Shown here: positions 1 through 64,000 of the stretch, piece after piece | Layout: the number at the start of each line of letters is the position of its first letter | Position numbering within the stretch: position 1 is the first letter of the stretch | Source of the DNA: Paludisphaera borealis | GTDB lineage: Bacteria > Planctomycetota > Planctomycetia > Isosphaerales > Isosphaeraceae | NCBI RefSeq assembly: GCF_001956985.1 | Contig: NZ_CP019082.1 | Location: forward strand, 4,402,001-4,466,000 | Length of the DNA stretch: 64,000 nucleotides | Direction: 5' to 3' | Notes under the pieces: generated by a model | Database searches by the model: none | What the model saw: only the letters and a program-made list of their open reading frames with translations | Told to the model about the DNA's origin: nothing | Program-made: the position numbers and the translations under genes

Positions 1-348
1 CCATCGCTCTGCCGGGAGAGCCAGGGGCTGGTCGCTGTGGAGGCGATGATCAACGGCGTTCCCGTCGTCGCCGGCGACCGGGGCGCCCTCCCCGAAACCC
101 TCGGCGCGGCCGGCGTCGTCCTGCCGCTCCCGGAACGGCTCACGCCGTTCACGCGCGAACTACCTTCCGCCGAGGAGGTCGACCCCTGGGTCGATGCGAT
201 CATCCGCCTCTGGGACGACGCCGGCGCGTGCGACGACCTCGCGCGCCGGGGACTCGCCGAGGCCGATCGTTGGGCCCCCGCCGTGCTTGAGCCTCGTTAC
301 GCGAGGTTCTTCAACGAGGTCCGAGCCGGCGGGAGACCTTTGAATTGA
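1..348 (+). CDS. Glycosyltransferase family 1-like protein, C-terminal fragment
   Basis: The frame is open from the first base of the window, so the N-terminal part lies outside it. The visible 115 residues hold the signature of the C-terminal (nucleotide-sugar binding) Rossmann domain of GT-B glycosyltransferases: an E-S-x-G-L-x-x-x-E-A-M segment followed by NGVPVVAGDRGALPE, where the two glutamates normally contact the sugar and ribose of the donor. The tail is a helical segment ending in a phenylalanine-rich stretch, which is common in this family. The acceptor and sugar donor cannot be told from this fragment. The gene probably acts in polysaccharide or cell-envelope glycan synthesis in the cytoplasm. 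Confidence 0.8.
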   Translation, partial: PSLCRESQGLVAVEAMINGVPVVAGDRGALPETLGAAGVVLPLPERLTPFTRELPSAEEVDPWVDAIIRLWDDAGACDDLARRGLAEADRWAPAVLEPRYARFFNEVRAGGRPLN

Positions 349-543
349 ATCCGCCGCGATGATCCGGGTCGTCTCCGCCTCCGCCCAAGACACCCCGATT
401 CTTCACCGGCCGTTGCGTTGAACTCGCCCAGGGGATCGAGTCCAATGGAGTTCCGGCCGCCCCCTCGCAGCCGGAACGCGCGACGTCGATGAGTCGCGCG
501 TCACACCCGAATGATTCACTCCTCGATTCACTGGAAAATACTG

Positions 544-1677
544 ATGCACATGCTTCGTTGGATGATCGCGGCTGTGGCGATTGCTGGGCCGGCGGCTCGG
601 GCGTGGAGCGACGAGCCCGAGGCCGCGCGGGCGAAGGCGCCGACAAAGACGAAGAACGTGATCTTGGTGATCAGCGACGGCCTGCGGTGGCAGGAAGTCT
701 TCGGCGGCGCCGAGCTTTCGCTGATCAGCAAGAAGGACGGCGGCGTGTCGGACGTCGACGGCCTGAACCGCACGTTCGGCCAGGCGACCCCCGCCGAGCG
801 CCGCGAGGCGCTCTTGCCGTTCATCACCAACGTGGTCGCCAAGCAGGGCCGGCTGTTCGGCGACGTCGGCAGCGAGAGCAAGGTCACCAACGGGATGAAT
901 TTCTCGTACCCGGGCTACAACGAGGTTTTCGCCGGCTACGGCGACCCCCGGATCGACAGCAACGACGATTTCCCCAACCCCAACGTCACGGTCTTCGAGT
1001 GGCTCAACAACAAGGACGCGTTCCGCGACAAGGTTGCCGCGTTCGGCTCGTGGAACCGCTTCACGGCCATCCTCAACCGCGAGCGCAGCAAGCTCAAAAT
1101 CGTCGCCTGCTGGGAGCCCCCCACCGGCCCGAACCTCACGCCCCAGGAAAAACTGCTCGGCGACGTGATCGCCAACACGCACCGGCTCTGGAGTGACTGC
1201 GCTTACGACTCGTTCACCTTCTTCGCGGCGCACGAGCACCTCAAGCGGGAGCGTCCCCGCGTGATGTTCGTGGGCTTCGGCGAGACCGACGAGTTCGCCC
1301 ACGCCGGCCAGTACGACCACTACTTGCGGTCGGCGAACAAGTTCGACCAGTACGTCAAGACGCTCTGGGAGACCGTGCAGTCGCTGCCTGAATACCGCGA
1401 CCAGACCACGATCATCCTCACCGCCGACCACGGCCGCGGCGACGCGCCCGTCGATTGGAAAAGCCACGGCGCGAAGGTCAAGGGCGCCGAGCGGATCTGG
1501 ATCGGCGTCCTCGGCCCCGACACCCCGCCGAGCGACGGCAAGCCGCTTCCGAAGGCCGACCAGAACCAGATCGCCGCGACCATCGCCGCCCTCGTTGGCG
1601 AGGACTACAACGCCTTTCAGCCCAAGGCCGGCCCCGTCATCCCCACCGTCATCGCCCCCGTCGCCGTCGCCGAGTGA
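544..1677 (+). CDS. Secreted alkaline-phosphatase-superfamily (sulfatase/phosphoesterase-like) protein
   Basis: About 377 residues. An N-terminal hydrophobic stretch ending in an Ala-rich cleavage region (residues about 5-22) indicates export. The mature part starts with KNVILVISDGLRWQEVFGG, the first metal-binding strand of the alkaline phosphatase superfamily. It ends with the second metal motif TIILTADHGRGD, and a GETDEFAHAG segment lies between them. These are the landmarks of metal-dependent phosphoesterases and sulfatases, but I cannot assign the substrate. The ATG at 544 is chosen over one at 511 because a purine-rich GGAAAA lies just upstream and the signal peptide then has normal length. 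It stands alone, with no obvious operon partner. Confidence 0.8.
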   Translation: MHMLRWMIAAVAIAGPAARAWSDEPEAARAKAPTKTKNVILVISDGLRWQEVFGGAELSLISKKDGGVSDVDGLNRTFGQATPAERREALLPFITNVVAKQGRLFGDVGSESKVTNGMNFSYPGYNEVFAGYGDPRIDSNDDFPNPNVTVFEWLNNKDAFRDKVAAFGSWNRFTAILNRERSKLKIVACWEPPTGPNLTPQEKLLGDVIANTHRLWSDCAYDSFTFFAAHEHLKRERPRVMFVGFGETDEFAHAGQYDHYLRSANKFDQYVKTLWETVQSLPEYRDQTTIILTADHGRGDAPVDWKSHGAKVKGAERIWIGVLGPDTPPSDGKPLPKADQNQIAATIAALVGEDYNAFQPKAGPVIPTVIAPVAVAE

Positions 1678-1857
1678 CGCGAATCCAACGTGAACGCGCG
1701 GGGCGGCCGTGGGGCGAATCGCTCCTCCACGACCGCCCTTCGTCATTTCGAAGCCCAGGGACGGACGGCCCGGGAGAAAAGTTGTATGAAATCGGCCTCG
1801 ATCGGGGAATAGTCAGTGTAGACCGAGAGTCGTCGGCCGCCAGGGAGGGGCAACACC

Positions 1858-3186
1858 ATGTCGATAGCGAGTCGGAACGGGTTGATCGTCAGGGACTTCC
1901 AGTCGCTGTTCTCCTCCGGAGCGCTCGGCGGCCTCTCGGACGGGCAACTGGTGGAACGCTACGTGGCCCGGCGCGAAGAGGCCGTCTTCGAGGCGATCGT
2001 CGAGCGCCACGGGGCGATGGTCTGGGGTGTCTGCCGGCGGGTCTTGCGGGATCATCACGACGCCGAGGACGCCTTCCAGGCGACCTTCCTCGTCCTCGCC
2101 CGCAAGGCGTCCTCGATCATGCCAAGGGAGATGGTCGGCAACTGGCTCCACGGAGTCGCCTACCAGACCGCCGCAAGGGCGCGGGGGGCGACGTTCAAGC
2201 GGCGCGGCAGGGAGAGGCAGGTTCCGGAGATGCCCGAGATCGAAGCGGACCCCCGTGAAGCCTGGGACGATCTTCTGCCGTTGCTCGACCAGGAGTTGAG
2301 CCGACTGCCCGAGAAGTACCGGATTCCCATCGTCCTCTGCGACCTCGAAGGGAAGACCCACCGGGAAGCGGCCGAGCAACTCAAATGGCCCATCGGGACG
2401 GTCTCGGGACGGCTGTCGAGAGGCAGGGCGATGCTCGCGGGGCGAATGGCCCGCCACGGCCTGACGCTCTCGGGCCCCGCACTGGCGATGCATTTGTCTC
2501 AGAATTCGGCGTCGGCCGGAGTGCCGGCGTCGTTGATCGCATCCACAACGAAAGCGGCTGCCGGCGTCGTCGTCTCGGCCAAGGTCGCCGCACTGACGGA
2601 AGGAGTGCTGAAAGCGATGTTGATATCCAAGCTCAAAATTGCAACCGCGACACTGGCGACGCTGATGGTCCTCGGGGCCGCCGGCGCGGGGGCGATCGGC
2701 CAGGGCCCGCTGACCGAAGCGCCACGCCCGCCGCAGGGCGTCAGGGAGGCCGGGTCGACGTTCGGCGGGATGGCGATTCAAGGCGGCGCCGACCGCCGAC
2801 AGGGCCTCGATCCCAAGGAGGAGATGAAGAAGCTCGAAGGGACCTGGGCGATCACGGATATGGCCGACGCCACCGCCGAGCAGAAGGGCAAGGGCTTAGG
2901 CAGGGTCGTCATCAAGGGCGACAAGATGATCGTGAAGATGCTTGGCTCGGACCCTGGGACCAACTTCTCCATCTCCGTCGACCCGAGCAAGAGCCCTAAG
3001 GTCATCAGCATGTTCTTGCTGAACGAGAAGATGGAGGAAAACGAACTCGAGCCGATCCGACTCGGGATTTATGAGCTCAAGGGCGACACCCTGAAGTTCT
3101 GCGTCGGGATGGATCGCCCCGAGAATTTCGAGCTGAGACCCGACTCGCAGCGAGAGATGCTCGTCCTCAAGTGGGCGAAATGGTAG
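1858..3186 (+). CDS. ECF-type sigma factor fused to a membrane segment and TIGR03067-like domain
   Basis: 442 residues, against about 180-200 for a plain ECF sigma factor. Residues about 35-95 are sigma region 2 (VERHGAMVWGVCRRVLRDHH, then DAEDAFQATFLVLARKA). Residues about 145-195 are region 4 with the helix-turn-helix (LPEKYRIPIVLCDLEGKTHR, then TVSGRLSRGRAML). A hydrophobic stretch near residues 257-282 could cross the membrane. The last 115 residues start with KKLEGTWAITDMADA and resemble TIGR03067, a small domain mostly found in planctomycetes. The layout suggests a sigma factor tethered to the membrane with an extracytoplasmic sensor or ligand-binding module. That role is inference. The ATG at 1858 follows AGGGAGGGGCAACACC, a strong ribosome binding site. 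Confidence 0.85.
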   Translation: MSIASRNGLIVRDFQSLFSSGALGGLSDGQLVERYVARREEAVFEAIVERHGAMVWGVCRRVLRDHHDAEDAFQATFLVLARKASSIMPREMVGNWLHGVAYQTAARARGATFKRRGRERQVPEMPEIEADPREAWDDLLPLLDQELSRLPEKYRIPIVLCDLEGKTHREAAEQLKWPIGTVSGRLSRGRAMLAGRMARHGLTLSGPALAMHLSQNSASAGVPASLIASTTKAAAGVVVSAKVAALTEGVLKAMLISKLKIATATLATLMVLGAAGAGAIGQGPLTEAPRPPQGVREAGSTFGGMAIQGGADRRQGLDPKEEMKKLEGTWAITDMADATAEQKGKGLGRVVIKGDKMIVKMLGSDPGTNFSISVDPSKSPKVISMFLLNEKMEENELEPIRLGIYELKGDTLKFCVGMDRPENFELRPDSQREMLVLKWAKW

Positions 3187-3214
3187 CCGCCCCACCGAAC
3201 AGACAACGGCGGGT

Positions 3215-3610
3215 TTACGCGAGGTTCAGTTGCCAGGAAGGGCCGAAGCGGTCCTTGACCCAGCCGAACCGCTTGCTGAACCCGTAGTTGTCGAGCGGCA
3301 TGAGGACCTGCCCGCCTTCCGAGAGCCGCCGGAAGGCTTCTTCGAGCTCGGCCTCGCTCTCGCAATCGACGAACAGCGAGATCGACGGCGTGAACGTGAA
3401 GCCGTGTTTCACCGGGCTGTCCATGCACTGGAAATCCCGCCCGGCCAGCGTGAAGGCCGCGATCTTGATCGAGCCCTCCGCTCCATGCTCGCCGGGGCCG
3501 TATTTCACGACGTGCTGGACCGCCGAGTTCGCGAACAGCGAAACGTAGAAGTTCATCGCCTCCTCGGCGACGCCTTCGAACATCAGATGCGTTTTGATCT
3601 TGCTGGCCAT
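3215..3610 (-). CDS. VOC-family (PhnB/glyoxalase-like) protein
   Basis: 131 residues. The protein begins with MASKIKTHLMFEGVAEEAMN and ends with GWVKDRFGPSWQLNLA, both characteristic of the PhnB-like subfamily of the vicinal oxygen chelate fold (often annotated as 3-demethylubiquinone-9 methyltransferase-like). The segment ISLFVDCESEAELEEAFRRL is the usual second beta-alpha unit. The substrate is unknown. The start is fixed by AAGGAGATCTGAGAGT directly upstream of the ATG at 3610; a longer reading to 3655 lacks such a site. It is transcribed opposite to its left-hand neighbour, and the two stops converge at about 3.2 kb. Confidence 0.85.
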   Translation of the reverse strand: MASKIKTHLMFEGVAEEAMNFYVSLFANSAVQHVVKYGPGEHGAEGSIKIAAFTLAGRDFQCMDSPVKHGFTFTPSISLFVDCESEAELEEAFRRLSEGGQVLMPLDNYGFSKRFGWVKDRFGPSWQLNLA

Positions 3611-3707
3611 ACTCTCAGATCTCCTTGTGTAGCCATTCTGAAACATATTTAGCAATAAGAACTTCTCCCGCGGGGAGAAGGATTTTTCGCACCGCCCGGT
3701 CCGCCAT

Positions 3708-5051
3708 TCAGCGGCTCTCGTCCACGAACTCGGCGAGGACGCGGCCGGTGGGGTTGTCGAGTTTGACGCCCAGCAGGTGGGCGGCGGTCGGGGCGACGTC
3801 GACGTTCTCGACGCTCGGCAGTTTCGCCCCGCGCTTGATCCCGGCGCCCGAGGCCACGAACAGGGCGTTCATCTTGGGCTCGGTCGACAGGTAGCCGTGC
3901 GAGCCGTTCTGCTTGTGCTCGGCGATCAGCGTATCGCCGTTGGTCGTGCCGCCGACCGAGTAGCCTTCCTTGGCCGCGATGATCATGTCGGCCATCCCCG
4001 GGTGGTCTTCAGGGCTCGGCAGGTGATAGCGGGCGAAATCGGCGGGATCGAGGACCGCGGCGACCCCTTCGGCGCCGTCGAACAGCCGGTGGACGGTCGC
4101 GCGGTCCTGGTCGACGGTGGCCGGGTCGATCAGGTAGACCATGCCGATCCCCCCTTCCGGAACAATATGAACGCGTGCCGAAGTGATGTTGCCGTCCTTC
4201 ACCTCGATCAGCCCTTCCTTGCGGAGCATGGCGTTCGGTCGGAGCGTCTTGGTCACCGCGATGAACCCGTGATCGGCCGTGACGAAGATTGCCGTCTTGT
4301 CGCGCAAGCCCGCGTCCTCGACCGCCTTGACCACTTGGCCGACCAGGCCGTCGAGGGTCGACGCCACGGCGCGGCCCTGGAGGGTGTTCGGGCCGTGCTG
4401 GTGGTGGGTCGAATCGAGTTCGAGCAGGTGGAGGACCAGCAGCCGGGGCTGCCGCTCGCGGATCAGCCGGCACGCGGTCTCGGTCCAGACCTGGTCATGG
4501 CCCGAGCCGCCGCCGCGCTCGAATTTCTCCATCAGCCCGGCCTGCTCGATCTCGGCCTTGAGTCGGGGCGTCGTGTGGGTGAACGCGCGGGGGACGTCCG
4601 GGAAGTTGTCGTCGATGCTCTCCGAGCCCGACGTGCACGGCCAGTTGATCGCCGCCGAGGTCATCCCCGCCTTCTTCACGACGTCGAACAGGAGCGGGAC
4701 GCGGACCAGCTCGGCCTGGGTCTTCTCCGGCGTGACGCTCGTCGGCTTGTTCGGCGCGTGCCGTTTGGGGACGCCGTTGTAGAGGACGCCGTGCTTCTCA
4801 GGATGCACGCCGGTCATCAGCGTCGTGTGGTTCGGCCAGGTCACCGACGGGTTCGAGACGTGCATCCCCTCGACCGTCGACGCGCCGGCGTCGCGGAGCC
4901 CACGGATCACCGGCAGCGAGACCTGCGGATCGTCCAGATAATACGCCGGGAAGCCGTCGAGCGTGATCACCACCACGTGCCGGTCCGACGCGGCCGACGC
5001 CTGGCCGACAGCCGCGAACAGCAACATTCCTGCACTCATCAATCGAAACAT
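3708..5051 (-). CDS. Secreted type I phosphodiesterase / nucleotide pyrophosphatase family protein
   Basis: 447 residues with a clear signal peptide (MFRLMSAGMLLFAAVGQASA). The mature protein has the alkaline-phosphatase-superfamily landmarks in ENPP order: HVVVITLDGFPAYYL (metal site), NPSVTWPNHTTLMTGVHPEK (the Thr of WPNHTTL region is the usual nucleophile environment), LLELDSTHHQHGP (second metal site) and FVTADHGF (third). A GSHGYLSTEPKMNALFVASG segment near the end matches ectonucleotide phosphodiesterases. It is expected to hydrolyse phosphodiesters or pyrophosphates outside the cytoplasm. It is the second superfamily member within 4 kb, but the two are only distantly alike. Confidence is high for family and low for substrate. 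Confidence 0.88.
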   Translation of the reverse strand: MFRLMSAGMLLFAAVGQASAASDRHVVVITLDGFPAYYLDDPQVSLPVIRGLRDAGASTVEGMHVSNPSVTWPNHTTLMTGVHPEKHGVLYNGVPKRHAPNKPTSVTPEKTQAELVRVPLLFDVVKKAGMTSAAINWPCTSGSESIDDNFPDVPRAFTHTTPRLKAEIEQAGLMEKFERGGGSGHDQVWTETACRLIRERQPRLLVLHLLELDSTHHQHGPNTLQGRAVASTLDGLVGQVVKAVEDAGLRDKTAIFVTADHGFIAVTKTLRPNAMLRKEGLIEVKDGNITSARVHIVPEGGIGMVYLIDPATVDQDRATVHRLFDGAEGVAAVLDPADFARYHLPSPEDHPGMADMIIAAKEGYSVGGTTNGDTLIAEHKQNGSHGYLSTEPKMNALFVASGAGIKRGAKLPSVENVDVAPTAAHLLGVKLDNPTGRVLAEFVDESR

Positions 5052-5294
5052 CGAGAACTCTCCGAGTCGAATTCGTCTGCGTGGACAACGGCCGAGGCCG
5101 CACGGTCGTCCGCAAGCCTACAGCGCATCGAATCACCGAGAAAGCCCCGGGCTGATCCTCTCCGAATCCTCTCGGATTCTTCTTGCGACGTCCCGGTTCG
5201 ACCATTACAGTTTTCCTTACAACTGTCCGAGTCTTCGCGGGTGCAGCCCGCTGGGGAATTTCGGGATTTCGTGGCGGCGAGGGGAGGCGGTTCG

Positions 5295-5927
5295 ATGCGC
5301 GTCCGGAACATGTTCGGCGGGGGCTTGTGCGCGGCGGCGCTGGTGGTGATGTTGGGAGCGGCGGCGGCTCCCGCCGGGGATTGGGACTTCGAGTCCGATG
5401 CGGTCGGCAAGCCGGCCAAGGGGTTCGCCACCGAGGTCGGCCGCTGGGAGGTCGCCCTGGACGGTGACAACCACGTCTTGGCCCAACTCGCCGAGAACGA
5501 GAATCGCGTGTTCAACGTGGCGCTCGTCGAGGGGACGAGCTTGAAGGACCTCGGCGTCTCGGTACGGGTGAAGCCGAAAGCCGGCAAGCTCGACCAGGGG
5601 GGCGGCGTGGTCTGGCGGGCGAAGGACAAGGACAACTACTACGTCGCGCGGTTCAACCCACTGGAAGACAACCTCCGGCTCTACAAGGTCGAGAACGGCA
5701 AGCGCACCCAGCTCGACCACGCCGACGCCCCCGGCGACCGCGACTGGCACACCCTGAAAATCACGATGCAAGGCCGCGAGATCACCGGCTGGCTCGACGG
5801 AAAGAAACTGCTCGTCGCTGAAGACTCGACCTTCCCCGACGCCGGCCGCATCGGCGTCTGGTCCAAGGCCGACGCGCAGTCGTACTTCGACGACCTTAAG
5901 GCCGAGGCCGTAAACTCGGCGAAATAG
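5295..5927 (+). CDS. Secreted DUF1080-like (3-keto-disaccharide hydrolase type) protein
   Basis: 210 residues. A signal peptide (MRVRNMFGGGLCAAALVVML and following Ala-rich stretch to about residue 26) is followed by GDWDFESDAVGKPAKGF, then a jelly-roll/concanavalin-like domain with KDNYYVARFNPLEDNLRLYK and GRIGVWSKADAQSYFDDL at the end. This is the pattern of the DUF1080 or LamG-like family, which is abundant in planctomycetes and probably binds or cleaves carbohydrate. The frame stays open upstream to about 3.8 kb, but that part is antisense to the phosphodiesterase. The ATG at 5295 is preceded by GGGGAGGCGG, which settles the start. Confidence 0.8.
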   Translation: MRVRNMFGGGLCAAALVVMLGAAAAPAGDWDFESDAVGKPAKGFATEVGRWEVALDGDNHVLAQLAENENRVFNVALVEGTSLKDLGVSVRVKPKAGKLDQGGGVVWRAKDKDNYYVARFNPLEDNLRLYKVENGKRTQLDHADAPGDRDWHTLKITMQGREITGWLDGKKLLVAEDSTFPDAGRIGVWSKADAQSYFDDLKAEAVNSAK

Positions 5928-5964
5928 CAATAAGGCCATGGCGTTCTGCGACGCATGGATCGAG

Positions 5965-6151
5965 ATACAAGCCCGACGCGCAAGCGAGTGCATCTCCTTG
6001 GAGCTAAATACAAGCCCGAAGCGCAAGCGAGTGCATCTCATTGGATCGAAATACAAACCCGATGCGTAAGCCAGGCGATCGCCTCGGGAATCTCGTCGGG
6101 GCCGGCGTCGACCGGCTGAATCATGCACTCGCTTGCGCTTCGGGCTTGTAT
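5965..6151. repeat. Palindromic intergenic repeat (family 1), local array with 43-bp period
   Basis: Three direct copies of one arm of the dispersed palindrome start at 5965, 6008 and 6051, exactly 43 bp apart (core GCCCGAAGCGCAAGCGAGTG; the third copy is diverged). One inverted arm follows at 6123-6151. The unit therefore seems to have been amplified on one side only. It fills the space between two plus-strand genes and has no coding signal. Confidence 0.85.
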
Positions 6152-6211
6152 CGGGGGCTCGAATCAAGCAATGCCTAAACGACTATTCCGCAAGGAACCG
6201 GAGTCGCCGAT

Positions 6212-7240
6212 ATGAAGAAACACCCGTCCGGATTCACTCTGATCGAGCTGTTGGTGGTGATCGCGATCATCGCCGTTCTGATCGCCTTGCTGCTTCCCGC
6301 GGTGCAATCGGCCCGCGAGGCGGCGCGGCGGATGCAGTGCATCAACAACCTCAAGCAGATGGGCTTGGGGCTGTCGAACTACGAGAGTTCCGTCGGCACG
6401 CTGCCGCCGTCGATGACGATGGCCGGCAAGGGGAACGTCGTCTCCTGGATCAGCGGCTGGAGCGCCCAGGCCCGGATTCTGCCGCACATGGAGGGGGGCA
6501 ACCTGTTCAACGCGGCGAATCTCAGCATCTGGAAAGAGGAGCCCCCGAACACGACGGTCGTCGCGTCGACGGTGGGGTTCTTCATCTGCCCGAGCGAAAT
6601 CCACCCCGAGCCCGCGCTCAAGGATTACGGTTACACGGGCGTGATCAACTACGGCTTCTGCATGGGCGACTGGTACGTCTTCGGCGGGATCGGCGCGCAG
6701 GACAACCGGACCGCGTTCAGCCACAACCGAGGGCGGCGGCTGGCGGCGATCACCGACGGCCTCAGCAATACGATCATGGCGGCCGAGGTCAAGGCATATC
6801 AGACCGCCTCGCACTGCAAGTTCTTCGGACTCTCGCAGATCAACGACCCCAACAACGTCCCGCCCTCCACCGCCTCCCCGAGCGTCGTGGCGCCCGAATA
6901 CAACAACGGCGCATGCCCGTTTTTCAACCTGTTCCACGTCGAATGGTCCGACGGCAACGTCCACGCCACCGGCTTCTCATCCGCCTGGCCCCCCAACTTC
7001 CGGATCGTCGGGACCAGGGCGGACAACCTCGGTGCCGAGCTTGACCTCAACGGCGTCAATGACGAAAACGGTGGCCCGACCTTCGCCGCCATCACCTCCC
7101 GGAGCTACCACCCCGGCGGCGTCAACGTCCTGTTCGGCGACGGCAGCGCCCGGTTCATCAAGAGCACCATCGCCGGCCCCGTCTGGCGCGCCCTCGGCTC
7201 CATCGCCGGCGGCGAGGTCGTCTCCAGCGACTCGTACTGA
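6212..7240 (+). CDS. DUF1559 pseudopilin-like protein, copy 1
   Basis: 342 residues. The N-terminus has a prepilin cleavage and methylation signal ([20 protein letters not shown]) with the Phe right after the cleavage Gly and the conserved Glu at +5. The hallmark [17 protein letters not shown] and [14 protein letters not shown] segments of DUF1559 follow, and the end has [20 protein letters not shown]. The family is hugely expanded in planctomycetes. The proteins should be processed by a prepilin peptidase and sit in a type II secretion or pilus-like structure, but their role is not established. It has a sister gene 200 bp downstream with the same length and many identical blocks, so the pair arose by tandem duplication. 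A GGAACCGGAG stretch precedes the ATG. Confidence 0.95.
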
Positions 7241-7439
7241 CCACGTACAAACGCCGCCATGGACAATCCTCCGTCGTGCGTGGACAACGTCCAGCCGCGG
7301 CGCAAGCTTAATTAATTTTCAGAATAGGCATAAGTTCATGTCACGAACCTGATTGCTCGTCGGTCGGGACGACGGCACCGTGTTTGCACTGACGCCCTGA
7401 TGCTCACAACGCCGTGATCTCCTTTCGGGGCCGACCGAT

Positions 7440-8462
7440 ATGAAACGTTCGCGCGGGTTCACTCTGATCGAGTTGTTGGTGGTGATCGCGATCATCGCCG
7501 TATTGATCGCACTGTTGCTGCCGGCGGTGCAGTCGGCGCGTGAGGCGGCGCGGCGGATCCAGTGCACGAACAACCTCAAGCAGCTCGGGCTGGCGCTGCA
7601 CAATTACTTGAGCGTCAACAGCGCCCTGCCGATGGCGCTGACGATTCAGGGCAAGGGCCAGGTGGTCCAGTGGACCAACTCGTGGGGGCCGTACGCGCGG
7701 GTGTTGCCGTACTCGGAGCAGGGGAACCTGTTCAACAACATCAATTTCGCCGTCGACATGCAGACGCCGCCGAACACGACGGCGACGGCGAACGTGATCT
7801 CGTTCATCATCTGCCCGAGCGAGGTCAAGCCGCCGGTCCGAATCGTCACTGGAGGCGGCTACGGGATCGCTACGTATGGATTCGTTGAGGGCGATTGGTT
7901 CGTATGGGGAGGGTTCGACAACCCGATGCGCAACCGGAGCGCGTTCGGCGTGAACCAGAGCCGCAGCCTGGCGGAGTTCACCGACGGCACGAGCAACACG
8001 CTGTTCATGTCGGAGGGCAAGGCGTACCTGACGTACTACCGCGACTGCCCGACGTTCAGCCAGGTCAACGACCCGAACAACGTCCCGCCCCCCACCGCCG
8101 ATCCGAAGTCGATCGTCCCAGAATACCAGAGCGGCTGCGTGATCCGCCTGGACGAGGGGCGGACACAGTGGTTCGAGTCGGGCGTCCATCACAACGGCCT
8201 CACCACGGCCTGGCCCCCCAACAAGAAGACTCCGGGCGGGCCCGGCAACATTTACGCCGATATCGACATCAATTGCAGCCGCGAGAAGCTAGGCCGGCCG
8301 TCGTTCGCCGCCGTCACGGCCCGAAGCTACCACCCCGGCGGCGTCAACGCGATGCTCGGCGACGGCTCGGTTCGGTTCGTCAAGGATTCGATCAACGGCT
8401 TCACCTGGCGGGCGCTCGGCAGCGTCGCCGGCGGGGAAGTCATCAGCGCCGACAGCTTCTGA
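7440..8462 (+). CDS. DUF1559 pseudopilin-like protein, copy 2
   Basis: 340 residues with the same plan as the gene before it: prepilin signal [20 protein letters not shown] at residues 6-25, [17 protein letters not shown], then [14 protein letters not shown] and the terminal [20 protein letters not shown]. The middle blocks ([20 protein letters not shown] against [20 protein letters not shown] in copy 1) show close paralogy. It is followed after 17 bp by a lipoprotein gene and is probably co-transcribed with it. The ATG is preceded by AGGAGAT-type sequence on a region reading CTCCTTTCGGGGCCGACCGAT, so the ribosome site is not strong. Confidence 0.95.
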
Positions 8463-8479
8463 CGAACAAGGATCGACCG

Positions 8480-8872
8480 ATGCATCGCTTCCATTTCCTC
8501 GCGTCGTCGATCGCGCTCGTCGCGCTGCTCCTGACGGCCGCCGGCTGCGGCGGGGCAGGGGCTTCCGCCTCGGCCCCGTCGCACGACGACGCTCTTCAGC
8601 ACGTCCGCTCGGCCCTCGACGCTTGGAAGGGGGGCAAGGTCAAAGACCTGGCGACGGCCCAGCCGCCGATCCGGTTCGTCGACCCCGACCAGGCTGCCGG
8701 CGCAAAGCTCGACGACTACAAGATCGGCGACGCCCCCGCCACCGTGGCTCACGTCGTCGACGTCCCCGTCGAGCTGACTCTCACCGACAAGAAACGTAAG
8801 ACGCGCACCCTCTCGACCGCTTTCCAGGTCGTCGCCGAACCCGGCGTGTCGGTCCTGCGCAACGACCCGTGA
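8480..8872 (+). CDS. Small secreted lipoprotein linked to DUF1559 gene
   Basis: 130 residues. A hydrophobic signal ends in LLLTAAGCGG, a usable lipobox with Cys near residue 23. The rest is a compact soluble domain (SHDDALQHVRSALDAWKGGK at its start, VSVLRNDP at its end) without a motif I recognise. The gene starts 17 bp after the DUF1559 stop, so the pair is very likely an operon. A comparable DUF1559-lipoprotein pair occurs at 12.8-14.1 kb, suggesting that the lipoprotein serves the pseudopilin system. That link is inferred from order only. Confidence 0.75.
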   Translation: MHRFHFLASSIALVALLLTAAGCGGAGASASAPSHDDALQHVRSALDAWKGGKVKDLATAQPPIRFVDPDQAAGAKLDDYKIGDAPATVAHVVDVPVELTLTDKKRKTRTLSTAFQVVAEPGVSVLRNDP

Positions 8873-8935
8873 TCCGGGGGCCGGGACGGCGGATCCGACG
8901 CCGCCGAGACGTGCAATCCGACGATTCGGCCGTCG

Positions 8936-9886
8936 TCAGTCTTGCCCTGTCCCTTCGGCGGTCGCATTGTCAAGAAACGTGGCGGACGGTACGAAGAAAA
9001 GGCTGCCTGTTACGGCTCGGCTGAAATCCAACAGCCGGTCGTAGTTGCCGGGAGGATTTCCCACGAACATGTTTTCAAGCATTTGCTCGATGGTTTCCGG
9101 GGACCGGCTGTAGCCGATGAAGTAGGTGCCGCGCTCGCCCCCCGCGTTGCCGAAGGGCATGTTGTCGCGGAGGATCTTGATCTCCTTGCCGTCCTTCACG
9201 ATGGTCGTGAGGACATTGTGCGCCGAGGACGGTTTGCTGGCGTCGTCCAGTTCGATGTCCGAAAGCTTGGCGCGGCCGACGATGCGCTCCTGCGTTTCCG
9301 TGGGCAATGCGTTCCACCCCGTCAGATCGTGGAGGTATTTCTGCACGATGACGTAGCTTCCGCCGGCGAACCCCGGGTCCTCCTCGCCGATGCGCGTGGC
9401 GTCGATCGCGGCCTGGGCCGAAGGATTCTCGGTCCCGTCGACGAATCCCAGGAGATCGCGCGCGTCGAAGTAGCGAAAACCATGCACCTCGTCTACCACG
9501 GCAACCGCGGTTCCGAGGCGCGTCATGATTTGAGTCGCGAGTTCGAAGCAGAGATCAAAATGCTGGGCGCGAATGTGGAACAGGAGATCGCCGGGGGTGG
9601 CGACGGCATGGCGTCCGGAAGCGCGGATCTCGCGGAACGGGTGCAATTGCGCCGGGCGCGGCTGACCAAACAGCCGGTCCCACGCATCTGACCCGATTCC
9701 CAAGACGCACGATAGACTGGGAGCCGCGGCCCGAAACCCCACGGCTCGCACAAGCGAGGCCAGGTCGCCGCAGAGGGAGCGCACCTCCCCGGGAGGATCG
9801 ACGCCCGGGTTGATGGTCGCGACCAGAAACAGCGCTGCTCGCGTCAGCGGTGCGTCCACCGGCTGCGGAAGGGGAACGGCTTCCAT
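8936..9886 (-). CDS. Dyp-type heme peroxidase
   Basis: 316 residues, the normal length for class B (YfeX-like) dye-decolorising peroxidases. The distal GxxDG motif is present as LLGFVDGTENP (about residue 150), with the catalytic Asp intact. A KPSSAHNVLT segment near residue 222 supplies the proximal-histidine region, and GGERGTYFIGYSR is the typical distal Arg/Phe region. No signal peptide is visible, so the enzyme is cytoplasmic or encapsulin-loaded. No encapsulin shell gene is visible within the window. It is transcribed toward the DUF1559/lipoprotein pair, with stops converging near 8.9 kb. Heme-dependent peroxide use is well established for the family; the physiological substrate is not. 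Confidence 0.92.
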   Translation of the reverse strand: MEAVPLPQPVDAPLTRAALFLVATINPGVDPPGEVRSLCGDLASLVRAVGFRAAAPSLSCVLGIGSDAWDRLFGQPRPAQLHPFREIRASGRHAVATPGDLLFHIRAQHFDLCFELATQIMTRLGTAVAVVDEVHGFRYFDARDLLGFVDGTENPSAQAAIDATRIGEEDPGFAGGSYVIVQKYLHDLTGWNALPTETQERIVGRAKLSDIELDDASKPSSAHNVLTTIVKDGKEIKILRDNMPFGNAGGERGTYFIGYSRSPETIEQMLENMFVGNPPGNYDRLLDFSRAVTGSLFFVPSATFLDNATAEGTGQD

Positions 9887-9928
9887 ACTTCACTCCGAAA
9901 AGGTCAATGGGACGCGATGACGGCAGCC

Positions 9929-11785
9929 TCACTCGCCAAGCCAGGCCTTGCGGCGGGCTTTCTGGGCGGCGGTGGCGGCGGGGGCGACTTCGAGGGCCCA
10001 GCCTCTCGGGGGCTCCTGGCCGAAGACGGCTTCGAGACGCTGGAAGCGGTCACGGCGGGCGATCAGGACCGAGACCTTCTCGCCGGGGCGGAAGTAATCC
10101 ATCCGCTTGGCCCACTGGCCGGCGGTGATGCGGTCTTCGCCGACTCCAAGGATCTCGTCGCCGACGTTGAAGCCGGCCTCGTAGCCGGGCGTTCCGCGCT
10201 TGACCTGGCTGACCACAAGGCGGCCGTCCTCGGTCTTCGTGGCCAGGCCGAGCCAGGCTTTCGGCGGCTTGGCGCCGTTGGGCTTCTTCTCTTCCTTCTC
10301 CTTGATGAACCGGATTCCGAACCAGTCGCAGACCTCGTCGTAGTCGAGTTCGTCGGTCGTCTTGAGCGCCTTCTGGAAGAACGCCGAGAGATCGACTCCG
10401 GCGACCTCGGCGGCCGTGGCCTGGAACTGCTCGTGGGTGTAGCCCTTCGGGCCGGAATAGCGCGTGTAGGCCAGCCGCATGACGTCGTCGAGGCTCTTGG
10501 CGCCGTTGGTCGCCTTGCGGATCTTGGCGTCGAGCAAGAAGGCGACGACCGCCCCCTTCACGTAGTAGCTCACGTTCGTGTTCGGGGTGTTCTCGTCGCG
10601 GCGGTAGAATTTGATCCAGGCGTCGTACGACGAATCTTCGAGAGGCTGCACGAGCCGGCCGGGCGTGGTCTGGAGCCGCTCGACGTCGTTGATCGTCTTG
10701 TCCTCGGCGGCCGAGGGCGGGTCGCCGGCCAGGTACTCGTCGAGGCTGCAAAGGCCGGCGCGACGGACCAGGAGGCGGTCGTAGTAGCTGGTGATCCCCT
10801 CGGCGACCCATAGGCTCGGCGTGTGGACCTCGTTCTCGTAGTCGAACGGACCCAGCTCGACCGGCCGCAGCCGCTTGACGTTCCACGTGTGAAAATATTC
10901 GTGACTGACCAGGTTGAGCCAGCCCAGGTAGCTCGCCCGCGCGCGGGTGGCCCACCGGCTGGCCATCAGGACCGTCGAGTTCTTGTGCTCGAGCCCGCCG
11001 CCGGCCTCGCAGAGGAGGTTGAAGAAGACGTACTTCTTGTAAGGCAGCGAGCCCCAGAACGCCTTCTGGGCGCGGACGATCGTCTCGACGTCGCGGGCCG
11101 ACCGAGGGCCGTCCCACAGCCCGCCTTCGGCCTCGTTGAGCAACACGTGGGGGATGCCGTCGACCTCGAACTCGTACAGCGACGGGTTGCCGGCGTAGAT
11201 CGGGCTGTCGACCAGTTCATCGAAATCGGCGGCGGCGTAATGGTGAGGCGTCCCGCCGGCCGCGGCGGGCAGGCTGGTGACGCTCGACTTCCACCCCGAG
11301 GCCGGCTCGACCGTCACTTCGTGGGGGCGCGGATCCGAGTCGGCGAGGGTCAAAAACGTCGCCGCGCCGTTGAGGATCGCGAACGAGGCGTCGATCCAGT
11401 TCGACTGCACCGACATCGTCCGGCCGTAAACCCGGTACGTCAGCTTGACCTCGGCGGCGCCCTGGGTCGCGACCTTCCAGCGGTTCTTGCGGACCTTCGC
11501 CGCCGCCAGGCTCCGGCCGTCGGGGGTCGTCGCGGCGAGCTGGTCGATGTTCTTGGCGAACTCGCGCACCAGGTACGAGCCCGGCGTCCAGACCGGCATC
11601 ATCAGCTCGACTTCGGCCCGGCCGGCCGACGGCACGCGGGCTTCGACCTCGACGTAATGCGTCTGGGGCGCGGGAAATCGCAGAACGTAGCGGATCGGCT
11701 CGGCGGACCGGCCCTCCGTGGTCGTGAGAATCGTCATGAGGAATCCGAAGAGAAGAGTTGAAACTGGTGAATCGAAACGAGTCAT
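9929..11785 (-). CDS. M61-family metallopeptidase with PDZ domain
   Basis: 618 residues. The signal peptide lies within residues 1-28 (ends TTEGRSA). An N-terminal beta domain (residues about 30-190) leads to the gluzincin catalytic domain with the zinc motif HEYFHTWNVKRLRP near residue 293. The downstream Glu is in the WVAEGITSYYD segment. A PDZ domain follows (residues about 505-590: AWLGLATKTEDGRLVVSQVK and GFNVGDEILGVGEDR). This is the layout of glycyl-aminopeptidase-type M61 peptidases, here exported. It precedes the Dyp peroxidase by 43 bp on the same strand and could be co-transcribed, though no functional link is evident. Confidence 0.92.
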   Translation of the reverse strand: MTRFDSPVSTLLFGFLMTILTTTEGRSAEPIRYVLRFPAPQTHYVEVEARVPSAGRAEVELMMPVWTPGSYLVREFAKNIDQLAATTPDGRSLAAAKVRKNRWKVATQGAAEVKLTYRVYGRTMSVQSNWIDASFAILNGAATFLTLADSDPRPHEVTVEPASGWKSSVTSLPAAAGGTPHHYAAADFDELVDSPIYAGNPSLYEFEVDGIPHVLLNEAEGGLWDGPRSARDVETIVRAQKAFWGSLPYKKYVFFNLLCEAGGGLEHKNSTVLMASRWATRARASYLGWLNLVSHEYFHTWNVKRLRPVELGPFDYENEVHTPSLWVAEGITSYYDRLLVRRAGLCSLDEYLAGDPPSAAEDKTINDVERLQTTPGRLVQPLEDSSYDAWIKFYRRDENTPNTNVSYYVKGAVVAFLLDAKIRKATNGAKSLDDVMRLAYTRYSGPKGYTHEQFQATAAEVAGVDLSAFFQKALKTTDELDYDEVCDWFGIRFIKEKEEKKPNGAKPPKAWLGLATKTEDGRLVVSQVKRGTPGYEAGFNVGDEILGVGEDRITAGQWAKRMDYFRPGEKVSVLIARRDRFQRLEAVFGQEPPRGWALEVAPAATAAQKARRKAWLGE

Positions 11786-12042
11786 TCCGCCCTCGCTGTT
11801 CAGGAGCCGCTCCCCCGACCGTCGTGATCTTCGTGAAGGAGAAGGCCCGGCTATTCTAAAGAGTTCCCACTCCGACTGGGAACCGACCGGCGGCGATCAC
11901 GCGCCGAGATTCCAGAGCCGGGCAGCACGCGGGCGAGAACAAGATGTTAGTAATATTGAAATATGGGGAAGTTTAATGAATAAGTGTGCGTTGCGAACTC
12001 CGAGCCCTGCCGATGAAAATGCGAGGCAGGTCCGGGGCCGAC

Positions 12043-12120
12043 TACGAGCCCGAAGAGCCAGCGAGTGAATGGTTCGAACGGCCCAACGCCGATTCACTCG
12101 CTGGCGCTTCGGGCTGCCAT
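12043..12120. repeat. Palindromic intergenic repeat (family 1)
   Basis: Left arm 12043-12070 (core GAGCCCGAAGAGCCAGCGAG) and right arm 12092-12120 (core CACTCGCTGGCGCTTCGGGC) are inverted copies with a 21-base loop. The loop is nearly the same as that of the copy at 21.8 kb. Similarity continues outward into a GATGAAAATG stretch on the left. Confidence 0.88.
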
Positions 12121-12144
12121 GAAAATCCCAGTCTGTGGTTTGCC

Positions 12145-12230
12145 GTAGGGGCGCCCCTTGTGGGCGCCCGATCGCCGAGCGTGAGCGGTCGACGTGAAAC
12201 GAACCGGGCACCCACAAGGGGCGCCTCTAC
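12145..12230. repeat. Inverted repeat (family 2), GC-rich hairpin
   Basis: Arms 12145-12170 and 12205-12230 are inverted copies built on GGGGCGCCCCTTGTGGGC. The left arm is itself partly self-complementary. A second copy of this family lies at 30.4 kb. Intergenic, non-coding. Confidence 0.85.
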
Positions 12231-12763
12231 AGGACCTGGTCGTGACGCCAGGAGAAAAGTCCCCATTTTCATGACGCCGGGCGTCTGCCAAAGGCTCGGC
12301 GCGTGAGCCGACGGGGCTGCTTTATGAAGAAGCTTTCATGAGCAAAGGAAGTTAAAATAAATCCGCTCGTTTTCATTGACCCGTTTGGGGCGGCTGGCGA
12401 ATATAGTTTGGCGATCCGTCAATTAGACAAATAAGACATCGTCGCCTCGAGTGCGGGCGGAGGCGATCGTGCGCGCCGCCGCCGCCAGTCTCTATGTTTC
12501 TTCATGCGCAGCTCCTGCAACGAATTACGGCGGGACGGCGGCTTCAGGTCGACCACAGGTTCTGGGAGTTCCCATCGGGGCCGATGCGGGCCGCCGCGGG
12601 GTCGTCGGTTTGCGACGAGACGAACGGGAGACTCGCCTCGTTTCATGGGCGACGACCGCAAAGATTCACAACAGCGGCCGAGCCGTGAGTCGGGTTTTGC
12701 ACGTCGCGTCCGTCGCGGCGTCGTCCTCATTGAATCTCATCAACGTTTGCAAGGGGGAGTCTC

Positions 12764-13831
12764 ATGCGTCATGTGCGTCATGGGTTCACACTGATTGAAC
12801 TCCTGGTGGTGATCGCGATCATCGCGGTCTTGATCGCGCTGTTGCTGCCGGCGGTGCAGTCGGCGCGTGAGGCGGCCCGGCGGTCGCAGTGCACCAACAA
12901 CCTCAAGCAGATCGGGCTGGCGCTGCACAATTACCACACCGCCACCAATACGTTTCCGCCGGGGGCGTCGAAGAACCCCAAGGACTGGCCTGGCGACAGC
13001 GACCTGATCTGGAGTTCCTGGAGCGCCCACGGTCTGCTCTTGCCGTACCTGGAGCAGCAGACGCTGTACAGCGCCGCCAACTTCTCGTGGGGCGTGAATC
13101 CCTACGGCGATCCCTGCTACTACATCAACAGCACGGTGGTCAACACGGTCGTCAGCGGGTTCAACTGTCCTTCCGACGCGAACTCGCTGAAGCCCAACCT
13201 GAACAACTACTTCGCGTCGGTGGGGACCACGACCGATTTCATGGCCGCCGACTGCTGGGGAGGGATCAACCCGAACTGCCGGCCCACGGGCAGCACCGGC
13301 ATGTTCGCCTACTTCCTGAGCTACGGGCTCAGGGACGCCACCGACGGCTCGTCGAATACGATCGCCTTCTCCGAGTCGCTCACCGGCAAGGCGAACGTCG
13401 GCAACGGTTTTCGCGGCAACAGCACGCGCGGGATCAGCGACCCCGGCGCCGTCATGTACGACGCCTCGACCAACCCCAAGATCATCCTCCAGGGCTTGCA
13501 GAATTGCGCCGACGGGTTCAAGAACAACATGAACATCGCCTCCAACAAGGGCCAGCTCTGGGCGTTCGGGGCGCGGGCCTACGCGCTGTTCCAGACGATT
13601 CAGGTCCCCAACGACAGTCAGTACCCGTTCGGCTCGTGCCAGTTCGGCTGCGACGGCTGCGGGCTCGACCAGTCGTGGTCGGTCGGCGCCAGCAGCTTCC
13701 ACCCGGGGGGCGCCAACACCCTGATGTCCGACGGCAGCGTCCGGTTCGTCAAGGACTCGGTCGCCCGGATGACCTGGTGGGCTCTCGGCACCCGCGAGAA
13801 CGGCGAGGTCATCAGCTCCGACGCCTATTGA
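12764..13831 (+). CDS. DUF1559 pseudopilin-like protein, copy 3
   Basis: 355 residues. The prepilin signal [20 protein letters not shown] is followed by [17 protein letters not shown] and [20 protein letters not shown]. The C-terminus carries [20 protein letters not shown]. The middle differs from copies 1 and 2, so it belongs to another branch of the family. The ATG is preceded by AAGGGGGAGTCTC, a good ribosome site. It is followed after 36 bp by a small lipoprotein gene and probably forms an operon with it. It likely acts in the cell envelope; function unknown. Confidence 0.95.
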
Positions 13832-13867
13832 TCTTTCGGTTCGAACCGATTTTCCACCGAGGCTCCG

Positions 13868-14086
13868 ATGCGAACGCTCCGAATTCTCGCGATCTCCGCG
13901 CCGCTGCTGGTCCTGTCGACGTCCGGTCTGTTTGTGCTCGCCGGCTGCGACAGCGCGCCTGCGCCCGGCACCGTGGCCTCGCCCATCGATAAGGCCGAGG
14001 CCGCCAAGCAGAACCAGGCGATGGAAGACTTCATGAAGGGCAAGAAGGGGAAGACCCCCGCCAAGTACGCCACGAAAACGCCGTGA
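13868..14086 (+). CDS. Very small lipoprotein linked to DUF1559 gene
   Basis: 72 residues. Signal sequence [20 protein letters not shown], then a textbook lipobox VLAGC with Cys at about residue 28. Only about 44 mature residues follow, rich in Lys, Ala and Pro and ending [16 protein letters not shown]. Such tiny lipoproteins commonly trail DUF1559 genes in planctomycetes. Function unknown. The tail is short and basic and has no domain I recognise. Confidence 0.75.
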
Positions 14087-14134
14087 TGCCGAATCGCCTG
14101 GATCGCTGACCCTTGGCGGTCGGAAGTCCCGACG

Positions 14135-14210
14135 ATACAAAATCGAAGCGCCAGCGAGTGAACCCGCCCACGCCTCGGGAGATTCACTCGCTGGCGCTTC
14201 GAGCTTGTAT
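14135..14210. repeat. Palindromic intergenic repeat (family 1) between converging genes
   Basis: Arms at 14135-14162 and 14182-14210 (core CACTCGCTGGCGCTTCGAGC) flank a 19-base loop. It lies between a plus-strand stop (14086) and a minus-strand stop (14384), where the hairpin could serve both genes as a terminator-like structure. No T-run follows, so Rho-independent termination is not shown. Confidence 0.85.
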
Positions 14211-14383
14211 CGGCCGTCCCCGGCCGGGAGACGGCCCGCGAAAGGTGACGGATTCACGAGATTCGGTATGAGTCCATCCCGACTCCCCGGCCCGAGAACG
14301 CACGACTCGCGCGGCGATCGCGTCTCTTTCCGCGCCGTTTCGTGAGAGGCGGCAAGCTGTTGCGATCACTCGTGAACCTGGAT

Positions 14384-15871
14384 TCAAGGCGCGGCGTTCG
14401 CGTCGATCGGCGGGGCGTCGAGTAGTCGATAGCCGAACAAATGGCGTTCCTTGATGAGGCTCGCGACGGTCGGGGGCACCATCGTTTCCCAGGACGGATC
14501 GCCGTTGCAGATCTTCGTCAGGACGTCGCGTGAGAAGATCCCCAAGTAGTCCCGATTGTAGAAATCGATGCTCTCGATGTAGCCGTTCTCCGCGAGGTGG
14601 TCGTAGAGCCCCTGGAGACTCGGGGAGACCTTGAGCTTCTGCACGGTGACGAGATGCCGCGTCGCTCCGTCCAGCAACGGATAAACGTAGAGCTTGAGAT
14701 CGTTCCGGAACAGTCTCCCGAACGATTCGAGGATGCCCCCTTCGAGGTGCTCGTAGTACCGCTCGTCGAACAGGTCGATCAGGCTCGGTATGCCCATCGT
14801 GATGCCGATCGGCAGCTTGGTGCAGCGTCGCAGGTAGGTGGCCAGTCGGTAGTATTCGAAGTAATCCGAGATCAGCACGGTCGCGCCCGTCGCGGCCAGC
14901 ACGTCGGCGCGGGCGAGGAAATCGTCGTAGTCGATCTCGCCGTTCTCCCCGCAGGTCGACCGCAGGTTGCGCATCGTCAGTTCCATCAGGGTCACGATCT
15001 CCGGCTCGGCTGCCCCTTCCTGGCGCAGGCCGACGTGATTGAGGAACTGCTGGCGCGCGGAGTAGAGCATGTCCATGTTGACATGCGTGACCGGTCGAAA
15101 GGAGCCGCGCTCCACCAGGATCGGCTTCTTGTGGAGAACCTCGGAAGGCTGTAAGACCTCGCCGGTGGCCGAGAACATCGCGGCGTCGCTGAGTTCGAGC
15201 TGGACGAGTTTCAGGCTCATCAGCCGATGGTCGATCCCCCGGAACTCGGGCCCGGAGAACTTGATCATGTCCACCTCGATCCGCTCGGCGGTGAGGTCGT
15301 CGATCAAGGAATGCATCAGGTCGTCGGACGCCGCGAAATGGTAGAGCGCGCCGTAGATCAGGTTGACGCCGATGATGCCCAACGCCTGCTGCTGGGCCAC
15401 GTTGTCCTTGTCGAGCATCCGCACGTGCGCCACGATCTGGCTTGGCTCGGCGCCTGGCGTCGCCTGATACTTGATGCCCATCCAGCCGTGGCACTCGTTC
15501 GTCCCTTGGAAGTTGCGAGCGGCCACGGTGTCGGCGAAGACGAAGAAGTCGGTGTCCGCCCCGCGCTTGTCTTGGAGTCGCTCCTGGAGCAGGGCGTACT
15601 CGTAGTCGAGCATCGTCTGGAGCCGGTCCCGCGACACGTAGCGGGGCGAGGGGCCGTAGATGGCGTCGCTGACGGTCATGTCATAGGCCGAGATGCTTTT
15701 CGCGATCGTCCCAGCCGCTCCGCCCACCTGAAAGAACCATCGCACGACCTCCTGGCCGGCGCCGATCTCGGCGAACGTCCCGTACTTGCGCGGGTCCAGG
15801 TTGATGGCCAACGCCTTCTGCTGAGTCACCAGATTCTTGCGGTCGGTCTTCGGATCCAAGCTCGCCTCCAT
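14384..15871 (-). CDS. Conserved-looking 495-residue protein of unknown function
   Basis: I do not recognise this protein with confidence. It is soluble, with no signal peptide or membrane segment, and starts MEASLDPKTDRKNLVTQQKA. Its composition is that of a folded enzyme-like protein. It contains GGAAGTIAKSISAYDMTVSD, a segment ending ARNFQGTNECHGWMGIKY, and GATVLISDYFEYYRLATYLR. The phrase FVFADTVAARNF suggests a Rossmann-like core but gives no catalytic signature. Its neighbours (a DUF1559/lipoprotein pair and a DUF1501 gene) do not explain it. It is monocistronic, flanked on both sides by family 1 hairpins. Confidence 0.75.
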   Translation of the reverse strand: MEASLDPKTDRKNLVTQQKALAINLDPRKYGTFAEIGAGQEVVRWFFQVGGAAGTIAKSISAYDMTVSDAIYGPSPRYVSRDRLQTMLDYEYALLQERLQDKRGADTDFFVFADTVAARNFQGTNECHGWMGIKYQATPGAEPSQIVAHVRMLDKDNVAQQQALGIIGVNLIYGALYHFAASDDLMHSLIDDLTAERIEVDMIKFSGPEFRGIDHRLMSLKLVQLELSDAAMFSATGEVLQPSEVLHKKPILVERGSFRPVTHVNMDMLYSARQQFLNHVGLRQEGAAEPEIVTLMELTMRNLRSTCGENGEIDYDDFLARADVLAATGATVLISDYFEYYRLATYLRRCTKLPIGITMGIPSLIDLFDERYYEHLEGGILESFGRLFRNDLKLYVYPLLDGATRHLVTVQKLKVSPSLQGLYDHLAENGYIESIDFYNRDYLGIFSRDVLTKICNGDPSWETMVPPTVASLIKERHLFGYRLLDAPPIDANAAP

Positions 15872-16004
15872 CCTTCGCGTCGTCCTCCATCCGGCCCCGT
15901 TCGGGCGGAGCGAGCATTATATCAAGACCGACCGGTCGGCGGTTCCTGAGCCTTCCGCCAGAGGTGAGCGAGTGAATCGAAGCGAGCCTTCAGGAGTCAA
16001 CTCA

Positions 16005-16078
16005 ATGAGCCCGAAGCGCCAGCCAGTGAATCGTCCGAGACCGGCTCGGGTTCACTTGCTGGCGCTTCGGGCTCGTAT
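16005..16078. repeat. Palindromic intergenic repeat (family 1)
   Basis: Left arm 16005-16031 and right arm 16050-16078 (core TTGCTGGCGCTTCGGGCTCG) with an 18-base loop. It lies between the start of the 495-residue gene and the stop of the DUF1501 gene, both on the minus strand. Confidence 0.82.
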
Positions 16079-16114
16079 CGGCCCCTCGGGCGATGGATGC
16101 TTGGCGACTCGGTG

Positions 16115-17584
16115 TCAGGCCAAAAGCGCCTTGATGACGTGGGCTTGCTCGACTCCGGTCAGTTTCTGGTCGAGGCCCTGGTAGCGGTAGGTGAACCGCT
16201 GGTGGTCGTAGCCCAGAAGTTGGAGGATGCTGGCGTGGAAGTCGCGGATGTGGACGGGGTCCTTGACGATGTTGTACGAGAACTCGTCGGTCTCGCCGTA
16301 CACGGTCCCCGGGCGCGAGCCGCCGCCGGCCATCCACATGGTGAAGCACCGCGGGTGGTGGTCGCGGCCGTAGTTGTCGTGCGACAGGCCCCCTTGCGAG
16401 TAGATCGTCCGGCCGAACTCGCCGCCCCAGATCACCAGGGTTTCGTCGAGCAGCCCGCGCGCCTTGAGGTCCTGGACGAGGCCGTAGCAGGGCTGGTCGA
16501 CGTCCTTGCACTGGCTGGGCATGCGGCCGGCGACGTTGCCGTGGTGGTCCCAGTTGTTGTGGTAGATCTGGACGAACCGGACCCCGCGCTCGACCATCCG
16601 CCGGGCCAAAAGCGCCGAGTTGGCGAACGAGCCGGGCTTCTTGGCGTCCTCGCCGTAGAGCTTGTAAGTCGACTCGGGCTCGCCGGCCGTGTTGGTCAGG
16701 TCGGGGACGCTCGCCTGCATCCGGAACGCCAGCTCGTACTGCTCGATCCGCGTGTGGGTCTCGGGATCGCCCACCTGGCGGTAATTCATCTCGTTGAGCG
16801 CCCGTAGGCCGTCGAGAGTGTCGCGGCGGACTTCGGACGAGACGCCGGGGGGGTTGTTGATGAACAGGATCGGGTCGCCGCTGGTGCGGAACGAGACCCC
16901 GGCGTGCTGGCCCGGCAGGTAGCCGGACGACCAGATCCGGGCCGAGATCGCCTGAAGCTGCTCGGTGTTGCTCGGCCTGGCCACCAGCACCACGAACGTC
17001 GGCAAGTTGTCGTTCAGCGAGCCCAGACCGTAGCTGACCCACGACCCCAGGCACGGCTTGCCGGTGATCTGGTTGCCGGTCTGGATGTACGAGATCGCCG
17101 GCTCGTGGTTGATCGCCTCGGTGTGCATGCTCCGGATGAAGCACATGTCGTCGACCATCTTGGCCGTGTGCGGCAGCATCTCGCTGACCCACATCCCCGA
17201 CTTGCCGTGCTGGGCGAACTTATACTTGGAGGGCGCGATCGGGAACCGCGACTGGCCGCTCGTCATCGTCGTCAGCCGCTGACCCTGGCGGACCGACTCG
17301 GGGAGGTCCTTGTCGTACCACTCGGCCATCTTCGGCTTGTAGTCGTACAGGTCCATCTGCGACGGGCCGCCGACCATGTGCAGGTAGATGACGTGCTTGG
17401 CCTTGGGGGCGAAATGCGTCTTGATCGCGTTGACGTCGTGCTCGAGCTTGCCGGCCCGGGCCGCCGGCGCGAGCCCCTCGCGACCCAGCAGCGAAGCCAG
17501 GCCCGCCCAGCCCACCGCGTTGCCGCCCCGACGGAAGAACTGCCGGCGGGTCTCGTATCGAGCGTAATCGTCGAAGAGGCTCAT
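16115..17584 (-). CDS. DUF1501 family protein (exported, Tat-like signal)
   Basis: 489 residues. The N-terminus has twin arginines in ETRRQFFRRGG followed by a weak hydrophobic stretch, as is usual for Tat export in this family. The mature domain shows KHVIYLHMVGGPSQMDLYDY, VRFVQIYHNNWDHHGN and VIWGGEFGRTIYSQ, landmarks of DUF1501, a sulfatase/alkaline-phosphatase-like fold. It lies 56 bp downstream of the DUF1549/DUF1553 gene on the same strand, the standard pairing in planctomycetes. The pair is thought to act on exported polysaccharide or related substrates, but the reaction is not known. Confidence 0.92.
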   Translation of the reverse strand: MSLFDDYARYETRRQFFRRGGNAVGWAGLASLLGREGLAPAARAGKLEHDVNAIKTHFAPKAKHVIYLHMVGGPSQMDLYDYKPKMAEWYDKDLPESVRQGQRLTTMTSGQSRFPIAPSKYKFAQHGKSGMWVSEMLPHTAKMVDDMCFIRSMHTEAINHEPAISYIQTGNQITGKPCLGSWVSYGLGSLNDNLPTFVVLVARPSNTEQLQAISARIWSSGYLPGQHAGVSFRTSGDPILFINNPPGVSSEVRRDTLDGLRALNEMNYRQVGDPETHTRIEQYELAFRMQASVPDLTNTAGEPESTYKLYGEDAKKPGSFANSALLARRMVERGVRFVQIYHNNWDHHGNVAGRMPSQCKDVDQPCYGLVQDLKARGLLDETLVIWGGEFGRTIYSQGGLSHDNYGRDHHPRCFTMWMAGGGSRPGTVYGETDEFSYNIVKDPVHIRDFHASILQLLGYDHQRFTYRYQGLDQKLTGVEQAHVIKALLA

Positions 17585-17640
17585 AGTTCGTCCTCGCTAA
17601 TGCGTTGATCCGTGGTTCCGTTCCGACCCACCGGCATTGT

Positions 17641-20600
17641 TTACTTGTTGATCGCCTCGTCGAGGTTGAGCAGCTCGTTGGCGAGCATGGTCCAGCCGGC
17701 GACGACGGCGGGGTCGCGGCCGGCGTCGAGCGGCAGTTCGCCGACCTTCATCAGCTTGGCGGCGTCGTCGGGGTGCGACTGGTAGTAGGCGATCAGGCGG
17801 TCGAGCGAGGCCCGGACGATCTTGGTCTCGTCGTCGCGCAGAGGACGGGCCAGCAGCCGTCGGGCGAGGAAGTCGATCCGGGCGTCGCCGGCCTCGGGGG
17901 CCTCGGCCAGGACGCGCTGGGCGAGCGCCCGGGCGGCCTCGACGAACTGGGGGTCGTTGAGGGTGACGAGCGCCTGGAGCGGGGTGTTGGTCCGTTCGCG
18001 GCGGACGGTGCAGACCTCGCGGCTGGGGGCGTTGAAGACGTCGAGCGAGGCGGGCGGCGCGCTCCGCTTCCAGAACGTGTAAAGGCTGCGGCGGTAGAGG
18101 CTCTCGCCCGCGTCGCGCTTGTAAAAGTGGGTGTTGCTCTCGGGCATGGCGACCGCTTCCCAGACCCCTTCGGGCTGATACGGTCGGACGCTCGGCCCGC
18201 CGAGCTTGGCGACCAGCAGCCCGCTGGCGGCCAGGGCGTAATCGCGGACGACTTCGGCGTCCATGCGGAACCGGGGGCCGCGGGCCAGGAGCCGGTTCGA
18301 CGGGTCCTTCTCGACCTTTTCGGGCGTGGCCGCGGCCGACTGTCGGTAGCTCGCCGACGTCACCATGAGCTTGTAGAACCGCTTCACGTCCCAGCCCGAC
18401 TCGCGAAACTCGACTGCCAGCCAGTCGAGCAGTTCGGGGTGCGACGGCTGCTCGCCGCTGACGCCGAGGTCGCCGGTCGTCCGCACGATCCCCTGGCCGA
18501 AAACCTCCTGCCAGAACCGATTGACCGACACCCGCGCCGTCAGGGGATGCTCGGGCCGCAGCAGCCACTTCGCCAGGCCCAGGCGGTCGTGGGGAAGGTC
18601 GGGGGGCATCGGCGGCAGGACCTCGGGCGTCTTGGGCTTCACCGGGTCGCGGCGCTGGTCGTACTCGCCGCGGTTGAGGACGAAGGCCATCGCCCCCGCC
18701 GGCTTCTCCTGCATCACGTGCGCGATCGTCCCCCGGGCTTGCAGCGCGGCCTTCTCCTGTTCGAGGCCGACGAGCTTCGTCCGCAGGTCGCGGCTGGCCG
18801 GATCGCGGGTTTTGAGCCACCAGGCGAAGGCCGCGTCGACCTCGGCCGGCGGTCGCTTGTCGGCGGGCTGGGCGATCAGCGGCAAGTAGCGGCCGACGCC
18901 CGCGAGGTCGGCGACCTCGGCGTCGGTGAGCGCCTGGCGGTGGAGCCGCACGTCGCTGATCCCGACCTTGTCGACCCGGTCCGACGAGTGCCGCTGGCCG
19001 ATCTTGAACGGGACCGTCGCGCGGATCGAACCTTTCAGCGAGTCGGCCGCCGAGGTGGTCTGCTGGGGCTCGCCGTTGACGTAGATCTTGACGCCCGTCG
19101 GCTTGCCCGAGCCGTCGTACGTCATGAACAGATGGGTCCAGACCTCGGTCGGCAGCTCGTTCTTGGTGACGGCCTTGAAGGCGTCCTTGGGCCACGAGTG
19201 GACCATGTGGGTCGCGGCGCGCTTGCCTTCGAGCCAGAGGTCCCAGCCGCGGTGTTCGTGCTGATCGTCCATCCGGGCCATGACCGAGCCGGTCGCGCCT
19301 TCCTTGGGGAGCTTCACCCAGGCGCCGAACGAGAACGGCTGATCCTTCTCGAAGTCGCCGGCGTCGAGGCTCTCGAACGGCTGCCGGGCCGCGTCCCCCT
19401 CGCGCGGGGCCACGCCGACGTTCAGACGCAGCTCGCGCGTCGGGGTCATCGCGGCGAGGGCCTCGGGCTTGAGGCCGGCGAGCCAGGCGTCGAACTCGCC
19501 CCGAGCGGCCTTCGCGCGGGCGTCGACGGCGGTCTTGGCCTGGGCGATCGCGGCGGGGAGCGCGGCCCAGCGGTCGGCGTCTTCCGGCTGGGGGACGACG
19601 ACGACGGGGGGCGTGTCCTTGATGTTGCCGTCGTAGGCGTCTTGCGTGGTGTTGTTGAAGAAGGCCGACAGCTCGTAGAACTCCTTCTGGCTGAAGGCGT
19701 CGAACTTGTGGTCGTGGCAGACCGCGCAGCCGGTGGTCAGCCCCAGCCAGACCTGCGAGACGGTCTCGGTGCGGTCTCGGGTGTAGTTGACCAGGTTCTC
19801 CTCGGCGATCGTCCCCCCTTCGTTGGTCGACATCGCGCAGCGGTTGAAGCCCGAGGCGATCTGCTGGTCGAGCGTGCGGTTGGGCAGCAGATCGCCGGCG
19901 ATCTGCTCGATGGTGAAGCGGTCGAACGGCATGTTGCCGTTGTAGGCTGCGATGACCCAGTCGCGGTACGTCCACATCTCGCGGAAGTTGTCGAAGTGGA
20001 AGCCGTGGGTGTCGGCGTACCGCGCGGCGTCGAGCCAGTAGCGGGCGCGGTGCTCGCCCCAAGCGGGCGACCGGAGCAGGTCGTCGACGTATTTTTCATA
20101 AGCGTCGGCCGATTTGTCGTCGACGAACGCCTCGACGTCGGCGGGCTTGGGGGGGAGGCCGACGAGGTCGAGGCTGAGCCGGCGGGCGATCGTGCGGCGG
20201 TCGGCCTCGGGCGCGGGCTTCAGGCCCTCCGAATCGAGCCGGGCGAGGACGAAGGCGTCGATCGGGTTGCGAACCCAGGCCGGATCGCTCGTCTTGGGGG
20301 TCGCGGGCCGCGTCGGGGCGATCATCGACCAGTGGAGCTGGTACGCGGCGCCCTGGGCGATCCACCGCGTGAGGACGTCCTTCTGCGCGGCGGTGAGCGT
20401 CTTGTGGATCGCCTTCGGCGGCATGACCTCGTGCGGATCGGTCGAGTTGATCCGCTCGATGAGCCCGCTCTCCTCGGGCTTGCCGGGCTCGATCGCGCCC
20501 ATCGCGACGGCGTCGTCGCGGCGGTCGATCCGCAGGTCGGCCTTCCGCGCCGCGCTGTCGGGGCCGTGGCAGGCGAAGCAGTTTTCCGCCAGGATCGGCC

Positions 20601-20715
20601 GGACGTCGCGGTTGTACTCGACGGGGCCGTCGGCCCGCGCCTCGGCGATCGGCCAGGCCGCGAGCCCGAGCGCAGTCGCGATCGCGGAAGCGAGGATACG
20701 GTTTCGACGGCTCAT
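17641..20715 (-). CDS. PSCyt1-DUF1549-LamG-DUF1553 cytochrome-type protein
   Basis: 1024 residues. Signal peptide at residues 1-29 (ends AEARA). The PSCyt1 heme motif CFACHGPD is near residue 47. DUF1549 spans about residues 130-340, including a second CxxCH-like site in TTGCAVCHDHKFDAFSQKEF. A LamG-like insert (about 480-640: WDLWLEGKRAATHMVHSW, YVNGEPQQTTSAADSL) precedes DUF1553 (about 720-1010: RVSVNRFWQEVFGQGIVRTT and RERTNTPLQALVTLNDPQF). The role is probably redox-linked breakdown of complex carbohydrates. The ATG at 20715 overlaps the stop of the GntR gene by four bases (ATGA), so it is translationally coupled to it. The frame is open further upstream, but only as a shadow of the regulator. 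Confidence 0.93.
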   Translation of the reverse strand: MSRRNRILASAIATALGLAAWPIAEARADGPVEYNRDVRPILAENCFACHGPDSAARKADLRIDRRDDAVAMGAIEPGKPEESGLIERINSTDPHEVMPPKAIHKTLTAAQKDVLTRWIAQGAAYQLHWSMIAPTRPATPKTSDPAWVRNPIDAFVLARLDSEGLKPAPEADRRTIARRLSLDLVGLPPKPADVEAFVDDKSADAYEKYVDDLLRSPAWGEHRARYWLDAARYADTHGFHFDNFREMWTYRDWVIAAYNGNMPFDRFTIEQIAGDLLPNRTLDQQIASGFNRCAMSTNEGGTIAEENLVNYTRDRTETVSQVWLGLTTGCAVCHDHKFDAFSQKEFYELSAFFNNTTQDAYDGNIKDTPPVVVVPQPEDADRWAALPAAIAQAKTAVDARAKAARGEFDAWLAGLKPEALAAMTPTRELRLNVGVAPREGDAARQPFESLDAGDFEKDQPFSFGAWVKLPKEGATGSVMARMDDQHEHRGWDLWLEGKRAATHMVHSWPKDAFKAVTKNELPTEVWTHLFMTYDGSGKPTGVKIYVNGEPQQTTSAADSLKGSIRATVPFKIGQRHSSDRVDKVGISDVRLHRQALTDAEVADLAGVGRYLPLIAQPADKRPPAEVDAAFAWWLKTRDPASRDLRTKLVGLEQEKAALQARGTIAHVMQEKPAGAMAFVLNRGEYDQRRDPVKPKTPEVLPPMPPDLPHDRLGLAKWLLRPEHPLTARVSVNRFWQEVFGQGIVRTTGDLGVSGEQPSHPELLDWLAVEFRESGWDVKRFYKLMVTSASYRQSAAATPEKVEKDPSNRLLARGPRFRMDAEVVRDYALAASGLLVAKLGGPSVRPYQPEGVWEAVAMPESNTHFYKRDAGESLYRRSLYTFWKRSAPPASLDVFNAPSREVCTVRRERTNTPLQALVTLNDPQFVEAARALAQRVLAEAPEAGDARIDFLARRLLARPLRDDETKIVRASLDRLIAYYQSHPDDAAKLMKVGELPLDAGRDPAVVAGWTMLANELLNLDEAINK

Positions 20716-21455
20716 CTCAGCTCCTCCTCGAATTCGGCCGGCGGCGACGCCCCTTCGGGCAGCGCGCGGCTCCAGTAGTCGACCCCCGCGGCGATGTGCC
20801 GCGCCATGGCTGCGACGGCCGCCTGACGGTCGCCGGCCAGAAGCGCCTCGACGACCGCCAGGTGCTCGCGGGCCTCGGCGTCCAGGCGATGGTAATCGTT
20901 GCGGCTCTCGGAGTGGCTCCACGCCACGTCGCGGAACGTGCGGAACAAGATGCTGAACCGCCCCAGCTCGTTGACCAAAAACGAATTCCCCGAGCCCGAC
21001 GCGATCAGGTCGTGCAGCCGGCTGTCGAGCGCCCGGGCCTCGGTCACGCCGCCGACCCAATGGTCTTCCTCGACGCCGATCAAGGCGAGCAGGGCCTCGC
21101 GGAGCGCGACGAGGTCCGAGGTCGGAATCCGCCCGCAGGCCAGCCGGACCGCCTCGCATTCCAGAGCCCGGCGGACCTGACAGATCTCGCGGACCTCGCG
21201 CGTGGTGACCCGCCGGACGATCGAGCCCCGGTTGGGCGCGGCGTCGACCAGCCCCATCCCCGCCAGCATGATGAGCGCCTCGCGCACCGGCGTGTGACTC
21301 ACGCCGAACCGCCGCGCCAATGCCTGCGTGACCAGATGCTCGCCCGGCCGGATCGACCCGTTGACGATCTCGCGCAGCAGCGATTCCACCAGAACCTGCC
21401 GCCGCCGGCCGTGGTCCCACGTCGTGGACGATCCCGTCGTCGTTGATCTCAACAC
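20712..21455 (-). CDS. GntR-family (FadR/FCD subfamily) transcriptional regulator
   Basis: 247 residues. The N-terminal winged helix (about residues 18-88) has the GntR signature LVTQALARRFGVSHTPVREA. The C-terminal all-helical FCD domain (about 95-230) has the metal-site pattern LDSRLHDLIASGSGN, then EHLAVVEALLAGD and RHIAAG, which fit the family's Asp/His ligands. The start is a GTG at 21455 with no clear ribosome site; a later start within the first 20 residues is possible. It is the first gene of an operon with the DUF1553 and DUF1501 genes. This suggests a small-acid effector controls the cluster, likely through a site in the 21.5 kb spacer. Confidence 0.9.
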   Translation of the reverse strand: MLRSTTTGSSTTWDHGRRRQVLVESLLREIVNGSIRPGEHLVTQALARRFGVSHTPVREALIMLAGMGLVDAAPNRGSIVRRVTTREVREICQVRRALECEAVRLACGRIPTSDLVALREALLALIGVEEDHWVGGVTEARALDSRLHDLIASGSGNSFLVNELGRFSILFRTFRDVAWSHSESRNDYHRLDAEAREHLAVVEALLAGDRQAAVAAMARHIAAGVDYWSRALPEGASPPAEFEEELR

Positions 21456-22243
21456 AGAGGAAGACTCCCGACAGCCGGGTGGACTTCTCAGCAGGAAAAG
21501 CGGGGAAACCGGACGCGCTGTTTGGAGCCAGACGACCCGACGGCGCCACCCCGGCCCCTTCGCCGTTTGGGCTCTCTATCCTACCCTGAACATCAACCCT
21601 CTCGCCACCCAAGTTCTGTAGAATCGCCGAGGCGACCGGCGTCCGGAGCGAGAGGAGTAAGCATCTCGCTGCTTAGTCAGGCTGGTCTGAATGAAAACAT
21701 GCGTGTCGGCCCGTTTGCGGCGAAAAGAGGGTTATATTGTTTGCGGGCGGGCCGCTGAATCTTCTTTTTCTGCTTCTTCTGCTTCTTCGGGGATGGCGAT
21801 TGCTCTGGAAATAGCTCGTCAGAGCCGAGGGCGCGCCCCATTACGAGCCCGAAGCGCCAGCGAGTGAATGGTTCCGACGGCCCAACGCCGATTCACTCGC
21901 TGGCGCTTCGGGCTTGTATTCGGACCTGGTCGACCGCAAGCCCCCATTTCCATGAGGCCGGGCGTTCCAAAACTGGGGCATGACGATTCGTTCGGCTCAT
22001 CTTCGGAAGACACGTCCTACTCCTTTACCAAGAGAACAATCCGGCGAAGTGACGAGAGGGGCGATTCGATCGACGTGAACTAGGATTAGAGCGTTACGCC
22101 GTCGAGTTGTGGACGGCCGTCGAAACAGGCGGTCGCCCGGAGGCTTTCTCAACGGTCGGCTCAATGTCCCGTCAGATGGATCTGCGTGAAAGGGACGGTC
22201 AGTAGTCGCTGATAGTTCACCTGTCACAAGGGTTCCCCGCATC
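21456..22243. other. Divergent intergenic region with one family 1 repeat
   Basis: 788 bp between the GntR operon and the large surface-protein gene. Apart from the palindrome at 21841-21919 it holds a short pyrimidine-rich tract (CTTCTTTTTCTGCTTCTTCT at about 21759) and no supportable gene. Promoters of both flanking genes should be here, but I cannot point to a convincing -35/-10 pair. Confidence 0.55.
21841..21919. repeat. Palindromic intergenic repeat (family 1), long form
   Basis: Arms 21841-21869 and 21891-21919 are near-perfect inverted copies (core CACTCGCTGGCGCTTCGGGC). The left flank GAGGGCGCGCCCCA also occurs at 26.3 kb, and the right flank continues to a CCATTTCCATGAGGCCGGG stretch also seen at 12.3 and 26.7 kb. 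The transposed or copied unit is therefore longer than the hairpin itself. Confidence 0.9.
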
Positions 22244-25200
22244 ATGAGAAAGCACGCGAAGAGGCGAGCGTTCACGCCGAGGCTGGCGGTTTTGGAGCAG
22301 CGTCGTTTGCTGGCCCTGACCGCGACGTGGATCGGGCAGGATGGAAGCGACTTCGTGGGCACCGAGGGGCTGATCAACCCGCAGCGCCCCAACGACTACC
22401 AGGACATCCACATCCATTTGACGGGCCTGTCCAGTGTCGCCGTGGCCAGCGTCACGGTCACCAAGCCCGTGAGCGGCGGTTGGGTCTGGAACCCACTCGG
22501 CAACTGGTCGAACGCCGTTTATAAGCCCGCCGCCGCCCCCGGCGCGGGCGACCTCTACATGGAGCCCGAAGCCGCCGACCCCGCGGGCACGTTGTACGAC
22601 GCTATTCGCGTCGTCTACGCCGACGGGACGTTCGAGACGACCTCGATGACCACCGGCTCGGCGGTCGACCCCAACCTCCGGACGCCCGGCGAGCAGGTCA
22701 CGGCCGTCTTCGTGGGGCAGGTCGCCCAGGATTGGACCGGACCGAACATCGGCGTCGGCCCGGATGGGATCGAGGACGTTCAGATCGCCCTGTCCAACCT
22801 CTCGGCGGGCGCGGCGGTCCACGTCACGCTCACCGCCGCCACCAATCCGCCCCGGGTGTGGGAATCCGGAACCAACCCCGACGGCCACTGGAACGCCGAG
22901 CTGTTGAACCGGCCGGGGCAGAACGGGACCCTGGGAACGACCGCCGATTTGTTCATCTCCCCCGACGTCAATCTCGCCGGCGTCCCGATGACCCTGGTGG
23001 TCACCTACGAGCATCAGAACCCCGACGGGACGTACACCAACCGGAGCGGCAAGACCGACACGGTCGTCTTCACGGCGGGCGCGACGAACCCCAACCTGGC
23101 CATGCCCGCCGTCGCCCTGTCGAATCTGCCCCAAGCGAGGGCGGCGAGCCTGCCGCAAGACGCGTCGAGCCCCGGTTACTCGCACGCGGCCCTCGACGCC
23201 GGAAGCCTGGCGGCCCTTCCGTCCGGCCAGTCGTTCGCCACCGTGCGCACGGCGGTGCTCAGCAATCTCTATGGTTCGAGCTGGGCTTACACGGGGCCGG
23301 GGGCGGCGGCTCCGTATACGGGCGGATCGAGCCCGATGGCCCTGCGGTACAACGCGACGACCGGCGTCTTCGACTTCCCGCCCGTCCGCGACGAGGCCGG
23401 TTCGACCCTCACCCTGCTGCTGACGTTCAACGACGGCTCCCAGGCCGTCGCCCGGTTCGCCGGTGCGCCGAGCGACATCGGCCGTCTCGTCGCCGACACC
23501 CGCGTCGGGGCGAGCGTTCTCGACGTCGCCAGCGCCGCCGACCTGCTCGCCAAGCTCCAGGCCCACGCGCCGAACATCCATCTCACGGCCGGCTCGTACA
23601 CGCTGAACGCCCCCTTGAATCTGAACTATCCGGTTCAGATCACGGCCGATCCGGGGATCACGCTGAACTTCGCCCTGTCGAGCGCCCCGGGCTCGCCGTG
23701 GAACTCGTCGTCGGGGGCGATTCTCGTCTCGTCCAGCCACGTCGCCCTCGACGGCTTTGCGATTCGGTTCCAGGGCGATTCCAGCATGTGGACGGCCGCC
23801 GATCGGGCCATCGTCCAGGCGGGGCTGGGCGATTCGAACGTCGACCTCTCGTTCACTCATCTCGACGTCCAGGCTCCGTCGGCCGCGATCGCCACGGGCT
23901 ACGAGGACGCGTTCGCCCTCATGAACTTCGACCCGGGCGATTCGGGCCTGATCGCGAATAACATTCTCAAGGGAGGCTGGATCCAGCTCGGGGTCGGACC
24001 CTGGCAGGTGCTCGACAACGATTATCAAGGCGCGGTCGCCAACACGATCACGCCGACCTTTCTGAACGTGCACACGAGCCACGACCTGACGATCACCGGC
24101 AACCACGTCCACGCCCTCGCCCCCGCCGGGATCACGCTGCGGTTCCTGGTCTACGGCGGCGGCGATTCCGGTCAAGGGATCGGCAACCTGATCGAGAACA
24201 ACACGATCGACGGCGGAATCGGCACGCCCGTGAACGCGGTGCTCCCACCCGGGTACGACAACAGCCCCGAGATCATCTTGCTGGAAACCTACCAGCCTCG
24301 GTTCGAGGGGAAGCCGTCGGCCGTCTCGCCCGACGGTTCGATCGTACAGATCCCCGCGCTGCGCGGCCCGTCGGCCCGGACCGGCGACGTCGTCTCGATC
24401 GTGACCGGACCGTACGCCGGCCAGTGGCGGATGATCGCCCAGGCGCTCAGCCCGACGCGGTACCTGCTCGCCGATCCGCTGCCGCAAGGCGACTATGTGA
24501 TCACGATCGGCCGCGGCTTCGTCGACCAGACCTATCGCGGCAACACGATCGACGTGCGTGGGATGTCCCCGGACAACGTCGGCCTCGTCATCAGCGGCAA
24601 CGATTGGGGCACGCGCATCGTCGACAACACGTTCCTCGGCGGCGACGGCCTCCGCATCGGCGCCGGCTCCAGCGAGAGCGCCTTCGAAGGTCAATACGGC
24701 GCGCCCTGGGGCTGGTCGCGGCTGCCGGTCTTCGACCTCGCGATCAACGGCAACATGTTCGACGACGCCTATATCTCGCTCAGCGTCGCGCACGACCGGC
24801 AATACAACAAGTCGAGCAGTGGGCGGACGTATCTCACGGGCGACTTCTCGAACAACGAGATCCTCTGGACGGACCCCTCCCGATCCCCCGTGACGATCGG
24901 CGTCGGCCCCGATCCCAGCACCGGCGCGCCCGCCTACACTCAGGTGAATTACCCCTGGCTCACCCTCGACGAGATCCGCCTGACCATGCGGAACAACTGG
25001 AGGAGCGACCCCTCGACCGGCGCGGTGGCGGCGACGATCCGGGTCTACGCCGCGACGCTCAACGGCGTCGGGGCCAACGATCAGACCTACCTTCTGCCGA
25101 CCGCCTCGATCATCACGGCCGCGTCGCTCGGGCAGGACGGGAGCGACTTCGTCGGCGGCTCGGGGACGCCGACCAGCCCCGACGACTTCCAGGACGTCCA

Positions 25201-26314
25201 CCTCGTCCTGACCGGCCTCTCCGCCGAGAAGCCGATCACCCAGATCATCGTCACCGGCTACGGCGGTGGCGATTGGCGGCTGGTCGGCGCCCCCGCCGCT
25301 TACGCGTTGGCCCTCGTCCGCCACGGGACTACCGCCGACCTTTACCTCCAGCCCTACCAGAACGAGACCGGACGCTATATCACGGTCGAGATCCATTTCG
25401 CCGACGGAACCACGGTTTATCCGATCGTCGACGCCCTTTATGCGACGGCCCGCCTGCCGATGCCGATCGATCCGGCGCCGGCGACGAGCGTCGTCTCGGC
25501 CCGAGGCGGCAACGCGGCCGGCGGCGAGGGCCCGGCGCAGGCGTTCGACGGCGACGTCCACACCAAATGGCTCGACTTCTCGGCGACCAGTTGGATCCAG
25601 TATCAATTCGCCGGCGGCGCCGCCCCGGTGATCTCGCAATACACGATCACCAGCGCCAACGACACGGCCTTGTACCCCGGCCGCGCGCCGAACAGTTGGA
25701 CGCTCAAGGGCTCCAACGACGGCGTGACCTGGACGACCCTCGACGTCCGGACCAACGAGGCGGTCACGTCCAACTTCACCGCGACCACGTATACATTCGC
25801 GAATTCGACGCCGTTCAAGATCTACAAGCTCGACGACATCGTCAGCAACGGCGACCCGATCATCCAGATCGCCGAGATTCAATTCCAGACGACGCCGACG
25901 GCCGCCGCGGTCGTCGACCTGGCGCGAGGCAAGGCCGCGACCTCCTCCTCCAACGAAGGCGCCGCTTACGCGCCCGGCAATACGGTCGACGGCGACGCCT
26001 CGACGCGATGGTCAAGCGGCCAGTGGCTGCAAAACAACAACATCGGCTGGATCACCATCGACCTGGGCGCCGTCTTCGACGTCGACCGCGTGACGCTCGA
26101 CTGGGAGGCCGCCTTCGCGGTCGACTACCAGATCCAGGTCAGCGACGACGCCAGCAACTGGACGACCGTCCAATCCGTCGTCGGCAACACGACCAGCGGC
26201 GTGATCGATTACACGAACCTCTCGGCGCGCGGCCGCTACGTGCGGATCTACTGCACCCAGGTCAACGCCACCAAGAACTACTCGCTGTACGATGTGAACG
26301 TCTACGGCGCGTGA
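22244..26314 (+). CDS. Large secreted beta-helix / discoidin-domain surface protein
   Basis: 1356 residues. The basic N-terminus ends in LAVLEQRRLLALTATW, the LExR-LL motif found at the start of many large planctomycete surface proteins. A repeated module (xGQDxxD...QDhHhxLTGLS) occurs near residues 28-110, 152-245 and 957-1060. Between them, about residues 410-930, lies a right-handed beta-helix (NLIENNTIDGGIGT, NVGLVISGNDWGTRIVDNTF). Two F5/8 type C (discoidin) domains end the protein, at about 1084-1215 and 1223-1356 (NTVDGDASTRWSSGQW, DVDRVTLDWEAAFAVDYQIQ). It is probably a carbohydrate-binding or polysaccharide-lyase-like extracellular protein. No catalytic residues can be claimed. It is a single-gene unit. 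Confidence 0.85.
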   Translation: MRKHAKRRAFTPRLAVLEQRRLLALTATWIGQDGSDFVGTEGLINPQRPNDYQDIHIHLTGLSSVAVASVTVTKPVSGGWVWNPLGNWSNAVYKPAAAPGAGDLYMEPEAADPAGTLYDAIRVVYADGTFETTSMTTGSAVDPNLRTPGEQVTAVFVGQVAQDWTGPNIGVGPDGIEDVQIALSNLSAGAAVHVTLTAATNPPRVWESGTNPDGHWNAELLNRPGQNGTLGTTADLFISPDVNLAGVPMTLVVTYEHQNPDGTYTNRSGKTDTVVFTAGATNPNLAMPAVALSNLPQARAASLPQDASSPGYSHAALDAGSLAALPSGQSFATVRTAVLSNLYGSSWAYTGPGAAAPYTGGSSPMALRYNATTGVFDFPPVRDEAGSTLTLLLTFNDGSQAVARFAGAPSDIGRLVADTRVGASVLDVASAADLLAKLQAHAPNIHLTAGSYTLNAPLNLNYPVQITADPGITLNFALSSAPGSPWNSSSGAILVSSSHVALDGFAIRFQGDSSMWTAADRAIVQAGLGDSNVDLSFTHLDVQAPSAAIATGYEDAFALMNFDPGDSGLIANNILKGGWIQLGVGPWQVLDNDYQGAVANTITPTFLNVHTSHDLTITGNHVHALAPAGITLRFLVYGGGDSGQGIGNLIENNTIDGGIGTPVNAVLPPGYDNSPEIILLETYQPRFEGKPSAVSPDGSIVQIPALRGPSARTGDVVSIVTGPYAGQWRMIAQALSPTRYLLADPLPQGDYVITIGRGFVDQTYRGNTIDVRGMSPDNVGLVISGNDWGTRIVDNTFLGGDGLRIGAGSSESAFEGQYGAPWGWSRLPVFDLAINGNMFDDAYISLSVAHDRQYNKSSSGRTYLTGDFSNNEILWTDPSRSPVTIGVGPDPSTGAPAYTQVNYPWLTLDEIRLTMRNNWRSDPSTGAVAATIRVYAATLNGVGANDQTYLLPTASIITAASLGQDGSDFVGGSGTPTSPDDFQDVHLVLTGLSAEKPITQIIVTGYGGGDWRLVGAPAAYALALVRHGTTADLYLQPYQNETGRYITVEIHFADGTTVYPIVDALYATARLPMPIDPAPATSVVSARGGNAAGGEGPAQAFDGDVHTKWLDFSATSWIQYQFAGGAAPVISQYTITSANDTALYPGRAPNSWTLKGSNDGVTWTTLDVRTNEAVTSNFTATTYTFANSTPFKIYKLDDIVSNGDPIIQIAEIQFQTTPTAAAVVDLARGKAATSSSNEGAAYAPGNTVDGDASTRWSSGQWLQNNNIGWITIDLGAVFDVDRVTLDWEAAFAVDYQIQVSDDASNWTTVQSVVGNTTSGVIDYTNLSARGRYVRIYCTQVNATKNYSLYDVNVYGA

Positions 26315-26346
26315 GTTCATTCAAGCGAGCCGCGAGGGCGCGCCCC

Positions 26347-26640
26347 ATTACGAGCCCGAAGCGCCAGCGAGTGAATTCCCCGCTGGCCGACCGGACCATT
26401 CACTCGCTGGCGCTTCGGGCTGCTCTGAAGATACCTCGGCCAGGGCTGCCCCATTACAAGCTCGAAGCGCCAGCGAGTGGATGGATTCGACCCGCCGATG
26501 GGAAATTCACTCGCTGGCGCTTCGGGCTGCTCTGAAGATACCTCGGCCAGGGCTGCCCCATTACAAGCTCGAAGCGCCAGCGAGTGGATGGATTCGACCC
26601 GCCGATGGGAAATTCACTCGCTGGCGCTTCGAGCTTGTAT
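26347..26640. repeat. Cluster of family 1 palindromes with 107-bp tandem duplication
   Basis: The first palindrome has arms at 26347-26376 and 26398-26424. A 107-bp unit starting with TGCTCTGAAGATACCTCGGC occurs at 26421 and again at 26528, virtually identical, each containing a family 1 hairpin with a different left arm (AAGCTCGAAGCGCCAGCGAG). The near-identity of the copies shows the duplication is recent. Confidence 0.9.
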
Positions 26641-26770
26641 TCGGACCCGGCCGACGCGATCCCCATTTTCATGAGGCCGGGTGTCCCGGCCGCGTCATGA
26701 TGGTTTGCATTCGGACCCGGCCGACGCGTCCCCTCATTTTCATGAGGTCGGGTGTCCCGACCGCGTCGCG
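26641..26770. repeat. 70-bp direct duplication of the family 1 flank
   Basis: TCGGACCCGGCCGACGCG occurs at 26641 and again at 26711. Each copy is followed by a CATTTTCATGAGG-type segment and GGTGTCCCG. These are two diverged copies of the sequence that normally flanks the right arm of family 1 elements, without the hairpin. They lie upstream of the ECF sigma gene. Confidence 0.75.
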
Positions 26771-26911
26771 GTTGACAAGATGTGCGGTTTGGACCGATGA
26801 TCGGCGCTGGACGAGCGGTGCGTCGGCGACGGATTGGCGGCGCGTCGAGAAATTCGTCCAACGCGGTCGGGGTGCGGGAACGTATCATACTGTACGTGGG
26901 GAGGTAACGCG

Positions 26912-27709
26912 ATGCGGAAGCCGACCGACAGCGTCCCCTCCCCATCCCCCGAGGACGCGGATCGTGCGAATCAGGCGAAAACGGCCGGAAACGACGGTTC
27001 ATTGATCGGGGGCCCCGTGAACCCGCCTGACCGAAACCGAGACCGACTTAAGGTTGGACCGACGACGGTGACCCCCTCCTTGGATACCACGGCCGTTACG
27101 GCGACTTCGGGCTCCGAGGACGAGGCCAGTCTCAACGACGCCTGGCTGGTCGAGCGGGCGCGGCATGGTGATCATGCCGCATTCGCCGTGCTCGTCAGAC
27201 GTTACGAACGCAAGCTGATCCGCGTGCTGGCTCGACTGGTGCGCGATCCCGAACACGCTCGCGACCTGGCTCAAGAGACGTTCTGGCGGGTTTACAGCCG
27301 CCTCGACCGTTTCGATTCAGGCCGGCGGTTCGGCCCCTGGCTGTTCCGGGTGGGCGTCAACCTCGGGCTCGACCAGCTTCGGCGCAACAAGAGCGAGCCC
27401 CCGCCGCCGGCCTCGATCGACCGCAGTTACGACGATGGGCGAGCCCCGTTCGACCCACCCGATCCGGACCCGAGAATTCAGGCGGAGCTGGCCCAGGAGG
27501 TTCAGTTCATCCTCGCACAGATGCCCGTTTCGTACCGTACGATCCTCGTCCTCCGCGATTTAGAAGGATTCTCGTCGTCGGAGGTTGCGGCGATCGTGGG
27601 CCGTCGAGAGGCGACGGTGCGATGGCGTCTTTCCAAGGCACGCGAAAAATTCCGCTTAATCTGGGAGCGCCGCCAGGATGCGGCGCAGGAGGCAGCCACG
27701 GACGGCTGA
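26912..27709 (+). CDS. ECF-type RNA polymerase sigma factor
   Basis: 265 residues, longer than usual because of a disordered 75-residue N-terminal tail. Sigma region 2 is at about 85-150 (VRRYERKLIRVLARLVRDPE, then HARDLAQETFWRVYSRL and GPWLFRVGVNLGLDQLRR). Region 4 is at about 195-245 (QMPVSYRTILVLRDLEGFSS, then REATVRWRLSKAREK). The ATG at 26912 is preceded by GGGGAGGTAACGCG, an excellent ribosome site; an earlier in-frame start lacks one. The next gene, 8 bp downstream, encodes a zinc-finger anti-sigma factor, so this sigma is probably held inactive at the membrane until a signal arrives. Confidence 0.93.
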   Translation: MRKPTDSVPSPSPEDADRANQAKTAGNDGSLIGGPVNPPDRNRDRLKVGPTTVTPSLDTTAVTATSGSEDEASLNDAWLVERARHGDHAAFAVLVRRYERKLIRVLARLVRDPEHARDLAQETFWRVYSRLDRFDSGRRFGPWLFRVGVNLGLDQLRRNKSEPPPPASIDRSYDDGRAPFDPPDPDPRIQAELAQEVQFILAQMPVSYRTILVLRDLEGFSSSEVAAIVGRREATVRWRLSKAREKFRLIWERRQDAAQEAATDG

Positions 27710-27717
27710 CGACCCTT

Positions 27718-28626
27718 ATGAAAACAAAACCAGACCAAACAGCGTGCGCCTGGACGCGACGTCGGCTCCCCCTCTTCGTGGGAATGGCCGCCGACGCCGG
27801 ATCGACGACCGAGCGGGACGGCGATCTGAGCCGCGACGATCGGCTGTCGATCGAGGACCATCTCGACGTCTGCGGCGATTGCCGGCGGCGGCGGTCGGCC
27901 CTCGTCCGGTCGATGTCCCTCCTGTCGGCGGCGGCGGCCGAGTCGCCCGTCGAGCCCCACGCCCCGTCGCTCTGGCAAGGGGTCGCGGCCCGGATCGAGG
28001 CGGCCGAGGCGTCGCAACCGTCGATCTGGTCGCGGGTCTCTCGGGCGCTCTTGCCCGCCTCGGCTCGTACCGTCGCCGACCGCGCGACCGGCCGGCTCGA
28101 CCGCATCCGGGGCGGCCTGCCGCTCCAGCTCGCCTGGATGCGCGACTCGATCGGCCACGACCTGCCCGACCGCCTCCGAACCGCCCTCGACCGCGACGCG
28201 CGGTCGTCGGTCCGCCTCGGCGACCGGATTTTCGGGTCGCTGACCTCCCCCGCCGGCCTGGGCGCGGTCGCCGCTGCGACGGTCTTCGTCGTCGCCGCCT
28301 CGCTCGTGCACCGATCGGCGACCGAAGCCGAGGCGCGGATCGCCGCCGAATCGAGGCCGATCCCGATCGAGCTTCAGGCGGTCCCCCTGGTCATCGCGCC
28401 GGCGCGGGCCGAAGCCTCCTCGGCCGACGAGTCGCGGTCGCAGGAGTCCGAGTCGTCGACCGAACCCGAGGCCCTGGCCCAGGTTTCGACTCCGTCCTCC
28501 CCCGCCTCGGGCTCGGTCCCGGCGAGCAACGCCAGCAAGCCGGCGGCCGTCCGCCGCTACGACCACGATCTTGAATACGGCATCCCCATGCCTCCCGACG
28601 CTCGGATCGCCAAGCCCGCCTACTGA
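27718..28626 (+). CDS. Membrane-anchored zinc-finger anti-sigma factor
   Basis: 302 residues. The N-terminal ZAS-type motif HxxxCxxC is seen at H48, C52 and C55 (EDHLDVCGDC), the usual cytoplasmic sigma-binding zinc domain. One membrane segment lies at about 180-198 (GLGAVAAATVFVVAASLVH). The remaining 100 residues, outside the membrane, are rich in Ser, Ala and Glu and look disordered. A basic, Arg-rich linker separates the finger from the membrane. The gene starts 8 bp after the sigma stop, so the two are one operon. Binding and inhibition of the upstream sigma factor is inferred from motif and order. The flexible periplasmic tail would suit signal-triggered proteolysis. Confidence 0.85.
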   Translation: MKTKPDQTACAWTRRRLPLFVGMAADAGSTTERDGDLSRDDRLSIEDHLDVCGDCRRRRSALVRSMSLLSAAAAESPVEPHAPSLWQGVAARIEAAEASQPSIWSRVSRALLPASARTVADRATGRLDRIRGGLPLQLAWMRDSIGHDLPDRLRTALDRDARSSVRLGDRIFGSLTSPAGLGAVAAATVFVVAASLVHRSATEAEARIAAESRPIPIELQAVPLVIAPARAEASSADESRSQESESSTEPEALAQVSTPSSPASGSVPASNASKPAAVRRYDHDLEYGIPMPPDARIAKPAY

Positions 28627-28645
28627 CAGGACGATCAGGGAGCGG

Positions 28646-28727
28646 AATACGAGCCCGAAGCGCAAGCGAGGGGATCGCTTCGGCGACCCCGAAAATCATC
28701 CCTCGCTTGCGCTTCGGGCTCGTATTC
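28646..28727. repeat. Palindromic intergenic repeat (family 1)
   Basis: Arms at 28646-28673 and 28700-28727 with the sub-variant core CCTCGCTTGCGCTTCGGGCT. It sits between the anti-sigma gene and the HtrA-like gene, followed by the common flank TCGGACCCGG. A hairpin here could weaken read-through within the operon. Confidence 0.87.
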
Positions 28728-28803
28728 GGACCCGGTGGGCGGCCCTCGACCATCACCTTGAAGCCATCTTGAGCTTGAGCCTTGGTTTTTTGAGAGTCCC
28801 CCC

Positions 28804-30384
28804 ATGGCGCCCCGCGAGACCCACGTCCGGAACCGCCTGCTCCTCTGGCTCGCCAGCGGCCTGGGGTTCGCGGTCCTGGCCTGGGCGGTCTCGAACGGCT
28901 CGCTCAACCGGCTGAGTTGGGGACCGTCGGCCCGAGCGCCGGAACCCTCCTTCCCGACGCGGGCGCAGGTGGCGAAGGACGCCAAGGCCGGCCCGTCGCG
29001 AGCCTTCGCCCGCTGGCTGGCGACGTCGGGCGCGATGGGCGTCGACGGCGACGGCGACCTCGATTCCGACCCGAACGCGTTCCCGATCCCGGCCGCCCCC
29101 CCCACGCTCGCGCACCGCGAGCACGAAGAGTCCGACGACGACGAGGTCTTGTTCGCGGCGATGGAGCGGCTCGAACGGCGGATGGCGGCCGGCATGATCC
29201 GCGCCCGCGACTCGGTGGTGACGCTCGAATACAAGGCGGCCGACGGACCCGACGGCACCCGCCGCGTGGCCACGGGGGTCGTCATCAATCCGCAAGGCGA
29301 CGTCCTCTCGGTCCGGATCGATCGGCCCGTCCGGGCCCCGGGCGAGAGCGAGGCCGACGACGAGACGGGCCCGGCGCGGATCACCGCGCGCGACGCCTTC
29401 GGCCGCCAGCACCTGGCGCGCTGGATCGCCGCCGATCCCGACACCGGCCTGACGCTTTTGAGGATCGCCCCGCGCGCCGTCCGGCCGATCCGCCAGGCCG
29501 CCGAAGGCCCGGCGCTCGGCAGCCAGGTGTTTGTGATCGGCAACCCGTTCGGCCTCGGGCACTCGGTCAGCCGGGGCCAGATCGCCGGCCTCGACCGGAC
29601 GCTGGAGCTGCGGTCGCGGCAGATCAACGGCCTGATCCAGGTGCAGACCCCGCTCTTTCCGGGCGACAGCGGCGCGGTGGTGGTGAACTTCCGGGGCCAG
29701 TGGCTGGGCCTGATCCGCAGCGGCCTGGCGATCCCGTCGACGGAGAACGCTCCGACCGGCGAGCGCGGCAACGACCTCGGTTTCGCCGTCCCCGCCGACC
29801 ACGCCTTGTGGATCGCCGCCCAGCTCCGCGACCTCGGCCAGGTCGACCGCGCGTATCTGGGCGTCCGCCTTGAATCGGACTCGGCCCTCGCGACCTCTCC
29901 CGAAGGCGCCGCGCTCCGCGACGTCTTGCCCGACACCCCCGCGGCGCGGGGAGGGCTTCGGATCGGCGACCTGATCGTCTCGTTCGACGACCAGCCGACG
30001 CGCACCGCCCTCGACCTGACCGAGCGGCTCGACCGCACGCCCGCCAGGAAGGCCGTCCGGCTCGAAATCGTTCGGGGAGGCGGGGCCAAGCCCGAGCGCA
30101 AGGTCGTCTGGGTCGAGACGGCCAACCGGCCCGACGTCCCTCGTCCCGCCCCGCCGACCGCCGTCGTCGTCACCCCGACCGCCGCCGCGACCCCCGCCGC
30201 GCCGACTTCGCCCAAACATCTCCGCGCCCCGGTCGGCCCGACCCGCGCCGAGGAGCTTCCGCTCACGCTCCCCCCGGCCGTCGCCGACCGCCTCGACCGC
30301 CTCGAACGCCGGCTCAACCTGCTCGAACATCCCGAGCCGAGCCGTCCCGAGAAGCAGGCGAGCACCGCCCAGATCGCTCCCTGA
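28804..30384 (+). CDS. Membrane-anchored HtrA/DegS-like protein with degenerate catalytic triad
   Basis: 526 residues. One N-terminal membrane segment (about residues 11-31, RLLLWLASGLGFAVLAWAVS), a disordered linker, a trypsin-like domain (about 130-330), one PDZ domain (about 345-435: AYLGVRLESD, TPAARGGLRIGDLIVSFDD) and a Pro/Ala-rich tail. The HtrA fold is clear from VFVIGNPFGLGHSVSRGQIA and the serine loop FPGDSGAVVV (S289 kept). Where HtrA has TNNHVV the sequence is SVRIDR (I172 in place of His), and where it has TDLALL it is TGLTLL (G215 in place of Asp). Proteolysis by the usual mechanism is therefore unlikely. It follows the sigma/anti-sigma pair by 177 bp and may bind periplasmic peptides or the anti-sigma tail. 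That role is inference. Confidence 0.85.
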   Translation: MAPRETHVRNRLLLWLASGLGFAVLAWAVSNGSLNRLSWGPSARAPEPSFPTRAQVAKDAKAGPSRAFARWLATSGAMGVDGDGDLDSDPNAFPIPAAPPTLAHREHEESDDDEVLFAAMERLERRMAAGMIRARDSVVTLEYKAADGPDGTRRVATGVVINPQGDVLSVRIDRPVRAPGESEADDETGPARITARDAFGRQHLARWIAADPDTGLTLLRIAPRAVRPIRQAAEGPALGSQVFVIGNPFGLGHSVSRGQIAGLDRTLELRSRQINGLIQVQTPLFPGDSGAVVVNFRGQWLGLIRSGLAIPSTENAPTGERGNDLGFAVPADHALWIAAQLRDLGQVDRAYLGVRLESDSALATSPEGAALRDVLPDTPAARGGLRIGDLIVSFDDQPTRTALDLTERLDRTPARKAVRLEIVRGGGAKPERKVVWVETANRPDVPRPAPPTAVVVTPTAAATPAAPTSPKHLRAPVGPTRAEELPLTLPPAVADRLDRLERRLNLLEHPEPSRPEKQASTAQIAP

Positions 30385-30405
30385 CGTGGGCCGACCGAGC
30401 GCTCA

Positions 30406-30474
30406 GTAGGGGCCGCCCCTTGTGGGCGCCCAATCCACCTCGGCAGCCACGAGCACTCACAAGGGGCGCCCCTA
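30406..30474. repeat. Inverted repeat (family 2), GC-rich hairpin
   Basis: Left arm 30406-30431 and right arm 30454-30474, sharing CCGCCCCTTGTGGGCGCC with the copy at 12.1 kb, including the self-complementary left arm. It lies between the HtrA-like gene and the flippase gene. Confidence 0.83.
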
Positions 30475-30603
30475 CGAGCGCCCGGTCGGCGCAGGGGCCG
30501 AATTGGGGTTCCGGCCTTCCCACGTGGCCGGTAAGATACGGGCCTAGCACCATTTTCGCGGAGCGCAACTGGAGTGTCCCCGCCGCCGTCGAGGAAGGAT
30601 CCT

Positions 30604-32190
30604 GTGAGTACGGCTACCACCGCCATACCCGCCGCCCGGGCGCTGCCGCCCGTATTGGGGCGTTTGCTCAGCGGAACCTTCTGGCTGGCGCTGCGCGTCC
30701 CGCTTCAGGTCGTCTTCTCGCTGTGGACGACCCGGTTGATCCTGGACACGATCCACGCCGACGCGATGGGGGCGTACGGGTTCGCCACGGGGTTCGGCTT
30801 CTTCCAGATGCTGTTCGAATTCGGGGTCAGCTCGGCGCTCCAGCGGCAGATTTCCGATTCGTGGACGCGGGGCGATCGCGAGGGGGTCGACCGGGCCGTG
30901 GCCTGCGGCCTGAATTTCTACACCGCGATGGCCTTCGTACAGATGGTGGCGCTCCTGGGGCTCGCTTACTGGGCGTTGCCACACACGGGGTTCCAGGGCG
31001 AGTCATACAATCTGATCGTCAAGCTGCTCTGGCTCCAGATCGTGACGGCGCCGTGCTACGGGTTCTCGGTGGTGGTGTCGAGCGTGCTGCAAGCGGCGCG
31101 ACGATACGACTTCATCCCCCGGCTCGAGCTGGCGATCACGATCCTCCGCAACCTGGTCCTGATCGCCGGGCTCAAGAGCGGCGTCGACTTCTTCTACCTG
31201 GTCGTGGCCCAGACGGCGATCCAGGTGTTCTTGTCGCTGGGGCCGGCAGTCTGGGTGATGATCCACGACCTCGGCCAGAAACCTCGGTTTCGCGGCGCCC
31301 GCTGGGCCGACTACAAGATCCTCGGCCACATCAGCTTCTACATGGCGCTCATCCAGATCAGCGTGGTGCTGGGCGACAAGGTCGACACGACGATTCTCGG
31401 GTTCGCGATCCACGAGCCCGGTCCGGCGAACGCCATGTACAGCGTGGTGAGCAAGCCATTCTTGCAGCTTCGCCAGACCGGCTGGATGCTCGCCTACATG
31501 GTCATGCCGGCCGTCGCCAGCCTGGCCGCGGCGCGCGACAGCCTCGGGCTGGAGCGGATCAAGTACGACGGCACCCGGATGCACCTGACCGCCGTCCTGC
31601 CGATCGGCCTGCTCGGCTGGATCTACGCCGGGCCGTTCCTGACCCTCTGGATCGGCCAGGGCCTGGACTGCGACCCCGAGAAGATCGCCCCGCTGATGCG
31701 GCTGTTTTTGACCGCCGCGATCCCGTTGATCCTCTCGGTCCCCGTGCAGATGGCCATCGGCGTCAACAAGATCGAGGTCATCGCCCTGTCGGCCCTGGGC
31801 GGGGCGCTGATCAACGTGCCGATCAGCTACTATTTGACCACGCGACTGGGCGTCGCCGGCGTGATCTGGGGCACCGTGCTGACCACGTTCGTCTCAAACT
31901 TGATCGTGCCCGGAGTGTACGTCTTCCGCGTCCTGGAGATCGACCCGCGCACCTTCCTGAAGCGGACGCTGAGCGCTCCCCTGACCGGCGCGGTCGCCTT
32001 GATCGCGGCGACCTGGCTGGTCCGCCAGGCGATGCCGATCACCTACCCGGGCGAATCGCTGCGGACCCGCGCCGTGCCGCTGTTGATCCACCTGACGCTC
32101 GGCACCGTCGCGTTCATCGGCGGCTATCTGCTCGTCCCCACCGGCCGCGGCGACCTCGCCAGCGTCTGGGCCAAGCTCCGACGCCGCTGA
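30604..32190 (+). CDS. Polysaccharide/lipid flippase-like membrane protein (Wzx/MATE-type)
   Basis: 528 residues with about 12-14 hydrophobic segments. It opens LSGTFWLALRVPLQVVFSLW and includes FGFFQMLFEFGVSSALQRQI, a pattern typical of Wzx O-antigen or polysaccharide flippases of the MOP superfamily. Later segments such as LTAAIPLILSVPVQMAIGVN and NVPISYYLTTRLGVAGVIWG fit the second bundle. It should move lipid-linked oligosaccharides across the inner membrane. No glycosyltransferase genes flank it, so its polymer is unknown. The start is a GTG at 30604 preceded by GAGGAAGGATCCT; a GTG 30 bases upstream lacks such a site. Confidence 0.9.
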   Translation: MSTATTAIPAARALPPVLGRLLSGTFWLALRVPLQVVFSLWTTRLILDTIHADAMGAYGFATGFGFFQMLFEFGVSSALQRQISDSWTRGDREGVDRAVACGLNFYTAMAFVQMVALLGLAYWALPHTGFQGESYNLIVKLLWLQIVTAPCYGFSVVVSSVLQAARRYDFIPRLELAITILRNLVLIAGLKSGVDFFYLVVAQTAIQVFLSLGPAVWVMIHDLGQKPRFRGARWADYKILGHISFYMALIQISVVLGDKVDTTILGFAIHEPGPANAMYSVVSKPFLQLRQTGWMLAYMVMPAVASLAAARDSLGLERIKYDGTRMHLTAVLPIGLLGWIYAGPFLTLWIGQGLDCDPEKIAPLMRLFLTAAIPLILSVPVQMAIGVNKIEVIALSALGGALINVPISYYLTTRLGVAGVIWGTVLTTFVSNLIVPGVYVFRVLEIDPRTFLKRTLSAPLTGAVALIAATWLVRQAMPITYPGESLRTRAVPLLIHLTLGTVAFIGGYLLVPTGRGDLASVWAKLRRR

Positions 32191-32298
32191 TTCAGCCTCG
32201 CCCCGCATCTTTTCCGGGGGCGAGCCGGGTCGTAGAATGGCGTCGACGGTTGCGAACCGACCTCACTCCTCGACCAGGCCCCGCGGGATTTTCGACTC

Positions 32299-33201
32299 AT
32301 GAGCGACGCCGCTTCGACTCCGACCTCGTCCGCGCCGACTTCTTCGCCCCTTTGCCCGCACATCCTCGACGCCACGTCCGAATCGTTCACGGTCGACGTG
32401 ATCGAGCGGTCGCGGACCGCGCCGGTCGTCATCGATTTCTGGGCGCCGTGGTGCGGCCCTTGCAAGATGTTGGGGCCGGTGCTGGAGAAGCTGGCGCGCG
32501 AGTACGACGGCAAGTTCACGCTGGTGAAGATCGACGTCGACCAGGCGAGCGACATTGCGGGGAGCTTCGGCGTGCGGTCGATCCCGGCCGTCTTCGGCGT
32601 CCGCGACGGCCAGGTGTTCGACGCCTTCACCGGGGTCCTGCCCGAAAACTCGATCCGTCAGTGGATCGACCGCCTGCTGCCGAGCCCCGCCGAGACCCTG
32701 ATCAAACAGGCCCAGGCGCTTGAGGCGACCGATCCGCAGACCGCCGAGGCGAAGTACGCCGAGGCCCTGGCGATCATCCCCGACCTCCCCGAAGCGCAGC
32801 TCGGCCTGGCCCGGCTGGCGCTCGCCGCCGGCCGCACCGAAGAGGCCGCCGGCGTGATCTTCGCGCTCGAGCGCCGGGGGTTCCTGGAGCCCGAGGGCGA
32901 GAAGCTCAAGGCCGAGCTGATCCTGCGGACGCAAGCCGCGAACTCCGGCGGCGTCGACGCCGCCCGCGCCGCCCTCGCCGCCGAGCCGAAAGATCTGGCC
33001 CGCAAGTTCGCCCTGGCCGAAGCCCTCGCCGCCTCCGGCGGCTACGAAGAAGCCCTTTCAATCTGCCTCGACCTCGTCGAGCGCGACCGCAAGGGGGTCG
33101 GCGAGAAAGCCCGCCAGACCATGCTCGCCGTCTTCCAGCTCCTCCCCTCCGACTCGCCTCTCGTCACCGAATTCCGCCGCCAACTGTCCCTGGCGCTCTA
33201 G
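32299..33201 (+). CDS. Thioredoxin-TPR protein (CnoX/YbbN-like)
   Basis: 300 residues. A thioredoxin domain (about 25-130) carries the active site FWAPWCGPCKML, with both Cys, and the cis-Pro in VRSIPAVFGV. A C-terminal helical domain with TPR-like repeats (about 135-300: PEAQLGLARLALAAGRTEEA, LARKFALAEALAASGGYEEA) follows. This layout defines CnoX (YbbN), a holdase that delivers clients to the GroEL chaperonin, although E. coli YbbN has lost the second Cys of the CxxC. Here the dithiol is intact, so reductase activity is possible. No signal peptide is seen. It precedes the hydrogenase operon by 180 bp, apparently by chance. Confidence 0.9.
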   Translation: MSDAASTPTSSAPTSSPLCPHILDATSESFTVDVIERSRTAPVVIDFWAPWCGPCKMLGPVLEKLAREYDGKFTLVKIDVDQASDIAGSFGVRSIPAVFGVRDGQVFDAFTGVLPENSIRQWIDRLLPSPAETLIKQAQALEATDPQTAEAKYAEALAIIPDLPEAQLGLARLALAAGRTEEAAGVIFALERRGFLEPEGEKLKAELILRTQAANSGGVDAARAALAAEPKDLARKFALAEALAASGGYEEALSICLDLVERDRKGVGEKARQTMLAVFQLLPSDSPLVTEFRRQLSLAL

Positions 33202-33380
33202 TTCGTGCTATTAATATCAAATAGAAGAAGAGAGACTGCGACTGGTCGCTTGACGAACCTGCCAGGTCTTGACGAGTCGGCTTGTCAATCGATCAAGCCC
33301 CATCGACTCATGTCAGGTTTCTAGTGCGTTCGGCTCCTTACATGCGGCAGGCGGGGGGCTGACCGATGGGGAGGTCGCTC

Positions 33381-34097
33381 ATGACGATCGTCACCCTCCA
33401 GATCGACGGCAAGATCGTCGGGGCGCGCGAGGGCGACACCGTCCTCCACGCGGCTCGCTCGGCCGGCGTCGACATTCCAGCTCTCTGCCACCTCGAGGGC
33501 CTGACCGACGTCGGCTCCTGCCGGCTCTGCCTGGTCGAGGTCGGCGACGGCAAGCCCATGACGCCCGCATGTGTGACCGCGGTCGCCGAGGGATTGGACG
33601 TCCGGACCGACACGGAGAGATTGCGATTCCATCGGCGCACGGTCGTGGAACTGATGTTCGCCGCGGGCAACCACGCCTGCGCCGTGTGCGTCGCCAACGG
33701 TGATTGCGAGTTGCAGGACGCGGCCGTCGCCGTCGGCATGGATCACGTCGGGTTCGAGTATCAGCACAAGCCGCTGACGGTAGACGTCAGCCACGAGCTG
33801 TTCGGCGTCGACCACAACCGCTGTATCCTCTGCACCCGTTGCGTGCGGGTCTGCGATGAGATCGAGGGGGCGCGCACCTGGGGCGTTTCGGGCCGCGGCG
33901 CGGACGCCAGGGTGGCGACCGACCTGGACCAGCCCTGGGGCGACTCGCCGACCTGCACATCATGCGGCAAGTGCGTGATGGCCTGCCCGACCGGCGCCCT
34001 CTTCCATCGCGGAGACACCGTCTCGGGAATCGACCACCGTCGCGACCGGCTCGCTTCTTTGATCGCAGCGCGGGAGCACAAGCCATGGCCCGTTTGA
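33381..34097 (+). CDS. hoxU: HoxU-like iron-sulfur subunit of NAD-linked [NiFe] hydrogenase
   Basis: 238 residues. All cluster ligands are visible in order: [2Fe-2S] C36, C47, C50 and C64 (LCHLEGLTDVGSCRLC); a His/Cys [4Fe-4S] site H98, C100, C103 and C109 (GNHACAVCVANGDCELQ, the HxC spacing typical of HoxU); then two [4Fe-4S] sites C148/151/154/158 (CILCTRCVRVC) and C192/195/198/202 (CTSCGKCVMAC). In known HoxEFUYH enzymes it wires electrons from the hydrogenase module to the HoxF diaphorase. Here no hoxF or hoxE lies in the window, so its partner is unclear. Start chosen for GGGGAGGTCGCTC upstream. Its end overlaps hoxY by 13 bases. Confidence 0.92.
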   Translation: MTIVTLQIDGKIVGAREGDTVLHAARSAGVDIPALCHLEGLTDVGSCRLCLVEVGDGKPMTPACVTAVAEGLDVRTDTERLRFHRRTVVELMFAAGNHACAVCVANGDCELQDAAVAVGMDHVGFEYQHKPLTVDVSHELFGVDHNRCILCTRCVRVCDEIEGARTWGVSGRGADARVATDLDQPWGDSPTCTSCGKCVMACPTGALFHRGDTVSGIDHRRDRLASLIAAREHKPWPV

Positions 34098-34618
34098 GGC
34101 TCGCCACCGCCTGGCTCGGGGGATGCTCGGGTTGCCATATGTCGTTCTTGGACATGGACGAGTTCCTGATCGACCTGGCCGGTACGGTCGACGTCGTCTT
34201 CTCGCCGTTCGTCGACGTCAAGGAGTACCCCGAGGGAGTCGACGTGGCGCTGGTGGAAGGGGCCGTCTGCAACGAAGACCACCTGAGGCTGCTGCCGTTG
34301 CTGCGCGCCAGGACCAGGACGGTCGTCTCGTTCGGCGATTGCGCCGTGACGGGCAACGTCACGGCCCTGCGCAACCCGTTCGGCGGCGCCGAGAGCATCC
34401 TCGATCAGGTCTATCTTGGAAGCGGCGGCCGGGTCCCTTGCGAGCCGGGGATCGTGCCGGCGTTGCTTGACAAGGTCGTCCCCGTCCACGCGGTCATCCC
34501 GGTGGAGCTCTACCTGCCCGGCTGCCCCCCGTCCGCCCCCCGTATTCGCGCCGTGCTGGAAGCCTTGATCGAGGGCAGGACGCCGCGTCTGGAGGGCGAG
34601 GACATCCGATTCGGATGA
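34085..34618 (+). CDS. hoxY: HoxY-like small subunit of [NiFe] hydrogenase
   Basis: 177 residues, the usual size of HoxY. The proximal [4Fe-4S] ligands are in [12 protein letters not shown] (C14, C17), [18 protein letters not shown] and [11 protein letters not shown]. It transfers electrons between the NiFe site of HoxH and the HoxU clusters. There is no Tat signal, so the enzyme is cytoplasmic, as expected for group 3 hydrogenases. It starts inside the end of hoxU, which implies translational coupling, and the next gene begins 33 bp on. All ligands I expect are present. Confidence 0.94.
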
Positions 34619-34651
34619 AAGCGACCGTTCACGATTCGAGGAGCGCGTCTC

Positions 34652-36076
34652 ATGGGCCAGCGGATCGTCATCGACCCGGTCACTCGGATCGAGGGGCACG
34701 CCAAGATCACGGTGCTTCTCGACGACGACGGGCGGGTGTCCGACGCCCGGTTCCACGTCACAGACTTCCGGGGGTTCGAGAAGTTCTGCGAGGGGCGTCC
34801 GTTTTGGGAGATGCCGGGGATCACCGCGCGGGTCTGCGGGATCTGCCCGGTCAGCCACCTGCTGGCGTCGTCCAAGGCCGGCGACGCGATCCTGGCCGTC
34901 TCGATCCCGCCGGCGGCCGTGAAGTTGCGGCGGTTGATGAACCTCGCCCAGATCGTCCAGTCGCATGCGCTGAGCGTCTTTCATCTGAGCGGCCCCGACT
35001 TGCTCCTCGGGATGGACTCCGACCCGGCTCAGCGGAACGTCTTCGGCCTGATCGCGAAACACCCGGAGGTCGCCCGCGCGGGCATCCGGCTGCGGCAGTT
35101 CGGCCAGGAGATCATCGAGGCCCTCGGCGGCCGCAAGATTCACCCGGCCTGGTCCGTCCCCGGCGGGGTCCGCGCGGCGCTCACGGTCGACGGCCGCGAG
35201 GCGATCCGCGGACGGCTCGCCGAGGCGAAGCAGACCGCCCTGATGGCGCTCGGGCTGATCAAAGGATTGCTCGACGGCTTCCGCGAGGAAGTCGCGAGCT
35301 TCGGCGATTTCCCCAGCCTGTTCCTGGCCATGGTCGGCCCTGATGGGGTCTGGGAACACCACGACGGCCGGCTACGGGTGACCGACTCGACGGGCCGAAT
35401 CGTGGCCGACGACCTCGACCCTGCCGACTACCGAGATTTCCTCGGCGAGTCGGTCGAGCCTGACTCGTACCTGAAATCACCGTACTACGCTCCGATGGGC
35501 TGCCCCGACGGGATCTATCGAGTCGGCCCGCTTGCGCGATTGAACGTGTGCTCCAGGGCGGGCTCGCCGCTCGCCGATGTCGAGCTTGAAGAATACCGCC
35601 AGCGGGGCGGTCGCACGGTCACCGCGTCGTTCTACTATCATTACGCCCGCCTGGTCGAGATCCTGACCGCCGTCGAGCACGTCGAGCGACTCCTCGACGA
35701 CCCCGATCTTCTCTCCGATCAGATCCGCGCCCACGGCGGCGTCAACCGCATGGAGGGCGTGGGGGCCAGCGAGGCGCCCCGGGGCACGTTGTTCCACCAC
35801 TACCGGGTGGACGAGAACGGGCTGCTCACGTGGGTCAACCTCATCATCGCCACGGGCCACAACAACCTCGCGATGAACAAGTCCTTGGCCCAGATCGCCC
35901 GCCATTTCATCAAGGGCTCGCCGATCCCCGAGGGGGTGCTGAATCGTCTGGAGGCGGGGATCAGGGCGTTCGACCCCTGCCTGAGCTGCTCGACTCACGC
36001 CTTCGGCCTGATGCCGCTCCACGTCCAAGTCGTGGGCCCCGACGGGGCTGTCCGGGACGAGATCTGGAGGCACTGA
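34652..36076 (+). CDS. hoxH: HoxH-like catalytic large subunit of [NiFe] hydrogenase
   Basis: 474 residues. The L1 motif [10 protein letters not shown] gives nickel ligands C62 and C65, and the L2 motif DPCLSCSTH gives C443 and C446. After H449 a 25-residue tail ([20 protein letters not shown] and five more) is expected to be removed by the maturation protease once the NiFe(CN)2CO centre is built. The sequence fits the group 3d type. It should oxidise H2 or evolve it reversibly in the cytoplasm. The hyp genes needed for the metal centre are not in the window. The ribosome site before the ATG is GAGGAGCGCGTCTC. Confidence 0.95.
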
Positions 36077-36080
36077 TCTG

Positions 36081-36602
36081 ATGGACGACGCGCGGCCCGC
36101 CCTGGTGATCGGATACGGCAACACCCTGCGCACCGACGACGCGTTCGGCCCTCGCGCGGCCGCCGTCGTGCAAAGTTGGGAACTGCCGGGCGTGGCGGCC
36201 CTGGCGGTGACGCAGCTCGCCCCCGAGCTGGCTGAACGGCTGTCGGCCGTCCGCCTCGCAATCTTCGTCGACGCCCGCATTCCGCCGAACGAAGGGCCGT
36301 CGGGCGTCGAAGTCCGGCCGCTCGAGCTGTCGAGCATCGCGTCAGCGTTCGGACATGTGAGCGAGCCCGGCCGCCTCCTGGCCCTGGCTCAAGCGGTCTA
36401 CGGGAGCTGTCCCCGGGCATGGCTCGTGACGGCGCCGGCGGCCGATCTGGGGCTGGGCGACGGGCTGACCCCCCAGGCGGCTTGCAGTCTCGAAGTGGCG
36501 TTGAGGCGTATCGCCGATCTGCTCGGCCTTGATGGAGGCCCGGACGCAGAAGCCGCCTGCGCCGAGGGCGGGAGGATCTGCGGAGGTGAGCCCCACGAAT
36601 GA
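36081..36602 (+). CDS. hoxW: Hydrogenase maturation endopeptidase (HoxW-like)
   Basis: 173 residues. VIGYGNTLRTDDAFGPRAA holds the conserved GxGN..DD motif; D20, D64 (IFVDAR) and H92 (GHVSEPG) match the three nickel-binding residues of HybD/HycI-type proteases. It would cut the HoxH tail after the L2 histidine. The gene starts four bases after the hoxH stop and completes a U-Y-H-W operon. The second domain ends with a low-complexity Gly/Ala/Glu tail unlike most HoxW proteins. Specificity for this HoxH is inferred from order. Confidence 0.9.
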   Translation: MDDARPALVIGYGNTLRTDDAFGPRAAAVVQSWELPGVAALAVTQLAPELAERLSAVRLAIFVDARIPPNEGPSGVEVRPLELSSIASAFGHVSEPGRLLALAQAVYGSCPRAWLVTAPAADLGLGDGLTPQAACSLEVALRRIADLLGLDGGPDAEAACAEGGRICGGEPHE

Positions 36603-36626
36603 CGACTCGGCGCTGGATGGGGGACG

Positions 36627-36848
36627 GTGGTCGAGATCCGGCGGCTCGCTCATCTCAAGGAAGAGTACGAGTCCCGCGCTCGCCGTTTCTGGATGGCGAA
36701 TCTGAGCTACGACGACTTCCTCGATCCCGATGCCGTCCTGACTCCTCGCCAAGTCCGCCATTTTGAAGGTCAGCGGAACAGGACGAACCGCCGGAATAGC
36801 AGGCCGTCGACTCAGCCGCGAAGCCGCCAGCCGTTGCCGGTTTCATGA
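36627..36848 (+). CDS. Possible small protein after hoxW
   Basis: A 73-residue frame with a GTG start preceded by GGGGGACG. Its first 48 residues look protein-like (RRLAHLKEEYESRARRFWMA, NLSYDDFLDPDAVLTPRQVR); the rest is a basic Arg/Ser/Pro tail that overlaps the stop of the SDR gene on the other strand. I know no family for it. It could be a small hydrogenase-associated protein or just an open frame in GC-rich DNA. Confidence 0.3.
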   Translation: MVEIRRLAHLKEEYESRARRFWMANLSYDDFLDPDAVLTPRQVRHFEGQRNRTNRRNSRPSTQPRSRQPLPVS

Positions 36849-37858
36849 CCGTTGCCGTTCCGGCGGGCGAGGCCCAGCAGGCCGGCGGCGAACGTGCCGG
36901 CGACGGCGCCTAACGCGGCGACCTTCAGGGCGGGGTGGTGTTCGAACACCTTGGTGTACCAGCTCGACGTCCGGCCGGGGTAGTCGCCGCGCTCGGCGCC
37001 ATGGCCGGTCCAGGGTTCGAAGAGGGTGTCGCGGCCGTTGTCGGGCTCGTGCGACTTCTGCTTCTCGATGCTCGCGCCCGCCATCAGCGACATCTGGTCG
37101 GCCATCGCCGGGCTGAGCCGCTGGAGCCAGTCGTAGCTCTTGGCCGAGACCCCGACGAAGATGTCGCGGCGGGGGTGCTCGGCGGCGAACACGATCGCCT
37201 CGGCCACGGCCTCGGGCTCGTAGACGATCCCCGGCGGCGACGCCTTCGCGCCGAGCTTGCTGCGCGAGTGCGCGAAGAACGGCGTGTTGGTCGCGCCCGG
37301 CAGGATCAGCGTCGTGCGGACGCCTGAATTCTCGTGGTCCAGCTCCAATCGAAGCGCCTCGGTGAACCCCTTCACGCCGTGCTTGGCCGCGCAGTAGATC
37401 GACTGCAACGGCGCGCCGCGGACGCCCAGCTCGGACGCCACGTTGATGATCGTCCCCTCGCCTTGCTTCCTCATGTAGGGCAGGGCGGCCTTGGCGCCGT
37501 AGATTTGGCCGAGCAGGTCGACGCGGATGATCCGGTCGATCTCTTCGACCAGCAGGTCTTCGAAGTGGGCGTAGACGCTGACCCCGGCGTTGTTGACCCA
37601 GGTGTCGATCCGCCCGTAATGGGCGGCGGCGGCCTCGGCGAGCCGCTCGACCTGCGGCCACTCGGCGACGTCGGTGACCACGACGTGCGCCTTGCCGCCG
37701 TCGCGTCGGATCTCGGAGGCTACTTCTTTAAGCGCCGAATCGTTGCGCGCGGCGAGCGTGACCTGCGCTCCTCGCTTGGCGAACTCGATCGCCGTCCGCC
37801 GGCCGATCCCCGATGAGGCCCCGGTGATCACCACCGACTGTTCATGCAATGGTCGCAT
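36812..37858 (-). CDS. Short-chain dehydrogenase/reductase with C-terminal membrane segment
   Basis: 348 residues. Classical SDR: TGASSGIG at 12-19 for cofactor binding, NNAG at 89-92, catalytic S142, Y155 and K159 (YCAAK). The arrangement and Arg-rich segment after the cofactor loop (LAARND) suggest NADP(H). Beyond the normal 250-residue fold there is an extra region (WYTKVFEHHPALKVAALGAV) leading to a single hydrophobic segment near residues 315-335 and a Gly/Asn tail, which may tether the enzyme to the membrane. The start is the ATG at 37858 giving MRPLHEQSVVITGASSG. A longer frame upstream is antisense noise. Substrate unknown. Confidence 0.88.
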   Translation of the reverse strand: MRPLHEQSVVITGASSGIGRRTAIEFAKRGAQVTLAARNDSALKEVASEIRRDGGKAHVVVTDVAEWPQVERLAEAAAAHYGRIDTWVNNAGVSVYAHFEDLLVEEIDRIIRVDLLGQIYGAKAALPYMRKQGEGTIINVASELGVRGAPLQSIYCAAKHGVKGFTEALRLELDHENSGVRTTLILPGATNTPFFAHSRSKLGAKASPPGIVYEPEAVAEAIVFAAEHPRRDIFVGVSAKSYDWLQRLSPAMADQMSLMAGASIEKQKSHEPDNGRDTLFEPWTGHGAERGDYPGRTSSWYTKVFEHHPALKVAALGAVAGTFAAGLLGLARRNGNGHETGNGWRLRG

Positions 37859-38004
37859 CGTCTTCACCCTTTGCGTCTCGTCTCTGATGAAGCCGCCCGC
37901 GACCGGCGACAACGCCAGGACGACCAGGAACCAGCGGGCGACCGGACACCGAACTTCAATGCAAGTCCGGCGCCGCGTCGCCCTCCGGATTCTGGTTCTC
38001 GAGA

Positions 38005-38424
38005 TCAGGGCAAGATCTGGTAGTAGTACCTGGCCAGCGAGTTGTTGCCGGTCGACATCGCGCTCCACGACCAGCGGTCGCCGGCGTGGCCGTACGGCTG
38101 GCCCCGGAACGGGAACCCGTCGTTCGAGCCGTAGCCGACGTACACCCGAGCGGGCTCCGGGAAATTGGCGTAATAGCTGTACGGCATGATCGGCCCCGAC
38201 CGCGACGCCGCGAACGGCGAGCCGACGATCGGGCCGCCGACGACCGTTCCCCCGACGATCGGGCTGCCGAGAACGACCCCGGGGCCGACGACGATCCCCG
38301 GCGCCGACGCGGCGACAGGCTGCGGAAGAATGGACCCGTCAACGGCCTGTTGGGCCCTCGCGGTCGCGCCGAACGTGGTGAAACCGACTGCGACGACCAA
38401 CACCATCCACGGCGATCTTGTCAT
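38005..38424 (-). CDS. Small secreted protein with Gly/Val-rich repeat
   Basis: 139 residues. Signal peptide MTRSPWMVLVVAVGFTTFGA, cleavage near ATARA. A short repetitive segment GPGVVLGSPIVGGTVVGGPI follows, then an aromatic region (MPYSYYANFPEPARVYVGYG) and the end NSLARYYYQILP. I do not recognise a family. Such Gly/Val/Tyr-rich small exported proteins are common in planctomycetes. It shares its strand with the SDR gene, 147 bp upstream of it. Confidence 0.7.
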   Translation of the reverse strand: MTRSPWMVLVVAVGFTTFGATARAQQAVDGSILPQPVAASAPGIVVGPGVVLGSPIVGGTVVGGPIVGSPFAASRSGPIMPYSYYANFPEPARVYVGYGSNDGFPFRGQPYGHAGDRWSWSAMSTGNNSLARYYYQILP

Positions 38425-38704
38425 GGGGGCTCCTCATCTCGTCAGGGTGATCGCTCAAAAGCGGAACGGAGAAACTTTACCTACTCACTATAGTCTGCGC
38501 AACCAGCCAAGCGAACCCCTGGCGTCCGAAACGCGGCCGTCGTCAAGACTCCCCTTCGCACGGCCGGCTGGGGGCGGTTGCGCCTGCTGTGTTTACAATA
38601 TGCATCCATGTTGATTGTTTGCGTCGAGTGATTCCATTCGTTTCGGTCTTTCAGGCATGATCGACGTCTGATCAATTAACCCTCTTTAAGGTGAGGATCT
38701 GCAC

Positions 38705-39283
38705 ATGCGACAAGTGACTCTTCTGGCCGCGTTGGTCTTGGTCTTCGTCGCGCCGTCGGCGCAGGCCGGGCTCGACGGCGCCAACATGAACGCCGTCTAT
38801 TACTATCCGAATCTGGCGACGCCCTATGGAGGCGCGATCTTCAGCCCCTCCAGCTTCACCGTCGGCGCGGGGCCTGAGACCTCGGGCGTCATCGATGGCA
38901 TCACCACGCTGTCGGTCGATTTCACCGACACGACGCTGACCATCCTGCTGAGCACGATTGCGACGAATCCGACGTGGAGCGGCGGCGACTTCAACGGGCC
39001 GCTGTTCACTCTGCTGTCGCCGGGCACGCTGGGGATCACCGGGGCCACGATCGACCCCGGCACGAACCTGGCCGGCTTCGACGCCAGCCGGGTCACGATC
39101 ACCGACACGCAGATCGGGATCAACTGGAAAGGGCTGCCCTATACGACCGGCGACAAGGTCGTCATCGACTTCAGCTTCGCGTCCGCGCCCGTCCCCGAGC
39201 CTTCGAGCCTCATCGCGATGGCCTCGGGCTGCGCCGCCTTGCCTCTGCTTGCGTTGCGTCGTCGTCGACGCGCCGCCGCCTGA
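38705..39283 (+). CDS. PEP-CTERM sorting-domain protein
   Basis: 192 residues. N-terminal signal (MRQVTLLAALVLVFVAPSAQ, cleavage after AQA) and a C-terminal PEP-CTERM signal: VPEPSSL, a hydrophobic stretch IAMASGCAALPLLAL, then the basic cluster RRRRR. Proteins of this type are recognised by an exosortase, cut at the PEP motif and released or anchored on the cell surface. The exosortase gene itself is not in the window. The 140-residue middle part is Thr/Ser/Gly-rich and beta-predicted, with no known domain. AAGGTGAGG upstream of the ATG is the ribosome site. Confidence 0.9.
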   Translation: MRQVTLLAALVLVFVAPSAQAGLDGANMNAVYYYPNLATPYGGAIFSPSSFTVGAGPETSGVIDGITTLSVDFTDTTLTILLSTIATNPTWSGGDFNGPLFTLLSPGTLGITGATIDPGTNLAGFDASRVTITDTQIGINWKGLPYTTGDKVVIDFSFASAPVPEPSSLIAMASGCAALPLLALRRRRRAAA

Positions 39284-39322
39284 TCCGCCGGCCCCGACGG
39301 CCGGAAACTCTCGATGCGATCG

Positions 39323-39946
39323 CTACCGGACTTGGACCCGGCGGGGCGGGTACGTCTCCAACTCCGGCAGCGACGTCTGACGCGTCACGTTGGTCGTTCC
39401 GATGAAGCGGCGGTCGAGGCGGCCGACTTCCATCACGGTGTCGGATTCCCAGGCGAGCTGGCGGGTTGCGGCGTCGTAGCCGAACAGCGCCAGCTTGACC
39501 ACCGAGTCCTGCCGGTTCTTGCGGATCAGGCCCGACGCGTCCGAGCCGCCGATCGGGATCGGCACCAGACTCGACGCGAACGAGGTGGGGAGGGAGACGC
39601 GGCTGTCGATCTCATCCGTGCCGTAGGCGCCGACGGCCGCCTCGACGACCGTCTGCGCGTCCTTCTTGTCGGCGACCAGCAGCAGCCCTTGCCGGGCCAT
39701 CTCGCGCCTCAGACCGAAGACGAGCCACCCCGAGTCGGCGGCGCTCACCTGACCGGTTTCGAGGAACACCTTCCGACCCGCCAGCGGGCGGAAATCGATC
39801 GAGGCGATCGCCCGATCGGCCGTTCCGGTCAGCAAGAGCTGCTCGGCGCCCGACCTCGCCGACCCGGTGAGCTTCGTCGTCACGCTCACGCAGCCGCTCA
39901 AAGCCATGGCCAGAGCGAGCGTCGCCAGGCTCGCAATTCGGGACAT
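39323..39946 (-). CDS. Lipoprotein of unknown function
   Basis: 207 residues. Signal MSRIASLATLALAMALSGCV with a canonical lipobox LSGC (Cys at 19). The mature domain begins VSVTTKLTGSARSGAEQLLL and includes AIASIDFRPLAGRKVFLETG and LFGYDAATRQLAWESDTVME. It resembles lipoproteins annotated DUF6655 in planctomycetes, although I am not certain of the match. It is anchored in an envelope membrane. The start at 39946 is chosen so that the lipobox falls at the right distance. Confidence 0.75.
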   Translation of the reverse strand: MSRIASLATLALAMALSGCVSVTTKLTGSARSGAEQLLLTGTADRAIASIDFRPLAGRKVFLETGQVSAADSGWLVFGLRREMARQGLLLVADKKDAQTVVEAAVGAYGTDEIDSRVSLPTSFASSLVPIPIGGSDASGLIRKNRQDSVVKLALFGYDAATRQLAWESDTVMEVGRLDRRFIGTTNVTRQTSLPELETYPPRRVQVR

Positions 39947-40475
39947 GGCCGCCGTCTCCCCGCCGCTGAATCCATTCCGCACCCTCGCTCTTATCGGCGC
40001 AATCGGCGCGCCGAGCTTAGCTCCGTCCCAGAATCGCTTCCAATCTCCGTCGCCGGCCCGTCCGCGGGATCTGGGCAAGATCCCGACTCCGGTAGGACGT
40101 TGCGACGACTCGGATGGGAAACGAATCACACGTACGACGGAATGATTCACCACGGAGGATGCGGAGAGGGGACGACTCAATGCATTAGTGGTCGAGGCAT
40201 GGTCTTCACATCCCCTCCGCGTCCCCCCTTGGTGAATTTCTTTGGATCTCACGGTTCGCCTCGGATCATGCAGCGTCCGCCTCGTCGCCTCGCTCCGGCC
40301 TCATTAGCTTTTTCAAAGAATCATGTAACCGACAGATAGAATCTCCGCACTTCATCATACCACCATCGCCAAGGGGATCGGTTTCCCTGAACGGCGAGCT
40401 GAGTCGGTTTCCAGGCGCCGGAGCTTCGCGCATCGCCTCGCTCCGGATTCGGTCGCCTCTTGGCAAAGAGGGAGG
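39947..40475. other. Divergent intergenic region with inverted repeat 3
   Basis: 529 bp between the lipoprotein gene and the ferritin-like gene. It contains an inverted repeat at 40145-40237 and no supportable gene. Confidence 0.55.
40145..40237. repeat. Inverted repeat (family 3) TTCACCACGGAGG type
   Basis: Left arm 40145-40172 (TTCACCACGGAGGATGCGGA) and right arm 40211-40237 (CCGCGTCCCCCCTTGGTGAA) are imperfect inverted copies. Only this copy is seen in the window. It resembles the two other hairpin families in size and intergenic location but not in sequence. Confidence 0.65.
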
Positions 40476-41234
40476 ATGAAAATGCGCCTTCAATTGACAT
40501 TCGAGCCCCGCGTGAAGGTTCTCTCGGATGAGCAAATTCAGGACATGTTGAAAAGCGATTCCGGCCGCGCGGAGCCGCGGAATCCGGGGCGGAGGACGTT
40601 CTTCCGCAGGACGGCGGCGGCCGTGCCGGCGCTGCTGTTGGGGGCGAGCGCGGCTCGCGCGAACCCGCATATGCACAGGCTTCCCGAATTGTACCCCGGT
40701 GAGAACACGACCCTCTTTCAGGAGATCTTGGCCGATGAGTCGGCTCACGTCGAGATCCTTCAGGCCTTGCTCATCGACGAGGACAACACGTTGCCGACCC
40801 GCCCGGTCCCGCACCTTCGCAACCTCGCGCAGCCCGACGTCTTCGCGTTCGTCCGGGCGGCGAGCGCGTTCGAGAACACGGGTGCCGGGACGTACGCCGG
40901 CGCCCTGTTCGCCATCCAGCAGACTCAGGAGTATTTCCCGGTCGCCGCGGGCCTGACCACCGTCGAGGCGCGGCACGCCGGGTTCCTCAACGCCCTTTTG
41001 AACGAGCCGCTGGTACCCGATTTCTTCCCGGTCGACACGCCGATCCCTCAGTCGGTCGCCTTGTCGCACGTTGATCCGTTCATCCACGACCTCAACGGCG
41101 GGACCGTGCCGTCGTTCGACCCCGTCGTCGCCTCCGACCCCAATAATTTCCGGATCATCGACTTCCTGCTCCTGCTCGAAATGGTCGAAACCGCCTTCTA
41201 CCAGGTCAACGTCGCCAAGTTCTTCGGCGGTTGA
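40476..41234 (+). CDS. Exported ferritin-like domain protein
   Basis: 252 residues. The N-terminal part has twin arginines in GRRTFFRRTAAAVPALLLGA, a Tat-type export signal placed after an unusual 40-residue leader (MKMRLQLTFEPRVKVLSDEQ onward). The mature helical domain has LFQEILADESAHVEILQALL, AGALFAIQQTQEYF and TTVEARHAGFLNALL, the spaced Glu/His pairs of the ferritin-like (PF13668-type) superfamily. It may bind a di-iron centre outside the cytoplasm. Function unproven. It is monocistronic. Confidence 0.85.
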   Translation: MKMRLQLTFEPRVKVLSDEQIQDMLKSDSGRAEPRNPGRRTFFRRTAAAVPALLLGASAARANPHMHRLPELYPGENTTLFQEILADESAHVEILQALLIDEDNTLPTRPVPHLRNLAQPDVFAFVRAASAFENTGAGTYAGALFAIQQTQEYFPVAAGLTTVEARHAGFLNALLNEPLVPDFFPVDTPIPQSVALSHVDPFIHDLNGGTVPSFDPVVASDPNNFRIIDFLLLLEMVETAFYQVNVAKFFGG

Positions 41235-41562
41235 CCCCGCGCGGACCGTCCACCATTCCGGCCGACCCTGGACGAAGCGCCCGGGTCGGCCGGCGCTGCG
41301 CTCCACCCACCGCGCGGAGGATCGCCGTCGACGTTTCACGATCGAGAATCTGAGTTTCTAATTGACAGCCGTCGGATGTTTTCGGATAGTTTTGATCATC
41401 ACATTTCGTTCCTGGATGGCTGACGACGAAGGTGCCGCTCGTCGGGGCAATCTCGGATCACGACTTTCTCGTTCTCCGGCGCCGGTCCTTCCCAAATCGT
41501 GGGTCGGCCATGCTCGCGGCGGGCCCGTGCCGTCGGGACGCGTTGGAGAGGAGGTGCGACTC
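41235..41562. other. Intergenic region with no visible feature
   Basis: About 330 bp between two plus-strand genes. Apart from a somewhat AT-richer stretch near 41340-41420 (GTTTTCGGATAGTTTTGATC) that may contain a promoter, I see nothing in it. Confidence 0.45.
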
Positions 41563-42219
41563 GTGTTCCTCATCGCTCGCGTTGGGACATGGAAGGATTC
41601 GGGCAAGGCGGCGATGAGCGTCGCCTCGACCCCCGTCGCCCGCCGGATCATCCTGGCCGCCGGCGTCGCCGCGGGAGTGTACGCGTGTCGCGGCGACATT
41701 GAGAGTGGGACGGCCGCTCTTGGGCGGGCTTTCGCCTCGACAGGCAGCATCCCATCCAGCCTCTATGAGAATGCCGCCGCGGACTGGGCGGATGGGAATC
41801 CGCATGCGGCGGTGAGAAGCATGTTCCGCTATCCGCCCAAGCTCGCGCTGGCGATCCAGCGCATCATGGACGACGGCTCCTTTGATTTCAGCGTCGAGGC
41901 CGTGGCGAGGAACGACAAGGAGGCCGAGAAGGTGCTGAACGAGGCCTGGCGGCGCGTGGCGAATCCCGGCGAACGGTTGACGGTCGAATGGGAAACCACC
42001 GCTCGCGACGGCGGAAAATCGGTCAAGCTCATCGGCATGGAAACGACGCAATATGCGAACAGCATCATGGCATTGTGCTGTCACATTCAGGATCGTCTGG
42101 ATGTGAATGTTCGAGCCGGCGTCTTGCTGAACGTCGCGCGCGGCGATTCGCTGCCGCGGGGGGACTATGACCAGGTGGGCGCCGCCAGCTTCGCCCCGAT
42201 CGGCGGCGAGGGCGAGTGA
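41563..42219 (+). CDS. Protein of unknown function with N-terminal hydrophobic segment
   Basis: About 218 residues from a GTG at 41563 preceded by GAGAGGAGGTGCGACTC, a strong site; a start at the ATG at 41614 (MSVASTPVARRII) would give 201 residues and a signal peptide or anchor (RRIILAAGVAAGVYA). The body begins SGTAALGRAFASTGSIPSSL and includes LALAIQRIMDDGSFDFSVEA and GMETTQYANSIMALCCHIQD. I recognise no family. Confidence 0.6.
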   Translation: MFLIARVGTWKDSGKAAMSVASTPVARRIILAAGVAAGVYACRGDIESGTAALGRAFASTGSIPSSLYENAAADWADGNPHAAVRSMFRYPPKLALAIQRIMDDGSFDFSVEAVARNDKEAEKVLNEAWRRVANPGERLTVEWETTARDGGKSVKLIGMETTQYANSIMALCCHIQDRLDVNVRAGVLLNVARGDSLPRGDYDQVGAASFAPIGGEGE

Positions 42220-42225
42220 GCCGGG

Positions 42226-42693
42226 TCAGTCGGGGCCGAGGATCTCCAGGCCGTAGCGCGGGGCGGCGGCGAGCAGCCTGGCGACGTCTTCGGGAGTCGG
42301 AGGGACCGGGGCTTCGTCGCGGCTTGAGAGCTTCGTCCCGATCTCGGCGAAGAAGTCCTCCAGCCCGGCTGGTGTGACCGTGATGATCAGCTTCCCTGGT
42401 TCGGCCCCGACGTTCCGGAAGTTGTGGGGGACGTCGCGGCGGGCGAACAGGAATTCCCCCCTCGACAGCCGGATCGGCGCGCCGTCGACGATGACTTCGA
42501 ACTCCCCCTCGACGACGTAGAACGTCTCGTCCTCGCGGTGATGGACGTGCGGCGGCGAGCCGTTGCCCGGCGGCACGTAAGCCTCGAACATGAAGCAACC
42601 CCCGGCCGTCTGCGCGCCGGTCACGAGATACGTATAACGATCGCCGACCACCGAGTAAACTGTTGCGTCGCCTGAAGCAATCGAGGAATCCAT
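42226..42693 (-). CDS. Cupin-domain protein (quercetin-dioxygenase-like)
   Basis: 155 residues. A single conserved beta-barrel has the metal-site pattern PHVHHREDETFYVVEGEFE (His-His and the Glu) and FLFARRDVPHNFRN (the third His), the standard cupin motifs 1 and 2. The C-terminal 35 residues are helical. The fold could bind a divalent metal for dioxygenase, isomerase or purely sensory use; no substrate can be assigned. It converges with the hypothetical gene to its left, with stops 6 bp apart. Confidence 0.85.
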   Translation of the reverse strand: MDSSIASGDATVYSVVGDRYTYLVTGAQTAGGCFMFEAYVPPGNGSPPHVHHREDETFYVVEGEFEVIVDGAPIRLSRGEFLFARRDVPHNFRNVGAEPGKLIITVTPAGLEDFFAEIGTKLSSRDEAPVPPTPEDVARLLAAAPRYGLEILGPD

Positions 42694-42820
42694 GGGTTCC
42701 CATTCTCCGAATCGAAAAGCGTGATCCGTCCGTGCGGTCGTTCATCAGGATAGACCCGCGGCACGCGGCTGGGTAGCATGCTCCGGCGATGATCCCATCT
42801 TGTGGCACGGAGGCGGAACC

Positions 42821-43786
42821 ATGCGACACCCCCGGTGGACGATGCGACGGCCCGTCATCCTCATGGCCTCGGCGGCGCTGCTGCTGGGGGCCGAAGATTG
42901 GGCGCGCGGGCAGGACGCTCTGCCCGGCAGCCGCTTGAGCATCGGGCGGGCGAAGGAAGAGGCCAGCTTCATCGTGGTAGCCGAAGTCGCCGAGACCGGC
43001 GGCGTCGTCGACGCCGGCAAGGCCGACGACGTCTCGGGACCTATCATGATGTGGACCGAACTGAAGCCTTCGGCCGTGCTCAAGGGGAAAGTGAGTGCGG
43101 AGGAACTGAACAGGCGCCCGCTACAGATCTGTCTCCGGGGGAAGGAGAGGTTCCCGAAGACCGGGGAGGAGTTCATCGTCTTCATCGGCGATGCGTCGAG
43201 CACAGCCCCCATCACCAAGATTCTGTCGAAAACGAAGGAGAACCTTGCGGCGATCGAGGCGGCGAAACCTGAACTCCAAACCGGAGCGGCCGACCTGCGT
43301 TCGGAAGGCGGAGGCCTCGGCGGCGGAGGTTTGGGAGGCGGATTGGGCCGAGCTGGATCGCCTCTGAAGCCGGCGACTCCTCCCTCGTATCAGGGTACGA
43401 GCATCGTCCCCGACAAAGATGCCACGGGAGACGGGCTCGAGGTCCAGAAAACGTTCGCCGTCGCGATGGCGCGCGATGATCCGAGGTCGGAGGAGCGCGA
43501 GGCGCACTTCACCTGGCTCGATCGAAACGCGTACGTGCGCCACTACGACGTGCGACGGGTCGGCTGGCGCGGCCACGTCCTGGGCTGCGACTCCCGCCCC
43601 GGCGGCGGCTGGCTCGTGAAGGTGGCCGTCACCCCTGAACTCCGCCCGCAGTTCTCGATGAGGTTTTGCTTCGTGCTCGACACCGTCGAGGAGACGTACG
43701 AGTTCGTCGGCGACCGGGTACGAATGGTCGAATCGAACGCGGCGATCGCAAAACCGGACCGGCATTTCTTCCCGATCGCCTGGTGA
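42821..43786 (+). CDS. Secreted protein of unknown function with Gly-rich linker
   Basis: 321 residues. Signal peptide (MRHPRWTMRRPVILMASAAL and on to about residue 31), then an N-terminal domain (EEASFIVVAEVAETGGVVDA; ICLRGKERFPKTGEEFIVFI), a Gly-rich linker (EGGGLGGGGLGGGLGRAG near residue 170) and a C-terminal domain ending in FVGDRVRMVESNAAIAKPDR. The first domain resembles secreted beta-sandwich modules seen with metalloproteins, but I cannot name it. The ATG at 42821 follows CGGAGGCGGAACC. Confidence 0.7.
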   Translation: MRHPRWTMRRPVILMASAALLLGAEDWARGQDALPGSRLSIGRAKEEASFIVVAEVAETGGVVDAGKADDVSGPIMMWTELKPSAVLKGKVSAEELNRRPLQICLRGKERFPKTGEEFIVFIGDASSTAPITKILSKTKENLAAIEAAKPELQTGAADLRSEGGGLGGGGLGGGLGRAGSPLKPATPPSYQGTSIVPDKDATGDGLEVQKTFAVAMARDDPRSEEREAHFTWLDRNAYVRHYDVRRVGWRGHVLGCDSRPGGGWLVKVAVTPELRPQFSMRFCFVLDTVEETYEFVGDRVRMVESNAAIAKPDRHFFPIAW

Positions 43787-43879
43787 ACCAATCGTCGCCT
43801 GGACGACGCCGGCTCTGCCTCGCCTGACGAAGAGTCTGCGGCGAAATGAAAATGGGGGTTCGGAGCGGTCCAGGTCCGG

Positions 43880-43959
43880 ATACGAGCCCGAAGCGCCAGC
43901 GAGTGAATTTCCGGTCGACTGTTGGAATCAATTCACTCGCTGGCGCTTCGAGCTTGTAT
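43880..43959. repeat. Palindromic intergenic repeat (family 1) between converging genes
   Basis: Arms at 43880-43908 and 43931-43959 (core CACTCGCTGGCGCTTCGAGC) with a 22-base loop. The left flank GAAATGAAAATGGGGGTTCG is the complement of the right flank seen at 26.7 kb, so the element extends to both sides. It lies between the stops of a plus-strand gene and the cysNC gene. Confidence 0.9.
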
Positions 43960-43989
43960 CGTCGGGCCTCTCGACCACAATCACGACCG

Positions 43990-45924
43990 CTAACGCAGAA
44001 AGCCCCTCGACTTCATAAGTTCGACGATCCGGCTGACGCTCTCGTCCACGCCGATCTGGTCGGTCTGGAGCACGAGGTCGGACCCTGTCGGCTCCTCGAA
44101 CGCCGCCGTCACGCCCGGCATCTGCGCGATCTTGCCTTCGTCGGCCAGCCGGTATGCGCCGCTCTGGTCGCGCGCCCGCAGCACCTCCATCGGCGCCACG
44201 CAATACACCTCCAGCACGCGGTCCCTGCCGATCAACTGCTTCGCCTTCTCGCGGACGGCCTCGTGCGGCGCCACAAACGCCGCGACGGTGATCACCCCCG
44301 CGTCGTTCATCAGCTTCGCCACCTCGGCCGACCGCCGCAGGTTCTCCGAGCGGTCGTCGGCGGTGAAACCCAGGTCGCGGTTCAGCCCCTGTCGCATGTT
44401 CTGGCCGTACAGAACCGTCACCACCCGGCCCTCATCCCACAGGCGGCGTTCCAGCCCGTACGCGATCCGGCTCTTGCCACTGCCGGTCAGGCCGACCAGC
44501 AGCACCGTCACCGGCACCTGGCCGTAACGCTGCTCGCGCTCGGCCGGCGCGACCAGGCTCTCGCGCAGCTTGAGGCGCACTGCCGGCTCCGCCGCCCAGA
44601 CTTCGCCCGCCGCCCGGCCGCTGCCGGCTTCCAGGATCATGCCGGCGCCGACGGTGTTGTTCGTCAGCCGGTCGATCAGGATGAACGCCCCGGTCGCGGC
44701 GTTGGTGCGGTAAGGGTCGCACGCGAGCGCCTGCGTCAGGCTGAGTTGCACGTGCCCGACTTCGTTCAGCTCCAGCCGTGCGATGGCCCGGTGCTCCAGC
44801 GTGTTGACGTCGACGCCGTAGCGGAACGACGCGACCTCCGCCGACACCTGCCTCGTGGTGTGCTTCAGCGTGTAGGTCCGGCCGGGCACGAACGGCTGCT
44901 CGGCCATCCACACCACCATGGCTTCGATCTGGCTGCTGACGTGCGGCGGGCTGTCCGGCCGCACGAGCATGTCGCCGCGGCTGACGTCCACCTCGTCGGC
45001 CAGCGTGACCGTCACCGCCTGGGGCGCGAACGCTTCTTCCAGCTCGCCGTCGTAGGTCACGATCGACTTCACCCGGCTCCGTTTGCCCGACGGCAGCACC
45101 ATCACCTCGTCGCCCTGGCGGAGGATGCCGGACGCCACCGTGCCGGCGAAGCCGCGGAAGTCGAGGTTGGGGCGGATGACGTACTGCACGGGGAACCGCA
45201 GGTCGGTCAGGTTGCGGTCGCTGGCGATGTGGACCGTCTCCAGGTGATCCAGCAGCGGCGGGCCGGGGTACCAGGGCATCGTGTCGCTCTTGGACACGAC
45301 GTTGTCGCCCCTCAGCGCCGACATCGGGATGAAGGTGATGTCGGGCAGCCCGAGCTTGGCGACGAAGCCGGTGTAGTCGTCCTTGATCCGCTCGAAGACG
45401 TCTCGCGAGTAGCCGACGAGATCCATCTTGTTGACGGCGACGACGACGTGCCGGATGCCCAGGAGCGACACGATGAACGAGTGCCGGCGGGTCTGGGTCA
45501 TGACGCCGTGGCGGGCGTCGATGAGGATGACGGCCAGCTGGCACGTCGAGGCGCCGGTGGCCATGTTGCGCGTGTACTGCTCGTGGCCGGGCGTATCGGC
45601 GATGATGAACTTGCGGCGGTCGGTCGAGAAATAGCGGTACGCGACGTCGATGGTGATGCCCTGCTCGCGCTCGGCCTTCAGGCCGTCGGTCAGCAGGGCG
45701 AGGTCGATCTCGCCGGCGCCGGTGGTGCCGACCTTCTCGCTGTCGCGCTTCACCGCGGCGAGCTGGTCCTCATAGATCATCTTGGTGTCGTGCAGCAGCC
45801 GGCCGATGAGCGTGCTCTTGCCGTCGTCGACGCTGCCACAGGTGAGGAAACGCAGCAGTTCCTTCTTCTGGTGGCGGGCGAGGTAGGCGTGGATGTCTTC
45901 CTGACTCAGATCAACGGCTTGCAT
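43990..45924 (-). CDS. cysNC: Bifunctional sulfate adenylyltransferase subunit 1 / adenylylsulfate kinase
   Basis: 644 residues, the length of a CysN-CysC fusion. The N-terminal GTPase has the P-loop [15 protein letters not shown] near residue 30, [10 protein letters not shown] near residue 105 and [10 protein letters not shown] near 160. Beta-barrel domains follow. The C-terminal APS kinase (about 465-640) has the P-loop [16 protein letters not shown] and the mobile lid region. CysN drives APS formation with GTP in complex with CysD, and CysC phosphorylates APS to PAPS. It follows cysD immediately. The fused form is common in many bacteria. Confidence 0.95.
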
Positions 45925-45925
45925 T

Positions 45926-46840
45926 TCAGAAATACCCCTCGCGCTTCTTCTGCTCCATCGACCCCGTCTCGTCGTGGTCGATCACCCGGCCCTGCCGCTC
46001 GGAGTTCGTCGCGAGCAGCATCTCCTCGATGATTTCCGGCAGCGTCGTCGCGTCGCTCTCGATCGCCCCCGTGAGCGGGTAGCAGCCCAGCGTGCGGAAC
46101 CGCACCCGCTTCATCATCGGCTCCTCGCCGGGCCGCAACCGCATCCGCTCGTCGTCCACCATAATGAGCGCGCCGTCGCGCTCGACGACCGGGCGGACGT
46201 CGGCGAAGTAGAGCGGCACGATGGGGATGCTCTCCAGGTGGATGTACTGCCAGACGTCCAGTTCGGTCCAGTTGCTCAGCGGGAAGGCGCGGATGCTCTC
46301 GCCCTTGTTCACCTTGCAGTTGTACAGGTTCCAGAGCTCCGGCCGCTGGTTCTTCGGGTCCCACTGGTGCAGGCGGTCGCGGAAGCTGTAGACGCGTTCC
46401 TTGGCCCGGCTCTTCTCTTCGTCGCGCCGGGCGCCGCCGAACGCCGCGTCGAACTGGTAGTGGTTCAACGCCTGCTTCAGCCCGGCCGTCTTCATGACGT
46501 CGGTGTGCTTCTTCGAGCCGTGGTCGAACGGGTTGATGTTCTGGGCCCGCCCCTCCGGGTTGACCCAGACCTTCAGGTCGAGGCCCTGTTCGCGACAGTA
46601 CCGATCGCGGAACTCGATCATCGCCCGGAACTTCCAGGTCGTATCGACGTGCAGCAGCGGGAAGGGGAGCCGGCCGGGGTGGAACGCCTTCTGCGCCAGC
46701 CGCAGCATGACGGCGGAGTCCTTGCCGATCGAGTAAAGCATCACCGGCCGCTCGAACTCGGCGGCGACCTCGCGGATGATGTGGATGCTCTCCGCCTCAA
46801 GTACCTTCAAATGGGTCAGGTTATAACTGCCGGTGATCAT
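45926..46840 (-). CDS. cysD: Sulfate adenylyltransferase subunit 2
   Basis: 304 residues. The PP-loop ATP pyrophosphatase motif is [20 protein letters not shown] (P-loop SIGKDS at about 37). Also present are [20 protein letters not shown] and the C-terminal [20 protein letters not shown], all typical of CysD. The first gene of the operon, one base pair ahead of cysNC, so the two are co-transcribed. It uses ATP and sulfate to form APS; active only with CysN. The ATG is followed by [20 protein letters not shown]. An upstream array of short repeats lies 260-820 bp before it. Confidence 0.95.
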
Positions 46841-47106
46841 CCGTCCTCCTGTTCGGCCTCTTAACTCACTCGATTATAGGAGATCCGCTCCCCACTCGGG
46901 TAGGGGAACATCTGCTTGGCCCACATGAGCCTTGAGAGCTACGCCTCCGCAGGATCCAGCAGACTCCACGATCAAGATGGCGATCCCGTCGTAAACTTAA
47001 AACTGGACGACTTCCGTCGTCGCCCGGGCCTCCTTGGTCATTCGGTCGGGTTGAAGCTTCCATCGAAACCGGGACGGCATGGCATGTGGGGAGCATGGAA
47101 AAGCGC

Positions 47107-47662
47107 GCGAACGATCCCAATTTTCAGGGCAGTCGGCAAACGGTCGGAGAGCGGGCGCCGCGAGGTCGATCGAAGCCGATCTCGCCTCGAAACGGCGGCT
47201 CTCCGCGCGAGCGAACCCAATTGTGCGCCGTGGTAAGGCATTGTAGGGCAAAGGCTTATGTGCGATATCCTTGATGAAGTCGGCCGCAAACGAACCCAAT
47301 CGCCGCAGGGCGAGCGGGAGGTCGGGAACGTCGCGGCGCGGGCTGCATGGAACGGGGAAAAGCGCGCGAACGATCCCAATTCTCGGGGCGGTTAGCGCGA
47401 GCGTGCCCAGGCGGGCTCGCCTGTGAAGGAGTGGCCGAAAAGGCCTCGAAACGGCGGTTTTCCGCGCGAGCGAACCCAAATTCGCGATCGCGATGAAAGC
47501 CTTTACAGGCAAGGGCTTACATGATGAGACGCCAGAAAGGGCGGCGGCAAACGAACCCAATCGCCGCGGCGAGTCGGGCGAGCGTGCAACGCGGAAACGC
47601 CCCACGCCCGTGCGGGGGGCAAGGGGCGAATCGAGGGTGTTTTCGGCGCGAACGAACCCAAA
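47107..47662 (+). repeat. Iterated GCGAACGAACCCAA motif array 1, within a degenerate ~260-bp tandem repeat
   Basis: Seven copies of the motif start at 47107, 47207, 47286, 47366, 47466, 47547 and 47648 (spacing 100, 79, 80, 100, 81, 101). Two variants carry GAACGATCCCAAT. The flanks also recur: copies 1/4, 2/5 and 3/6 match, giving a repeat of about 260 bp present twice and a partial third. It fills the space between the aminotransferase and cysD genes with no supportable ORF. The first 240 bp downstream of cysD (46866-47106) shows no feature. Confidence 0.8.
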
Positions 47663-47681
47663 GTCGGGGGCCGGGTCTCGG

Positions 47682-48962
47682 TTACCGGAGGGCGTCCTTG
47701 ATGCCTCGGAGGACGAACCGGTTCTCGGAGCGGGTTCGCGAGGCGACGCGGATGAACTTGCCGGGTTCGAGGCCCTTCTTGTCGTCGCAGGCGCGGGCGT
47801 AGATGCCGCGGCGGACCAGGAGGCGGCAGACGAGGTCTTCGGCGGTCATGCCGTTCTTGAGTTCGATCAGCATGAAGTTGGCGTGGGTCGGGTAGGCGTG
47901 GATGCCCGGCATGCCCGACAGAGTCTTGAAGAACCGCCGCGAGTGGCGGATGTAGTGCACCCGCTTCCGCTCGTACTCGACCAGGAAATCGGGCCGCGAG
48001 TAGAGGTCGAAGAAGTATTCGGCCAGGCCCGACGAGTTCCAGAGGAAACCGTTGTCCAGCAACGACTTGACCCGCTCGGGGGCCATCACCGCGTAGCCGG
48101 CCCGGATTCCGGCGACGCCGAAGTCCTTGGACATGCTCTTGACGACCATCAGGTTCGGGAACCGGTCGATCTCATGGGTCAAACTGCGGTAAGCGTAGTC
48201 GTCCCCCTCGCAGGCGAAGTGGATGAAGCTCTCGTCCACAATGATGTTGCGGACCTCGCGCATCTCCTCAAGCATCGCCACCAGGGTCGCGTACGGAATG
48301 TACCCGCCGTCGGGGTTGTTCGGGTTGATCAGGACCACCGTGTCGGGCCGTTCGCGACGCACCTTCTCCAGGTACTCGCCCGCGTCGAACCGGAAATCCT
48401 CGTCCTTCGGAAGCAGGTTGTAAACCACCTGCGTGTCAGGCCTTACGAACTCATGATAAGGAGAGAACGTCGGCAGGTTGACGAGGATCTTGTCGCCCGT
48501 GAACCGGTGCAGGATCGCCTGGATGATTTCGACGGCGCCGTTGCCCACGAACAGGTGGTCGGTCGCGATCCCGATCGCCGCGCTCAGCTTGCCGGCGATC
48601 ACCCGATTCTGCGACGGGTAGAATTCCAGCAGTTTGCGCAGTTTACCCGGTCGGATGACTTCGCGGTGGAGGTAGTCGAGGAACAGGTCGGTGGCGTAGG
48701 GGTTGGAGAGGAAGCAGGCGTCGACCCGCATCCGCAGCTCGGGGATGAGCTTGATCAGGGTCGGGGCGCTCGGGGAGTGGGAGCCGGCTTCCTTTTTAAG
48801 GAGCTTGATCCGCTCGACGATGGCGTTCTCGCGGGGGCTGAGGCCTCCCCGGCGGATCACCGGCCGGACGCGGGCCTCCAGCCAACGCGCCGAGACGCCC
48901 AGGTCGAACGGCCCGGGCTTCCGTCTTTGCTGCCGATCCCTTTGCTGCCCGATCACATCCAC
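47682..48962 (-). CDS. PLP-dependent class I/II aminotransferase (histidinol-phosphate-like)
   Basis: 426 residues. The fold type I signature MVVKSMSKDFGVAGIRAGYA holds the PLP-binding Lys (K of SMSKDF), with NPNNPDGGYIPY ahead of it and the Arg of the C-terminal GIYARACDDKKG region. A long N-terminal extension (MDVIGQQRDRQQRRKPGPFD and about 60 more residues) precedes the fold. The substrate may be histidinol phosphate, an aromatic amino acid or an unrelated amine; the sequence does not decide. The start is a GTG at 48962, weakly supported. Confidence 0.85.
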   Translation of the reverse strand: MDVIGQQRDRQQRRKPGPFDLGVSARWLEARVRPVIRRGGLSPRENAIVERIKLLKKEAGSHSPSAPTLIKLIPELRMRVDACFLSNPYATDLFLDYLHREVIRPGKLRKLLEFYPSQNRVIAGKLSAAIGIATDHLFVGNGAVEIIQAILHRFTGDKILVNLPTFSPYHEFVRPDTQVVYNLLPKDEDFRFDAGEYLEKVRRERPDTVVLINPNNPDGGYIPYATLVAMLEEMREVRNIIVDESFIHFACEGDDYAYRSLTHEIDRFPNLMVVKSMSKDFGVAGIRAGYAVMAPERVKSLLDNGFLWNSSGLAEYFFDLYSRPDFLVEYERKRVHYIRHSRRFFKTLSGMPGIHAYPTHANFMLIELKNGMTAEDLVCRLLVRRGIYARACDDKKGLEPGKFIRVASRTRSENRFVLRGIKDALR

Positions 48963-49354
48963 CTCGGTGTTGTTCCCAAGTGAGGCTCGCCGTGGAGGCC
49001 GAACCGCGCGGCCGTTGGCGAGCGTCGATCGTCGAGCGGTCGCACGAATCAGAAGGGCGACGACCCGATCGCGAGGAGATTCCGCAAAGCACTACCGCAG
49101 GGGGGATTCCGCGAGCGCGGCCGCAGCCTCGCATCGCGGCCTTCTTCCCGAGCTTCCCAGCTCATCCTAGGCGCACCCCCGCTTCTCATCAAGCACCTAG
49201 ATTCTACACGACCCACTCATAAAGGCGAACAGGTCGGCGGCCGGCCGGGCCGGTTTTCACCAGGCGGGCCGTCGGCTATCCTGGGGCGTCGAGCGGGCTC
49301 GGGGACGTCGGGCCGATGGAAATCAATGAAATTAACCCCAGGGAGATTGAAACG
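48963..49354. other. Divergent intergenic region with no visible gene
   Basis: About 390 bp between the aminotransferase start and the Fae-like start. GC-rich, no supportable ORF on either strand. The promoters of both genes should lie here. Confidence 0.45.
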
Positions 49355-49903
49355 ATGAGCGGACGAATTGTGTTGCGGACGGGCGAGGCGTTGGTCGAGG
49401 GGGCCGAGGACCACCTGTGCGCCGAGCCCGAGATCGTGATCGGCGAGCTGGACGGCCCGGTCGGCCAGGCGCTCGCGAACCTGATCGGCGACCAGGTGAA
49501 GGGGCATTCGCGGGTGTTCGCGATCCTGGCCAGCGACGTCCAGGTCCGCCCGGCGACGATCATGGTCAGCAAGGTGACGGTCAAGAGCAAGAAATACACC
49601 AATATCTTGATGGGAACCGTCCAGGCCGCGATCGCCCACGGCGTGCTCGACGCCGTCCGCGAGGGGGTGATCCCCAAGGAGAAGGTGAACGACCTGGGGA
49701 TCATCTACTCCGTCTGGCTCGACCCCGCCGTCACGGACGTCGACGACCTCGACCACAAGGCCCTCTTCGCCGTCCACCGCGAAGCCACCCTCAAGGTCAT
49801 CCGCAAGGCCCTCAACAACGCCCCCTCGATCGACTGGCTCCTCGAAAACCAGGACAAGGTCGAGCACTACTTCCACAAACTGGGAGTCGATGGAGAGCTG
49901 TGA
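49355..49903 (+). CDS. Formaldehyde-activating enzyme (Fae) family protein
   Basis: 182 residues, the size of Fae. The sequence carries the family landmarks RTGEALVEGAEDH, IVIGELDGPVGQALANLIGD, IMVSKVTVKS, AIAHGVLDAVREGVIPKEK and EATLKVIRKALNNAP. Fae condenses formaldehyde with tetrahydromethanopterin. In classic Fae the segment before the IIG strand holds the catalytic His (AHIDLIIG); here the aligned place reads CAEPEIVIG, so the His is replaced by Glu or Pro (H20 is four residues earlier). It may therefore be a Fae2/Fae3-like paralogue. Planctomycetes are known to carry H4MPT C1 genes. No other C1 gene is next to it. The start is set by CAGGGAGATTGAAACG. Confidence 0.85.
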   Translation: MSGRIVLRTGEALVEGAEDHLCAEPEIVIGELDGPVGQALANLIGDQVKGHSRVFAILASDVQVRPATIMVSKVTVKSKKYTNILMGTVQAAIAHGVLDAVREGVIPKEKVNDLGIIYSVWLDPAVTDVDDLDHKALFAVHREATLKVIRKALNNAPSIDWLLENQDKVEHYFHKLGVDGEL

Positions 49904-50028
49904 TCGATGCGGAAGCCGCCGTGCGTCGGACGGTCGTGGGCCTGAGGAATTAACCGTGCCGCGGAACGAAATTGACAAGCGCCGGTCGTGTCCTAGGTTG
50001 CCCGGGGGTGGTCCCTGTTCCCAACGTG

Positions 50029-51393
50029 ATGCGGGCGGGACGAGAGCGAAGAGGCCATTCGGGGCGCGAACAGATGCGAACGCTCGCGGTCGGCGGGATC
50101 CAGGTTCTGAGAGTTCGGGGCGCGGCGAGCTTGCGGGGCCGAAGGACCCGGCGGTCGTTCGTTCCACTGGACGTCGGTCGTCCATTGGAAGAGCGGCTGA
50201 TGCTGAGCGCGACGCCTTATAAGATCCCCCTGGAAGTGGTTGACATTAAACAAAAGAGCACGGGCCAGACCGCGAAGAAGGACGCGAAGCCGGAGTACAA
50301 GCTCGGCATCTACGTCGGGCTCGGTGGGAACGCGAACCCCAGGCTCTACGAGTTCGACACCGGCGGCGAGGGCTTCTGGGCCGCCGCCGACTCGAAGTCT
50401 CCCAAGGACCTGCGCTGGTGGGGGGCGAAGAAGATCGTGAGTCGCGGGAGCCTGGGCATCACCTACTCGTCGGGCAATCGGTACGTGGCGAACAAGGTGC
50501 GGACGAGCGTGGAGCTTTACCAGCCGGACGCCGACGGCGGCTTCAGCAAGGTCGTCGGCACCGGACAGCCGGTCGACATGGGCCAGATCGTCCGCTACTC
50601 GGACGCGAAGTCCAAGAGCGCGGTGGTGAACTGGAACAACGCCCTCAAGAGGGGCTCGCCGCCGCTCCAGAACTGGTTCTACGGCGATTTCGGGGCCTCG
50701 CTCTCGCCCAACGGCACGAGCGAGAAGAACAGCATCCTTTCAATCGTGCCGCAGATCCCGATCCCCGCCGGGCTGACGATCGGCTTCATCGTGCACGTGG
50801 GGGACTTGGAGGAGGGCGGAAACCAGCCGTATCTGCAGATCGGCCTCACGCCCGAGGACCTCAAGTCGTTCGATACGACGCTCCCGATGAACCCCTACAC
50901 GGGGACCGCCCAGCGGTTCTTCCCGATCACCGGCGTCGACACCTACAGCGAGCGGATCGCCAACGCCGACTTTTCATGGACCGACCCGAAGACGAATCGG
51001 ACCCAGAGCTTCAAGGACCTCGGCTGGACGATCGACACCGGCGCGTCGTCGGTCACGGTCTGGCAGGGCGACAGCGTGGCCGTCAACCGGGGCTTCCTGA
51101 ACAAGCCGACTCGGTCGGGCGGATTGTTCACCGGCCGCTTCAAGAAGGGCGTCGATCTCAACGTCACGGCGACCGCGTCCAATCCGCACGAGACGAACAT
51201 CAACATGACGATCGACGGCGGGTCGAAGAAGTCGGCCGATGATAAGATCGCGGCGAACTACCACACCACGACCGCCATGGGCCAGAACTACGTCAACACC
51301 GGCCTCTATACCTTCACCCAGTACGACGTCATGTACAACCTCGAAGACGGGACCATCCACTTCCGCAGTTCTCAGCCCCCGACGCAGAACTGA
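50029..51393 (+). CDS. Large secreted protein with LExR-ML N-terminal motif
   Basis: About 454 residues. After a basic stretch comes FVPLDVGRPLEERLMLSATP, the N-terminal motif shared by many big planctomycete surface proteins (also in the beta-helix protein at 22 kb). The rest is beta-rich and shows no clear catalytic motif: LGIYVGLGGNANPRLYEFDT, QKSTGQTAKKDAKPEYKLG, and near the end NYVNTGLYTFTQYDVMYNLE. Possibly a surface-layer or cell-wall-associated protein. Starts at 50029 and 50074 are both possible. Function unknown. Confidence 0.65.
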   Translation: MRAGRERRGHSGREQMRTLAVGGIQVLRVRGAASLRGRRTRRSFVPLDVGRPLEERLMLSATPYKIPLEVVDIKQKSTGQTAKKDAKPEYKLGIYVGLGGNANPRLYEFDTGGEGFWAAADSKSPKDLRWWGAKKIVSRGSLGITYSSGNRYVANKVRTSVELYQPDADGGFSKVVGTGQPVDMGQIVRYSDAKSKSAVVNWNNALKRGSPPLQNWFYGDFGASLSPNGTSEKNSILSIVPQIPIPAGLTIGFIVHVGDLEEGGNQPYLQIGLTPEDLKSFDTTLPMNPYTGTAQRFFPITGVDTYSERIANADFSWTDPKTNRTQSFKDLGWTIDTGASSVTVWQGDSVAVNRGFLNKPTRSGGLFTGRFKKGVDLNVTATASNPHETNINMTIDGGSKKSADDKIAANYHTTTAMGQNYVNTGLYTFTQYDVMYNLEDGTIHFRSSQPPTQN

Positions 51394-51468
51394 CCCGATC
51401 CATACTCGACTCGAAGTCAGCACATCCGGAGAACGTTCACGGTTTCTGAAAGGCCAGGACGATCGTGC

Positions 51469-52068
51469 TCAGCTCTTCTTCTCAATGATGCGAATGAGTT
51501 GATAGACGCCCGTCGACGGGTTCCGCCCGGGTTCGTTCGCCTTCTCGGCGGCTTGTTCCAGGCGTTCGGCTCGCTTGTCGGCGTGCGGATGGCCGGTCGC
51601 ATAGCTCGCGTAATCGACCGCCTTGTCGTAGTGAGGAACGTGTTTGCGGAGCATCGCCTTGACCCGCCTCCGATCTTGCATTCCGGGGTGCTCTTGAAAA
51701 TGAAGCAGCAGCCAGAGTTCGAAGCACGGATTCGAGATCGCCAGTTCGATGCGGCCGGCGCGGGCCTGGTCCTTGGCCCGGGGGAGGCTCGGGTGGTCGT
51801 CGACGTCGAAAACGCACCAGACCGAGTCGTAGGCGTCGTGTCCCGCTCGATCGCGAAGCTCGACAGCCAGTTGCACAAGGCCTTCGGGAGACACTGTCTT
51901 GGAGACGGTCTTGATGTTCACCCTGGGGTTTCGGCAGGCTCGTTTGTATCCCTCGAGATACTGAGGCTCGGTCTTCTCGCCCTCGCAGACGATCAGGACG
52001 ACCGGCATGGGATCGCGAAACGAGTTCCTACGACCAGGCCGGCGCTCCCTGTTGCGGCGATCCGACAT
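51469..52068 (-). CDS. rloB: RloB-like protein (Toprim-type nuclease domain)
   Basis: 199 residues. Toprim landmarks: VVLIVCEGEKTEPQYLEGYK with the catalytic Glu, and the DxD of VWCVFDVDDHPSL. The C-terminal helical region has NPCFELWLLLHFQEHPGMQ. Such proteins are usually paired with an ATPase of the RloA/OLD type. It starts 6 bp after the stop of the ATPase on the same strand, so they form an operon with rloA first. In other bacteria the pair is linked to restriction loci. Here no restriction enzyme gene is visible. Confidence 0.85.
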   Translation of the reverse strand: MSDRRNRERRPGRRNSFRDPMPVVLIVCEGEKTEPQYLEGYKRACRNPRVNIKTVSKTVSPEGLVQLAVELRDRAGHDAYDSVWCVFDVDDHPSLPRAKDQARAGRIELAISNPCFELWLLLHFQEHPGMQDRRRVKAMLRKHVPHYDKAVDYASYATGHPHADKRAERLEQAAEKANEPGRNPSTGVYQLIRIIEKKS

Positions 52069-52074
52069 CGTGGC

Positions 52075-53376
52075 TCACTCCCCAGCCGCGACGAAATCGC
52101 CAAGGAACGGGACGGCGCCGTACCGACCCTGAAGATAGCCCCGCTCGATGTTCTCGGCCTTGCGAGGCTTGAAGTCGGTCAACGGATAAAGCACCGTCGC
52201 CCCTTCGTCGTCCTTCTCCGTCAACCACACCTGATCCCGCCGCAACACCGGCTCGCCGAGCGTCGTGCCCAGCAGGTTGGTGTCGTGCGTCGTGAAGATC
52301 AACTGAGCGTTTCGCGGATTCGTCTTCGGGTCGTTGAACAAGCGGATAATATGTTGACCGATCGCTGGATGCAGGCTGGCCTCCAACTCATCGACGAGGA
52401 GCACGCCGCCCCGTTCAATCTTCAGTAAAGTGGGAATGCCCATGCTGAACAGGATTTGGGTTCCCTTCGACTCTTGTTCGAAGGCCAACCAGGCGTCCTT
52501 GGCTTTCGACTTGTGTTTGAATTCTACTCGTGCCTGATTGCGATCTCCACGCATGGAGCCCGTTTCTGGCTGGACGAAGCGGATATCGGTGACGCCTGTG
52601 TCCGATTCTCGCAACAGATTCTTGATTCCACGCAGAAGCGCAGACATGGATTTGTCTCGATTAAACCCTAGATGGGCTGAATTCATGGGGATGGACTTGG
52701 ACGACTGTTGTTCAGCAACGAGGTATGTAGACGCTACAGCCGATGAGTACACAGAAGAATCCAAGGGGGCGGCACCTCGTGGTACGCTGAGAGTCTGGAG
52801 AAAATTAAACCACAGTGAGATCTTTTCAAGTTGTGGATGTTGATGTTGCGCCGCCGCCGAAAGGAAGAGAGCATTGGGGCGAGTCACGCTCTCAATCAAC
52901 TTGTTCTCGCCCTTGAGACTTGCTGAGAAGCTGAATTTGTCGTCGACCCGCTCGAACCAGGTTTGCTTTCGTTTGCTGGGCCAGGCGTGAAGCCATTCCT
53001 CCAGGAACCGCTCATCATTCGCGGTAAATCCATATTGATACCGAACACCGTCCAGGACCATCGATACCTCGAACAACGACGGCTCTCGTCGCTTGGGCCC
53101 CCACGCGAAGGGCGCTCGTGCGACGCCTCCATTCGGCGGCCAAGTTCGATGCGACGACGCGACGGCTTCGCGCATGGTCGCCAGAGCTTCCAGAACATTG
53201 CTCTTGCCGCTGGCGTTCGCCCCGTAGATCGCCGCGACGGGAAGCAGTCGCTGCGCGTATCCTGGAACAAGCCGGGGACGGTCGTCGTCCGGGTCGCCGA
53301 CCTGGCCCGCCTGCATGGTCAAGACTTGCTCGTCGCGCAGAGAACGGTGGTTCTCGACGCGGAATTCGATCAGCAT
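52075..53376 (-). CDS. rloA: RloA-like AAA/ABC-type ATPase
   Basis: 433 residues. The N-terminal MLIEFRVENHRSLRDEQVLT opens an SMC/ABC-like ATPase; Walker A is IYGANASGKSNVLEAL (G52 to S59), Walker B is GGVLLVDELEASLHP with the catalytic Glu, and the switch is FTTHDTNLLG. The ATG at 53376 is preceded by AAGGAGAACGCAACC; a longer reading does not have such a site. The middle third (about 52.6-52.9 kb) is visibly less GC-rich than its neighbours, hinting at recent acquisition. With RloB it may form a phage-defence effector. Mechanism not shown. Confidence 0.88.
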   Translation of the reverse strand: MLIEFRVENHRSLRDEQVLTMQAGQVGDPDDDRPRLVPGYAQRLLPVAAIYGANASGKSNVLEALATMREAVASSHRTWPPNGGVARAPFAWGPKRREPSLFEVSMVLDGVRYQYGFTANDERFLEEWLHAWPSKRKQTWFERVDDKFSFSASLKGENKLIESVTRPNALFLSAAAQHQHPQLEKISLWFNFLQTLSVPRGAAPLDSSVYSSAVASTYLVAEQQSSKSIPMNSAHLGFNRDKSMSALLRGIKNLLRESDTGVTDIRFVQPETGSMRGDRNQARVEFKHKSKAKDAWLAFEQESKGTQILFSMGIPTLLKIERGGVLLVDELEASLHPAIGQHIIRLFNDPKTNPRNAQLIFTTHDTNLLGTTLGEPVLRRDQVWLTEKDDEGATVLYPLTDFKPRKAENIERGYLQGRYGAVPFLGDFVAAGE

Positions 53377-53598
53377 GGTTGCGTTCTCCTTGCCCAAGGC
53401 TACCAGTTAAGTGGCGGTTTCCGCAAGAATCCCGCGCGGAACGCCGCGAAAATCGTTTTTGGAAGGCGTTTCGGCTCCCAGAGGGCGATTCGCGGAGTCG
53501 CGACTTCGCATCGACAAGAATGAGAGGTCATGCTAGAACCGGCCGATTCACTTCGGCGGTCTTCACGTCTCGTTGCGACGAACACATCGGAGGCGGTG

Positions 53599-54018
53599 AT
53601 GCGTATCAGGCATGTCGGGTTCTCGGCGGCGGCTTGGGCGGTGTTGGTGGGAGCGGCTTGGGGAGGCGATTCCAAGGGGGCGGATCGGCCGATCACGATC
53701 ATCGCGAGCCCGGCGACTCTGAAGGTCGGGGCGCGGTGCCGGGTCGAGCTGAACGCGGTGGCGAGCGGTCGAAATGAGACGGTTACGGCGTACGAAGGCG
53801 TGATCGCCAAGGCGACCGAGCAGGGCGTCGGCCTGACCGTGACCGAGGAGAAGAAGACCATCGTCCGGAAGACGGCGGTCCATGTGCCTTTCAAGGACCG
53901 GCTCTTCCGGAACGTCGGCATCGGCCGTCCGGCGCCGGGCTCGAAGAAAGAGGTCTGGCTGCCGAGCGGGACGATCCACTCGGTCGAACTCGTGGGGAAA
54001 GAAGCGCCGGGGGAATGA
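53599..54018 (+). CDS. Small secreted protein of unknown function
   Basis: 139 residues from an ATG preceded by CGGAGGCGGTG. Signal peptide MRIRHVGFSAAAWAVLVGAA ending near WGG. The mature protein (SKGADRPITIIASPATLKVG; FKDRLFRNVGIGRPAPGSKK) is beta-rich with no domain I can name. Its neighbours offer no function. Confidence 0.65.
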   Translation: MRIRHVGFSAAAWAVLVGAAWGGDSKGADRPITIIASPATLKVGARCRVELNAVASGRNETVTAYEGVIAKATEQGVGLTVTEEKKTIVRKTAVHVPFKDRLFRNVGIGRPAPGSKKEVWLPSGTIHSVELVGKEAPGE

Positions 54019-54034
54019 CCCCGGCCGGCCGACT

Positions 54035-55120
54035 TCAAACGTCCGTCATCTTGATCAACCGTCGCTCACGGCTGGATTGGTAGATCGCCTGAACGAGCGC
54101 CACGACGCGGCGGCCGGCCTCGCCCGTGACGGCGGGGGGGCGATCGGACAGGATGGCATCCAGGAAATCGTGGATCTGAAGTTGGTGGTAATGCGTGACG
54201 GCGTCGAGCGAGGCGAACCGGGCGCGGTCCTCGGCCTGGAACGCGGCGAGGCGGTCCTCCTCGCCGGGGACGGTCCAGAGGTCGTTGAGGGGCGGCTCGG
54301 CGATCGGGGTGACGCCGGCGATGAAGGTTGCGCCGCGGTCGGTCTCGACGCCGATCGACGCGCCGGAGTCGCCGTGGAGGTGGATCTTGGCGTGGATTCC
54401 GGGCTTCTGCGCCAGGCTTGAGACGATCGACCCCAGGCCCCCGCGGCGGAACATGAGGACGGCGACGGCCGTGTCCTCGACCTCGACATAGGGGTGGTTG
54501 ACGTTGGCGGCGAACCCGCAGACCTCCTCGACCTCGTCGTCCATCAGCCAGGTGAGCAGGTCGAGCATGTGGGGCGACTGGTTCATGAGCACGCCGCCCC
54601 CCTCGGCGTCCCACCGGCCGCGCCAGGGGTCGGACTGGTAGTACGCCTGATCGCGCCAGCTATACATGGTGAAGACGCCGATCGCCGGGCGGCCGATCTT
54701 GCCCTCGGCCACGGCCTGCTTCATGCGGCGGACCGGCTCATACCACCGTCGCTGGCTGATGACCCCGAGCTTGACGCCCCCCTCGCGGGCCGCGGCGAGC
54801 ATGGCGTCGCAGTCTTCCAGGCTCGCGGCCAGGGGCTTCTCGACCAGGACGTGGACCCCCGCGCGGGCCGCGACGACAGCCGGCGCGGCGTGCAGCGGGT
54901 GCGGCGTACCGATCAAAATCGCCTGCGGTCTGGATTCCTCGATCATCGCCGCGACGTCCGTGAACGGCGCGACGCCGTACCGCGCGGCGAACGCCTCGGC
55001 CCGACCTCGGTCCGAGTCGCATACCGCCACGAACTCCGATTCGGACAGATTCGCAAGCGCCTGCGCGTGTATGCCGCCGACCTTCCCGCAGCCGACCAGG
55101 GCCGTACGGACGCGTGCCAT
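54035..55120 (-). CDS. Gfo/Idh/MocA-family oxidoreductase
   Basis: 361 residues. N-terminal Rossmann fold with ALVGCGKVGGIHAQAL (GxGxxG-like dinucleotide motif) and the conserved VLVEKPLA motif (E and K near residue 95). The C-terminal beta-sheet domain has GGGVLMNQSPHMLDLLTWLM, where the His region lies at the active site. It likely uses NAD(P)H on a sugar or inositol. The start at 55120 gives MARVRTALVGCG directly before the Rossmann motif. Sugar-oxidoreductase families are expanded in planctomycetes; substrate unknown. Confidence 0.9.
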   Translation of the reverse strand: MARVRTALVGCGKVGGIHAQALANLSESEFVAVCDSDRGRAEAFAARYGVAPFTDVAAMIEESRPQAILIGTPHPLHAAPAVVAARAGVHVLVEKPLAASLEDCDAMLAAAREGGVKLGVISQRRWYEPVRRMKQAVAEGKIGRPAIGVFTMYSWRDQAYYQSDPWRGRWDAEGGGVLMNQSPHMLDLLTWLMDDEVEEVCGFAANVNHPYVEVEDTAVAVLMFRRGGLGSIVSSLAQKPGIHAKIHLHGDSGASIGVETDRGATFIAGVTPIAEPPLNDLWTVPGEEDRLAAFQAEDRARFASLDAVTHYHQLQIHDFLDAILSDRPPAVTGEAGRRVVALVQAIYQSSRERRLIKMTDV

Positions 55121-55540
55121 CAGACGGGCCTCCCGAGCCGACCCGCGCGCGGCGTCCGGCGGATTTGCCACGAAGCCCGACCGATGCGGCCGCGCCCTCG
55201 TCCCAGAGAGGCTACCAGCATCCGGCCCGCTCCCGCAAGAATCCTCCGTGTTCCCCGGGACGCCCCACCCTCGACGCTGCGACGCCCGGCCTCGCCGGCG
55301 TTTTCGGCGTGCGACACCCCGCCCCGGCGACCTCGAGGCACCGGGCCTTGCGCCGCGCGCCCAGCCCTCTCCGTCGGCACTGCGACGCCCCGGGCGGCCC
55401 GCGTCCTTACTTAGGTGGGGGGCAGCCGGCCGGTTCGGCATGAGAAATGCATTGTGAATGCCCGGGAATGACTCGACAGTCCCCGGGCAGGCGGACCGAA
55501 CTCTACGAAAACGAGCGGAACCGGAGGAAGGGGCGAGCGA
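55121..55540. other. Divergent intergenic region with no supportable gene
   Basis: 420 bp of very GC-rich sequence between the oxidoreductase and kaiB. Overlapping open frames run through it on both strands, but none has a ribosome site or protein-like composition. The promoter of the kai operon should be near 55400-55520. Confidence 0.45.
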
Positions 55541-55849
55541 GTGACTAAGTACACGATCAAGCTGTACGTGACGGGCCGGACTCCGCGCGCCGAGCACGCG
55601 ATCGCGAATCTTCGGCGGATCTGCGAGGAGGAGCTTTCCGGACGTTACGACCTGCTCGTCATCGACGTGCTGGAGCTTCCCCAGTTGGCGGAGGACGAGA
55701 AGATCCTCGCCACGCCGACCGTCGTCAAGGAGCTTCCCGTACCGATCCGCCGGATCATTGGCGACCTTTCCGACAAGGAACGCGTCCTGCTCGGGCTGGA
55801 CCTTCGTCCCGCCTCGGACGCCGACGGTCGCGGAGAGGAAGAGGTATGA
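55541..55849 (+). CDS. kaiB: KaiB-like clock protein
   Basis: 102 residues. [20 protein letters not shown] and [20 protein letters not shown], then [20 protein letters not shown], are the KaiB family landmarks (a thioredoxin-like fold that switches fold to bind the KaiC CI ring). The GTG start is preceded by GGAGGAAGGGGCGAGCGA. Its stop overlaps the kaiC start by four bases (ATGA). In cyanobacteria KaiB binds the KaiC ring and sequesters KaiA. There is no kaiA here, so its function is that of the KaiB-KaiC systems of other bacteria. Confidence 0.93.
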
Positions 55850-57381
55850 CTCGACAAACCGAATTGAATCCGCCAGCCTTCCCCAAGCTGGCGACCCACA
55901 TCGAAGGGTTCGACCTCATCGCGCTGGGGGGCCTTCCCGAGGGGAGGTCGACGCTGCTGTCAGGGACGTCGGGCAGCTCGAAGACGGTCTTCGCCGCCCA
56001 GTTCCTGGCCGCCGGCATCATGCGCTGCGGCGAGTCCGGCGTCTTCATCACGTTCGAGGAGGATCCCGAAGACATCCGCCACAACATGATCGGCTTCGGG
56101 TGGGACATCGCGACCTGGGAGAACGAGGGGCGCTGGGCGTTCGTCGACGCCTCGCCGCAGCCCGGCGACCCGCACATCACGGCCGGGGGATACGACCTGG
56201 GCGCGCTGCTCGCCCGGATCGAGCACGGCGTCAAGAAGGTCGGCGCCCGCCGCGTCGTGCTCGATTCGCTGGGCGGGGTCTTCGCGCAGCTCGACGACGA
56301 CGCGACGATCCGCCGCGAGCTGTTCCGCATCTCGAAGGCGCTTCGCAAGCTGGGCGTCACCTCGGTGATCACGGCGGAGCGCGTCGAGGAGCACGGGCCG
56401 ATCTCGCGGTACGGGGTCGAGGAATTCGTCTCCGACAACGTCGTCGTCCTCCGCAACATGCTCCAGGAGGAAGTCCGGAGGCGGACCGTGGAGATCCTCA
56501 AGTTCCGGGGCGCCAACCACCAGAAGGGCGAGTGGCCGTTCACGATCGTGCCCGGCCACGGCGTGGTCGTGATCCCGCTCTCCGCCCTGGAGTTGAAGCA
56601 GAAATCGTCCGACGCGCGGATCAGCTCCGGCAGCCCCGAGCTGGACCTCATGTGCGGCGGCGGCTTCTTCCGCGACTCGATCGTCCTGATCTCGGGGCCG
56701 ACCGGCACGGGTAAGACGCTGATCACCACCGAGTTCCTCGCCGGGGGCGACAAGGCGGGCGAGCGCTGCCTGCTGTTCGCCTTCGAGGAGAGCCGCGAGC
56801 AGCTGGTGCGGAACGCGAGCGGCTGGGGGGTCGACTTCGCCAGGATGGAGGCCGAGGGCCGTCTCAAGGTCGTCTGCACCTATCCCGAGGCCGCGGCCCT
56901 GGAGGACCACCTGATCCACCTGAAGCGGGAGATCGAGCAGTTCAAGCCCAGCCGCCTGGCGGTCGACAGCCTCTCGGCGCTGGAGCGGGTCGCGCCGGTC
57001 AAGAGCTTCCGCGAGTTCGTCATCGGCCTGGTCTCGTTCGTGAAGCACCAGGAGATCCCCGGCCTTTTCACCGCCACGACGTCGTCGCTGCTCGGGGGCG
57101 ACTCGATCACCGAGACGCACCTGTCGACCATCACCGATTCGATCATCCTGCTGCGGTATGTCGAGATGCACGGAGACATGCGCCGGGGGCTGACCGTGCT
57201 GAAGATGCGGGGCTCGAGGCACGACAAGCAGATCCGCGAGTTCACGATCGACAGCCAGGGCATGCACATCGGCCAGCCGTTCCGCGAGCTGTCGGGCATC
57301 CTCTCGGGGAACTTCCGGCGGTTCCCGATCAACGTCGGCTCCGGGCAAGGCGACGGCGCCCAGGCCTCGGATCCCGACTGA
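55846..57381 (+). CDS. kaiC: KaiC-like circadian ATPase/kinase
   Basis: 511 residues, full length for KaiC, with two RecA-like domains. CI Walker A is GTSGSSKT (residues 40-47; the usual GTSGTGKT has Gly where S45 is here). CII Walker A is GPTGTGKT near residue 284. The catalytic Glu pairs FEED (CI) and FEES (CII) are kept. The phosphorylation sites are intact: T422, S427 and T428 in [13 protein letters not shown], matching T426/S431/T432 of Synechococcus KaiC. The C-terminal tail ([19 protein letters not shown]) is present. Autokinase cycling is thus possible; whether a 24-h clock runs without KaiA is unknown. Confidence 0.95.
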
Positions 57382-57403
57382 TGGCCCGGTTAAGGATGTT
57401 CCC

Positions 57404-59281
57404 ATGAAGAATCGACCCGACGACGGGCGCGGACCGTTTTCGCGGTCCGCGCCCGCCCCGCCCGATCGGGAGCGGGACGACGAGGAGTGCTTCCGCGCGC
57501 TGGTCGAGGCCGGTGCCGACGCGGTCCTCGTCGTGCACCGCGACGGGGTCATCGGCTTCGCCAACCCCGCCGCGGGCGCCTTGCTGGGCCACGCCCCGGA
57601 GCGCCTGGAGGGGCAGCCCTTCGGCGTCCCGGTCGTGCCGGGCGAGACCACCGAGATCGACGTGCCGCGGGCCGACGGGACGGTGCGCGTCGCCGAGATG
57701 CGGACGGCCTCGACGTCCTGGCGCGGCGAGCCGGCCTTCGTGGCGGCCCTCCGCGACGTCACCGAGAGGAGGCAGGCCGAGGAGGCCGCGCGCGAGGCGA
57801 ACGCCACCCTGCGGAGCTTCTATGAGGCCTCGTCGATGATGATGGGCGTCGTCGAGCTGATCGGCGACGAGGTGATCCACGTCTCGTCGAACGCCGCCGC
57901 CGTCCATTTCTTCGGCGACCCCGACGAGGTCGTCGACGGCCTGGGCCGCGGGCAGGGCGTCCTCCTCGAGGTCCTCGCCGGCTGGATCGCCCACTACCGC
58001 GAGGCGAGGCGGTCCGGCTCGCCGGCCCGCTTCGAGTACGCCCACGACGCGCCCGGGGGGCGGACTTGGCTGTCGGTCACAGTCGGCTACATCGGCCTCA
58101 CGCCCTCGGGACGCCTCCAGTTCTCGCTCGTGGCCGACGACGTCACGGAGCGCCGTCAGGCCGAGGAGGCGCTGCGCGAGGCCGACCGTCGCAAGGACGA
58201 ATTCCTCGCGATGCTGGCCCACGAGCTGCGCAACCCGCTGGCCGCCGTCAGCAACGCCGTGCAGCTCGCGCTGCGGGCCTCGGACGCCGACAGCCGCGCG
58301 TGGAGCCACGAGGTCATCCGGCGGCAGTGCACGCACCTCGCCGGCCTGATCGACGACCTGCTCGACGTCTCGCGGATCAGCCAGGGTAAGATCCGCCTCC
58401 GCACCAGCTCCCTCGACGCCTCGGACGTCCTCCGCAACGCCGTCGAGGCCGTCCGCCCCCTCATGCAGGAGCGCGGCCACTCGCTCGAGACGTCGATCGG
58501 CCCCGGGCTCCTGCTCGACGCCGACCCCACCCGGCTCGAGCAGATCGTCGTGAACCTGCTCGCCAACGCCGCCAAGTACACCGAGCCCGGCGGCCTCATC
58601 CGGCTGACCGCCCTGCGCGACGGGGATGAGGCGACGATCGCGGTGCGCGACACCGGCATCGGCATCGACGCCGCCATGCTGCCCCGCGTCTTCGAGCCCT
58701 TTACGCAGGCCGAGGTCTCCATCGATCGCAGCCGGGGCGGCCTGGGGATCGGCCTGACCCTCGTCCAGACGCTGACCGAGATGCACGGCGGCCGCGTGTC
58801 GGCTACTAGCGACGGGCCGGGGCGCGGCAGCGAGTTCGTCGTCCGCCTGCCGGCCCTGCTCACGACCGACGACCGGCCGTCCCCCTCGAAGGCCCCCGAG
58901 CCGCCGCCAGGGCGCCTCGTCCGCGTCCTCGTCGTCGACGACAACCGCGACGCCGCCGAGCTGACTGCGGCGCTGCTCGCCGCCGAGCGGCACGAGGTCC
59001 GTTGCGTCTACGACGGGAATTCGGCCCTGGAGGCGTTCCGCGCGTTCCGCCCCGACGTCGTCCTCCTGGACATCGGGCTGCCCGGCATGGACGGCTACCA
59101 GGTGGCCGAGGCCATCCGCGGGTCTTCCCCGGGGGCGCCGCTCCTCGTAGCGGTCTCGGGGTACGGCGAGGACGAGGCCCGCCACCGCTCCCGGGCCGCC
59201 GGCTGCGCCCACCACCTGGTCAAGCCCGTCGACATCGACGCCCTGCTCGCGATCGTCCGGGCCGCGAACCCGGACCCCTGA
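57404..59281 (+). CDS. Hybrid histidine kinase (PAS-PAS-HisKA-HATPase-REC)
   Basis: 625 residues, no membrane segments. Two PAS domains at about 25-125 and 136-250 (FANPAAGALLGHAPERLEG; a GRTWLSVTVGYIGLTPSGRL region ends the second), HisKA with phospho-His H273 in FLAMLAHELRNPLAA, HATPase with NLLANAAKYTEPGG and DTGIGIDAAM, and a C-terminal receiver (about 505-622) with phospho-Asp D556 (VLLDIGLPGMDGYQ). It starts 22 bp after kaiC and is surely in the same operon. It is the likely output partner of KaiC, taking the place of SasA/CikA. That role is inferred from order. Confidence 0.92.
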   Translation: MKNRPDDGRGPFSRSAPAPPDRERDDEECFRALVEAGADAVLVVHRDGVIGFANPAAGALLGHAPERLEGQPFGVPVVPGETTEIDVPRADGTVRVAEMRTASTSWRGEPAFVAALRDVTERRQAEEAAREANATLRSFYEASSMMMGVVELIGDEVIHVSSNAAAVHFFGDPDEVVDGLGRGQGVLLEVLAGWIAHYREARRSGSPARFEYAHDAPGGRTWLSVTVGYIGLTPSGRLQFSLVADDVTERRQAEEALREADRRKDEFLAMLAHELRNPLAAVSNAVQLALRASDADSRAWSHEVIRRQCTHLAGLIDDLLDVSRISQGKIRLRTSSLDASDVLRNAVEAVRPLMQERGHSLETSIGPGLLLDADPTRLEQIVVNLLANAAKYTEPGGLIRLTALRDGDEATIAVRDTGIGIDAAMLPRVFEPFTQAEVSIDRSRGGLGIGLTLVQTLTEMHGGRVSATSDGPGRGSEFVVRLPALLTTDDRPSPSKAPEPPPGRLVRVLVVDDNRDAAELTAALLAAERHEVRCVYDGNSALEAFRAFRPDVVLLDIGLPGMDGYQVAEAIRGSSPGAPLLVAVSGYGEDEARHRSRAAGCAHHLVKPVDIDALLAIVRAANPDP

Positions 59282-59291
59282 GCCGCGCGGC

Positions 59292-60200
59292 TTATCGGTC
59301 GCCTCCCGGGAAGTACTTGGCGGTGATCGCGCGGAGGAAGGCGAGCGACTCGGCCATCTCGTCCAGGCCGTTCATGCCGTCCTCGATGCTGACCCAGCCT
59401 CGGTATTCGTTGTCGGCGAGGATGCCGAAGATCGCGTCGTAGTCGTTCAACCCCTTGCCGGTCACGCCGTGCCGCAGGTCGGCCGAATAGCCGAGTGTGC
59501 CGTCGGTCTGGCGGAGCCCTTCGAGCGTCGCCCCCTCGGCCAGATACCGGTCGCTGGCGTGCATGCTCACGACCCGGTCGGCCACCTCGCGGAGCAGCTC
59601 GATCGGGTCGTCGCCGGCCACGATCGCGTTCGACGGGTCGTACTGCACGCCGAAGTGGTCGCGGTCGGCCACGGCGGCCAGCAGCTCCAGGAAGACGTCC
59701 TTCTTCTGGGCGAACTCGGGGTACTTCCAGAAGCCGTCCTTGTAGTGGTTTTCGATGCCCAGGACGATGTCGTGCTCGCGGGCGACGGGGAGGACCGCTT
59801 CGATGCACTCGACGACCCAGGCGATCCCTTGCTCGCGGCCGACCTCGGGATAGCGCTGGCCGGAGAGGACCCGGCAGACGGCCCGCGCCCCCCCGAGCCG
59901 GCGCGTGACCGCGATCCGCTCGACCTGGCGGTCGACGGCCCGCTTCCGGCCGTCGGCGTCGGGGTTGGTGAAGTCGGGCGAGCAGCAGAGCATCGGCATC
60001 GCGAAGCCCGCCCCGGCGATCGCCTCGCCCACGCGGTCGATGTAGGAGTCGTCCAGGCTTGTGAAGAACCCGTCGTACATCTCCAGCCCGTCGGCGTCGA
60101 GCGACTTGGCCATCTCGATCCAGTCGAACACCGACATCGACCGGTCGCCCGCAATCTGATCGATGTAACACTTCGGAAACGCGGCGAGCTTCAGGGACAT
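59292..60200 (-). CDS. Xylose-isomerase-like TIM barrel sugar phosphate isomerase/epimerase
   Basis: 302 residues. The AP-endonuclease-2/IolE-like TIM barrel shows MAKSLDADGLEMYDGFFTSL, VLGIENHYKDGFWKYPEFAQ (metal-binding Glu), FGVQYDPSNAIVAGDDPIEL and the final GWVSIEDGMNGLDEM. It should isomerise or epimerise a sugar or inositol derivative with a divalent metal; the substrate is unknown. It is followed downstream on the other strand by the hybrid kinase stop and precedes the heme-binding gene's end by about 15 bp on the same strand. Confidence 0.9.
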   Translation of the reverse strand: MSLKLAAFPKCYIDQIAGDRSMSVFDWIEMAKSLDADGLEMYDGFFTSLDDSYIDRVGEAIAGAGFAMPMLCCSPDFTNPDADGRKRAVDRQVERIAVTRRLGGARAVCRVLSGQRYPEVGREQGIAWVVECIEAVLPVAREHDIVLGIENHYKDGFWKYPEFAQKKDVFLELLAAVADRDHFGVQYDPSNAIVAGDDPIELLREVADRVVSMHASDRYLAEGATLEGLRQTDGTLGYSADLRHGVTGKGLNDYDAIFGILADNEYRGWVSIEDGMNGLDEMAESLAFLRAITAKYFPGGDR

Positions 60201-60214
60201 AGCGGAGATCTCGC

Positions 60215-63200
60215 TTACTTGCAGGCCTTGAGGAACGCGACCAGATCGACGAGTTCCTGGGTCGTTAACTGTTGATCCAATCCGGCGGGCATGATGGAGA
60301 CGGTGCTGGGGCGGATTTCCTCGACGTCGGCGCGGGCGACGCGGGTTTGCTGGTTGGCGCCGGTGATCAGGACCAGCTCGTCGGACGTTTCGTTGCGCAA
60401 GAGGCCGTTGATCACTTTGCCGTCGGTGGTGGCGAGGACGACCGGCTCGAAGCTGCGGATCAGGCTGGCGCTCGGGTAGACGATGGCTTCGAGGAGGTCG
60501 CGTTCGGAGCGGACGCCGCCGACCTTGGTGAGGTCGGGGCCGACGTCGCCGCCTCGATAGCCGATGGCGTGGCAGGTGAAGCAGGCGGCCTTCTCGCCGT
60601 GGAACACGAGCTGGCCCCGCCGGACGTCCCCCTCGGCGACCTTGGCGAGCAAGGCGTCGACGCGGGCGTTCTGCTTGGCGGCGTCGGCGTTGAGCCGGGC
60701 GTAAAGCCCCTCGGCGGCCTTCCTGGTCTCGGGGCCGAACTTGGCGAGGTGCAGCTTGAGCGCGTCGATCCGCAGGCTGCCGATCGCCGACGACTCGCCC
60801 AGCGTCTTCACCAGCCGGACCCCCAGGGCGTCGTCGGTCGCGGCGTCGAAGGCCGCGAGCAGGCGGTCGACTTCGAGCGGCCCGGCCTTCCGGAGCGACT
60901 CGGCCAGCGCGCCGAGTTGGGACGCATCAAGCTTTGCCATCGTGATGACTTCGGCCGCGAGCACCCGGGTCGCGACCGAATTCGCCGGGTCGAGCCGGCC
61001 GAGCAGGAAGGCGAAGGCCGGGGGATCGATCTTAGGCAGGCCGCCGGGGACGGCTGCGAGGGCTTCGAGCCGGGCGTCGGCGGGGGCCGACTCGCGGCCG
61101 GCGATCGCCAGGAGCGGGGCCGTCAGCGCGGCGCCCTTGTCGGCGGGGACGGCCAGGGCCCGGGCGGTCGAAACCGCCTGACGGGCGAGGTCGGCGTCGG
61201 GGCCGGCCAGGATCGCGGCCAGGGCCGAAATCCAAGCAGCCGGCGCGTCCTTCAAGCCGGACTGGGCGACGGCCTTCAGGGCGATGCGCTTCCCCCCGTT
61301 GCCGACCTCGGTCCCGTGGGCGAGCAGCGTCTCGGTCAACAGCTTCTGGACGGCCGGCGTCCCGCCGAACCGGGCGAGCTGGCGCTCCAGGGCGGCCCGG
61401 TCGGCCTCGCTTAGATCGCCGCTCTTCAACTGGCCCTGGAAGAAGCCGGCGACGGTCTCGGCCCACTCGGGATGGCGGCCGACGATCCACGAGGCCGTCT
61501 CCTTCAGATCCGGGTTCGCGTCGGTCAAGAGCGCGACGGCCAGCTTGGGGTCGAGGCCGCCGCCGTCCATCTGATCGATCGCCGTCAGGGCCGCCTTCTT
61601 GACGGCGACGTTCGGCGACTTCAGCCCCTCGGCCGTCCCTTTCGGATCGGCGATATCGATCAACGCATAGGTGAGCGAGTGCGTCAAGATAGGATCACTC
61701 GACTCATGAATCGCGTCGAGCAGGATCGGTACGACCGTCCTGTCGCCGATCCGCCCCAGGGCCTCGGCCGCGACCCGGCGGTTGGCGGTCGAGTCGCCTT
61801 TGAGCAAGGCCGTCAGTGCGGAAACCGCGCCCGCGTCGCGGGTCAGGCTGGCGACGTGGGCGGCGGCCTGGCGGACGGTCTCTTCGGGGTCGACCAGAGC
61901 GAGCCGGCCTAGCACGCGGGCGCCTTCGTCGTCGATCCGAGCGAGCGTCCAGACGACGTTGAGGCGGGCTTGAATCGAGCGGTTCTGCATGGCGATCACG
62001 AGCGCGGGGCGGGCGTCGTCGCCGGCGCGGGCCAGGGCGGCGACGGCGCGGCGGGCGACGGCGGGGCGGGGGTCGCCGAGCAGGGCGACAAGGTCGGCGG
62101 GCGTCCGGGTCTTCCAGTCGATCGCCAGGCCACGCGGGTCGGCGACGGGTTTTGCGTCCTTGCGGCGGACGCGGTAGACGCCGCCGAGGACATCGGGCTT
62201 GGAGAGCTGCGACGACGGGCAGCAGAGCTTGTACCAGCCGCCGGTGTCGACCACGATCAGGCTGCCGTCGGCGTCCTCGATCACGTCGGTCGGGTGGAAG
62301 TCGAGGTCGGGACTGGTGATGAAGTCTTCATCCTTGGTCTCGAACGTCGCCCCCTTGGGCTTGAGGACGTGGCGGCCGACCTTGTGGAGGTTGAAGTAGC
62401 AGGCGAAAAGGTTGTCGCGGTACTCGGCGCCGAGGGCGTCCGACTCGTACCGGGTCAGGCCGCAGGGGGCGGCGGGGCCCATGTGCAACAGGACGGGCAT
62501 CAGGTTCGGGCTGGTCCACTTGTGCGAGGGGGCGTCGAGCACGCGGTTGGTCTTGCCGTAGAGGCCGCCGTAGATCGCGTGGGCGAGGCCGTCGCGAAGG
62601 CCGCCGCCGGGCTGGTGGAAGAACGTGGTGCTGAAGATCCGCTCGCCGCCGGGGGTGAACGCGACGTCGACCGGGTTGTCCATGCCGCCGGTCATCACCG
62701 GCTCGATCCCCGAGCCGTCGGGCCGCGACCGGAAGATGTGCGCCGCCTTGGTGACGAACGGGCTCTTGCCGGGCCGCTCGTAGGTCTGCTCGGCGAACGC
62801 CCCCTTGCACCAGTAGACCCAGCCGTCGGGGCCGGCGTAGGGGCCGTGCAGGTCGTTGGCGCAGCCGGTGAGGGTCTTGCCCTGGAACCACTCGACCCGG
62901 TCGTCGGCCACGCCGTCGCCGTTGGTGTCGGTCAGCTTCCAGATGCTCGGCGGGGCCGCGACGTACAGCGAGCCGTCGAGCCACATCGTCCCCTCGGGGA
63001 ACATCATCTTGTCGGCGAAAACCGTCTGGCTCTCGTACCGGCCGTCGCCGTCCTTGTCCTCAAGCCGGACGATCCGGTGGGGCTTCTCGGCCAGTTGCTT
63101 CTCGACCTTGTCGTTCGAGCCCGACGAGTCGGCGACGTACAGCCGGCCCTCCTCATCGAAGGCCGCCGTGATCGGCCGGTCGACCAGCGGCGGGCCGGCG

Positions 63201-63349
63201 ATCCGCTCGATCGTGAACCCCTCCGGCACCTTGAGGTTCCGCGCCTTGACAGGACCGTCCGCCCCCCAAGTCGACTGCCAGCCGATCAAAATCGTCATGA
63301 TTCCGACAACGAGCCCATCCGGAATTCGAGCCGACCGTGATCGTTTCAT
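60215..63349 (-). CDS. PVC-type heme-binding dehydrogenase-like protein with HEAT repeats
   Basis: 1044 residues. Signal peptide (about 1-30, ends STWGA). Residues about 40-390 form the putative membrane-bound dehydrogenase beta-propeller (ITAAFDEEGRLYVADSSGSN; NDLHGPYAGPDGWVYWCKGA). HEAT-like helical repeats follow at about 430-700 (RRVAAEALGRIGDRTVVPIL). The C-terminal cytochrome c-like domain has CFTCHAIGYRGGDVGPDLTK with the CxxCH heme site and FEPVVLATTDGKVINGLLRN. This is a hallmark of the Planctomycetes-Verrucomicrobia group, probably oxidising sugars or alcohols in the periplasm. The ATG at 63349 starts the signal peptide. Confidence 0.93.
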   Translation of the reverse strand: MKRSRSARIPDGLVVGIMTILIGWQSTWGADGPVKARNLKVPEGFTIERIAGPPLVDRPITAAFDEEGRLYVADSSGSNDKVEKQLAEKPHRIVRLEDKDGDGRYESQTVFADKMMFPEGTMWLDGSLYVAAPPSIWKLTDTNGDGVADDRVEWFQGKTLTGCANDLHGPYAGPDGWVYWCKGAFAEQTYERPGKSPFVTKAAHIFRSRPDGSGIEPVMTGGMDNPVDVAFTPGGERIFSTTFFHQPGGGLRDGLAHAIYGGLYGKTNRVLDAPSHKWTSPNLMPVLLHMGPAAPCGLTRYESDALGAEYRDNLFACYFNLHKVGRHVLKPKGATFETKDEDFITSPDLDFHPTDVIEDADGSLIVVDTGGWYKLCCPSSQLSKPDVLGGVYRVRRKDAKPVADPRGLAIDWKTRTPADLVALLGDPRPAVARRAVAALARAGDDARPALVIAMQNRSIQARLNVVWTLARIDDEGARVLGRLALVDPEETVRQAAAHVASLTRDAGAVSALTALLKGDSTANRRVAAEALGRIGDRTVVPILLDAIHESSDPILTHSLTYALIDIADPKGTAEGLKSPNVAVKKAALTAIDQMDGGGLDPKLAVALLTDANPDLKETASWIVGRHPEWAETVAGFFQGQLKSGDLSEADRAALERQLARFGGTPAVQKLLTETLLAHGTEVGNGGKRIALKAVAQSGLKDAPAAWISALAAILAGPDADLARQAVSTARALAVPADKGAALTAPLLAIAGRESAPADARLEALAAVPGGLPKIDPPAFAFLLGRLDPANSVATRVLAAEVITMAKLDASQLGALAESLRKAGPLEVDRLLAAFDAATDDALGVRLVKTLGESSAIGSLRIDALKLHLAKFGPETRKAAEGLYARLNADAAKQNARVDALLAKVAEGDVRRGQLVFHGEKAACFTCHAIGYRGGDVGPDLTKVGGVRSERDLLEAIVYPSASLIRSFEPVVLATTDGKVINGLLRNETSDELVLITGANQQTRVARADVEEIRPSTVSIMPAGLDQQLTTQELVDLVAFLKACK

Positions 63350-64000
63350 GGGGAAGCGTCCTGGTGTGACAGGTCGATTGACCGCAAGCGCCAGTTAACC
63401 TTGTATGCGACCCGCGCCCCGCAAGTCAACCATCGCCGACCGCCCCCGCCGCCGTTGGGTTCGTTCGCGCCGAAAGCCTGGCGGTCTCCCCGCCCCGCAA
63501 CGCCTACCGACGGCCCCCAGGCCTCATCGCGGCCCTTCCGATCGAGTCGCCGCGATTGGGTTCGTTCGCCGCGCTCCGATCGCCGGGGGCGTGTTCTAAA
63601 CCCTGTGTTCTATGAGACTTAGTCGCAAGATCGAAATTGGCTTCGATCGCGCGGAAATCGCGCGATTTGGGTCCGTCCGCCGCCTTGTCCCGGCCGTCGA
63701 CCGACCGACCGACCAGCCCGTCGACGGCCCCGCGAATTGGGTTCGTTCGCGCGTTTCTTGCGACGCGGCTGCGCATCGCCGAAGGGCCACTCTCGCTTCT
63801 CATCGAACAGGCGGATTGCCAAAGACGCTGGACGATTGCGAGAGTCCCGCAGGATAAGTTTACGACGAGATCGCGGTCGTGATTGTTAAAACGAGACTTG
63901 ATCGAGAGATCGAAGTTCGAGAACGGCTTTTCTTTCCGCTCACCGCTGGCCCGGCATCTCAGCGACGGTGGTGCGGTCGCTGGAGAAAGAGGCGCTGCGG
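63350..64000. other. Terminal intergenic stretch with motif array
   Basis: 650 bp up to the window end. Apart from the motif array it shows an AT-richer patch near 63840-63930 (AAGTTTACGACGAGATCGCG) that may be a promoter. No gene can be supported in any frame; any gene there is cut by the window edge. Confidence 0.5.
63455..63750. repeat. Iterated TTGGGTTCGTTCGC motif array 2
   Basis: Four copies of the same motif as at 47 kb, on the opposite strand, start at 63455, 63556, 63667 and 63737 (spacing 101, 111, 70). The third copy is TTGGGTCCGTCCGC. Flanking sequence is GC-rich and no ORF can be supported. Confidence 0.8.

Follow-up and report, generated by a model that had tools for sequence, protein, structure and literature searches.

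Sequence comparisons support the protein encoded by the third gene of a σ factor locus in Paludisphaera borealis, a membrane-anchored protein of the HtrA fold (PSH), as an HtrA pseudoprotease, and a conserved C-terminal tail of the accompanying anti-σ factor co-occurs with it across the family. The locus lies at positions 26912-30384 of the window, the stretch of 64,000 nucleotides that was analysed, and consists of genes for an ECF σ factor, a zinc-finger anti-σ factor and PSH, all on the plus strand. On balance, we favour the view that the three genes form an autoregulated envelope-signalling module in which PSH is an RseB-like binding partner of the anti-σ factor. A sequence-only reading of this DNA had placed the three genes correctly and likened them to RpoE-RseA-DegS; the co-occurring tail is new, and with it the module most likely resembles RseA-RseB rather than DegS, a likeness that depends on the predicted binding of PSH to the tail.

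The σ factor (265 amino acids, 26912-27709), which has an orthologue in 40 of the 45 family genomes, scored above the Pfam cut-offs for Sigma70_r2 (61.1 bits) and r4_2 (45.7 bits). Regions 2 and 4.2 are its only domains, and it matched TIGR02937 with 85.4 bits (cut-off 42.9), as expected of an ECF σ factor. The anti-σ factor (302 amino acids, 27718-28626) combines an HxxxCxxC motif and an upstream Cys (C10, H48, C52, and C55, invariant in 17 of 17 orthologues) with a single membrane helix at approximately residues 178-200, and thus belongs to the class I (ZAS) anti-σ factors, with a zf-HC2 match of 21.7 bits that falls marginally below the cut-off of 22.2. Two promoter-like sites precede the operon. 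The σ70-type site (TTGACA-N18-GATGAT, 26772-26801) is a consensus match only, and a comparable site is present at a comparable position in the Paludisphaera loci L038-L042 and in L043. The ECF-type site (TCCAACG-N17-CGTATCATA, 26857-26889) has related sites upstream of the σ gene in most loci, with or without PSH. Its pattern occurs once in the P. borealis genome and in 4 of the 6 genomes of the genus, always upstream of the σ gene, and a control pattern gave no match. This site is probably autoregulatory. When the pattern was used to scan for a regulon, the operon alone was matched, apart from one site with 2 mismatches that resembled chance. No ECF-type promoter was found before the PSH gene, the only conserved one being that before the σ gene, which is good sequence-side evidence for the proposed co-regulation of the HtrA-like gene with the σ pair. 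Counting against a single-operon module, 177 bp that include a palindromic repeat lie between genes 2 and 3 in the window.

PSH (526 amino acids, 28804-30384) gave Pfam matches above cut-off to Trypsin_2 (62.7 bits) and PDZ_6 (42.2 bits). Its AF2 model shows an intact HtrA fold with a PDZ domain and pLDDT values mostly above 90 in the cores, and the best structural matches, DegP, DegQ, and DegS (Z approximately 29), place it in the HtrA/Deg fold. The model also contains a hydrophobic N-terminal helix (residues 5-31), which together with the single PDZ domain is a DegS-type arrangement. In some orthologues, judged by eye, a lipobox-like start replaces this membrane helix. The PDZ domain (residues 346-428, 29839-30087) is intact and includes the YLGV-type carboxylate loop in a conserved VDRAYLGV segment, and a C-terminal helix (LERRLxxLE, 30274-30327) may form a coiled coil.

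The trypsin-like domain (residues 136-307, 29209-29724), by comparison, is degenerate. Alignment with E. coli DegS and DegQ and with 7 canonical paralogues of the same genome showed that PSH has no catalytic His, carries Gly215 (GGC, 29446-29448) in place of the Asp, and retains Ser289 (AGC, 29668-29670), in agreement with the sequence-only reading; the His position reads as Ile172 (ATC, 29317-29319) or as a two-residue deletion, according to where the aligner places the gap. None of the 20 Isosphaeraceae orthologues kept the full triad: the His position was Ile in 17 and Val in 3, the Asp position Gly in all 20, and the Ser position Ser in 16, Asn in 3, and Thr in 1. The suggested conservation of the His/Asp loss with the operon is therefore borne out, and the failure to find a close homologue with a complete triad favours the pseudoprotease claim. 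A separate collection of genomes, independent of the first, showed the same loss at 17 loci. Eleven more distant relatives all read H-D-S, as did the 7 P. borealis paralogues, which were aligned in the same way as PSH. Because the loss is common to the 20 orthologues and the 17 independent loci, it is not the product of chance or of a frameshift, and since the same substitutions recur in 20 orthologues under purifying selection, a pseudogene or sequencing artefact was ruled out as well. Within Paludisphaera, the protease domain has a pN/pS of 0.36 and a mean dN/dS of 0.29. Mean pairwise identity is 0.61 in this domain, 0.53 in the PDZ domain, and 0.25 in the N-terminal linker. The dead protease domain is thus the best-conserved part of PSH and under purifying selection, and because it is more conserved than the PDZ domain, PDZ docking cannot be the whole function of PSH.

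The anti-σ factor closes with a conserved periplasmic tail (DHDLEYGIPMPPDARIAKPAY-COOH, 28561-28623) that follows the pattern [FY]DL[DE]xGtPMPPdxRxxKPxY-COOH in its orthologues. Identity is 0.53 in the tail versus 0.25 in the periplasmic linker, and the last Tyr and one Pro are invariant in 17 orthologues; the tail is predicted to be disordered (pLDDT approximately 41-61). A tail HMM found one strong match in each PSH genome, always inside this operon, and no convincing match in 391 other genomes of the phylum. Two weak matches outside the family (E 6e-4) were discounted because both leave the end of the profile uncovered, and in the locatable one, L195, the protein continues beyond the motif. 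Among the 40 family genomes that carry the σ factor, PSH and the tail occurred together in 24, both were missing from 16, and, as scored with the HMM, neither was ever found alone. On an rpoB tree the distribution of PSH takes 5 changes, and the tail tracks PSH in all 3 strongly supported independent contrasts, a pattern that is suggestive and not significant (sign test, p = 0.25). One of the genera without PSH, g14 (G018 and G032), retains a diverged end, ...DPRD[SA]KP[AV]Y, and if this partial tail is counted as present, 2 of the 3 contrasts agree. The final residues of the anti-σ factor may have another reader in g14, or the loss of PSH there is recent. When PSH was sought elsewhere in the g14 genomes, the best matches were ordinary HtrAs with complete triads. 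A second genus, g19, has the σ factor without PSH and without the full tail, and is nested with full support among PSH genomes.

The tail is an obvious candidate ligand for the PDZ domain of PSH, and given its conservation we hold such docking to be somewhat probable. The earlier proposal that this domain senses peptides instead of cutting stands in that the PDZ domain is intact and the triad missing; the likeliest ligand, though, is the anti-σ factor's own conserved C-terminus and not stray peptides, which makes PSH more similar to RseB, a non-enzymatic partner, than to DegS. If the conserved end plugs into PSH, as is probable, the dead protease is most likely a binding partner and not a cutter. 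We propose that the single-pass anti-σ factor would hold the ECF σ factor through its cytoplasmic zinc-finger domain, with PSH, membrane- or lipid-anchored, facing the periplasmic side like the anti-σ tail. The PDZ domain of PSH would most likely dock the tail (...KPxY-COOH), and bound PSH would shield or organise the periplasmic part of the anti-σ factor in an RseB-like manner, a sign of the effect that we suggest only tentatively. As to the signal and the cutting proteases, we infer that misfolded proteins would compete through their C-termini, or a ligand would bind the dead protease domain, and that either event would break the contact and leave the anti-σ factor open to active proteases, for example a canonical HtrA together with an RseP-type site-2 protease. 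Any of several enzymes of P. borealis could cut the anti-σ factor, since its genome encodes at least 7 canonical HtrAs with the His-Asp-Ser triad as well as an M50 protease of the RseP type that carries PDZ domains.

The same canonical paralogues also suit a different role, in which PSH binds a genuine HtrA and activates or recruits it, the two perhaps forming a mixed oligomer; this HtrA would then cut the anti-σ factor, the tail serving as substrate handle. There is a precedent in the HtrA pseudoprotease MamO, which activates MamE-dependent proteolysis (PMC4794232), and the dead protease fold is strongly conserved, as would suit a protein-protein surface. Nevertheless, no one canonical HtrA paralogue was linked to the operon, and positive and negative roles of PSH predict identical sequence patterns; we regard activation as rather unlikely. 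That PSH is still an enzyme with an unusual catalytic arrangement is very improbable: the orthologues conserve the GDSG loop, and 16 of the 20 have Ser289, but Asn or Thr replaces it in 4 that have an otherwise typical operon, and no conserved His substitutes for the lost one. His253 was rejected as an alternative catalytic histidine, being Gln in some orthologues.

Two further explanations separate PSH from the tail, and both appear improbable to a similar degree. The tail could be read by another PDZ protein, be it one of the canonical HtrAs or the site-2 protease of the RseP type, with PSH having a separate role and the co-occurrence reflecting shared ancestry. The PDZ domains of the M50 protease, the KPxY end that g14 retains without PSH, and the small number of independent losses fit this explanation. 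Against it, every σ genome without PSH, including g19, lacks the full tail, and the persistence of RseP and canonical HtrAs in these genomes was partly checked. Alternatively, PSH could be an envelope chaperone or adaptor under σ control with no part in the control of the anti-σ factor, much as a proper HtrA adjoins the mycobacterial sigE locus, where it shares an operon with rseA and tatB, for reasons that are still unclear (PMC10027907); this would leave the tail, and its joint loss with PSH, unexplained.

HtrA envelope stress sensing is usually ascribed to proteolysis. That the anti-σ C-terminus is instead an encoded PDZ ligand, read by a dedicated pseudo-HtrA of the same operon that holds and does not cut, is a reading we put at just short of even. 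If true, the PDZ-HtrA logic of DegS, which senses stray outer membrane protein ends and cuts the anti-σ factor, would have been turned into holding the anti-σ end. A family-wide, selected loss of catalysis in a σ operon with a matching tail would exemplify HtrA signalling via binding alone, and a mechanism would be assigned to one of the many uncharacterised planctomycete ECF systems, for which the sister genera without PSH are natural knock-outs. Literature searches on pseudoproteases with anti-σ factors or PDZ domains returned nothing relevant, a weak negative given their incomplete coverage of subscription literature, and those on HtrA, planctomycetes, and ECF factors returned a general review only.

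Among known systems, RpoE-RseA-RseB of E. coli and AlgU-MucA-MucB of Pseudomonas share with this locus a σ factor, a membrane anti-σ factor, and a periplasmic partner that is not an enzyme. In those systems this partner, RseB or MucB, attaches to the periplasmic part of the anti-σ factor and suppresses site-1 cleavage (PMC8545111). Judging from tail conservation and co-occurrence, PSH may work in a similar way, but RseB has an unrelated lipid-binding fold, whereas PSH has the HtrA fold, with trypsin and PDZ as its only recognised domains, a membrane or lipid anchor, and probably binds the extreme C-terminus. DegS/AlgW resembles PSH in fold, in its one N-terminal anchor, and in its one PDZ domain (Z 28.9 to DegS 3gdv_C). 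PSH differs in having neither His nor Asp and no fixed Ser, and scored 85.7 bits against the NCBIfam DegS equivalog (cut-off 422.95). The component list is similar to that of RpoE-RseA-DegS; the gene order does not mirror it, as had been claimed, because E. coli degS adjoins degQ, away from rpoE, whereas the PSH gene lies inside the σ operon. MamO, too, is a pseudoprotease of the HtrA fold; it is conserved as part of a gene cluster, has a noncatalytic role, and carries Thr for Ser, as does one PSH orthologue (PMC4794232). In contrast to PSH, which goes with a σ/anti-σ pair and scored 17.5 bits against NCBIfam MamO (cut-off 800), MamO keeps its His and Asp (H116 and D149) and serves biomineralisation. 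Finally, the mycobacterial sigE and rseA-htrA-tatB genes show the same order of σ factor, anti-σ factor, and HtrA, but rseA is not co-transcribed with sigE there, and that HtrA, a serine protease, is described as essential and as degrading a cell-wall amidase (PMC10027907).

The operon lies on the forward strand and encodes, according to both Pfam and NCBIfam, an ECF sigma factor (26912-27709), a single-pass zinc-finger anti-sigma factor of the ZAS type (27718-28626), and an HtrA-like protein with trypsin and PDZ domains (28804-30384), the HtrA pseudoprotease PSH. The planctomycete host genome comprises 7.65 Mb in three contigs, and the operon also occurs in named relatives, the closest being Paludisphaera soli, Aquisphaera insulae, and Singulisphaera. 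Upstream of the operon, a 1356-aa protein (22244-26314) contains F5/8 type C domains.

The catalytic triad of PSH was read from an alignment to DegS and DegQ of E. coli plus seven canonical paralogues from the P. borealis genome. The His position is occupied by Ile (or a small deletion), the Asp position by Gly, and the Ser position by Ser; the seven paralogues, aligned alike, read His-Asp-Ser. Among 20 PSH orthologues, the His position is Ile (17/20) or Val (3/20), the Asp position invariably Gly (20/20), and the Ser position Ser (16/20), Asn (3/20), or Thr (1/20). Both His and Asp are also missing in 17/17 orthologous loci of a second, independent collection. The loss noticed in the sequence-only reading is thus conserved with the operon, and none of these 20 and 17 orthologues has a full triad. 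Because it is common to the orthologues and absent from more distant relatives of other families and phyla (His-Asp-Ser in 11/11 checked), the catalytic loss defines the orthologous group and is no local accident. The P. borealis genome encodes a second degenerate HtrA-like protein (L007, G000:C1:1891103-1891999) with Gln-Asp-Ala at the triad positions, and locus L119 in genome G018 reads His-Asp-Arg.

Judged by its sequence, the PSH gene is not decaying. Within Paludisphaera, the dead protease domain (pN/pS 0.36, mean dN/dS 0.29) and the PDZ domain (0.40 and 0.33) have lower ratios than the linkers (about 0.8 and about 0.7), and over the full set of orthologues conservation peaks in the protease domain (mean pairwise identity 61%, versus 53% for the PDZ domain). 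AlphaFold2 models of 19 orthologues predict an N-terminal helix and a second, long one (105-135), then a trypsin-like double barrel, a single PDZ domain, and a short C-terminal helix, with DegQ, DegP, and DegS as top structural matches. Because five orthologues (L045, L046, L047, L050, and L051) start, by eye, with a lipobox-like N-terminus in place of the long hydrophobic helix, membrane anchoring seems to be kept in changing form. The orthologous frame in G002 (L038:5643-6630) continues with unrelated sequence far past the point where orthologues usually end, perhaps owing to a frameshift near the C-terminus.

The periplasmic linker of the anti-sigma factor varies widely between orthologues (mean pairwise identity 25%), whereas the last 21 residues of the protein share 53% and end in Tyr in 17/17 orthologues read (consensus FDLDxGTPMPPDxRxxKPxY-COOH). 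This tail is predicted to be disordered and, from the topology, lies on the same membrane side as the PSH PDZ domain. HtrA-type PDZ domains recognise the C-termini of peptides whose final residue is hydrophobic, and DegS and AlgW structures with bound C-terminal peptides appear among the structure-search matches. A 24-position HMM of the tail gave one strong match per PSH genome, every time the operon's anti-sigma factor, and no convincing match among 391 further genomes sampled throughout the phylum.

Within the Isosphaeraceae, a sigma orthologue occurs in 40/45 genomes and PSH in 24/45, or 25 with G034, where PSH is truncated by a contig end. In one of the 25, the fragmented assembly G060, PSH lies close to a contig end and neither sigma factor nor tail was found. 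The tail is present in 24/24 family genomes with both sigma factor and PSH, and its HMM matched 0/16 with the sigma factor but without PSH; anti-sigma factors of the PSH-less loci that were read retain the N-terminal part and end in unrelated sequence. The exception is two PSH-less genomes of genus g14, which retain ...DPRD[SA]KP[AV]Y (L083 in G032, L084 in G018); this remnant may be a stage in losing the tail or may hint at a different tail reader. The rpoB tree requires five changes for PSH, for which a single gain plus several losses is the simplest account; genus g19, nested among PSH genomes at full support, has lost both PSH and tail. Strongly supported branches provide only three contrasts, too few for a sign test to reach significance; PSH and the HMM-defined tail agree in 3/3, or in 2/3 if the g14 remnant is counted as tail. 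The co-occurrence is suggestive but no proof.

A TCCAACG-N16/17-CGTATCATA-like site directly precedes the sigma gene in most loci, PSH present or absent, and no such ECF-type site was found upstream of PSH in 17 loci examined. The probable source of PSH expression is therefore the sigma operon, although in P. borealis a 177-bp gap follows the anti-sigma gene. Because the promoter pattern (26857-26889) occurs once in the P. borealis genome, before the operon (reversed control pattern, 0 occurrences), the regulon may be very small, perhaps the operon alone. The 177-bp gap contains one copy of a palindromic repeat with GAGCCCGAAGCGCMAGCGAG arms about 51 bp apart (28651-28721); several copies are stacked upstream of the sigma gene (26352-26636), and there are others. 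The window as a whole has 20 arm matches, compared with an expectation of 0.15.

The best-supported reading is that PSH is a non-proteolytic partner whose PDZ domain would hold the anti-sigma C-terminus. RseB and MucB, non-enzymatic periplasmic proteins, bind RseA and MucA and suppress site-1 cleavage (PMC8545111); by analogy, bound PSH would most likely protect the anti-sigma factor until displaced by a signal. Cutting would then be left to canonical HtrAs and an RseP-type protease, both encoded in the P. borealis genome. PSH could also act with the opposite sign, recruiting or activating a genuine HtrA, for which the magnetosome pseudoprotease MamO sets a precedent (PMC4794232). The sequence-only reading, in which the PDZ domain probably senses peptides and signalling would dispense with the classical protease, was accurate in what it observed, and its interpretation is supported in part only. 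As for the likeness it drew to RpoE-RseA-DegS, the parts list agrees but the gene order does not. The combination of an HtrA pseudoprotease with a matching anti-sigma C-terminal motif suggests a so far undescribed variant of ECF/anti-sigma systems.
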